Part shown: positions 1-35,095 of the stretch, in pieces
How positions within the stretch are numbered: the first letter of the stretch is position 1
Layout of the letters: each line of letters begins with the position of its first letter
Origin: a virus
Direction: 5' to 3' (one strand)
DNA length: 35,095 bases
IMG/VR virus record: IMGVR_UViG_3300046167_000218
Coordinates: 1 to 35,095 of that record
Translations under genes and position numbers: made by a program
Notes under the pieces: model-generated
Told to the model about the DNA's origin: nothing
Database searches by the model: none
The model's input: the letters and a program-made list of their open reading frames with translations, nothing else

Positions 1-1724
1 CAGAGCCTGTTGAAGGGCCACAAGGCGATCCCGGTCGTGATGGTGTTGATGGTGTTGATGGTATTGATGGTGTTGACGGTCGTGACGGCATAGATGGCAT
101 TGATGGAGCAGACGGCAGAGACGGTATTGATGGCCGTGACGGAGTAGATGGAGTAGATGGTCGCGATGGTGTTGATGGCAGAGATGCAGACCCTGAAGTT
201 GTAAGAGGCATTGTTGAGTCTGTTGTTAACAACGCTATTAGTAACATACCTCCCGGCACATCTACAGAAGAAGTTAGAGAAATTGTTAACGCCGCTATTA
301 TTGGTTTAGATATTCCAGAAGGAATGACTGCCGATCAAGTCAGAGAGATTGTTGGCACTGCTATTGGAAACATTCAGTTCCCTGACTCAGTAACTCAAGA
401 GCAAGTAAATCAAGTTGTTAGTGGTGTTCGGTCTGATTTAGAAACAGCTACCACTGAATTAGGCGCATCTATTGCAGATGTTAGAGGCGAAGTAAGGGAT
501 GTAGAGTCTAGCCTTCGTGACGCTTTAGAGGCTCAATCTGAGGGTCAAACTAGAGAGCTTACCGAAGCGGAAGCGCGCTTATTGTCAGAAATAACTGGAG
601 TAGAAGCAGGTTTATTGCAACAGCTATCTACTGTGCAGGGCGGACTAAATTCTCGATTGCAAAACCTAGGAACCGATCTTGATTCTGTCAGGGATGAACT
701 AGGCACATCAATTCTTGGCGTTCAACGAGAGGTAAGTGAAGTAGAGCGTAGTCTTACAGAGGCGCTTGAAGCCGCAACATTAGGGCAAGCTACAGATCTT
801 AGTGATGCTGAGGCTCGATTACTTTCTGAGCTTACTGGCGTTGAAGAAGATATTCTTCAGCAAATGGCAGAGTCTGATGCTGGGTTAGAGGCAGGTTTGT
901 TTGATCTTGGCACAAACATCAACCAAGTCCGTGCTGATCTTCAATCGCAAATTCAAACAACGCAACAAGAAACTGCTGAAAGCCTTGAGCAGGCAACTGA
1001 TGAAAGGCGCGAATTACAACAAGCTCTTATTTTAGTAGGCGGTGATATTAGTCGTTTAGACGCACAAACTCGCCAACAGTTTGAAGACTTTGGACAAAAT
1101 GTTAATGAGTTATTTTCTGACGTTAATGTAGATATTGAAGGTTTGCAGGCAGGTCAGATCAGCCAAGCAGAAGCTTTTGCTCAGTATCAAGCAGATGCAG
1201 CAAGCCAATCAGAAGAGGCGGCTGAAGACCGTCGCAACTTACAGCAAGCAATCATTGGCGCTCAGGGTAACATTGAGGCGTTAGATGCTAACACTCGCCA
1301 GCAGTTTGAAGAGTTTGGTGAAAACGTTAACGAACTATTCTCTGATGTTGATGTAGACATTGAGGCATTACAGGAAGGTCAGATCAGCCAAGCTGAAGCG
1401 CAAGCAGCATTTGAACAAAGCGTTAGTGAACAGTTTGGTCAGGTTGGTGAAGGTCTTGCAGGTCTTGGCGAGGGTCTTGAAGGTCTTGGTCAAGGTGTTG
1501 CAGGCTTAGGTGCTGGTCTAGGTATGGGATTGTTAAGTCTTGGACAGCAACAAGAACAGTTAGCAGCAGAACTAGCTAAACCAGATCCTATACCGTTTGA
1601 CCCATTCTTAAAAGGTCTTAGCCCGTTCCAAATATTAACACCAACAGCATTAAGTTCTGTTCAACAAAAAGATGCAGTAAGTGAGCTTGATAAATATATT
1701 AGACAAACAGGAATGCTCGTATGA
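1..1724 (+). CDS. C-terminal part of a large collagen-like and coiled-coil virion protein (5' end outside the window start)
   Basis: The frame is open from base 3 with no start needed, so this is the 3' part of a longer gene. The first 60 or so residues are collagen-like Gly-X-Y triplets, mostly G-V-D, G-I-D and G-R-D. Three repeats of about 22 residues follow, each with a V-x-x-I-V-x-x-A-I-type core (195-430). Next come two copies of a roughly 80-residue coiled-coil repeat (both with LGxSI, AEARLLSE and TGVE) and two copies of a roughly 60-residue repeat (both with TRQQFE, NVNELFSDV and GQISQAEA), then a Gly-Leu-rich stretch. Trimeric fibre-like architecture is inferred from the collagen and heptad patterns. 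The stop overlaps the next gene (ATGA). Joined end to end with the open gene at 33673-35095, it would make one protein of 1,048 residues. Function is not known; a tail appendage or virion fibre is likely. Confidence 0.8.
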   Translation, partial: EPVEGPQGDPGRDGVDGVDGIDGVDGRDGIDGIDGADGRDGIDGRDGVDGVDGRDGVDGRDADPEVVRGIVESVVNNAISNIPPGTSTEEVREIVNAAIIGLDIPEGMTADQVREIVGTAIGNIQFPDSVTQEQVNQVVSGVRSDLETATTELGASIADVRGEVRDVESSLRDALEAQSEGQTRELTEAEARLLSEITGVEAGLLQQLSTVQGGLNSRLQNLGTDLDSVRDELGTSILGVQREVSEVERSLTEALEAATLGQATDLSDAEARLLSELTGVEEDILQQMAESDAGLEAGLFDLGTNINQVRADLQSQIQTTQQETAESLEQATDERRELQQALILVGGDISRLDAQTRQQFEDFGQNVNELFSDVNVDIEGLQAGQISQAEAFAQYQADAASQSEEAAEDRRNLQQAIIGAQGNIEALDANTRQQFEEFGENVNELFSDVDVDIEALQEGQISQAEAQAAFEQSVSEQFGQVGEGLAGLGEGLEGLGQGVAGLGAGLGMGLLSLGQQQEQLAAELAKPDPIPFDPFLKGLSPFQILTPTALSSVQQKDAVSELDKYIRQTGMLV

Positions 1725-2368
1725 CATACCTTAACTTAGTTAACAATGTACTGCGTCGTCTTCGTGAAGAAGAGGTAACGTCTGTACAAAGCAACACATA
1801 TTCTAAAATGGTAGGTGATTTTGTTAATGATGCAAAACGTATCGTAGAAGATTCTTGGGATTGGTCTGCGCTACGTACTACATTAACGATCACTACTACT
1901 GATGATATTTTTAATTACGTATTAACAGGTAGTCAAAACAGAATCAAAGAACTAAATGTTATTAACGACACTTCTAATATAATTATGGAGTATCGTCCTG
2001 CTAAGTACTTTGATGAACAATACTTAGTACAAGATCCAGTAAAAGGCTCTCCTAAATTCTTTACGTACAACGGTATTGATAGCGACGGCGATACTCAGAT
2101 TGATGTTTACCCAAAGCCTGACGGTGTGTATACGCTTCGGTTTAACTGTGTGTTGCGCGGTGCTGACTTGTCTGCCGACACTGATGATTTGTTAGTGCCT
2201 GCTATGCCTGTAACACACTTAGCTGTTGCTTTCTTAGCGCGTGAACGTGGTGAAACTGGAGGTACGTCTGCTCCTGAATACTTTAATATTGCTAATCAGT
2301 ATTTGTCTGATGCTATTGCTTTAGACGCTCAAAAGCACCCAGAAGAAGTAATCTTCTATACGCCGTGA
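1721..2368 (+). CDS. Head-tail connector / tail tubular protein A-like (T7 gp11-type adaptor)
   Basis: A 215-residue protein. Its N-terminus (MTYLNLVNNVLRRLREEEV) and the early helix 'VNDAKRIVEDSWDW' are typical of short-tail adaptor proteins that form the ring below the portal. The predicted C-terminal helices carry 'HLAVAFLARERGETGG', also common in that family. It starts four bases inside the preceding gene and lies seven bases before a nozzle-like protein, the usual gp11-gp12 order in T7-like phages. It is placed downstream of tail genes rather than directly after the capsid. The family call rests on order, size and N-terminal pattern; I could not run a profile search. Confidence 0.75.
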   Translation: MTYLNLVNNVLRRLREEEVTSVQSNTYSKMVGDFVNDAKRIVEDSWDWSALRTTLTITTTDDIFNYVLTGSQNRIKELNVINDTSNIIMEYRPAKYFDEQYLVQDPVKGSPKFFTYNGIDSDGDTQIDVYPKPDGVYTLRFNCVLRGADLSADTDDLLVPAMPVTHLAVAFLARERGETGGTSAPEYFNIANQYLSDAIALDAQKHPEEVIFYTP

Positions 2369-2375
2369 GGTAGCT

Positions 2376-3902
2376 ATGGCTCAACAATTACAAAGTATTA
2401 ATCTTGTTGCACCAGCTTTTAAAGGAATCAATACAGAAGATTCTCCACTGGCTCAAGATCCTTCGTTTGCTGACATTGCTGACAATGCAGTGATTGATAA
2501 GCGTGGGCGTATTGCGTCACGTAAGGGTTACAGCGTTATTACAACGGACAAGACTGAGTTAGGCTCTGCAAAGATCAGAGCAATCAAAGAGTTTGAAGAC
2601 AACGCTGGCAACACTAAAGTGTTTTCTGTAGGCAACAACAAGATACTTAGCGGTACTACAACACTTGTTGATGAAACACCTGTATCAGTTACGATTACTC
2701 AAGATAACTGGAAGATGGTTAACTTCAACGATAAGATTTATTTCTTCCAACGAAGTAACGAACCGTTAGTCTATGACGCTGTAGGAGGCTCTGTAGTGAC
2801 CCTGAGCAGCGTTTCTGGTGCTGCTGGTGTTACTAGTGCTATGTACGGTAATGAGATTCTAGCGGCTTATGGAAGGCTCTGGACAGCAGATGTAAACAAT
2901 GACAAGTCTACTGTCTATTGGTCTGACTTGTTAATAGGCCATGATTGGTCTGGCGGTACTAGCGGTTCTATCAATTTAGCTAAGGTTTGGCCTGACGGGT
3001 ATGACGAGATTGTAGCGTTAGCTGCACACAACGGACTGTTAATTATCTTTGGTAGACATAGTATTGTTGTATATCAAGGCGCTGAAGCACCAGCAACAAT
3101 GTCACTATCTGACACTGTATCAGGAGTAGGCTGTGTTGATAGAGATACTGTACAATATACAGGTACAGATGTGTTGTTTCTTTCACACACTGGACTAAAG
3201 AGCTTTGGCAGAACAATACAAGAAAAGTCAATGCCTATTACAAGTTTATCAAGTACTGTTTCTAAAGACATTATTGGCTTGTTACAAAATGAAACTGAGT
3301 TTTATCGTTCAGTGTATAGCCCAGAAGAAGGTTTTTACTTAATTACTTTTACTGCTCAAGATACAACCTTCTGCTTCGACGTTCGAGGAACACTAGAAAA
3401 CGGTGCATATCGTGTTACTCGTTGGCCCGGTACAGGCTTTACAGCTTACGGTAGACAAAACGACGGTACACTATTGATTGGTAACGGTGAAGGTATTGGT
3501 GAGTACAGAGGCTACAGAGACAACGGTGAGAAGTACCGTTTTAAGTACTACAGCCCCGGTCTGACCTTTGGTGATCCTTCACGTCTGAAGATACTTAAGA
3601 AGCTGCGCCCGACAATTGTTGGTGCTAACAGTGCCATTATGTTTCTTAAGTGGGCTTATGACTTTGGTACGTTCTTTCAAACAGCAGAGTTTACTGTTGG
3701 TAATCAGGTAACAGGTTACTTTAACGAAAGTGAGTACAACAGTACAGCAGAATTTACAGGTGGTGATCTTACGTCACGCCGTGGCATAAACACTACCGGA
3801 GGCGGTGGAGTTATAACAATTGGGTTGGAAGCAGACATAGACGGTTCAGGTTTGTCTCTCCAAGAGATTAACGTATTAGCACTAATGGGTAAAGTACTAT
3901 GA
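2376..3902 (+). CDS. Tail nozzle / tail tubular protein B-like, propeller-type
   Basis: A 508-residue protein starting with 'NLVAPAFKGINTEDSPLAQDPSFADIADNAVIDKRG' spread over residues 9-44, the opening seen in many podovirus tail hub or stabilisation proteins, which act at the tip of the short tail. The body is beta-rich with repeated blade-like stretches (NDKIYFFQRSNEPLVYD, GLLIIFGRHSIVVYQG, TDVLFLSHTGLKSFG). It is shorter than T7 gp12 (about 790 residues), so it is more like the compact marine podovirus form. GAGGT precedes the ATG. It follows the adaptor gene and overlaps the next small gene by four bases, which supports a tail assembly role. Confidence 0.75.
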   Translation: MAQQLQSINLVAPAFKGINTEDSPLAQDPSFADIADNAVIDKRGRIASRKGYSVITTDKTELGSAKIRAIKEFEDNAGNTKVFSVGNNKILSGTTTLVDETPVSVTITQDNWKMVNFNDKIYFFQRSNEPLVYDAVGGSVVTLSSVSGAAGVTSAMYGNEILAAYGRLWTADVNNDKSTVYWSDLLIGHDWSGGTSGSINLAKVWPDGYDEIVALAAHNGLLIIFGRHSIVVYQGAEAPATMSLSDTVSGVGCVDRDTVQYTGTDVLFLSHTGLKSFGRTIQEKSMPITSLSSTVSKDIIGLLQNETEFYRSVYSPEEGFYLITFTAQDTTFCFDVRGTLENGAYRVTRWPGTGFTAYGRQNDGTLLIGNGEGIGEYRGYRDNGEKYRFKYYSPGLTFGDPSRLKILKKLRPTIVGANSAIMFLKWAYDFGTFFQTAEFTVGNQVTGYFNESEYNSTAEFTGGDLTSRRGINTTGGGGVITIGLEADIDGSGLSLQEINVLALMGKVL

Positions 3903-4132
3903 GTAACTATACAAAGACCACTGACTTTGCCGCTAAAGACAGTCTACCTTCCGGAGACAGCGGTAAAATCATTAAAGGCGCTGAGTTTGAAACAGAGTTT
4001 GACGCCATATCTTCAGCTATCGCTACCAAGGCAGATCTTGCTTCACCGACCTTTACAGGTACAGTGACGATTCCTGCATTGACATTTACAGGTACGCTGT
4101 CTACAGGAACTATTGACGGAGGTACGTACTAA
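3899..4132 (+). CDS. Small tail-associated protein ending in the IDGGTY motif
   Basis: A 77-residue protein with N-terminal 'SGDSGKIIKGAEFETEFDAISSAI', a pattern common at the start of marine phage tail-fibre and tail accessory proteins, then a low-complexity beta-like repeat (ASPTFTGTVTIPALTFTGTLSTG). It ends in IDGGTY, the same ending as the tail-fibre gene at 28568-29828. The codons for Gly-Gly supply GGAGGT, the ribosome binding site for the next gene, and the stop overlaps that gene's start (TAATG). A role as a small structural or linker protein is inferred from these patterns and from lying between nozzle and ejection genes. Confidence 0.65.
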   Translation: MSNYTKTTDFAAKDSLPSGDSGKIIKGAEFETEFDAISSAIATKADLASPTFTGTVTIPALTFTGTLSTGTIDGGTY

Positions 4133-5301
4133 TGTCTTTAAATCTTCCCGGATACACTGGAACAGGTGGTGGCGCTACTATTGGCGGCGGTTTAAATTTA
4201 CCCGGATATACTGGAACAGGCGGCGGTCTTACTACTGGCGGGGGTTTAAACATTCCGGCGGCGGGACAAGCAAACATTCCTGTAAATCTTGCTACAGCTA
4301 CTGCTGGCAGTGGTGGCTTCTTTAGCAATCTGTTTGGCGGTGTTGGTGACTTTTTAGGCGGTGTTGGACAGATAGGCTCAGCCCTTTCTCCTGCATTGCC
4401 GGGCATTGCTGGTACGTTGTTGACTAAAGAAGCTTATGACAGACTAAGCGATATTGGTGAGCAATCTATACTAGGTACAACAGTAGGCGGTGTACGTATT
4501 CCCGGAGCTATGGAGCTTGCTGAACGTGGTCAAGCAGAGTCACAGTTCAGACCATTTACGGTTACTACTGCTACAGGTGGACAGTTTGATACTGCAGTTA
4601 CACCAACAGGTGCTGTTGAAACAACAATGGGTTTAGCCCCATCTGAGCAGGCACTGCAGCAACAGTTGTTTGGCGGTGCAGGTCAGTTCTTTGGACAAGC
4701 TCAGATGCCTACCGTAGATCGTGAGCAGGCTATCTTTGAACGTATGCGAGCAGCACAGCGTCCTGAAGAAGAGCGGCAACGTCTAGCACTAGAAGAGCGT
4801 CTAGCTGCACAGGGGCGTTTAGGTACGTCTTCAGCAGCGTTTGGTGGTGCTACACCAGAGCAACTAGCAATGGCTACCGCTCAAGAAGAAGCACGTACAC
4901 GTTCAATGCTAGGTGCGATGCAGCAGGCTCAGGCAGAACAAATGCAACAAGCAGGGTTAGGACAGCAGTTCCTTGGTGCAAGCTACATGCCTCAAGCACA
5001 GTTGTTAGCAGCAACACAGCCAGCACAGCGCATGGCAGAGCTACAGCAACAGGCTCAGTTGTACGGTACAGGTTTGTTTGGCGAGACTGCAATGTCTGGT
5101 CTGGAGTCTAGACTGTTGGCAGAGCAAGCACGTGCTAACCTGCTAGGCGGTATAGGCTCTAACGTACTTGCTGGTTTGTTTACACCGCAGGTTACTAAGT
5201 CTGGTACTGTTATTGATCCGGGTGGCTTTGGTGATATTGGTAGTATCATAGAAGGTATTGGTAGTGGTCTTGGTGGGTTGTTTGGATTTGGGAAGGATTA
5301 A
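4132..5301 (+). CDS. Internal virion / ejection protein-like (first of three), Gly-rich N-terminus
   Basis: A 389-residue protein. Residues 1-45 contain two near-identical Gly-rich repeats with the core 'NLPGYTGTGGG'. Residues 60-105 are hydrophobic and Gly-rich (FFSNLFGGVGDFLGGVG and 'SALSPALPGIAGTLL') and could insert in a membrane. The centre and C-terminal half are Gln- and Ala-rich helices, and the protein ends in another Gly-Phe-rich stretch. Size, composition and position after the nozzle gene, heading a row of three large genes, match the T7 gp14-15-16 set that forms the DNA ejection channel. I cannot show homology directly. The start has GGAGGT eight bases upstream. Confidence 0.6.
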   Translation: MSLNLPGYTGTGGGATIGGGLNLPGYTGTGGGLTTGGGLNIPAAGQANIPVNLATATAGSGGFFSNLFGGVGDFLGGVGQIGSALSPALPGIAGTLLTKEAYDRLSDIGEQSILGTTVGGVRIPGAMELAERGQAESQFRPFTVTTATGGQFDTAVTPTGAVETTMGLAPSEQALQQQLFGGAGQFFGQAQMPTVDREQAIFERMRAAQRPEEERQRLALEERLAAQGRLGTSSAAFGGATPEQLAMATAQEEARTRSMLGAMQQAQAEQMQQAGLGQQFLGASYMPQAQLLAATQPAQRMAELQQQAQLYGTGLFGETAMSGLESRLLAEQARANLLGGIGSNVLAGLFTPQVTKSGTVIDPGGFGDIGSIIEGIGSGLGGLFGFGKD

Positions 5302-5303
5302 TC

Positions 5304-6509
5304 ATGGCTAAGTTTTCACAAGCATTTTTACAAGGTCTGTTACAACCTTCTTATCAGGAGGGTTTGTTTACTGCTGCGCGTGGTATTGGTCAAGCTCCGG
5401 GATTGCGTAGACAACAACAGCAACAACAAGAAGAGATTCAAAAGCTTCGTGGTATGGGTGCTGTTGAACGTGCTGAGTTTATGGCAGGTAGAGCAAAAAC
5501 ACCAGAAGAGTTGATGCAAGCAGAGGCAGCAAAAACTGCCGCTGTTAAGGAGGGTTCTCTTACAAGTCTTCGTGGTCTTGAGGTAGCACGGCAAGCCGCA
5601 GGAACCGCCAAAGAAAAAGAAAAAATAGAACAAATAATGGCTCGTGTAGCTGTGCAGGCTGGTGTTGATCCTTCTACAATTATAGGACGTACTCAAGCAG
5701 AACAAGATACTGAGTTATCTAGAGAGTTAGCACAAGGACGTTTAAAAGATAAACAACGCGAAGATCAAGAAGCTGCTATTAGTCAAGCATACTACAATGT
5801 TCCTAAAGAATCTTTAGCAAAGTTTGAAGAAAACGCTGTTAAATCTGGTTTTGGTAATGTTATTGACGAAATAAAAGAAGACAGAGATAGAGATGAGTTG
5901 TTTACTTTGCAACTTAAAAACGCTAAAACTAAAGCAACAGAAAACGCAGCAATAAAAAAAGCACCTCTTCCTGTTACTACGTTAAGAGATAGAATTGATA
6001 AAGCTAATATTGATCCAACACTAAAAGAACAATTTTTATCAGAGCTTGATGATATTAAACAACCTAACTTTGAAACTAATGAAACTTGGAACCCCGGTGA
6101 AAGAAAGCAAGCAATGGATTCATTAGAATCTCTAAACAAAGCTGTTAGAGCAGAAGTGTCTAGAGAGGTTACTAGAAAAAATGCTATACGTGCTGACATT
6201 CGTCGTCTTGAAACACAGCTAACTAAACCACCTACTAAAGCTCAGATTGATGAGCAGTTAGACCAAGCAAAAGAAGACGTTGTTACTACAGGATTTTTTG
6301 GTGAGCTTGAAGACGATCCTGTTGTTGTAAAACAAAGGGCAACAGAGTTAGCTAGGATTGCTAGAGATAAGCAAATTCAAGATTTAATTGATCAACGTCG
6401 TGTTGAATTAGGCGGAGAAGCTGTAACGCAACCTGATGAAACTGAAGAGGAAGAGGAAAAGCAAGGTACAGAACTTACCACTAAGGCTGATCAAATAGTA
6501 GGACTTTAA
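5304..6509 (+). CDS. Internal virion / ejection protein-like (second of three), helical and charged
   Basis: A 401-residue protein, nearly all predicted helix and rich in Lys, Glu, Gln and Ala. A run of Gln occurs near residue 33 (RRQQQQQQEE) and an acidic tail (DETEEEEEKQG) near the end. There are no membrane segments. Long charged helices fit an internal core protein carried in the capsid and ejected with DNA, like T7 gp15, but gp15 is larger (about 750 residues), so the match is positional. AAGGATTAATC precedes the ATG. It sits two bases after one ejection-type gene and two bases before the next, so the three are surely co-expressed. Confidence 0.55.
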   Translation: MAKFSQAFLQGLLQPSYQEGLFTAARGIGQAPGLRRQQQQQQEEIQKLRGMGAVERAEFMAGRAKTPEELMQAEAAKTAAVKEGSLTSLRGLEVARQAAGTAKEKEKIEQIMARVAVQAGVDPSTIIGRTQAEQDTELSRELAQGRLKDKQREDQEAAISQAYYNVPKESLAKFEENAVKSGFGNVIDEIKEDRDRDELFTLQLKNAKTKATENAAIKKAPLPVTTLRDRIDKANIDPTLKEQFLSELDDIKQPNFETNETWNPGERKQAMDSLESLNKAVRAEVSREVTRKNAIRADIRRLETQLTKPPTKAQIDEQLDQAKEDVVTTGFFGELEDDPVVVKQRATELARIARDKQIQDLIDQRRVELGGEAVTQPDETEEEEEKQGTELTTKADQIVGL

Positions 6510-6511
6510 TA

Positions 6512-9403
6512 ATGTCTGATAGGTTAAATAAGTACGCTGCTTGGCTTGTTAAGAACGAAGACAAGAAAGGCACTGAAGAGTTTCAAACAGTCGTTGATGC
6601 TTATCGTGAGTTACGTGTACAACCAGAGCGTGAAGCGTTAGAAGAAGAGTTTGCACAAGCAGAACAAGAAAGAGCAGAAGCAGCTTATCAACTAGAGGCG
6701 GCTGAAGATACTGTGCTTGAAAACTTAGCGGAAGGTATTCAAGAAATGTCTTCTGCTGGTGTAGGTCTTGCTGTAGATACTATTGATGCTTTTACTTCTA
6801 TTGGACGTGTTCCTTATGAAGCAATAACAGGTAAGGATGTTCGTACTCTTCGTGAAGCTATGTCAGGAACGGCCCTTGATTTAGATCGTCCGTTCATGGA
6901 AGAACGTACAGCAGCTATGTTTGGTCCTAGATTAGCCGCTACTATTGCTACAGCAGGCGGTGCTGGTGCTGTTCAAGTTGCTCGTGATCCTGCAAAGGTT
7001 TCATCTGCCCTAAAAGACATTGCTGGTTTAGGAATGACTAAAACTCCTGAAGCCGTTGCTGCGTCTGCTTTAGTATCAGCCGCTAAAGAATCTCAAACAA
7101 TCGGTAAAGTAGCTGATGATATTCAAAAGATGACTGATGAGTATCGTCCACAAATAGAGGCAAGATCCGTTACTCCAGATGGTAGTGGAGGATCAGTAAA
7201 GCGTGTTGAAGGCGGTTGGGAGTACGGTGGTTTACGTGCTACTGGCAACGCTAAAGAAGGCTATGACATACCCGGCATAGGAAAAGTAGACAAGAAAGCT
7301 GATATTAAACTAGCTATTGACGATCAGTTTACTGCGTTTCAGAAAGCCAGAGAACAAATGCAGGTAGAGTATAACTTACGTAAAGAGCTACAAAAGACAG
7401 AAGATTTTTCTGAGTTGCGAGGAATGACAACAGCGCCTAAGCGCGTGGCTTTTACTCTTGGAAAGCAGTCGGAAAAAGACGTAGGCTTGACAACTCAGGC
7501 AATAGACACTGCCGAAGATGCTCTGTACTACAAAGTAAGTCCTGAGCTTGCAGGAGCTGCTACTATTGCTGCACAATCGTCTGGCGTAAAAATGAACAGA
7601 GCTTATGATGAATACCTTCTCCCTGTTGTCCCTGTCATTCAACTGTGGCGAACCAACAAAGAAGCCGCTAAAGCTATGTTGGATTATTCTCGTGGATTGA
7701 AAGGCAACAATCGTTCTCAGTTTTTAAAAAGATTGTCTGACTCTGGTGTTTCAAATCAAGAAATACGCGCAGTAAATAACTATCTTAATTTTAGAGGGCA
7801 ACTTTTTAAAGAGCATCGTTTTAACATAGGTGAAGAAACATCTGTTTTAACAAACAGGTTGCACATACAAATGCAGCCTATTGAAGAGTTAGGTGAAAAA
7901 TCTGCGTATGCAAAACGCGGTAGAAAAAATTATTTAGAGGTTCAACAAGACCAGTCTAGACGAGCGTTACGTAATAGACAAGTTGCTACTGATGAAATGA
8001 TTGAGCAATATCAAAATCCTTTTTTGACTGACTTTAAACTTCTTAATCAAAACGACTTTTTAAACGAGATAACAAAACGTATTGATGTGGGATCTTTAGG
8101 TGTTCAAAGTCCTACAGGACAGGAGGCGTTTCAAGCTGTAGCTCGCCGTCTTGCTGAAGATCTTCCTGATAACGTAGCTGAAAGAGGTGCTAGAATTATC
8201 GAGGACATGGTTATTGGTTCTCAACAACACGCCCCTGCTGTAGCTCAGTTAATATCTACTTTGTCTTATGGCGGCACACTTATGTCGTTAAAATCTGCTG
8301 TGCTTAACCTTCACGATGTTTTTGTATCTCCTATGCTCAACGGCGTTGCTGCTACAATTCGTGGAACTAAACGTGCCTTTGATCGTAAACAAAAAAGTTT
8401 TGTAGATCCTGAGTTAACAGGTATTAACAGGCAGACACAAGGAGAGTTTGCTAATAAGTTAGTTGATGAAGTAGGAAGAATGTCTGACGATCCTTCTGTA
8501 TTAAGAGAGGCAACTAGATTAGCATCTAAAGGTCTTGAAAAGGGAATGAGGTACACTCTATTTAGTGGTATGGACGGAATAGGTAAACGTGCCATTATGA
8601 ATAGTGTTATTGAAAACGGTTATGATTTAGCCAAGAAAGGACAATTCAACGACAAATGGGGACGTTACTTTTCTGAAGCAGAAAGGTTTACTATCATCAA
8701 CGCTTTTCGCAGACACGGTAGAAACTTAGAAGCTATGTCAGAAAAAGAGTTAAAGCTTATGTCTGAGCTTGCATATGCAGGACTGGGACAACAACAGCTT
8801 ACTTCAGTGGCAGGAAGACCCTTGGCTTGGTCAACAAATCCTGTAATACGCCCTCTGTATACGTTGATGGGTTTTGCAATTGTACAAAGATCTTTGCTAC
8901 GTAAGAAAGTAATTGATGAGTTAAGAGCTGGTAATCAAGGACAGGCAGCTAAGAATGCTGCTTTGTATATCGCTAGTGCTGGTGTTGGCTATGCTGTTCT
9001 TGATGAGGCTCGTGACTTTGTTTTTTCGGGAGGAGAGGACAAAATAACAGGAGAGGAGTTGTTGTTTAAAGCGTTGGTAGATCAGCCCTTATCTGTTATG
9101 ACTTTAAATAAAGCACCAACATCGCAGTATCAGTACAATAGATTCAAAGCTAACCCTTATGAATGGGCTGTTACTTCTATTGCGCCTGCTGGTGGTTTAA
9201 TAGAACAAGGGACTGCGGCAGGTATTGATTTAATAACAGCTCCTATATCAGAAGATCCAGCAAAGAATGTAGAAAAAGCTTGGAAGCACATCATGCAGAT
9301 ACCTGCTTTAAACAACTCTATCGGTACTGCAATGGCTGTGATGGGTACGCCTGTAGGTACAACAACTACGGTAATAAAAGAAAAAGGGGCCGAAGCCCCA
9401 TAA
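6512..9403 (+). CDS. Large internal virion / ejection protein-like (third of three)
   Basis: At 963 residues this is the largest protein fully contained in the window. The N-terminal 70 residues are charged helix. Gly-Ala-rich hydrophobic segments appear near residues 75-105 and 135-165, and again near 790-830 (PLYTLMGFAIVQRS, AALYIASAGVGYAVLDE), which suggests membrane contact during DNA ejection. No transglycosylase active site was recognised, unlike T7 gp16 (about 1,320 residues). It ends the rightward structural row. Its last codons encode KEKGAEAP, and that same DNA forms the terminator of the opposing operon. The ejection role is inferred from size, composition and position. Confidence 0.6.
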   Translation: MSDRLNKYAAWLVKNEDKKGTEEFQTVVDAYRELRVQPEREALEEEFAQAEQERAEAAYQLEAAEDTVLENLAEGIQEMSSAGVGLAVDTIDAFTSIGRVPYEAITGKDVRTLREAMSGTALDLDRPFMEERTAAMFGPRLAATIATAGGAGAVQVARDPAKVSSALKDIAGLGMTKTPEAVAASALVSAAKESQTIGKVADDIQKMTDEYRPQIEARSVTPDGSGGSVKRVEGGWEYGGLRATGNAKEGYDIPGIGKVDKKADIKLAIDDQFTAFQKAREQMQVEYNLRKELQKTEDFSELRGMTTAPKRVAFTLGKQSEKDVGLTTQAIDTAEDALYYKVSPELAGAATIAAQSSGVKMNRAYDEYLLPVVPVIQLWRTNKEAAKAMLDYSRGLKGNNRSQFLKRLSDSGVSNQEIRAVNNYLNFRGQLFKEHRFNIGEETSVLTNRLHIQMQPIEELGEKSAYAKRGRKNYLEVQQDQSRRALRNRQVATDEMIEQYQNPFLTDFKLLNQNDFLNEITKRIDVGSLGVQSPTGQEAFQAVARRLAEDLPDNVAERGARIIEDMVIGSQQHAPAVAQLISTLSYGGTLMSLKSAVLNLHDVFVSPMLNGVAATIRGTKRAFDRKQKSFVDPELTGINRQTQGEFANKLVDEVGRMSDDPSVLREATRLASKGLEKGMRYTLFSGMDGIGKRAIMNSVIENGYDLAKKGQFNDKWGRYFSEAERFTIINAFRRHGRNLEAMSEKELKLMSELAYAGLGQQQLTSVAGRPLAWSTNPVIRPLYTLMGFAIVQRSLLRKKVIDELRAGNQGQAAKNAALYIASAGVGYAVLDEARDFVFSGGEDKITGEELLFKALVDQPLSVMTLNKAPTSQYQYNRFKANPYEWAVTSIAPAGGLIEQGTAAGIDLITAPISEDPAKNVEKAWKHIMQIPALNNSIGTAMAVMGTPVGTTTTVIKEKGAEAP
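9371..9400 (-). terminator. Rho-independent terminator of the leftward operon, UUCG tetraloop
   Basis: Read leftward, GGGGC-TTCG-GCCCC is followed by TTTTTCTTTTATT. This is a five-pair GC stem closed by the very stable UUCG tetraloop, plus a U-rich tail. The rightward strand lacks a U tract after the hairpin (ATAAACTAAATC), so termination should act only on leftward transcripts. It lies directly after the RNR stop codon and inside the last codons of the opposing ejection-protein gene. Confidence 0.85.
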
Positions 9404-9404
9404 A

Positions 9405-11276
9405 CTAAATCTCGCAGTTATTACCAGTACAGGCTAACGTCTGTGACCCTTCAGTGTTGTCAGAGTTTTCAGAGATGTTCCACTCAATAGTCTCTGGAAA
9501 CTCTTCCTTCAACTTCTCATAAGTCTCTAAGTCAATAGGCTCATAAGGTGCTTGTTGATAGGTATGCTCTGAGTAAGGCAAGAACGACACACCACTGATC
9601 TTATCGAACTTGTTGTACAACCACTGACCTACCTCAAGAAACTCATCGTCCCTGTAGTAACAAGTCATGGACGGTTTGTGTTCACACCAATAGTCTTGGT
9701 AAATCTCCCATAGCTCTAACTGTTCCATAGCACCCATCTCAGAGGCTACTACAGCCCCGTCAGGAGACTTTATAGGGAAGGAGAATACCTTGGTAGTGGG
9801 TGACATTACATCGTCCTCTACGGGGATTCCTGCGGCTTCTAAGACTTGGCAGAGGGGGTCTCTTGCATCCGCTCTAACTCGTCTAATGTATTGATCTGAG
9901 TATCGAGGGTGGATACCACTAGCAGAATCAACCAACTGACTAACAGTACCGGAAGGTTTAACAGCAGTAATGGCAGTGCTAGTATTAATACCAAGCTTAG
10001 TAGCCCATTCCTTATTAGTGTTAATTGCTTCTTCCTTGAGGGTAGTAAGCCACGTCTTAAGTTTCTCACGATCTTTTCTCCCTGATAGCATTGGATGATC
10101 CATAATGCCTGTTAAGCTAACACCCAGTAACGCTTCCTCTTCAGTGTTGTTCTTCCACACCTTACGAAGGTAACGAAAATCTGTCAAGGTAGCCTGTAAA
10201 GTTCCAAGGATAGACGCAACACGTACTTTTCGTTGCAAGTCTGAGAGCGTATCGGTTGCCCTGACAACAACTTCCGATAGATTGCAGAACTGGTAAGGTC
10301 GTAGGATAATCTCGCTACATGGATTAGTTCCAAAATCATAGGTAGCATCTCGTCGCTCGTTCTTTGCAGCTTGCTTTTGACTTGCGACTCTAGAGAACAT
10401 ACCTCGCTCTCCTGATCGGGACTCGTATAAACTTTTCCATTCATTTAAAAATGCCTCAAAGTCTGGCTTCTCTGTATAACACGCACTGTTATTGGCTAGT
10501 CCCCGTTGAGGATTATCTTGCCACCACTGGCCTGACTTGCATCGTCGGAGTCTATCGTCAGTGAGGTTAGACAGACTGATGAGAGCGGACCTGCGCACAC
10601 CCCCGACAACGACGATCTGTGCAATCTTACAGCACAAATCGTGACATTCGATGGAGCTAAGTTTACGTCCAGCAGCCTCCCGAAAGACGCTGACTGTGAA
10701 GTTGAACAGATCGACAAGAGGCTCTGGACCAGATGCTCTACCCCCGAAGGTCTTAAGGGTTGCCCCTGCAGATCGTACTCCAGACACGTCCCATTTTGGA
10801 AGTTGGCCTGAATAGAGCAAGCTAACAAGTTCCCTGTAAGCTTTAGCCCATCCAATTTTGCTGTCGGCGACGTGTATAACTGAATCGGTATCATGAAATT
10901 CCTCCGCTACTTCTGGTAGTTTGGATACGTACTGTCGTTCAACAGAGAAACCTACACCTGTGCCGCACATAAGTACGTACATCATCTCGTCAAACGCTTT
11001 AGGGTGGTCAATAGGTAGGTAGCTACAGTTAAAGCCAGCTACGTTGTCACGGTCAAGTGCCTCTCCAGCAGTCATTAACGCTCTCATGCTAGGCATAACA
11101 TCCATATCGTGAATGTCTGCAAAGATACCGTTAGCCTGTTCTAGTGTTAACTTACCCTTCTCAATCCAGAAGTTTAAGTACCTGTCGATTGTTTCTTCCC
11201 AAGTCTCACGTCGTTGTTCCTCTGGTAGGTAACGAGCGTAGCGGGACTTGTGAATGTACTGTTGATATGCGTCCAA
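9405..11276 (-). CDS. nrdJ: Class II (adenosylcobalamin-dependent) ribonucleotide reductase
   Basis: A 623-residue protein that reduces ribonucleotides to deoxynucleotides for phage DNA synthesis using a B12-derived radical. The visible motifs are N-P-C-S-E (Cys320, Glu322), the second cysteine of 'FCNL' (Cys331), and Cys84 in 'GFNCSYLP', which would pair with Cys331. The 11-residue spacing between Cys320 and Cys331 equals that of C408 and C419 in the Lactobacillus leichmannii enzyme. A C-terminal C-x4-C (616, 621) fits the reductant shuttle. No ATP-cone or NrdB partner is seen. The start is TTG with AAGGAG upstream, inside the DUF1289 gene, with a 71-base overlap. It is the last gene of the leftward unit. 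The shorter monomeric RTPR-like form is likely. Confidence 0.88.
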   Translation of the reverse strand: MDAYQQYIHKSRYARYLPEEQRRETWEETIDRYLNFWIEKGKLTLEQANGIFADIHDMDVMPSMRALMTAGEALDRDNVAGFNCSYLPIDHPKAFDEMMYVLMCGTGVGFSVERQYVSKLPEVAEEFHDTDSVIHVADSKIGWAKAYRELVSLLYSGQLPKWDVSGVRSAGATLKTFGGRASGPEPLVDLFNFTVSVFREAAGRKLSSIECHDLCCKIAQIVVVGGVRRSALISLSNLTDDRLRRCKSGQWWQDNPQRGLANNSACYTEKPDFEAFLNEWKSLYESRSGERGMFSRVASQKQAAKNERRDATYDFGTNPCSEIILRPYQFCNLSEVVVRATDTLSDLQRKVRVASILGTLQATLTDFRYLRKVWKNNTEEEALLGVSLTGIMDHPMLSGRKDREKLKTWLTTLKEEAINTNKEWATKLGINTSTAITAVKPSGTVSQLVDSASGIHPRYSDQYIRRVRADARDPLCQVLEAAGIPVEDDVMSPTTKVFSFPIKSPDGAVVASEMGAMEQLELWEIYQDYWCEHKPSMTCYYRDDEFLEVGQWLYNKFDKISGVSFLPYSEHTYQQAPYEPIDLETYEKLKEEFPETIEWNISENSDNTEGSQTLACTGNNCEI

Positions 11277-11397
11277 TTATCTTACTCCTTTGTTCATCTG
11301 TATATCTAGTCCAGTTAGTTATCTCTTCCTTGGTACGGTTACATCCTGTACAGGTGTCGTTAACTAACTTGCACTGCTTAACGCAGGGACTATCCAT
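11206..11397 (-). CDS. DUF1289-like small cysteine protein
   Basis: A 63-residue protein with 'SPCVKQCKL', 'CTGCNRT', 'EEITNW' and 'DEQRSKIIGRI', the conserved pattern of the DUF1289 family, a bacterial and phage family of unknown function with four cysteines likely to bind a metal. The family core ends at about residue 44. The last 20 residues are translated from DNA that also encodes the start of RNR in another frame, and may be a read-through tail of no function. It overlaps the upstream DUF3310 gene by eight bases. Translational coupling to RNR is likely because the RNR ribosome binding site lies within this gene. Confidence 0.7.
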   Translation of the reverse strand: MDSPCVKQCKLVNDTCTGCNRTKEEITNWTRYTDEQRSKIIGRISTVHSQVPLRSLPTRGTTT

Positions 11398-11680
11398 TTA
11401 CTTCTTTGATTAATCTATCAATGTACCAGCGACACTTGCGTAAGTCTTCAACAGGCTTACCCTTGTAGTCGTAGCGCCAGAGGTACTTCAGTGCGTTACC
11501 CTTCAGATAACCACGAAACTCATGGTCAGGCATGGATGCCTTGATAGCTTCGATAGCCTCAACAGCACCTTTGTTGTAGTGGTCAGGTTGATCTACAGGG
11601 TCTGCTTTCTTTCGTATTGAAAGATTGTTTAGTGCCGTGATTGTATCCCACTCTTCAGGACTTGCGTTGTCTACACTCAT
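11390..11680 (-). CDS. DUF3310 protein, T7 gp1.7-like (nucleotide kinase family)
   Basis: A 96-residue protein whose C-terminal 65 residues carry the family signature: 'DQPDHYNKG', 'VEAIEAI', 'GYLKGNALKYLWRYDYKG' and 'EDLRKCRWYIDRLI'. T7 gp1.7, which has dTMP/dGMP kinase activity, contains this domain. Most phage members are shorter and untested, so kinase activity here is only possible. It overlaps the metallophosphoesterase gene by four bases and sits upstream of RNR, which fits a role in nucleotide supply. Confidence 0.75.
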   Translation of the reverse strand: MSVDNASPEEWDTITALNNLSIRKKADPVDQPDHYNKGAVEAIEAIKASMPDHEFRGYLKGNALKYLWRYDYKGKPVEDLRKCRWYIDRLIKEVNG

Positions 11681-12441
11681 CCGTACTTCCTCCTAAGATA
11701 CTGCATACTAACAGGTAGTTCATCAAAGGAGCCGTCGTCTACTTCATTGAGCATCCAGATTCCAGACCAACTACCGTTCGTTTGTGGGTTTAAGTAGTCT
11801 TCACTATGGTTGTAGTAGATACCAGCAAACAATCCAGTGATGTTACTACCGTCTGCTTTACGTGCGTAGGCTATGTCTCTGTCTTGCACGTGTCCCATGA
11901 TGCACGACATGAACTTCTTTTGCAACATGAGTTTTGCGCAGGTGACTGGTCTGCCCATGACTCCGCTCGTGAAGTAGTGGCAGTACGCGATGCCGTCGAT
12001 GATGATTGGTTGTAGAAAAGGGACAACCTCCCATCCGGCTTCTTCCAATAAGAAATGATCATAACTCATAAGTCCTTCTAGTTTCGGATCAGCTTCAATA
12101 GCACGTTCAATCCGTTGTTCATGGTTACCTAACAAGAATACCATCCGTGGTGTCCATGTCTTCTTCTTGTTACTACGCAAGCGTTCCTTCTCTGCTTCGA
12201 TAGGCGCTAGGAAGTGTTCCATAGCGTTCTGTCCTGCTTGTATGTCTCGTGTGTACCGCCGTCCTTCAAAGGACTTTTTACCTACGTCATAGCTACTGAG
12301 ACTTTCCATGTCCCAGTGATCCCCCAGATGAATGATAACGTCAGGCTTTGTTGCGGCTGCATACTTACCAGCCCAGTACAAATGATCAACACTGTTACCG
12401 GGCTTGACTTGCGTGTCAGGTATTACTAGGTGTCTTGTCAT
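11677..12441 (-). CDS. Calcineurin-like metallophosphoesterase
   Basis: A 254-residue protein with the ordered metal-binding motifs of the metallophosphatase superfamily: D-x-Q at residues 9-11 (usually D-x-H), GDHWD at 40-44, GNHE at 105-108, a histidine at 155 (CHYF) and GH at 183-184. The substrate is unknown; phage members are reported to act on phosphodiesters or nucleotides. Replacement of the first-motif histidine by glutamine (DTQ) is seen in other phage members as I recall them, and could change metal use. It lies between endonuclease I and DUF3310 in the replication operon, with overlaps of four bases on each side. Confidence 0.8.
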   Translation of the reverse strand: MTRHLVIPDTQVKPGNSVDHLYWAGKYAAATKPDVIIHLGDHWDMESLSSYDVGKKSFEGRRYTRDIQAGQNAMEHFLAPIEAEKERLRSNKKKTWTPRMVFLLGNHEQRIERAIEADPKLEGLMSYDHFLLEEAGWEVVPFLQPIIIDGIAYCHYFTSGVMGRPVTCAKLMLQKKFMSCIMGHVQDRDIAYARKADGSNITGLFAGIYYNHSEDYLNPQTNGSWSGIWMLNEVDDGSFDELPVSMQYLRRKYG

Positions 12442-12845
12442 TGCTTTTTACTCCATCCGACAGGACAGGTTTCTGCTGTGTACCAAGCGAAACCTTGTTT
12501 GTCTGCCCATTCTTGCATGGTGTATCTTGTCCCGTCACTTCTACGTCTTGCTCCGGGCATTGCAGTTCGTGGGTTTTGGAAGACAAAGACCAGCTCCTCC
12601 TTCTCCCCAAGGCTGTTGCTAATGTCAACATATTTCCTCGCCTCTGCGCGGTCACGGAACCTCCCTTTAGCTTCAATATATATAGTAGAATGTGTACTGT
12701 AATATACAAAGTCAGGCTCATACGTCTTGACTTGGGTATATGTTAACTTGCCAACATGGTACTCGCATCGTCTGAACTTCTGGTGAAGGTCATACTCGAA
12801 CCAGCTATCGTACCCTTTAGGTATGTTACGCTTCGTTCTCTTCAC
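12438..12845 (-). CDS. Endonuclease I-like Holliday-junction resolvase (T7 gp3-type)
   Basis: About 135 residues from the GTG at 12845. The catalytic set of T7 endonuclease I is present: Glu17 (DSWFE), Asp45 (YEPDF), and Glu58 with Lys60 (IYIEAKG), followed by 'ELVFVFQNPRT' and a C-terminal helix with 'EWADKQGF' and 'CPVGW'. The enzyme resolves branched DNA before packaging and helps degrade host DNA. The frame is open upstream to 12935, but that part overlaps the exonuclease gene. The GTG with GGAAAGG just upstream gives a protein matching the family length, so I chose it. Confidence 0.82.
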   Translation of the reverse strand: MKRTKRNIPKGYDSWFEYDLHQKFRRCEYHVGKLTYTQVKTYEPDFVYYSTHSTIYIEAKGRFRDRAEARKYVDISNSLGEKEELVFVFQNPRTAMPGARRRSDGTRYTMQEWADKQGFAWYTAETCPVGWSKKQ

Positions 12846-13518
12846 TTGGCCTTTCCCATATCTGATTAGGTTCACGACGTAGCCAGAGCAGCCTAGCGTT
12901 CTCGATGACACGCTCTTCTGTCTCCAACAACTCAACGCACTTGTTGAACATCTCTATCTCTGACAAACCTTCAAGGATTTTCTGGGACTTTTTCTCACCG
13001 ATGCCGTGTACACCCATGATGTTATCAGCTCTATCGCCCATGATAATCTGACGATAAAAGAATAACAGCCCTTCCTCTTCAGTAACAGAAGACAGTTCAC
13101 GCTTGTTGAAGTTGTAGTGTCTGCACGGTACTTGTTTAAAGTCCTTGTCAAGACTGACGATGATGCTGTCAGGGATGGTGGTAGCGTCGATAGCAATCAA
13201 GTCATCAGCTTCCTCATCTTCTGATACAACAGCATTCCAATCTTCGATCAGGTACTTACGTATAGCTTCAAGGTGTGCAGGTTTTTCTACGTCCTTACGG
13301 TTACCTTTGTAAGGCGCAGTCACAGCTACGTCGTTACGAAAGTTACCTTTGCCTGTTAGGTAGACACGGTAGTCTGGTTCGCCATCTATCATGGTGTATA
13401 GATCACTTACCAGATCAGACAAGAAACTGCCCGTAGTATAACAGGCAGTCTTGACTGACTCATCGTCGCACTTGAATGCACAACGATAAGCCACAATGTC
13501 ACCGTCGATCAGGATCAC
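12826..13518 (-). CDS. 5'-3' exonuclease, T7 gp6 / FEN-like
   Basis: A 230-residue protein with an N-terminal 'ILIDGDIVAYR' (metal-binding aspartates at 5 and 7), 'YKGNR' in the helical arch region, 'EDEEADDLIA' near residue 100, 'SLDKDF', and the helix-hairpin-helix 'GDRADNIMGVHGIGEKKS'. All are standard in FEN-type exonucleases that remove primers and digest host DNA. The start is GTG, overlapping the SSB stop. The 3' end overlaps the endonuclease I gene by 20 bases. Its place between SSB and endonuclease I follows the usual T7-like replication cluster. Confidence 0.85.
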   Translation of the reverse strand: MILIDGDIVAYRCAFKCDDESVKTACYTTGSFLSDLVSDLYTMIDGEPDYRVYLTGKGNFRNDVAVTAPYKGNRKDVEKPAHLEAIRKYLIEDWNAVVSEDEEADDLIAIDATTIPDSIIVSLDKDFKQVPCRHYNFNKRELSSVTEEEGLLFFYRQIIMGDRADNIMGVHGIGEKKSQKILEGLSEIEMFNKCVELLETEERVIENARLLWLRREPNQIWERPSEENEA

Positions 13519-13922
13519 AACGCTTCCGCTTCAGAGACTGAGTTGTCAGCGTACTCGATCAGGTTAGTAACCTTCATCTTGATCATAGATGGTGAACGTC
13601 CAGTACCAACAGACCAGTCATAGTAACCGACAACAGCGATAGCTTCAGATCCGTTAGCGATAAGAACATCTTCAGGAATCTCAACACCGTCTCGTCAGTC
13701 AGACCGCATAGGGTTGTTAGCTCTTCATCGGTAATAAAGAAGCCACGGTCGTCACCTTTGTTGCTTGGTGCGATGCCCATCTCTTCGATAGGCCTCAACA
13801 GCTTTCTCACTGAGGTTACCAAGCTGTACCTGATACTTGTTACTGTACTTGTTGAGCTTGTTACGCTCACACCAGTAGACGGTTCCGCGTACAGTGATGG
13901 GTGGTAGTTTGTTTGCAGACAT
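13515..13922 (-). CDS. Single-stranded DNA-binding protein, reading frame broken by two compensating indels
   Basis: The ATG at 13922 has AAGGAG upstream. Frame 1 gives 'PPITVRGTVYWCERNKLNK' and 'QVQLGNLSEKAVEA', then hits a stop. The next frame carries 'IEEMGIAPSNKGDDRGFFIT'. After a second shift, frame 1 resumes with 'IPEDVLIANGSEAIAVVGYY' to the stop at 13515. Removing one base from a CC pair near 13791 and adding one near 13692 restores an uninterrupted protein of 135 residues. The beta-rich pattern and position between polymerase and exonuclease fit a gp2.5-like SSB that coats single strands and recruits polymerase. As written, no full-length protein is made, which is unlikely for a working phage. 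Confidence 0.65.
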
Positions 13923-13932
13923 AAGTTTCTCC

Positions 13933-15585
13933 TTAATGTGTCTCTGCCCAATTGTTACCTACTCTATACTCGCCGTCTAAGGGACACCGTAGGCTGAGTG
14001 TCTCACCGGCGATTCTGATTGAACGTACACCGATACGTCCGACTGTGTCAGCGTAGTGGGCAGGTGTTTCTATCTGCCATTCATCGTGTACGTTTGCTAC
14101 AAATCTGTGTGGTATGTTACGTAGTTTATCTGACAAGTGTACCAAAGCTTGCTTCATAACAATAGCCCCAGCACCTTGTAAAAGTGTATTCAATGCTGCG
14201 TGTTCTGATCTGACTCTGAGCTTTCGTCCATCAAGGCCAACAAGGACGCCTGATACAGCCTGTCTGTGTATATCTCCTCTAACTCTTTCAAGAGACGGCG
14301 TGTTAGATAGAAATGTTTCCTTAAGTCTTCTTCCAGTAACGCTATTTCCTCCAACGATAGCTCCGATCTTAGCATCTCCGGCTCCATACAGAAACGCATA
14401 AATGAATGTCTTCGCAAGAGGTCTCGTCTCAAGTCCAGCTGCTCGTTGATTAGCCGTATGAATATCGCCATTGAGGATTTCATTAGTATAGTTCTCGTCG
14501 TCCATGTAGTGCGCCAACATACGTAACTCTAAACCGCTGGCATCTATACCAACCAACTTGTTACCTTCATCCACTGTCCAACATGAGCGGCACTCTGTAC
14601 CAAACGGTGCAGATACTGCTGGTACTTGTGCCATGTTAGGTGAGAGGTGTGTCATACGTCCTGTCACAGCTCCGTTAGTGATGACTCTACCGTGTACTCT
14701 ACCATCGTCCTTCACTGCTTTCAACCATGAATCTATCTGAGCTACTCGCTTTTGCAGCATCATGTAACGTGCAACAGCTTTGGCTTCAGGAAGATCTATA
14801 CTGTCCAGCACCTTCTCATCGACAATGATGTTTCCCTTCTCAGTCTTCTTGTCAAACTTAACACCCAGACCTTGCAGTCGTTCTGCTATCTGCTTACGTG
14901 AACCGGGATTGAAGATTGTTACCTTGTCCTTCAGTCTCTTACCTGTCTTCTCTGACCAGCGTTCTTCAACGATAGGTGGGAAGATAGCTTGTAACTCTGA
15001 CTCGATGTTGTTCATCTCAAACATAAGATCCATCATCAACTTCTCTGCAAAGGGTACGTCAAGCTTAAAGCCGTTGCGTTCCTGCTCAGTCACGATCCAG
15101 CCTACACGATGTTCCAGATCAATAGACTTTTGAGAAAACTTTTCCTTCATCATCTGCAGCGATAACCACTTATGTACCCGCTCAGTCAGTTCAACGTCAG
15201 CGATACAGTACTCGATCATCTCTTCTGTTAATCCACCGTCGTAGTCGGTAAAGTCGAGCTTGCCTGTTCCTCCAAGGATTGCTCCCCAATTACGCAGTGA
15301 ATGTCCTCCTTCTTGGCTGGGGTTGTAGAGTCGGGAGAGGTAGAGAGTATCCACAATAAGATGCCTAGGGATGCGTACGTTCCAAACACGATCAAGCACA
15401 CCAACATCGAAGCCGATGAGATTATGTCCCACAATTTCTTCAGCATTGTTCAACACCTTCTTCAAAGACTCTGGTGTCGTATGTACTTGGGTGTTGTTCT
15501 TCACCTTCGTAACGGCACACCAGATCGTTGAGTGATCCAAAGTAGTTTCTATGTCCAAGTAACAGGTATTCATCGTATCTCTCAT
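13933..15585 (-). CDS. DNA polymerase, family A, T7 gp5-like with 3'-5' exonuclease domain
   Basis: A 550-residue protein. Residues 1-145 are the proofreading domain: DIE (11-13), 'GHNLIGFD' (53-60) and Y126-x3-D130. The polymerase domain has motif A 'GIDASGLELRMLAHY' (Asp348), motif B R388-x3-K392-x3-Y396 in 'AKTFIYAFLYGAG', and motif C H500-D501-E502. The ending GNNWAETH mirrors the GPNWAICH of T7. It is about 150 residues shorter than T7 polymerase and lacks an evident long thioredoxin-binding loop. Tyr396 occupies the E. coli Phe762 position. A second ATG four codons in (15573) has a better-placed GAGAG and may be the true start. The gene replicates the phage genome together with the helicase and SSB beside it. 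Confidence 0.93.
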   Translation of the reverse strand: MRDTMNTCYLDIETTLDHSTIWCAVTKVKNNTQVHTTPESLKKVLNNAEEIVGHNLIGFDVGVLDRVWNVRIPRHLIVDTLYLSRLYNPSQEGGHSLRNWGAILGGTGKLDFTDYDGGLTEEMIEYCIADVELTERVHKWLSLQMMKEKFSQKSIDLEHRVGWIVTEQERNGFKLDVPFAEKLMMDLMFEMNNIESELQAIFPPIVEERWSEKTGKRLKDKVTIFNPGSRKQIAERLQGLGVKFDKKTEKGNIIVDEKVLDSIDLPEAKAVARYMMLQKRVAQIDSWLKAVKDDGRVHGRVITNGAVTGRMTHLSPNMAQVPAVSAPFGTECRSCWTVDEGNKLVGIDASGLELRMLAHYMDDENYTNEILNGDIHTANQRAAGLETRPLAKTFIYAFLYGAGDAKIGAIVGGNSVTGRRLKETFLSNTPSLERVRGDIHRQAVSGVLVGLDGRKLRVRSEHAALNTLLQGAGAIVMKQALVHLSDKLRNIPHRFVANVHDEWQIETPAHYADTVGRIGVRSIRIAGETLSLRCPLDGEYRVGNNWAETH

Positions 15586-15611
15586 TCAGTTCGTTACGTT
15601 CAGTGTCGTGG

Positions 15612-15854
15612 TTAAACTTCTGGTAAGTCTCCGTCAACTGTTCCTGTTCCAATATCCAAGTCCCAATCTTGCTCATGGTGTATCATCTCCTCTATGTCTG
15701 CGAGTGTTCGTAGATCGGCACGGTCAATTACATCACCGTCATCTAGACTAACAGCGAAGCACTTGTTGCACAAATCTACAAACTCTTGGCTAACAGCGAA
15801 TCGTCTTGTTGCTTCGTAGTCTGTTAGCTCTACGTCACACGCTATACATCTCAT
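15612..15854 (-). CDS. Small zinc-ribbon-like protein of unknown function
   Basis: An 80-residue protein starting M-R-C-I-A-C, with a second pair C-N-K-C at residues 29-32. The two C-x2-C pairs probably bind zinc. The C-terminal half is acidic (DDGDVIDRADLRTLADIEEM). It overlaps the PD-(D/E)XK gene upstream by four bases and lies just before the polymerase gene, so it is part of the replication operon. I recognise similar short CxxC proteins next to polymerase genes in T7-like marine phages but know no function. Confidence 0.6.
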   Translation of the reverse strand: MRCIACDVELTDYEATRRFAVSQEFVDLCNKCFAVSLDDGDVIDRADLRTLADIEEMIHHEQDWDLDIGTGTVDGDLPEV

Positions 15855-16369
15855 TCAATAAGTTCCTCTACCGGTGTCAGCTTATACTGATCTAAAAAGT
15901 AGGCTGGTTTACCTCTACCAAAAGGATCGCCCCAGTTTTCCTCTTGTACTATCTCATCATAAGTAGCATAACCTACTACAGTATACTCAGGAAACTCCCC
16001 CACTACTAGTAGGTACAGATCACACTGGTCGTTCTTCTTGTGAGGCATGATGATAAGTCTGCCTGTCCTGTACTTGGTTGTCTTAACATCGACAGTCTTA
16101 CCGTTACATATCAAGTCATGGGTGGGTAGTTCATGAGCTTGAAAGTCTGTCTCAATATCGTAGTACACGTTGAGCATCTTTGCTGCTGCCATCTCAGAGC
16201 CAACACCGTCAACATCAACATCTTTATATGACTTAGTAAATAAAGTGTCAGACAGTTTGTTGTTGAAGCCCTTCTCTCTCGCATTCTCATAACGCATACG
16301 AGCGATAGACTCACAGACCTTCTGTTCATTCTTACCTAGCTTATAAGACAGCACTTTCCTTCTCCTCAC
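15851..16369 (-). CDS. PD-(D/E)XK nuclease-like protein
   Basis: A protein of 172 residues from the GTG at 16369, or 167 from the GTG at 16354, which has the better-spaced GAGGAGAAGG. A probable active site is Glu59 (GVGSEMAAAKML), Asp85 (HDLICNG) and Asp94-Val-Lys96 (VDVKTT), the E-D-(D)xK order of the restriction-endonuclease fold. The C-terminal part (YLLVVGEFPEYTVVGYATYD) is beta-rich. The target is unknown; host-DNA breakdown or branched-DNA processing would fit its place between primase-helicase and polymerase. It overlaps the helicase 3' end. Confidence 0.65.
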   Translation of the reverse strand: MRRRKVLSYKLGKNEQKVCESIARMRYENAREKGFNNKLSDTLFTKSYKDVDVDGVGSEMAAAKMLNVYYDIETDFQAHELPTHDLICNGKTVDVKTTKYRTGRLIIMPHKKNDQCDLYLLVVGEFPEYTVVGYATYDEIVQEENWGDPFGRGKPAYFLDQYKLTPVEELIE

Positions 16370-17969
16370 GTTGTGTCAATCTACCCGTTGCTTCATTGTA
16401 GAACACCTCACACGCCTTGCCTGTCTTACCGGTGTATCGGTTCTTCAACACACGCAGCACGGTCGTGTTTCTAACAACGGGATCATCACTCTGACTGTTA
16501 CGTTCAGCACCGATGACGGCGTCAGAGAGCTGTGCAATCGACGCAGAGCCACGTAACATACCAAGGCTAGTGACAGCACCGTCCTCCAATTGCTTCCCTT
16601 CAGGGCGTCGTAGGTGGCTCACAAGGAACATGCAAATACCCATCTCCTGTACGAACGTGCGTAGCTTAGTCATGATCATGTCCAAGGCACGTCGCTCATC
16701 ACCGTTGCTCTGGTCAGAGACCAAGATCGAGACGTGATCCAGTACGATATAACGTACGCCTAGTACCTTGACGAAGTATCTCATCCTGCCCAGTACGTTT
16801 TCTATCTCGTTACTACCGAAGTGTTCCCATAGATAGACACGATTCTCATAGTCCATCGTATCGTACACAAGGTCAATGTCTTGATCGTCGTACTCACAAT
16901 CAGGTAAGTGAATAGGTTTGTTCAGTTCAAGACCTACAAGACCACGCATGGTACGCTCAGGTGTCTCCTCAAGAAACATCAGACCAAGGTTATCCTCAGA
17001 CTGTGCCATGATGGAGCTGACTATCTCACGGAGGAGAGTAGACTTACCTAGTCCAGAGCCTGCACAAATAGTAACCAGCTCTGCTGTGCGTATACCGTAC
17101 AGGTGTTTGTTCAGTCCCTCGAATGGATACTGTACCTTGGCCTTGGTCAGTGGCTTCTTGATCAAGTCACGTAGCTCACCAGCACCAACGATACCTTCAG
17201 GTGTGTATGGTTGTGCAGACCAGAATACTTTGGTGTACATCTCCGACTGATTGTTAACAAGATAATCACACGCATCTTTGTAGCCGTTAACGTGCTTAAC
17301 AATCCTTGCTTTGTTACCGAACAGATCAGCACATTCCTTCGCTGCCTTCTGTCCCGGCTCGTCAGCATCGAAACAAATAACAATGTTCTCGAAGCTGTTC
17401 AGCCAATCATAAAAGAGGCGACAGTCCTTTGCCGCCGACGTTGCACCGTTACGGACACTGACAACGGGAAACTTACTACCTGTCATTTGGTGAGCCGCTA
17501 ACGCATCATACTCACCTTCAACGATAGTCACATACTTACCACCTTCAGAGAACAAGTGCTGTCCATACAAGCCTGCTTGCTTCCAATCTCCAATGATGCT
17601 GAACCGCTTGTCAGGGTTACGAACCTTGGCAGCTATCGGCTTTGTTGGATCGTCAGGGTTATAGTAACCGAATGTTGTAACGTCACCCTGCTTGAGTGCT
17701 GCGTACTTCTTCGCCGTCGTTCCTGTAATGAGACGGTCAGTAATCGTACGATACTCCGCTGTGATTAACCGATGTTCTGTCTGAGTGAATGACGGCTTAG
17801 GCTTATCGCTGATAGATCCTAGCTCTCGTACGTTTTCCCGTACGTTACCCTTGTCGGCTTTCGTGTACTTGCTACAGTTAAAACAATAACTAGAGCCGTC
17901 GTCATTGTACGATAACGCATCACTGCTACCGCAATCAGAACACGGTTGGTGTGTCTCAGTGAATGCCAT
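16341..17969 (-). CDS. DNA primase-helicase, T7 gp4-like
   Basis: A 542-residue protein from the ATG at 17969 (MAFTETHQPC); an in-frame ATG at 18014 adds 15 residues but overlaps the preceding gene. A zinc-binding module (Cys10, Cys13, Cys29, Cys32) leads into a TOPRIM primase domain with Glu151 in 'VEGEYDAL' and Asp201/Asp203 in 'CFDADEPG'. The helicase part has Walker A 'AGSGLGKST' (303-311) and Walker B 'YIVLDHVS' (Asp411), then a DnaB-like 'RGSASIAQLSDAV'. It makes primers and unwinds the fork for the family A polymerase nearby. Length and order match T7 gp4 (566 residues). Confidence 0.93.
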   Translation of the reverse strand: MAFTETHQPCSDCGSSDALSYNDDGSSYCFNCSKYTKADKGNVRENVRELGSISDKPKPSFTQTEHRLITAEYRTITDRLITGTTAKKYAALKQGDVTTFGYYNPDDPTKPIAAKVRNPDKRFSIIGDWKQAGLYGQHLFSEGGKYVTIVEGEYDALAAHQMTGSKFPVVSVRNGATSAAKDCRLFYDWLNSFENIVICFDADEPGQKAAKECADLFGNKARIVKHVNGYKDACDYLVNNQSEMYTKVFWSAQPYTPEGIVGAGELRDLIKKPLTKAKVQYPFEGLNKHLYGIRTAELVTICAGSGLGKSTLLREIVSSIMAQSEDNLGLMFLEETPERTMRGLVGLELNKPIHLPDCEYDDQDIDLVYDTMDYENRVYLWEHFGSNEIENVLGRMRYFVKVLGVRYIVLDHVSILVSDQSNGDERRALDMIMTKLRTFVQEMGICMFLVSHLRRPEGKQLEDGAVTSLGMLRGSASIAQLSDAVIGAERNSQSDDPVVRNTTVLRVLKNRYTGKTGKACEVFYNEATGRLTQREEKESAVL

Positions 17970-18138
17970 AACGGCCTGCCCCCATGTCAGTGTAAAGCTC
18001 GTCAACTTCTTCATCGTCCATTGATTCTAACAAGTCAGAGAAGAAGTTACCTGCAATGTTCATAGCCTCAATGAGCGTTAACGTCTCAAGCTGTCGCTCA
18101 ACAAGCTCACTTACTTTCTGTTCTTTAGAGATACTCAT
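17956..18138 (-). CDS. Small acidic protein of unknown function
   Basis: A 60-residue protein, mainly helix (VSELVERQLETLTLIEAMNI), with an acidic stretch (ESMDDEEVDELYTDMG) and a Tyr-Gly-Ile-His ending. It overlaps the primase-helicase start by 14 bases. AAGG lies upstream of the ATG at a loose spacing, and a candidate promoter is about 60 bases upstream. I do not recognise the family. Its place directly before primase suggests co-expression with replication genes. Confidence 0.6.
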   Translation of the reverse strand: MSISKEQKVSELVERQLETLTLIEAMNIAGNFFSDLLESMDDEEVDELYTDMGAGRYGIH

Positions 18139-18195
18139 AGGTTAAATACCTTATAAGATAATATTTTTAAATTAAACTTTTCTGCTTCTGTATAG

Positions 18196-18226
18196 ATTAT
18201 AAACACAGCTCACAGTTCTTCGTCAA
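18196..18226 (-). promoter_or_regulatory. Candidate sigma-70 promoter before the replication genes
   Basis: Leftward, TTGACG (18226-18221) and a perfect TATAAT (18201-18196) are separated by 19 bases, two more than ideal. The -35 box lies in the last codons of the upstream gene. It sits in the only notable gap (71 bases) among the early genes and could give replication genes their own start site. Confidence 0.4.
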
Positions 18227-18392
18227 CAATATGTTCAACGATTTTATCGTAAACGTGTTGACCAATCATCTCGACCAGCTCAACACCGTACCACTTAACA
18301 GAGTCTAAAATGATCAGACCGTCCTCGTTGGTGAACTGAACTGTAATGTCAACCAGCATCTCTACGTCAAACAGATTACATTCACCCTTCAT
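18210..18392 (-). CDS. Small acidic protein of unknown function
   Basis: A 60-residue acidic protein with two hydrophobic beta-like stretches (MLVDITVQF, GLIILDSVKWYGVEL) and a helical end (VYDKIVEHIVDEEL). GGAGG lies six bases before the ATG, and the start overlaps the preceding stop (ATGA), so translation is coupled. There is no recognisable family. It belongs to the run of small early genes that often encode host-takeover factors in phages; that role is inference only. Confidence 0.65.
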   Translation of the reverse strand: MKGECNLFDVEMLVDITVQFTNEDGLIILDSVKWYGVELVEMIGQHVYDKIVEHIVDEEL

Positions 18393-18550
18393 AAAACCTC
18401 CGTTGTGTGCTTGACAATTCGATAACGTCTACCATTGTCCCGCTTTGTTTGCACGTAATACTTCGCCTCGTCTACGTCGTCCGTTGTAAACACCTGCGAC
18501 CAAACATCGTCGTATAACTCAACTACATATGTTGTATTAATACCTATCAT
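18389..18550 (-). CDS. Very small early protein of unknown function
   Basis: 53 codons from the ATG at 18550 (MIGINTTYVVELYDDVWSQ), with a C-terminal basic part (QTKRDNGRRYRIVKHTTEVL). AAGGAGTGAGAC precedes the ATG and the stop overlaps the next start (ATGA). The alternating pattern suggests a small beta sheet. The gene is too short for most automatic calls but has a strong ribosome site and tight coupling on both sides. Family unknown. Confidence 0.65.
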   Translation of the reverse strand: MIGINTTYVVELYDDVWSQVFTTDDVDEAKYYVQTKRDNGRRYRIVKHTTEVL

Positions 18551-18553
18551 GTC

Positions 18554-18727
18554 TCACTCCTTAGCATCAACGAATCGCTGAAGCTTTCCCATTGCTTTAA
18601 GTTTCTTCAATGCGTCCCGTTCAATCTTCTGCACGGTTATGCGGTGCAAGCCAAGCGCCTTTGCTACTTCCTCTTGCGTCATGTGATACTCCGCAGCATT
18701 GCCGTGGTACTTCCGTTTGTCTTTCAT
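18554..18727 (-). CDS. 57-residue helix-turn-helix protein resembling sigma-70 region 4
   Basis: 57 residues from the ATG at 18727. Residues 17-44 read 'TQEEVAKALGLHRITVQKIE' then RDALKKLK, which follows sigma-70 region 4.2 position by position (T-x-E-E-V, R-x-x-x-x-x-I-E, A-L-x-K-L). The rest is basic. It could bind DNA at -35 elements or the RNA polymerase beta flap. There are no other sigma regions, so it cannot act as a full sigma factor. GAGG lies five bases before the ATG; the stop is three bases before the next gene. In a phage with no RNA polymerase, a role in steering host polymerase is plausible but untested. Confidence 0.75.
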   Translation of the reverse strand: MKDKRKYHGNAAEYHMTQEEVAKALGLHRITVQKIERDALKKLKAMGKLQRFVDAKE

Positions 18728-18952
18728 CTATGCCTCAAGTGTTGCCTGTCCTGTCACTTCAATGTGTAACCATCCTATCCATGCAATGTATGAATACCCG
18801 CTGTACTCGTCCGCTGGTACGTATGCCGTGGATAACCTAAAGGTACCAGTGAAGTACAGGTCGATCAAGTGGTTCCGCGTCTCGATAACAAGCCCGTTGT
18901 TGCCAAAGTCTGTCACGTATTTGTAGTACCGTTTAGCCGTTGTGATCTTCAT
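18728..18952 (-). CDS. Small early protein of unknown function
   Basis: A 74-residue, beta-rich protein with many aromatic residues (KRYYKYVTDFG, SGYSYIAWIGWLHIEV). GGGGAGG lies eight bases upstream of the ATG, and the start overlaps the preceding stop (ATGA). It abuts the sigma-region-4-like gene. I recognise no family. There is no signal peptide or clear membrane segment, although the C-terminal third is hydrophobic. Confidence 0.65.
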   Translation of the reverse strand: MKITTAKRYYKYVTDFGNNGLVIETRNHLIDLYFTGTFRLSTAYVPADEYSGYSYIAWIGWLHIEVTGQATLEA

Positions 18953-19125
18953 CGCATCAACCTCCCCTGCCTGTTTAGTTCTTTCATGCGTTTTTTATAA
19001 CGTGCCTTGCGCTTGCGTCGTCGTCTGTTTCGTGGGTCTGTCCAGCTCTCATAAGCCCAGCAAAGGCCAGCCCATACCGGCACGAAGCTAAACAGAATTG
19101 CAATGTCAAGTAATGTTGGGTTCAT
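18949..19125 (-). CDS. Small membrane protein with a strongly basic cytoplasmic tail
   Basis: 58 residues from the ATG at 19125, with GAGGTGACAAC upstream. One hydrophobic helix spans about residues 4-25 (LLDIAILFSFVPVWAGLCWA). The rest is very basic (NRRRRKRKARYKKRMKELNR). By the positive-inside rule the tail would lie in the cytoplasm, where it could bind nucleic acid or lipid head groups. Both ends overlap neighbours by four bases. No family is known to me. An inner-membrane early protein could alter host membrane functions or anchor DNA, which is inference. Confidence 0.7.
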   Translation of the reverse strand: MNPTLLDIAILFSFVPVWAGLCWAYESWTDPRNRRRRKRKARYKKRMKELNRQGRLMR

Positions 19126-19301
19126 GTTGTCACCTCGTTGTTTTGTATGTCGTAACCCATTGGACCAGCACTTTGATAAACTAGGTCCGCCAAATCTGGG
19201 TATTGCTCCTCAAGTTTCTCAATTTGTTGGTATGCGAAAATATCATTGGTCCGTAATGTACGCTCTACCAGTGCTATATATTCCTGTATTACGTCTTTCA
19301 T
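19122..19301 (-). CDS. Small early protein of unknown function
   Basis: 59 residues from the ATG at 19301, with a strong GAGGAGG upstream. It is mostly acidic helix (KDVIQEYIALVERTLRTNDI, then QQIEKLEEQYPDLADLVYQ). It overlaps both neighbours by four bases (ATGA). No family is recognised. The coupled layout says it is made in equal amounts with the other early small proteins. Confidence 0.65.
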   Translation of the reverse strand: MKDVIQEYIALVERTLRTNDIFAYQQIEKLEEQYPDLADLVYQSAGPMGYDIQNNEVTT

Positions 19302-19708
19302 GCTGCCTCCTCTGTTTCTCGCTGGATAATTTCTCCGCAGGTGTAGTCAAGCACTGACAAGTCAATGTATCGGCACATCTGTTTAACCTTCGCTGTCACG
19401 CTTTCAGGGTATGCGTCAACCAATGCGTGAGCTAACAGGTAAGACTTTTTGCAGTGTAGTATGTCACGCGGTCGGAAGTGCTGCGGATTCTCCACCGCAT
19501 CTATTAAATGTTTGACAACAAAATACTTTGCAACCATCGCGACAGGATCAGGCTTGATTCCGTAAGGTGCGGCGTTGTTCATGATGCGTTGTTGTTGCTT
19601 CTCATATTCAAACATCTCTTCAAGTACGTCATAGTTGCCAAGTTGACGCAGTGGATACATTTCGCTCATTGCGCCGTTGATAATGCTTTTGATTTGGTTC
19701 TTGGTCAT
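19298..19708 (-). CDS. Early protein of unknown function
   Basis: A 136-residue, largely helical protein with a cluster near the centre (PYGIKPDPVAMVAKYFVVKH, then PRDILHCKKSYLLAHALVDA) and cysteines at about 85, 111 and 124. GGAGAAACACCAC precedes the ATG. No signal peptide or membrane segment is seen. It is the second gene of the leftward unit and follows a GUAA-loop hairpin. I do not recognise it. Confidence 0.65.
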   Translation of the reverse strand: MTKNQIKSIINGAMSEMYPLRQLGNYDVLEEMFEYEKQQQRIMNNAAPYGIKPDPVAMVAKYFVVKHLIDAVENPQHFRPRDILHCKKSYLLAHALVDAYPESVTAKVKQMCRYIDLSVLDYTCGEIIQRETEEAA

Positions 19709-19732
19709 GTGGTGTTTCTCCGTTGTGTTTGT

Positions 19733-19752
19733 GGAGCCGCTTACGCGGCCCC
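19733..19752 (-). promoter_or_regulatory. GUAA-tetraloop hairpin between the first two early genes
   Basis: Leftward RNA can fold as GGGGCCGC-GUAA-GCGGCUCC, eight pairs with one G-U. No U tract follows, so it is not a standard terminator. It lies after one early gene and 25 bases before the next start. It could be an RNA-processing site, a stabiliser or an attenuator. Confidence 0.5.
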
Positions 19753-19762
19753 GTTTGCAAAT

Positions 19763-20005
19763 TTAGAATATTTCACGCTTGTTAATCTTTATAGTCTGGT
19801 GTTGCTCCATTGCCGCGTCGGTCATGGGAAAACCAGACATAGCCGCTGAGAACTTGTCGCTGTAGCTGCCCTCTTTCATGATCACGCAATCAAAGAAGGG
19901 ATACGTTGCAACATCGTCAACGTCCAACGCGATGACAAATTCAATATCCCAACCACGCTCGCCAGTCTCAGGGTGAACAGTGTAAATCTCATATAAGTTA
20001 TACAT
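19763..20005 (-). CDS. First leftward early protein, unknown function
   Basis: An 80-residue protein with an acidic, aromatic N-terminus (MYNLYEIYTVHPETGERGW) and beta-like pattern (EFVIALDVDDVATYPFFDCV). AAGG lies nine bases before the ATG. It is the first gene of the leftward unit and has a roughly 135-base leader from the candidate promoter at 20142-20170. I recognise no family. First genes in phage early units commonly target host functions, but nothing in the sequence shows it. Confidence 0.6.
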   Translation of the reverse strand: MYNLYEIYTVHPETGERGWDIEFVIALDVDDVATYPFFDCVIMKEGSYSDKFSAAMSGFPMTDAAMEQHQTIKINKREIF

Positions 20006-20141
20006 AATTGATTACCTTTATCAGTTAGTTGATGAGTACAGCTTAGGGAAAGGTTTTGAGAATGTACAGGGCAAAGCCATTTTATTTTTCAATACGGATT
20101 TATAAAACATTCACGACATGAATAGTGTTATCACGTCTGCG

Positions 20142-20170
20142 CGTCTAGCATGATGACGATACAGTGTCAA
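20142..20170 (-). promoter_or_regulatory. Candidate leftward early promoter
   Basis: On the leftward strand, TTGACA (20170-20165), a 17-base spacer and TAGACG (20147-20142). The -10 box is weak (three of six) but is preceded by TGC, an extended -10 element. It is correctly oriented for the early genes starting at 20005. Confidence 0.45.
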
Positions 20171-20192
20171 TACTGGTTATGCGTACAGTGTC
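20160..20192. repeat. Two TACAGTGTC direct repeats at the leftward promoter
   Basis: TACAGTGTC occurs at 20160-20168 and 20184-20192, 24 bases apart. The first overlaps the candidate leftward -35 box. The spacing is a little over two helical turns, as for paired binding sites of a regulator. Confidence 0.5.
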
Positions 20193-20222
20193 TAGGGTGT
20201 GGCTATGGGGTCCTACCTAGAC
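20190..20222. repeat. 7-base inverted repeat GTCTAGG / CCTAGAC
   Basis: The arms are at 20190-20196 and 20216-20222 and are perfectly complementary, with a 19-base loop. It could be an operator or a small cruciform near a putative origin. Confidence 0.4.
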
Positions 20223-20305
20223 TCTCACACCTCACCTCTGCAGACCTATCTAGGCATCTGCATATGCATATATAAAGATACCTTTATGTTTGTCTGCAAA
20301 GATCT

Positions 20306-20320
20306 GGGGCGGGGGAGGGG
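20306..20320 (+). other. G-rich tract
   Basis: GGGGCGGGGGAGGGG stands out in AT-rich non-coding DNA. Three G runs of four or five could form a two-layer quadruplex or a protein site; no fourth run follows closely. Confidence 0.6.
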
Positions 20321-20500
20321 CTGTGACTGCGGCGACTACGGTATGTACTACCTAGATACAAAAAAGAGCAAAATTGAACCTTAAAATAACCCCTAGTTAT
20401 CTAACAAGAAACAATATATAAATCAATAACATAAGCAGTTCAGAATCTGGACCGTGCTGGTACAGTTTAAAGGACAATGTAGTCTTGTTAAAAATAATGC

Positions 20501-20529
20501 TTGACAAATCCCTAAAAGTATGGTACAAT
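20501..20529 (+). promoter_or_regulatory. Rightward sigma-70 promoter for the late genes
   Basis: TTGACA (20501-20506), a 17-base spacer ending GTATGG, and TACAAT (20524-20529): eleven of twelve consensus bases. Transcription should start near 20536, just before the structured leader and about 120 bases upstream of the first late gene. Confidence 0.85.
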
Positions 20530-20544
20530 AAATAGTATATTATG

Positions 20545-20638
20545 TCTTTAAAGATTCTTTACCGCGCTGTGTAAGATAAATTTTATATGATAATTATTAA
20601 ATGTATGTCATATAAGCACGGTAACGAGACTTTAAAGA
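20545..20638 (+). promoter_or_regulatory. Structured 5' leader: 24-position imperfect stem with nested hairpin
   Basis: The arms 20545-20568 and 20615-20638 pair at 20 of 24 positions plus one G-U, with mismatches at three places and no gaps. Inside, TATATGA (20584-20590) pairs with TCATATA (20608-20614), stacked directly on the 3' arm. Each outer arm carries CTTTAAAG. It lies between the late promoter and the first late gene. It could be a mRNA stabiliser, an RNase III-type site, an attenuator or, as DNA, an operator or cruciform. Confidence 0.7.
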
Positions 20639-20649
20639 GTCTTTAAAGA
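20629..20649 (+). repeat. Tandem 11-base repeat with CTTTAAAGA boxes overlapping a ribosome site
   Basis: CTTTAAAGA occurs at 20630-20638 and 20641-20649, exactly 11 bases apart, and a third copy is at 20546-20554. The flanked form TCTTTAAAGA is a perfect palindrome (20545-20554 and 20640-20649). The last copy overlaps AAAGAGG, the ribosome binding site for the gene at 20657. Confidence 0.75.
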
Positions 20650-20656
20650 GGTATGT

Positions 20657-21067
20657 ATGTCAGATGTTGATAATCCTCCTCGCCGAAAGCGTGGAAGACC
20701 GCGTAAAAGTGACGTTACAACAGTAAAAAAAGGTAATCGCAACGCTGTTGGTCGCCCGAAGGGTGACGCTGCCGTCATTAACGAATACAAAGCAAGGATG
20801 TTAGCGTCTCCAAAGTCAAGAAAAGTACTTGATACTATCTTTGACGCAGCTCTTGACCATGATCATAAGAATCAAGCAGCAGCATGGAAGCTTGTTATGG
20901 ACAGAATCCTTCCTGTTGCAGCATTTGAGAAGGATATTGTTAAAGATGGTGGTCGTAACGCCATTCAGATTAACATTAGTGGTGTAGGAGCTGTTGCCAC
21001 GTCTGGCGACATTGTTGATATTCCTGAGCCTACAGTAATCGAAGGAGAAGTAGTCGATGAATCTTAA
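20657..21067 (+). CDS. Putative small terminase subunit with AT-hook
   Basis: A 136-residue protein with a basic N-terminus containing a canonical AT-hook core (RRKRGRPRKS) and a second GRPKG, a central helical part (NEYKARMLASPKSRKVLDTI and 'AAWKLVMDRILPV') and a beta-like acidic tail. The position before the large terminase suits a small terminase, which recognises genome DNA for packaging, and AT-hooks would aid DNA binding. I see no firm family signature, so a general DNA-binding protein remains possible. GAGG is five bases upstream, inside the CTTTAAAGA repeat. It overlaps the endolysin start by 11 bases. Confidence 0.55.
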   Translation: MSDVDNPPRRKRGRPRKSDVTTVKKGNRNAVGRPKGDAAVINEYKARMLASPKSRKVLDTIFDAALDHDHKNQAAAWKLVMDRILPVAAFEKDIVKDGGRNAIQINISGVGAVATSGDIVDIPEPTVIEGEVVDES

Positions 21068-21407
21068 GCATTTTGATCCTTCAGAGTTTAACTGTCAAGT
21101 CACTGGCACCAATAACATGGAGCGAGACTTTTTAGAGAAGATGGACGAGTTACGTGAGGCGTGTGGTTTTCCTTTCCAGATCACCAGCGGGTATCGACAC
21201 CCGACTGAGCATCCAATAGAGGCTAAGAAAGACGTACCCGGCACTCACGCTCAGGGCATCGCGGCGGATATAAAAATAACAAACGCCGTGTTTCGCCTTA
21301 AGATTGTAACTGAGGCTATTCGTCTAGGATTTACAGGCATAGGTATTGCTTCTGACTTTGTACACGTTGATACGCGTGGCACAACACCAGCAATGTGGAC
21401 GTACTAA
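21057..21407 (+). CDS. Endolysin, M15-family peptidase
   Basis: A 116-residue protein with 'SGYRHP' (44-49), His64 and Asp71 in 'THAQGIAADI', and His103 with Asp105 in 'FVHVDTRG', the zinc ligands and active-site pattern of the peptidase M15 (D-Ala-D-Ala carboxypeptidase / L-Ala-D-Glu endopeptidase) group. It cuts peptidoglycan cross-links at the end of infection. There is no signal peptide, so it needs the holin encoded far downstream (33326-33670). It starts inside the preceding gene with AAGGAG upstream. The length matches compact phage M15_3 enzymes. Confidence 0.85.
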   Translation: MNLKHFDPSEFNCQVTGTNNMERDFLEKMDELREACGFPFQITSGYRHPTEHPIEAKKDVPGTHAQGIAADIKITNAVFRLKIVTEAIRLGFTGIGIASDFVHVDTRGTTPAMWTY

Positions 21408-21408
21408 T

Positions 21409-21717
21409 ATGAAGTTTTCTCACGGCGATGCACTAACAGCAGGATCTGCTAACACAATACTAGATGTACCTGCTGGCTACGATGCTATTGTTACCTACTT
21501 GTTTATTTCTAATACGACAGGTAGCAGTAAAAGCCTCAGTGCTAAGTGGGTACACAGCGGTGTAGACATTGATTTTTTGTCAGGTAAAAACGTAGGTGCT
21601 GGTGACTTTCTAGAGTTTGGTGGACAGTTCGGTGAGTTTCTTGTTGCAAAAGAAGGAGACACCTTAATACTAACACCAGAAGCTACTTCTACGTTTGTCA
21701 GTATTGTTTCCTTTTGA
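21409..21717 (+). CDS. Small beta-rich protein of unknown function
   Basis: 102 residues from the ATG at 21409, right after the endolysin stop, so translation is probably coupled (no clear ribosome site). The pattern is beta strands with small loops (NTILDVPAGYDAIVTYLFIS, 'EFLVAKEGDTLILTPEA'), as in small virion decoration or head-associated proteins. It lies between endolysin and large terminase. I recognise no family. Confidence 0.6.
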   Translation: MKFSHGDALTAGSANTILDVPAGYDAIVTYLFISNTTGSSKSLSAKWVHSGVDIDFLSGKNVGAGDFLEFGGQFGEFLVAKEGDTLILTPEATSTFVSIVSF

Positions 21718-21747
21718 ACTAATACCAGCAACACCAAGGTTGAACTT

Positions 21748-23001
21748 TTGACTGACCTAAACATTGAACTACTGCCTTGGCAGCAAGATGTTTGGGCAGA
21801 CGCAACAAGATTTAAAATAGTAGCTGCTGGGCGACGTACAGGTAAGTCTAGGTTAGCAGCGTGGATGTTAATCGTTAACGCACTACAGGCAGACAAAGGT
21901 CATGTATTTTACGTCGCACCTACTCAAGGACAAGCCAGAGACATTATGTGGCAAACCCTGCTTGAACTGGGACACCCTGTTATTAGCAACAGTCATATTA
22001 ATAATCTGCAAATTAAGCTTGTCAACGGTGCTACCATCAGCCTCAAAGGTGCCGACAGACCAGAAACAATGCGAGGTGTCAGCCTCAAGTTTCTAGTCAT
22101 GGACGAATATGCTGATATGAAGCCAGAGGTATTTGAACAAATCTTGAGACCTGCCTTGGCGGATCAAAAGGGATGTGCGATGTTTATAGGAACACCTATG
22201 GGTCGCAACCATTTTTATGAATTATACAAATATGCGGAGCTAGACGATGACCCTACGTACAAGGCTTGGCATTTTACATCTTACGATAATCCTTTATTGG
22301 ATCCGTCAGAAATTGATATTGCGAAGAGAAGTATGTCGAGCTATGCGTTCCGTCAAGAATTTATGGCGTCGTTTGAAGCTCGTGGGTCAGAAATGTTTAA
22401 AGAAGATTGGGTCTCTTTCAGTGAAGACAGACCCGAAGTAGGAGACTATTACATTGCCGTTGACTTGGCTGGCTTTGAAGAGGTTAACAAAAAGAAGACA
22501 AAAAGTTCTAAGCTTGACGAGACAGCGATTGCCGTGGTTAAGGTCAGTGAGCATGGTTGGTATGTTGACAATATCATACACGGTCGATGGACACTTGACG
22601 AAACAGCAGCTAAGATATTTCAGGCCGTTAGAGATTACCGTCCCGTGTCGGTTGGAATCGAAAGAGGTATTGCTAAACAAGCTGTAATGTCTCCTTTGAT
22701 AGATATGCAAAAACGATACGGTATGTTTTTTAGAGTAGAAGAACTTACTCACGGCAACAAAAAGAAAACAGATCGTGTTATGTGGGCGTTGCAGGGACGG
22801 TTTGAAAATGGATACATAACGCTAAACAAGGGTGAGTGGAACAGTAGATTTTTAGATCAACTCTTTCAGTTTCCTGATCCGTTAACCCACGATGATTTAA
22901 TTGATGCTTTAGCGTACATAGATCAAGTAGCAAATGTAGCTTATGACTACGACTACGAAATAGAAGATCATCAAATCTTAGATGTAGTAGCAGGATACTA
23001 G
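21748..23001 (+). CDS. terL: Terminase large subunit
   Basis: 417 residues from a TTG start with AAGG upstream. The ATPase has Walker A 'AAGRRTGKS' (26-34) and Walker B 'FLVMDEY' (Asp119, Glu120). The C-terminal RNase H-like nuclease has Asp239 in 'YYIAVDLAG' and a late Asp near 386 in 'DDLIDALAY'. It pumps DNA into the prohead through the portal and cuts concatemers. An earlier ATG is not available in frame, and the family N-terminus (LLPWQQDVW) begins right here. The portal follows 22 bases later. Confidence 0.93.
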   Translation: MTDLNIELLPWQQDVWADATRFKIVAAGRRTGKSRLAAWMLIVNALQADKGHVFYVAPTQGQARDIMWQTLLELGHPVISNSHINNLQIKLVNGATISLKGADRPETMRGVSLKFLVMDEYADMKPEVFEQILRPALADQKGCAMFIGTPMGRNHFYELYKYAELDDDPTYKAWHFTSYDNPLLDPSEIDIAKRSMSSYAFRQEFMASFEARGSEMFKEDWVSFSEDRPEVGDYYIAVDLAGFEEVNKKKTKSSKLDETAIAVVKVSEHGWYVDNIIHGRWTLDETAAKIFQAVRDYRPVSVGIERGIAKQAVMSPLIDMQKRYGMFFRVEELTHGNKKKTDRVMWALQGRFENGYITLNKGEWNSRFLDQLFQFPDPLTHDDLIDALAYIDQVANVAYDYDYEIEDHQILDVVAGY

Positions 23002-23023
23002 CCTCCGCAGGAGATGCAGAAAT

Positions 23024-25078
23024 ATGAGTGACTTTTACGAACAAGACCCCTTAATGATCCAAGAAGCTTTAGAGGATTGGGTTATAACTAAATGTGAAGA
23101 TTGGAGGGATTACTACGAAAGTAATTATGAAAACAAGTTTGAAGAATATTATAGACTATGGCGTGGTCAATGGGATCCTGCTGACAGCGAGCGTCGGTCT
23201 GAGCGTTCCCGTATTATTTCTCCTGCACTTCAGCAAGCAGTTGAGTCTAATGTAGCGGAACTAGAAGAGGCTACGTTTGGTCGTGGTAAGTGGTTTGATG
23301 TTAGTGATAACATGGGTGACACTGACAAGCAAGACGTACAGTTCCTTCGTAATAAGCTTACCGAAGACTTTGAAAACTGCATGGTACGTAAAGCTGTTGC
23401 AGAGTGTTTGATTAACTCAGCAGTCTTTGGTACAGGCATTGGTGAAATAGTCATTGAAGAAATGAAAGAGATGGCTCCTGCTACTCAGCCTATTATGGGT
23501 GGAGACTTGCAAGCAGTAGGAGTAAACATTACTGATCGTGTCGTTGTTAAGCTTAAACCTGTATTACCTCAGAACTTTTTGATTGATCCTGTAGCAACGT
23601 CCGTTGAAGACGCACTGGGTGTTGCTATTGATGAGTTTGTTAGCCTACACCAAGTAGAACTTTTACAAGAACAAGGAGTGTACCGTGACGTATATGTTGG
23701 TCCTGCCGCTCCTGATACTGACTTGGAACCTGATCAAGACATAACAATTTATAACGATGATAAAGTACGACTGACTAAGTACTATGGTCTTGTCCCACGA
23801 GAGCTTCTAGATGCCGCTACAAGCGACGATGAAGAAGAGCTGACAGAAGAGGAAGGGCCTGAGTCAAAGTACGTAGAGGCCGTTGTAGTGATTGCTAACG
23901 GGGGTATTCTTCTTAAGGCTGAAGCTAACCCTTACATGATGACTGACCGTCCTGTTGTTGCGTTTCCTTGGGACGTAGTACCCGGACGTTTTTGGGGTCG
24001 TGGTGTATGCGAAAAAGGTTACAACAGTCAGAAAGCACTTGACACAGAGCTACGCGCACGTATCGACGCACTAAGCTTAACTATTCATCCAATGATGGCT
24101 ATTGATGCCACTCGTCTACCACGTGGTGCAAAGCCAGAAGTACGTCCCGGTAAGATGATCCTAACTAACGGAGACCCTCGTGAAGTACTTCAACCGTTCA
24201 ACTTTGGTCAGGTTAATCAAATCACTTTTGCTCAAGCCGGAGCATTGCAGCAGATGGTACAGCAGGCAACAGGAGCAGTGGACTCAGCAGGAATTGCAGG
24301 TCAAGTTAATGGCGAGAGTACTGCCGCTGGCATTAGTATGTCTCTTGGCGCTATTATTAAACGTCACAAGCGCACACTGATTAACTTCCAGCAGTCTTTT
24401 TTAATTCCTTTTGTTAAGAAAGCAGCACACCGTTACATGCAGTTTGATCCTGAGAACTATCCTGTTGCTGACTATAAGTTCAACGCTAGTTCTACTTTGG
24501 GTATTATTGCTCGTGAGTATGAAGTTACTCAGCTTGTACAACTCTTGCAAACAATGGGTAAAGACTCACCGCTGTACAACACACTGATTCAATCTGTTAT
24601 TGACAACATGAATTTGTCTAACCGTGAAGAATTACTTGCAGCACTGACTCAGGCTTCACAACCTAACCCGCAAGCACAGCAAATGCAGATGCAGGCACAG
24701 CAGTTACAAATGCAGTTCCAGCAGTCACAAACTGCAGCGTTGGCTGCTCAGGCTCAAGAGTCACAAGCACGGGCTACTAAGCTGGCGGCAGAAGCTCAAG
24801 CAGTACCGCAAGAACTTGAGATTGACAAAATTAATGCTATTACTAGAAACCTTCGTGAAGGAGACGCTGAAGATAAAGAGTTTGAACGCCGTATGAAAGT
24901 GGCTGATACTCTCATCAAAGAAAAATCACTACAGGGTAAAACAAATGCTAATAACGCAAAAGGAAATGCAACACCTGCTGGACCAAGTCAACAACCACTT
25001 CCAAGGAACGTTCCAGCGCCTGCAGGACCTAGAGGGCCAAGTGAGCCAACTGGAAGCCAAGGTGGGGGAATTATCTAA
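23024..25078 (+). CDS. Portal protein
   Basis: A 684-residue protein. Its N-terminal pattern (WRDYYESNYENKFEEYYRLW then 'RSRIISPALQQAVESNVAEL') and core (AFPWDVVPGRFWGRGVCEKG, 'ALDTELRARIDAL') are typical of podovirus portals, and a barrel-like helix region follows. Residues 540-600 are Gln- and Ala-rich. The tail is Pro-Gly-rich and disordered (PAGPRGPSEPTGSQGGGII). It forms the 12-fold ring for DNA entry, next to the terminase gene. The last 44 codons also contain another open frame (24945-25151). Its stop overlaps the next start (TAATG). Confidence 0.88.
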   Translation: MSDFYEQDPLMIQEALEDWVITKCEDWRDYYESNYENKFEEYYRLWRGQWDPADSERRSERSRIISPALQQAVESNVAELEEATFGRGKWFDVSDNMGDTDKQDVQFLRNKLTEDFENCMVRKAVAECLINSAVFGTGIGEIVIEEMKEMAPATQPIMGGDLQAVGVNITDRVVVKLKPVLPQNFLIDPVATSVEDALGVAIDEFVSLHQVELLQEQGVYRDVYVGPAAPDTDLEPDQDITIYNDDKVRLTKYYGLVPRELLDAATSDDEEELTEEEGPESKYVEAVVVIANGGILLKAEANPYMMTDRPVVAFPWDVVPGRFWGRGVCEKGYNSQKALDTELRARIDALSLTIHPMMAIDATRLPRGAKPEVRPGKMILTNGDPREVLQPFNFGQVNQITFAQAGALQQMVQQATGAVDSAGIAGQVNGESTAAGISMSLGAIIKRHKRTLINFQQSFLIPFVKKAAHRYMQFDPENYPVADYKFNASSTLGIIAREYEVTQLVQLLQTMGKDSPLYNTLIQSVIDNMNLSNREELLAALTQASQPNPQAQQMQMQAQQLQMQFQQSQTAALAAQAQESQARATKLAAEAQAVPQELEIDKINAITRNLREGDAEDKEFERRMKVADTLIKEKSLQGKTNANNAKGNATPAGPSQQPLPRNVPAPAGPRGPSEPTGSQGGGII

Positions 25079-25151
25079 TGCCAGCAAAGAAGGATCCAAG
25101 ACTAGCACGAGCGGGCGTAAGCGGGTACAACAAACCAAAGCGGACGCCTAA
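24945..25151 (+). CDS. Possible overlapping gene for a small coiled-coil protein
   Basis: 68 codons in the third frame, covering the portal's disordered tail and the first 24 codons of the next gene. The translation is not shadow-like: 'LLDQVNNHFQGTFQRLQDLE' and 'QVSQLEAKVGELSNA' give a clean heptad pattern, then a basic tail. AGGG lies eight bases upstream of the ATG. Small coiled-coil proteins after the portal occur in related phages as I remember them. No homology evidence is available here, so it may be chance. Confidence 0.45.
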   Translation: MLITQKEMQHLLDQVNNHFQGTFQRLQDLEGQVSQLEAKVGELSNASKEGSKTSTSGRKRVQQTKADA

Positions 25152-25362
25152 CCATCCTAAAAAGTCTCACGTAGTTGTTGCCAAGGAAGGTGACAAAGTA
25201 AAGACTATTAGGTACGGGCAACAAGGAGTTAGCGGCGCAGGTAAAAATCCTACTACTGCTAAAGAAAAAGCAAGACGTAAATCATTTAAAGCACGTCATG
25301 CAAAAAACATAGCTAAAGGCAAAATGTCTGCGGCTTACTGGGCAAATAAATCTAAATGGTAA
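25078..25362 (+). CDS. Small basic phage protein
   Basis: A 94-residue, very Lys/Arg-rich protein. Blocks such as 'PNHPKKSHVVVAKEGDKVKT' and 'IRYGQQGVSGAG', and the ending 'ARRKSFKARHAKNIAKG' plus AAYWANKSKW, recur next to the portal in marine cyanophage-type podoviruses and myoviruses as I recall. Function is unknown; the charge suggests DNA or nucleoprotein binding in the head. The start overlaps the portal stop. Confidence 0.7.
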   Translation: MPAKKDPRLARAGVSGYNKPKRTPNHPKKSHVVVAKEGDKVKTIRYGQQGVSGAGKNPTTAKEKARRKSFKARHAKNIAKGKMSAAYWANKSKW

Positions 25363-25420
25363 AAACCTAAACTTACAGCCGTGAGGCTATTGCACGTCGA
25401 GATGACGTTAGGAGAACACA

Positions 25421-25654
25421 ATGCGAAAGTTATTAGTAGCGGTAATGCTGCTGTCGTTACAGGCATCAGCTAACACCAAGATTCTCGTTGAGAAAGCAGA
25501 TCAGCAGTACGTAGTAGTCCCGGACTGTGCAGTATCTGAAGACGTAACTCAAGTATCACTACGGTGGCTTAGAGTAGGCGCACCAATATATGTGAAGCAC
25601 CAAGGGCGGCAAGTCCGTTGTACAATTGAAGACTACTATCAAGTAAGGAGTTAA
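25421..25654 (+). CDS. Small secreted protein with signal peptide
   Basis: A 77-residue protein with a clear signal peptide (MRKLLVAVMLLSLQASA, cleavage after A17) and a mature beta-rich domain with two cysteines (CAVSEDVTQVSLRWLR, 'GRQVRCTIEDYYQV') that may form a disulfide in the periplasm. TTAGGAGAACAC precedes the ATG. Two short hairpins occur in the gap upstream (25374-25411). A secreted protein within a virion-gene row is unusual; superinfection exclusion or lysis are options, with no direct evidence. Confidence 0.7.
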   Translation: MRKLLVAVMLLSLQASANTKILVEKADQQYVVVPDCAVSEDVTQVSLRWLRVGAPIYVKHQGRQVRCTIEDYYQVRS

Positions 25655-25656
25655 CT

Positions 25657-25770
25657 ATGCCAATGGTAAACGGTAAAAAGTACGCATACACAACAGCAGG
25701 TAAAAAGAAAGCTAAAGCAGCCGCCAAGAAAACAGGTAAGAAGGTTAGTTATGGCAAAGGCAAAAAGTAG
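25657..25770 (+). CDS. Tiny Lys-rich protein
   Basis: 37 residues from the ATG at 25657 (MPMVNGKKYAYTTAGKKKAK), about half Lys, Ala and Gly. AAGGAG lies upstream and the gene overlaps the next one by 20 bases. It looks like a short nucleic-acid-binding or head-filling peptide, similar to the basic Lys-rich peptides of marine phage structural regions. Function unknown. Confidence 0.6.
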   Translation: MPMVNGKKYAYTTAGKKKAKAAAKKTGKKVSYGKGKK

Positions 25771-25906
25771 TCCTAAACCTAAAAACAAAGCTCTTTACTC
25801 ACGAGTCAAAGCAGAGGCTAAAAAGAAGTACAAGGTTTGGCCTAGTGCTTATGCTTCAGGTTGGTTGACTAAAGAGTATAAAAAACGTGGTGGAACCTAT
25901 GAGTAA
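25751..25906 (+). CDS. Small basic phage protein (conserved KALYSRVKAEAKKK type)
   Basis: 51 residues from the ATG at 25751. The core 'ALYSRVKAEAKKKYKVWPSA' followed by YASGWLTKEYKKRGG is a pattern I recognise in many phages and some large viruses, without known function. It is strongly basic with conserved aromatics, so probably folded. It overlaps the preceding and following genes, and AAGAAGG lies upstream. Confidence 0.7.
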   Translation: MAKAKSSPKPKNKALYSRVKAEAKKKYKVWPSAYASGWLTKEYKKRGGTYE

Positions 25907-26153
25907 AACCAAAGGTGGTCTTACTAAATGGTTTAAAGAAGATTGGGTGGACGTTAAAACGGGTAAGTCTTGCGGTCGTAAGTCAGCTACCAAGAGTAAA
26001 CGTCCTTACCCTTCTTGTAGACCTAAAGCCGTTGCAGCTAAGATGACCGCAGCAGAAAAAAAGTCATCAGCAAAACGTAAGACAGGACCCGCTAAAATTA
26101 AACATGCAGTAACAGCGTCAGGACGTAGACGAAAGACTACAAAAAAAGCTTGA
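25899..26153 (+). CDS. Small basic phage protein (conserved GGLTKWFKEDWVD type)
   Basis: 84 residues from the ATG at 25899; a GTG 12 bases earlier is less likely. The conserved opening 'KGGLTKWFKEDWVDVKTGKS' with 'CGRKSATKSKRPYPSCRPKA' and 'AAKMTAAEKKSSAKRK' matches a family of unknown function that I recall from phages and giant viruses (possibly DUF5872; not checked). The two cysteines could bind metal. The tail is basic. The stop codon is part of the -35 box of the next promoter. Confidence 0.7.
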   Translation: MSKTKGGLTKWFKEDWVDVKTGKSCGRKSATKSKRPYPSCRPKAVAAKMTAAEKKSSAKRKTGPAKIKHAVTASGRRRKTTKKA

Positions 26154-26178
26154 CATATAACAAAATGTATGGTATAAT
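26150..26178 (+). promoter_or_regulatory. Consensus sigma-70 promoter before the capsid genes
   Basis: A perfect TTGACA (26150-26155), a 17-base spacer ending GTATGG, and a perfect TATAAT (26173-26178). The TGA stop of the preceding gene lies inside the -35 box. It should drive scaffold and major capsid expression. Confidence 0.9.
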
Positions 26179-26208
26179 ATAACTATACAGTAAACTTTAG
26201 AGGAAACT

Positions 26209-26463
26209 ATGACACCCGAGCTTGAAACATACTTTAACAATTACAATGAATTGTTTAATCATGAAGGTTTCAAACAACTCGTTAGTGAACTTTCTAACAA
26301 CGCAACACAGTTAGCAGATATTCAAACAGTTAAAGATCAGGAAGATTTATACTTCCGTAAAGGTCAAGTAGCTGCTTTTGCAACTGTTATTAATTTACAA
26401 GGTACTATTGAAGCTGCTCGTGATCAAGCAGAAGCAGAGGCTGAAGAACCTGTAAATGTATAA
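26209..26463 (+). CDS. Small acidic protein upstream of scaffold
   Basis: An 84-residue, acidic, helical protein (YFNNYNELFNHEGFKQLVSE, 'YFRKGQVAAFATVINLQGTI', 'AEAEAEEPVNV'). AGAGG lies upstream of the ATG and a perfect promoter lies 31 bases before it. It overlaps the zinc-ribbon gene by eight bases. The middle resembles small head proteins of marine phages of unknown role. A helper in capsid assembly is plausible by position. Confidence 0.6.
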   Translation: MTPELETYFNNYNELFNHEGFKQLVSELSNNATQLADIQTVKDQEDLYFRKGQVAAFATVINLQGTIEAARDQAEAEAEEPVNV

Positions 26464-26665
26464 AGTATATGACTTTCGTTGTACTAACGGACACGTCTTT
26501 GAAGAATTTGTAAAGGATGGTACTACAACCAGTAGGTGCGGTTGCGGTGCCAACGCTGCAAAAATGGTATCTGCCCCGTCTTTCCACCTTAATGGTTCCG
26601 ATGGTTCATTCCCCGGAGCGCATATGAAATGGGTTAGGGAACACGAAAAAGCAGGTAATAAATAA
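26456..26665 (+). CDS. Zinc-ribbon protein, FmdB-like
   Basis: A 69-residue protein with 'YDFRCTNGHVFEEF' and 'SRCGCGANAAKMVSAPSFHL', a zinc ribbon of the FmdB type, then 'FPGAHMKWVREHEK', an ending common among marine phage copies. Three cysteines and a histidine could hold zinc. It lies just before the scaffold gene. In bacteria this domain is called regulatory but its phage role is unknown; head-associated or DNA-linked roles are both possible. Confidence 0.7.
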   Translation: MYKVYDFRCTNGHVFEEFVKDGTTTSRCGCGANAAKMVSAPSFHLNGSDGSFPGAHMKWVREHEKAGNK

Positions 26666-26701
26666 ACATCTCCATAATGATAACGATCACGGAGTTTAAT
26701 T

Positions 26702-27502
26702 ATGTCAAGAGCAACGATTATAGATCAAGCCCCTGAAGAAGGAAACGCTGATCAAATCGAGCAAAACGAAGTTAACGAGATTCAACAAGAAGTAGAAGTT
26801 GAGCAACCTCAGCCAGAAGAATCAAGTTTACCAGATAAGTACCAAGGTAAATCTTTAGAAGAAGTAGTACAGATGCACCAAGAAGCTGAAAAGCTTTTAG
26901 GTCGTCAGTCTTCTGAAGTAGGCGAACTTCGTAAAGTGGTGGATGACTACATCAGTACTCAAACACCAGTAGCACCTCAACAGCAACACGTTGAGCCTGA
27001 AGATGATATTGACTATTTTACAGATCCTCAAGCAGCCGTCAATCGTGCTATTGAGAATCACCCTAAGATTAGAGAAGCAGAGCAATACACTGAGCAGTAC
27101 AAAAAGCAGTCGTCACTTGCAACGCTTCAGGCTAAACATCCAGACATGCAGACGATCCTTGGTGATCCTAAGTTTGCTGAATGGATTAAGGCATCTAAGA
27201 TTAGGACTCAGTTATTTGTAGCGGCTGACCAACAGTACGACGCTGACTCTGCTGATGAACTATTTACACTCTGGAAAGAACGTAAAGTAGTTGCACAGCA
27301 AACTGCCCAAGTTGAAAAACAGGCACGTAAGCAAACACTTAAAGCAGCTAATACAGGTAACGCACGAGGCACTGGTGAGGGTTCACGTAAGAAAGTATAT
27401 CGCAGGTCCGACATTATTAAACTAATGAAAACAGACCCTGAGCGTTATCAAGCATTGTCAAATGAGATATTGACAGCTTACGCGGAGGGTCGGGTCAAGT
27501 AA
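26702..27502 (+). CDS. Capsid scaffolding protein
   Basis: A 266-residue protein, highly charged and helical, starting with an acidic Gln/Glu-rich part (residues 9-42), then 'LPDKYQGKSLEEVVQMHQEA' as in many podovirus scaffolds, a coiled-coil middle and a basic C-terminus (RKKVYRRSDIIKLMKTDPER) that would bind the coat protein. It has no cysteine and low complexity, as expected of a scaffold that leaves the prohead. It lies 17 bases before the major capsid gene. Confidence 0.85.
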   Translation: MSRATIIDQAPEEGNADQIEQNEVNEIQQEVEVEQPQPEESSLPDKYQGKSLEEVVQMHQEAEKLLGRQSSEVGELRKVVDDYISTQTPVAPQQQHVEPEDDIDYFTDPQAAVNRAIENHPKIREAEQYTEQYKKQSSLATLQAKHPDMQTILGDPKFAEWIKASKIRTQLFVAADQQYDADSADELFTLWKERKVVAQQTAQVEKQARKQTLKAANTGNARGTGEGSRKKVYRRSDIIKLMKTDPERYQALSNEILTAYAEGRVK

Positions 27503-27519
27503 TCTAAAGGAGATTAATC

Positions 27520-28512
27520 ATGGCTGGCGAAACTTCCGGAACTTACTTCACAGCAAACGCTGTGGTAGATAAAACAGCAGCAGGTACTTTCATTCCAGAA
27601 ATTTGGAGTGATGAGGTAATTGCTGCATATCAAAAGAACCTAAAGATGGCTCCTCTTGTCAAGCGCATTCAAATGGCTGGCAAGAAAGGTGATGTAATCC
27701 ACATCCCTAAGCCTACTCGTGGTGCAGCTTCTGCTAAGGGTGAGTCCACAGCAGTAACAATCCAAGCAAACCTTGAGTCAGAGTTGACTGTCACTGTTGA
27801 CCGTCACTTCGAGTACTCACGTCTGATCGAAGACATTGTAGAAGTACAGGCTCTCAACAGCCTACGTCAGTTCTACACTGAAGATGCTGGCTACCAGCTT
27901 GCTCTTAAGGTAGACACTGATCTTATCAATGCTGCTACTGGTTTTGGTGATGGTACTCGTACTCAGACTCCAGCTAACACTGGTGCTAACTGGGTTAACA
28001 GCAACAGCTACTACTTCGATGGTACTTCTGGCCTAGCTACGTACGCTGCTGACACTGTAACTTCAGGTGACAACTTCACTGATCTTGGTTTCCGTGAAGC
28101 TATCAAGCTGATGGACGACGCTGACGTACCTATGGAAGGTCGTTGTGTTGTAGTACCACCTGCAGTACGTAAGTCACTGATGGGAATTGACCGTTACGTG
28201 TCTTCTGACTTTGTCGGTGGACGTGGTGTTGAGTCAGGTCTTATTGGTAACCTTTACGGTGTAGACATTTACGTCTCAAGCAACGCTCCAGTAATCGAAG
28301 CAGCCGCTCAAAACACTGCTTCTACTTCTGACGTTCGTGGTTGTTTGTTCTTCCACGCTGACGCTCTCGTTATGGCAGAGCAGATGGCTGTACGTTCACA
28401 GACTCAGTACAAGCAAGAGTACCTCTCTACTCTGTACACTGCAGACACTCTGTACGGTGTTGAAGTATACCGTCCAGAAGCAGGATTCATCCTCGCAGTT
28501 TGCGACGAGTAA
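27520..28512 (+). CDS. Major capsid protein
   Basis: A 330-residue protein with the pattern of podovirus coat proteins with the HK97 fold: 'FIPEIWSDEVIAAYQKNLKM', 'GDVIHIPKP', 'DRHFEYSRLIEDI', 'DTDLINAATGFGDG' and 'GNLYGVDIYVSSNAP'. AAAGGAG precedes the ATG, codon use is biased toward C-ending codons compared with neighbours, and a terminator follows, as expected for the most abundant protein. It forms the icosahedral shell around the DNA. Confidence 0.93.
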   Translation: MAGETSGTYFTANAVVDKTAAGTFIPEIWSDEVIAAYQKNLKMAPLVKRIQMAGKKGDVIHIPKPTRGAASAKGESTAVTIQANLESELTVTVDRHFEYSRLIEDIVEVQALNSLRQFYTEDAGYQLALKVDTDLINAATGFGDGTRTQTPANTGANWVNSNSYYFDGTSGLATYAADTVTSGDNFTDLGFREAIKLMDDADVPMEGRCVVVPPAVRKSLMGIDRYVSSDFVGGRGVESGLIGNLYGVDIYVSSNAPVIEAAAQNTASTSDVRGCLFFHADALVMAEQMAVRSQTQYKQEYLSTLYTADTLYGVEVYRPEAGFILAVCDE

Positions 28513-28519
28513 GACCATT

Positions 28520-28550
28520 AGGGGGTCAGCAATGGCCCCTTTTCCTTTTC
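28520..28550 (+). terminator. Rho-independent terminator after the major capsid gene
   Basis: AGGGGGTC-AGCAAT-GGCCCCTT forms an eight-pair stem (two G-U) followed by TTTTCCTTTTCTTT. It lies eight bases after the coat gene stop and would lower transcription of the tail fibres relative to coat. Confidence 0.75.
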
Positions 28551-28567
28551 TTTAGTAGGAGTAGTTA

Positions 28568-29828
28568 ATGCCTATATTCCGTGGAACAGGCGGTTCTGGT
28601 GATGCAAGCACAGATGCTTACGCCTCAGAAGTAGCCACCAGCGCACAGACTGCCACTACTAAAGCAAACGAAGCAAGTGCTTCTGCAGCAGCGGCAGCAA
28701 CTTCAGCAAGTAACGCAGCAGGCTCTGAAGCGTCTGTAGCGGCTGATGCGTCTACTGCATCAACTGCAGCGTCTAATGCACAAACTGCACAAACAGCTTC
28801 AGAGACAGCTAAGACAGCATCACAAGCAGCGCAGACTGCAGCAGAGACTGCTCAAGCAGCCGCAGAACTAGCAGAGACTAATGCTGAGACTGCAGAAACT
28901 AATGCAGAGACTGCGGAGTCAAACGCTTCTGCTAGTGCTACTGCAGCGGCTTCTAGTGCTACGTCTGCAGCGTCTTCGGCTACTACGGCTACAACTCAAG
29001 CCTACAACAGCTACGACTCAGGCTACTGCAGCGGCAACGTCAGCAACTAACGCAGCAACATCAGAGTCTAACGCTTCAACGTCAGCAACCAATGCAGCAA
29101 CGTCAGAGACTAACGCAGCGACTAGCGCAACCAATGCAGCAACCAGCGCTACTAACGCAGCAACTAGTGAGACTAATGCGTCTACCTCTGCTACCTCTGC
29201 AGCTACCTCTGCAACCTCTGCTGCTGGGTCTGCTACGACTGCTACGACTCAAGCAACTGCTGCGTCAACTAGCGCAACAAATGCGTCAACCAGTGAAACC
29301 AACGCTGCCTCTAGCGCCTCCTCAGCGTCCACCTCAGCCACAAACGCAGCTACCAGTGCTACTACAGCACAAACTGCACAAACGGCTGCAGAGGCTGCTC
29401 AGACGGCTGCTGAGGCTGCTCAGGAAGCTATTGATGGTTTGTACTTAGGTGCATTGTCTTCTAACCCTACTGTTGATTTAAACGGTGATCCCGTAACAGT
29501 AGGTGATTGGTACTTTAATACTACTGACAACAGCACTAGGATTTATGACGGTACTAACTGGGACTCAATTAATCCTAACCTTGTTAACGACTCTACACCG
29601 CAACTAGGTGGAACACTGGACGCTAATGGCAACACCATTGACATGGGTACTAATGTCATCACTGACACTAAGGTAGGACAGTGGGACACTGCTTATGGCT
29701 GGGGCGACCACAGTGCTGCTGGTTACATAACTGGTAACGAAACCATTACTCTAACCGGAGCTATCACTGGCTCTGGCACAACATCCATTGCAACTACACT
29801 GTCAACGATTGACGGGGGAACTTATTAA
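28568..29828 (+). CDS. Tail fibre (Ala/Thr/Ser/Asn-rich), frame broken at about 29001
   Basis: The start 'MPIFRGTGGSGDASTDAYAS' is a common N-terminus of marine phage tail-fibre proteins. A long Ala-Ser-Thr-Asn repeat (SATNAATSETNAATS type) follows. The first frame stops at 29050 after about 160 codons; a second frame, open from 28881, continues the same repeat to 29828. One extra base in the CC at 29001-29002 explains the break; the corrected gene has 419 codons. The C-terminal part has a globular domain ('GDWYFNTTDNSTRIYDGTNW') and ends in IDGGTY, whose codons hold the next ribosome site. It is probably a trimeric fibre for host contact. Confidence 0.75.
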
Positions 29829-32450
29829 TGACCACGATTAAACTTAAGAATGGTTCTGGCGCACCAACGGCTGGGGATCTTGCTCAAGGTGAACCCGCAT
29901 TAGACTTGACCAACAAGCGTCTGTACACAGAAGACTCAGGCGGCACTGTTATTGAAGTAGGTACTAATCCTACTAGTGTTACTACTGGAGCTATCACCTC
30001 CACAGGCATCGACGTAACGGGTGAAGTAGAGGCAGACACAGCACATTTTGGTACTGGAACCGGAACCGGAACAAATGTTGCTGACGAGGTAGTCGTTTCT
30101 GGTGCCAGCTCTACTGGTCTGACACTTCACTCACCTGACGCAAGCAATGCAACTTTGGCGTTCGGTTCAGCGACAGACAATGACTATGCTTTTGTACAAG
30201 GCTATTACAACAGCGGAAGTCCATTCTTACGTTTTTCAATTCAGAACAGCGAGAAGGCTAAAGTAACCTCCACAGGCATTGACGTAACGGGTACTGTGAC
30301 TGCTGATGGTGCAGTTATTGAAAACTCATCAGGCGCTACTTTAAATGTAAACACAAATTCAGGAGCCGCCGATTCAAAAATATTATTGCATGAGGGAACA
30401 ACAGCAAGTCCCGCTAATGGTGCGTCTATTAGATATGACGGTGCTAATAATATATTTAAAATTGGTGTTGGCTATAGTGTTGATACTACTCGATTAACTA
30501 TAGACAGAAATACAGGCGACATTAGCTTCTACGAAGACACTGGCACGACTGCGAAGTTGTTCTGGGATGCGTCTGCGGAGTCTTTGGGTATTGGTAAATC
30601 TAACCCGTCTTTCCCTTTAGATATTTCTGGTGAAAGAGCAAGAATATCAGGTGGAACAACTACAAGCTTTGCGGGGTTTGAAGCTGAAAACGACAGTGGC
30701 AATGGAACAATATTTGGAACAGGTGGCTCTGGCAGAAGTGATCTACTAGATAACAGAAGTTTTGTATCTGCACAGGAAGCTACTAGTGGACTTGCCATAG
30801 GAACAGAAGGAGCAGACCCAGTACTTTTTTACACTAATGGTACTACTTCAGAACGCCTCCGCATCGACTCATCAGGAAGCGTCGGTATTGGCACTAGTAG
30901 CCCTCAATCTATTGCCGCTGGCTACGGTGCGCTGACGGTAGGCGGATCTACTGGAGGCGGTATTAATTTTAACTCAACTGGATCTGCATTTGCGCAAATG
31001 TACGCCGACACCTCAGGCTTTGTAATGAGCGCTCTTGGCAACCGTTTTATGTCATTTAGAACCAATGACGCAGAACGCATGCGCATCGACTCTAGCGGCA
31101 ATGTCAAAATAGGGACAAACACAGACCGCTTTAGCTACTTAACAGCTACCACTGCTAACTTACAGATTGACGGCGGTGTTGTATTTGAACCCGGATCTGG
31201 AAACAACGTAGAGTTATTTAACTATCGCTCTACAGATATGCTCTTTGGTAATGGCGGCGCTGAAGCCATGCGTATCGACTCAGTAGGCAACGTCGGTATT
31301 GGTACTAGCAGTCCAGCACAGAAGTTGCACATTAGCGGAACAGGTTTTTCATACCTAAGAACAACATCCACATCTTACGGTGGCACTGGTTTTGATATAG
31401 GACAACATACTGGCGGCTCTATTTATCTTAATAATAGAGACAACACGCCAATTATTTTTCAAACCAACAACACAGAACGCATGCGCATCGACTCAAGCGG
31501 CAACTTGTTGGTTGGAAAAACCTCTGCGTCTGTCGGCACAGATGGCGCTCAATTCATAACTGGCGGCTACTCAGGTGTCTCTGCTACATCTACTACAGCG
31601 TTCTTTGCTAACCGTAATACCACAGATGGTGACGTTGTAGAGATAGGCAAGAACGGCGTTAAAGTCGGTAGTATTGGTTATGGCGGTGGCGGCATTCTGT
31701 TCAATGCGGCTAGTCAATACGGTTTAAAATTTTATGACGCAGGCGGTTCTAACATCATACACCCTGCAACGACCGCAGGAGGAGACAAAGATGCGTCTGT
31801 TGATTTAGGTTACGCAGACTCTCGCTTCAAAGACCTTTACCTGTCAAGCGCAGTACGTTGTCCAGACTACCGTTCTGAAGGCGTTTTATTCTTAACATAT
31901 GACGCTGATGATTCTTTGCAAATAAGAAGAGACAACGGCGCAGAAGCCGCTAGGTTTGATAGCTCTGGCAACTTGTTGGTTGGGAAAAGCTCGCAAGTTT
32001 CTGATGGGAACAACCAATAGAGGAGTATTACTCAGAACAGACGGTGGTAGTGGCGCTTATATTCAGATCGCTGATTTAGGAACCACAGCCAAAACACTAG
32101 TGTATTTCCAAAATGGTAATGGGACTGTTGGATCAATAGCTACATCCGGATCTGCTACTACCTACAACACCTCTTCAGACCAACGCCTCAAAGAAAACAT
32201 CGCAGACGCACCTTCTGCTTCTGACGACATTGACGCTATCCAAGTACGTTCGTTTGACTGGAAGGCTGACGGGTCACACCAGAAGTACGGCATGGTTGCT
32301 CAGGAGCTACAGACTGTTGCACCAGAGGCAGTGTCTGAGGGAACAACCGAAGAAGACATGATGGGCGTAGACTACTCAAAGCTAGTACCTATGCTTGTAA
32401 AAGAAATTCAATCACTACGTGCCAGAGTGGCACAACTGGAGACTAACTAA
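29828..32450 (+). CDS. Tail fibre with S74 chaperone domain, frame broken at about 32006
   Basis: The first frame gives 730 residues, the second (to 32450) adds the end. The N-terminus 'LKNGSGAPTAGDLAQGEPAL' is a typical fibre start. At least five repeats of the 'RIDSSGNVGIGTSSP' type follow. The last 90 or so residues are a Peptidase S74 intramolecular chaperone: 'SSDQRLKENI' around the self-cleavage serine, then 'KYGMVAQEL' and 'VDYSKLVPMLVKEIQSLRAR'. One extra base in GGG at 32006-32008 breaks it; correction gives 873 codons and an unbroken DGTTNRGVLL. S74 domains trimerise the fibre and are then cut off. It probably binds the host surface. Confidence 0.78.
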
Positions 32451-32767
32451 TGGCTACATGGACTATCGCAAACCTTGAGCGTAACTTGGCAGACGGCGGT
32501 GTAACCGTTGCACACTGGCGTGTTACTGAATCTGAAACTGTTGGCACTGGCGATGACGCTGTTACTTACACAGCTTCTAGCTACGGCACTGTAGGCTTTA
32601 CACCTGACGCTGACGCTGACGGCTTTGTTGCTTACAACAGTTTGACAGAAGAAGTTGTTATGGGCTGGGTACACGCAGAGGTAGACCAGAGTGCTACTGA
32701 AGCGGCACTGACGGCTAACATCGAAGCGCAGAAGAATCCTGTATCTGGATCAGGAATGCCTTGGTAA
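32450..32767 (+). CDS. Small conserved tail-region protein
   Basis: A 105-residue protein with 'MATWTIANLERNLADGGVTV' then 'AHWRVTESE', a pattern I recall in many cyanophages and pelagiphages near tail fibres, without known function. The beta-like middle carries 'YGTVGFTPDADADGFVAYNS', and the C-terminus has 'VDQSATEAALTANIEAQKNP'. The start overlaps the fibre stop and its own stop overlaps the next gene (TAATG). A fibre-associated or assembly protein is likely. Confidence 0.7.
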   Translation: MATWTIANLERNLADGGVTVAHWRVTESETVGTGDDAVTYTASSYGTVGFTPDADADGFVAYNSLTEEVVMGWVHAEVDQSATEAALTANIEAQKNPVSGSGMPW

Positions 32768-33129
32768 TGCCTGAGATTGATGACGACACCAGAGTATCTA
32801 TACCGCTAAGAAACTTAGTTGCTCTTGGTGTTGGCATCGTTATGGCTACTACTGCTTACGTAACGCTAGACACTCGTATCATTTCTATTGAACATGGTCA
32901 AGAAATACAGAACATGAACATCTTAGAAAACTCTTCGTTTGTTCGTGAATGGCCTCTAGGTCTACGTGGTGCGTTACCAGACGATCTTATACAGAACGCT
33001 AAGATTATGGCTCTGGAAGAACGCAATGTAGAGATACACGAGTTACGCAGGCAGCTAAATAAGATAGAAGTAGAGATAGGTAAACTGAATGCACAGGTAA
33101 CTGTGGATCATCAGGGTGGTAAGGAATAG
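32767..33129 (+). CDS. Membrane-anchored coiled-coil protein, possible inner spanin or lysis factor
   Basis: 120 residues from the ATG at 32767. One membrane helix lies at about residues 14-34 (LVALGVGIVMATTAYVTL), followed by a periplasmic or virion domain and a coiled coil (ALEERNVEIHELRRQLNKIE). The order of one N-terminal membrane helix and a coiled-coil domain is that of an inner spanin, which joins the membranes during lysis. No overlapping outer spanin lipoprotein was seen, so the role is unsure. It precedes two more membrane lysis-type genes. Confidence 0.55.
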   Translation: MPEIDDDTRVSIPLRNLVALGVGIVMATTAYVTLDTRIISIEHGQEIQNMNILENSSFVREWPLGLRGALPDDLIQNAKIMALEERNVEIHELRRQLNKIEVEIGKLNAQVTVDHQGGKE

Positions 33130-33131
33130 TC

Positions 33132-33329
33132 ATGTCAGATCTAGAGCAAGCAATAAGTCGGTTAGAAGCTCATGAGCGTGAGTGTAGTATTCGTTATGAA
33201 ATGATTCAGATGCAACTGGATGCACACAATCAACGCTTTGATAAGCTTGAGAAGATGATGACAGGTGGTTTTGCTTCTATTGCTATTATCGTTACTATGG
33301 CTATTGCTGTCTTGGAGTTTGCTAGATGA
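33132..33329 (+). CDS. XhlA-like membrane protein, holin partner candidate
   Basis: A 65-residue protein: an N-terminal coiled coil (AISRLEAHERECSIRYEMIQ, then QRFDKLEKMM) and one C-terminal membrane helix (FASIAIIVTMAIAVLEF). This layout is that of hemolysin XhlA-type proteins, which act with holins in cell lysis. It overlaps the holin start by four bases (ATGA). No full family match can be shown here. Confidence 0.6.
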   Translation: MSDLEQAISRLEAHERECSIRYEMIQMQLDAHNQRFDKLEKMMTGGFASIAIIVTMAIAVLEFAR

Positions 33330-33670
33330 TACAGGCTTTGATAGGCCCTATTGTTAATCTTGTCGGTGGACACCTTCAGCGTAAAGCAGAAGAGAAAAAG
33401 GCTGTCCATGAGCGTAAAATGGTAGCTATACAGCAGGACGCTAACTGGGAAAACATACATGCTAACAACGCAAGTAGTTCATGGAAAGACGAATGGTTTA
33501 CCATCTTGTTCTCAGTCCCATGTGTTCTTGCTTTCTTTCCTTCTATGGTGCCTGTAGTAATGTCGGGCTTTGAAGCACTTAACGCTATGCCTGAGTGGTA
33601 CAAAGGTTTTCTAGGCGCTGCTGTTGCAGCATCGTTTGGCCTACGTGGTCTGGCTAACTGGAAGAAATAA
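33326..33670 (+). CDS. Holin, three-TM type (GTA-like)
   Basis: A 114-residue protein whose N-terminus is hydrophobic (ALIGPIVNLVGG) and followed by a charged stretch. 'SSWKDEWFTILFSVPCVLAF' then FPSMVPVV, and 'PEWYKGFLGAAVAASFGLRG', match the holin of gene-transfer-agent type that I know as Holin_3TMs. It makes membrane holes so the M15 endolysin (21057-21407) can reach the cell wall. It overlaps the XhlA-like gene by four bases and precedes a large virion gene. Confidence 0.75.
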   Translation: MIQALIGPIVNLVGGHLQRKAEEKKAVHERKMVAIQQDANWENIHANNASSSWKDEWFTILFSVPCVLAFFPSMVPVVMSGFEALNAMPEWYKGFLGAAVAASFGLRGLANWKK

Positions 33671-33672
33671 TT

Positions 33673-35095
33673 ATGTTGAGACCTACAAAAGGCATGATGA
33701 CTGGCGACACGGTCTATGCAGGTGGTACGCCTAACTTTGATGAGCGTACTGGCCAATCAACAAGCAGTGTTAAAGGTGGCCCTACAAAGCAGGCTCCTAT
33801 TGTTAGACCTACAGAAATAGAACGTGCACCACCTAAGCCTTTGCCAGAAACAAAAGAGACTGCTCCAGCACCAGAAACGCCAGCAGAAATGACCTTTACG
33901 TTTGTTGAAGGTAAAGAGCGTGGTGATGCGGCACAGAACTACCTGTATGGGCAAGAAGGTGAAGTACAGCGGTTAACAGTCAGTGAGCTACGTGATTACT
34001 TTGAAAGCGACAAGGTAAACAGACTGCCTGAAGTATTTGGTACGTTTGATAACTACCTTGCTTACATGACTGAGCGTGAACAGCTAATTCAGTCTGGTGA
34101 CTACGATGTAGGTAACTGGGCAGAAGCCGATACTGGTTTTAGTGAAGATCAAGAGATGATCCTTGAAGGTGATGCTGATCTTACTATTGACCCTAGCGAT
34201 CCCGGTCAAAACCTAGAAAATTTACGCAGACAACAAACTAGCACACAGCAGGGCGCTTACAACAACTGGATTAACTCTGAAGCTAACCAAGCATTGCTAC
34301 AAAAGTACGGTGTTAACCCTACTGTATACAGTGCTTCTGGCGATAAGTTTGCATGGAACGGTTCTGCGTATGTAAAAGTTGTAGATGAAAGTAGCGCAGG
34401 AATTAGCGACTTTGTAAAAATTGGTCTTGCTGTTGCGGCTGGCGTAGCAACTGGAGGAGCGGCTTCTAGTGCTTTATCTAGCGCATTAGGAGCTACTGGT
34501 TCAGCAGCAGTGGGTGCTGGCTTAGGCTCTGCGGTTTCCCAAGGAATAGCAACTGGTGAAATTGATATAGAAAAGGCTTTAATTGCGGCGGCTACTGCAG
34601 GCATAACAAATGAATTTTCAGAGTTTTTAGGTACCTATGTTGAAGGCTCTACTCAAGAACAAATTAAACGTCTCCGAGATATACAGGCTACAGTACAGCC
34701 CGGAGGTAATGCTTATCAAGCCGCTCAACAACAGATAGATCTTTTAACTGGAGCATTAGAGTCTGCTGATCTTGTCAACCAAAGCGGGTCAATTGTAAAT
34801 TTAGTTGGTGATGCAACTGAAGCATATAACCAGTACAGGGACATTCAAGAAAATATAGATAACTTTACAGAAGAAAATGAAGACGCCGCTTGGCAGACCC
34901 CTGATACCACTGACATTCTTGGTGATGTTCAAGTTCAAATACGTGATTACGTTTCTGAGCTAGAAGAGCAACGAGAACAAAGCGGAGAGGCTGGCGCTCA
35001 ACCCGCAGAAGATATTTTTGCAGACACAACAGCAGATGAATCCGGCTTTGAAGCTGACGTTAACATTACTGAAGAAATGTTTTCTGAGTACTTCC
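33673..35095 (+). CDS. N-terminal part of the large virion protein (runs off the right end)
   Basis: Open from the ATG at 33673 (GGAAG upstream) to the last base, at least 474 codons. A Pro-rich linker occurs near residues 35-75, followed by a folded acidic domain, then a Gly-Ala-rich hydrophobic stretch near 250-295 ('IGLAVAAGVATGGAASSALS') that may be membrane-active, and helices toward the end. The final base (c) plus the first two bases of the window (ca) complete CCA, and the frame continues into the collagen-like part at base 3. The joined protein would be 1,048 residues. Function unknown; a large tail or ejection-associated structural protein. Confidence 0.75.
   Translation, partial: MLRPTKGMMTGDTVYAGGTPNFDERTGQSTSSVKGGPTKQAPIVRPTEIERAPPKPLPETKETAPAPETPAEMTFTFVEGKERGDAAQNYLYGQEGEVQRLTVSELRDYFESDKVNRLPEVFGTFDNYLAYMTEREQLIQSGDYDVGNWAEADTGFSEDQEMILEGDADLTIDPSDPGQNLENLRRQQTSTQQGAYNNWINSEANQALLQKYGVNPTVYSASGDKFAWNGSAYVKVVDESSAGISDFVKIGLAVAAGVATGGAASSALSSALGATGSAAVGAGLGSAVSQGIATGEIDIEKALIAAATAGITNEFSEFLGTYVEGSTQEQIKRLRDIQATVQPGGNAYQAAQQQIDLLTGALESADLVNQSGSIVNLVGDATEAYNQYRDIQENIDNFTEENEDAAWQTPDTTDILGDVQVQIRDYVSELEEQREQSGEAGAQPAEDIFADTTADESGFEADVNITEEMFSEYF

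Follow-up and report, generated by a model that had tools for sequence, protein, structure and literature searches.

Short palindromic boxes repeated about once per helical turn, in variable copy number, are characteristic of MetJ- and TrpR-type operators, and the lambda N leader with its RNase III stem is a case of a phage leader stem that lies near a ribosome site and could be opened by RNase III. The late-gene leader described here resembles the former in its boxes A and B and the latter in its stem, but its boxes lie 90-115 bp inside the transcript and on the ribosome site, a third box is out of phase, and no matching repressor was found in the phage; lambda N is an early gene, whereas this leader precedes a late one, and the likeness is that of a predicted stem, not a sequence relation. 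In AapA3-type mRNA, ordered folding hides the ribosome site (PMC6733600). As in the MS2 maturation-gene leader and in hok/AapA3-type mRNAs, our leader is predicted to pass through successive exclusive pairings during transcription that finally hide the ribosome site. Unlike in those systems, the pairing sites repeat one palindromic box within the late leader of a DNA phage, and the final register is not conserved among relatives; the likeness rests on predicted folds. Literature searches returned general parallels only. Should the RNA model prove right, the known phage leaders would gain a self-closing ribosome site built on a palindrome. Proposed control elements are scarce for late leaders of uncultured marine phages, and the clear anatomy, many natural variants and discrete types in near-identical backgrounds make RNA and DNA models of this one separable.

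Anatomy of the late-operon leader

The window (the whole stretch of DNA analyzed) is the 35,095-base IMG/VR record IMGVR_UViG_3300046167_000218, from an uncultured marine phage family. Its minus-strand genes at 9405-20005 encode a helicase-primase, DNA polymerase A, an exonuclease and a ribonucleotide reductase, and its plus-strand late genes, from 20657, encode a TerS-like protein, a peptidase/endolysin, the terminase large subunit, portal and capsid; the promoter and a leader of about 121 nt sit between these two arms. The window's DNA polymerase shares 51.6% identity with the enzyme of Pelagibacter phages HTVC103P/104P, and no cultured phage relative matched at the DNA level or by TerS. The first late protein is probably TerS, judging from gene position; its AT_hook match (E 0.008) is under the gathering score, and its structure model was of low confidence, too low for use. 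The promoter, leader and first late gene comprise the following features:

20501-20529, plus strand: sigma-70-type promoter TTGACA-17-TACAAT with an extended -10, 11 of 12 consensus positions
20545-20554, plus strand: box1, the 5' arm TCTTTAAAGA, invariant across all leaders of the family
20555-20568, plus strand: conserved continuation TTCTTTACCGCGCT, which brings the box1:B helix to a length of 17 bp or, alternatively, pairs in the box1:A register
20583-20590, plus strand: left arm of a nested hairpin, TTATATGA, with one both-sided pair change among relatives
20608-20615, plus strand: right arm of the nested hairpin, TCATATAA, partner of TTATATGA
20629-20638, plus strand: box A, ACTTTAAAGA, a box1 partner with one A-A mismatch; its pairing leaves the ribosome site free
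20640-20649, plus strand: box B, TCTTTAAAGA, a box1 partner that overlaps the ribosome site
20648-20652, plus strand: ribosome-binding site GAGGU, a few bases 5' of the ATG at 20657
20657-21067, plus strand: first late gene, TerS-like, 136 aa from ATG 20657, with an AT-hook motif (RKRGRPRKSD)

An earlier note on this DNA had described a late-gene leader whose 5' arm has two mutually exclusive partners, one of them over the ribosome site. This description stands, as do the box coordinates and pairings (9/10 for box1:A, 10/10 for box1:B, with A and B exactly 11 bases apart), and the arms of the nested hairpin are present as well. In the window, box1 and box A are separated by 84 bases. The 17-bp box1:B helix includes one G-U pair (20555 with 20639), and in the box1:A register the TTACCG of the continuation pairs with CGGTAA at 20619-20624. 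Judging from the promoter, transcription probably starts near 20536, upstream of box1, and the same promoter precedes the leader in most leader-bearing relatives. GAGG is retained in nearly all family leaders (exceptions: GAGA in L027/L031 and GAAGG in L073), and CTTTAAAG boxes are unique to the leader within the whole window.

Some simpler roles for the leader were rejected. No intrinsic terminator-like site was found in it and no U run follows the stem, which rules out an intrinsic terminator or attenuator. Short open reading frames occur (one from ATG 20542, MSLKILYRAV, and another in mid-leader), but their start codons are missing in other leader types and, in our reading of the leader comparisons, length differences between leaders are not multiples of three, which argues against a leader peptide. 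Farther into the late arm, a second strong sigma-70-type promoter (TTGACA ... TATAAT) lies at 26150-26208, ahead of gene 26209, where the boxes are absent; at 21400-21730, after the peptidase gene and ahead of that for the terminase large subunit, identity among relatives falls to about 50%, with flanks at about 90%.

Predicted folding and ribosome-site closure

The RNA fold of the leader had a z-score of -5.1, equaled by none of 200 shuffles. A 17-bp helix was reached in 1 of 2000 dinucleotide shuffles and is the longest among 121-nt stretches sampled across the window; three copies of one 8-mer appeared in 4 of 2000 such shuffles. The window's leader folds to -41.0 kcal/mol in the box1:B register and to -33.1 kcal/mol in box1:A, with box1:B making up about 99% of the ensemble, and in the full-length fold the ribosome site and start codon are mostly paired. 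When prefixes of the leader were folded, box1 was paired with A up to 20647 and with B once 20649 had been made.

We compared registers across 45 distinct box1 leaders, collected from viral contigs by searching for TerS and scanning for the pattern. The preferred register was B in 34, A in six and an A:B hairpin in one, with none clear in the other four; the ribosome site was mostly closed where box1:B was preferred. Nearly identical leaders could differ in register (L150 vs L040), and the ribosome site was largely open in the outgroup leaders L073 and L224. Compared with shuffles, L076 was far more structured and L073 no more so. The earlier note had also offered a two-state RNA switch as one reading of the leader; a balanced switch is not supported by the free-energy comparison. 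A true switch, with near-balanced registers chosen by a ligand or protein, seems very improbable: both registers are possible in most leaders and are nearly equal (within about 1.3 kcal/mol) in L003, L051 and L092-like leaders, but the window favors box1:B, by about 8 kcal/mol (37 C) or 9 kcal/mol (20 C), and Rfam 15 gave no match at the gathering score anywhere in the window. Because the preferred register drifts among relatives, a finely balanced switch is not a conserved property.

Our preferred reading, a tentative one, is that the leader acts in cis as RNA: by folding in order, it would shut the TerS ribosome site on the late-operon mRNA. With polymerase moving away from the strong promoter, the 5' arm would pair first with box A, at a time when the ribosome site has not yet been made. 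Once box B emerges, the 5' arm would branch-migrate to this perfect partner, so that the start codon and some of the ribosome site become sequestered. Translation of TerS from the mature mRNA would then be poor, with most initiation on transcripts whose stem has been cleaved or melted, perhaps by RNase III or by some factor from the host or the phage. The folds, their order, the chance test and the restriction to TerS leaders are computed, and around them we infer the start site, the effect on translation and the opening factor. A more specific version, in which the three palindrome copies act as a kinetic timer, seems rather improbable: a brief site-free register followed by self-closure would give the packaging gene a short translation window, with alleles swapped as a cassette of roughly 300 bp.

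Distribution, exchange and covariation among relatives

The leader is a genuine, structured feature of one lineage. Each of the 148 A/B tandems in the collected loci lay directly 5' of a TerS start, and the element is single-copy in each genome, always ahead of TerS. Distant TerS genes (about 70-80% identical) have short or unrelated leaders with weak folds. A covariance model found no match in the leaderless loci searched, and scanning again with the conserved 5' segment brought up no new distant leader. Since the leader is absent or unrelated in distant TerS loci and the covariance model had no match there, it is confined to one subclade. Seven pattern matches in bacterial genomes fell in unrelated taxa and contexts, as expected by chance, and were set aside. 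In another subclade (L201, L204, L205, L221), unrelated leaders carry the short repeat units TAGGACTTAGT and ATGCAT in varying copy number.

Four leader types were distinguished, namely a (the window's), b (ACGGTAA), c (ACTTATAAGG) and d (L073/L224), and they are swapped between backgrounds. L014 and L028, for example, show 99.7% identity over 1487 downstream nt and no difference in the aligned part upstream, but just 76% identity in the leader, while L109 and L157 have leaders that are 99.4% identical and downstream DNA that is 86% identical. Single contigs could still be chimeric assemblies (L014 starts 325 nt before TerS); several pairs agree. The stretch from promoter through leader to the TerS N-terminus (20400-20750; L014, L028, L051, L151, L109, L157) behaves as a cassette of roughly 300 bp exchanged among near-identical phages.

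Covariation was counted on 31 distinct rows. In the box1:A helix, two pairs located in the flank were changed on both sides (U-A/A-U and U-A/C-G), giving 10 cells, a count found in 0 of 500 shuffles and above every slid version. The box1:B helix had no both-sided change in these rows. The earlier note had held that relatives lacking compensatory changes would speak against its proposal; such changes were found in the site-free register, as the two pairs above, and none in the occluding one. The nested hairpin showed one pair changed on both sides and, in some leaders, a U-U mismatch. For an A:B hairpin the covariation count is confounded, as both boxes are the same palindrome, and G-U pairs are frequent in both long-range registers. 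The covarying pairs appear to reflect few independent events among recombining leader types, and lend support to pairing, not proof.

The boxes themselves changed in another way. Box1 stayed unchanged (TTTAAA) throughout while the centers of A and B varied: each of these is CTTTAAAG or CTTATAAG in nearly all leaders, all four combinations are present, and their central bases switch jointly from TA to AT with box1 unaltered. The palindrome is kept in 98.5% (A) and 99.3% (B) of cells, more than either long-range register. Box A and box B are spaced by 11 bases, or by 12 in two outgroup leaders; L049 carries an additional 11-bp unit and L076 an array; the distance from box1 to A ranges from 62 to 93. 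In one leader type, TTTACCG of the 5' arm is retained and its partner CGGTAA is lost.

Weighing RNA, DNA and other readings

Arguing for RNA are the fold, the variable spacing, the use of G-U pairs and the two covarying pairs; arguing for DNA are the palindrome-preserving changes and the 11-bp period. Two early-region features bear on the latter:

18150-18157, minus strand: lone CTTATAAG box that overlaps the ribosome site of early gene 17956-18138 and is conserved in relatives
18554-18727, minus strand: free-standing sigma-70 region 4/HTH-like protein of 57 aa, patchy in relatives

The self-closing RNA leader is compatible with the range of box1-A distances, which fits the tolerance of an RNA loop. 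Counting against it are the occluding register without both-sided change, the drift in preferred register, the retention of TTTACCG without its partner, the symmetric center changes opposite a constant box1, the largely open site in L073/L224, the shuffle-level fold of L073 and the many leaderless relatives. The palindrome-keeping changes favor a DNA-binding factor that reads palindromes, or else the copying of one box onto another. In the main rival to the RNA reading, a phage or host protein bound at A and B as tandem palindromic sites, in the manner of MetJ-like or other dimeric repressors, might roadblock or tune the late promoter, with box1 as a third site near the start and the RNA fold as a by-product of the repeats; we regard this as somewhat unlikely. 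It would account for palindromes better kept than the registers, for the paired center changes in four combinations and for the near-constant 11-bp unit, and the conserved box ahead of the early gene is possibly a second site of the same factor. But a fitting regulator did not emerge from the phage: the HTH gene does not track the leader, being missing from a leader-bearing 37.7-kb record and present in leaderless ones, and was rejected as the repressor on that ground. Leader type is unlinked to the neighboring early genes (12 changes, against 13.2 in shuffles), which speaks against a type-specific repressor encoded by the phage. Box B, moreover, always lies on the ribosome site, which an operator would not need, and the paired changes might also have arisen by copying from box to box. 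The earlier suggestion of three operator palindromes one turn apart fails for box1, which is out of phase with A and B; these two are palindromic and 11 bp apart and may form a two-site operator. DNA looping between box1 and A/B was rejected on the same unphased spacing.

That the leader has no dedicated function is unlikely. On this account an AT-rich box providing the ribosome site was tandemly duplicated and spread by frequent phage recombination, and the folds follow from the repeats, as the drifting register, the differing number of 11-nt units and the missing or unrelated leaders of relatives with 70-80% identical TerS would suggest; it sits poorly with a near-invariant box1 and flank beside leader parts that differ, with folds far beyond shuffles in the window and L076, and with the two covarying pairs. 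We consider it quite improbable that the phased AT-rich boxes form a packaging or replication site, pac/cos- or origin-like, read by an AT-hook TerS beside its own gene or by the replisome. The AT-hook motif of the TerS-like protein is equally conserved in relatives without boxes. Record 3300025828_000003 has an exact terminal repeat of 2141 bp whose end falls about 448 nt 5' of TerS, and matching sequence stands at the start of other contigs, but such ends could stem from assembly; near 20 kb the GC skew turns, but so does the coding strand.

Several observations concern the surroundings of the leader. The end of the 2141-bp repeat is possibly a genome end (a direct terminal repeat) or possibly an assembly break. 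Record 3300025828_000003, which carries this repeat, is 37,662 nt long, and the contigs L001, L012, L013 and L032 begin at or near the same CCTAGACTCTCACACC sequence (window 20207-20240). The ribosome site of gene 17956-18138 (minus strand) is overlapped at 18150-18157 by a conserved CTTATAAGG box, a situation like that of box B in the late leader. A G-rich tract, GGGGCGGGGGAGGGG, lies at 20307-20325, ahead of the late promoter; several contigs start near it, and a G-rich run is found at a similar place in several relatives, both with and without the leader.
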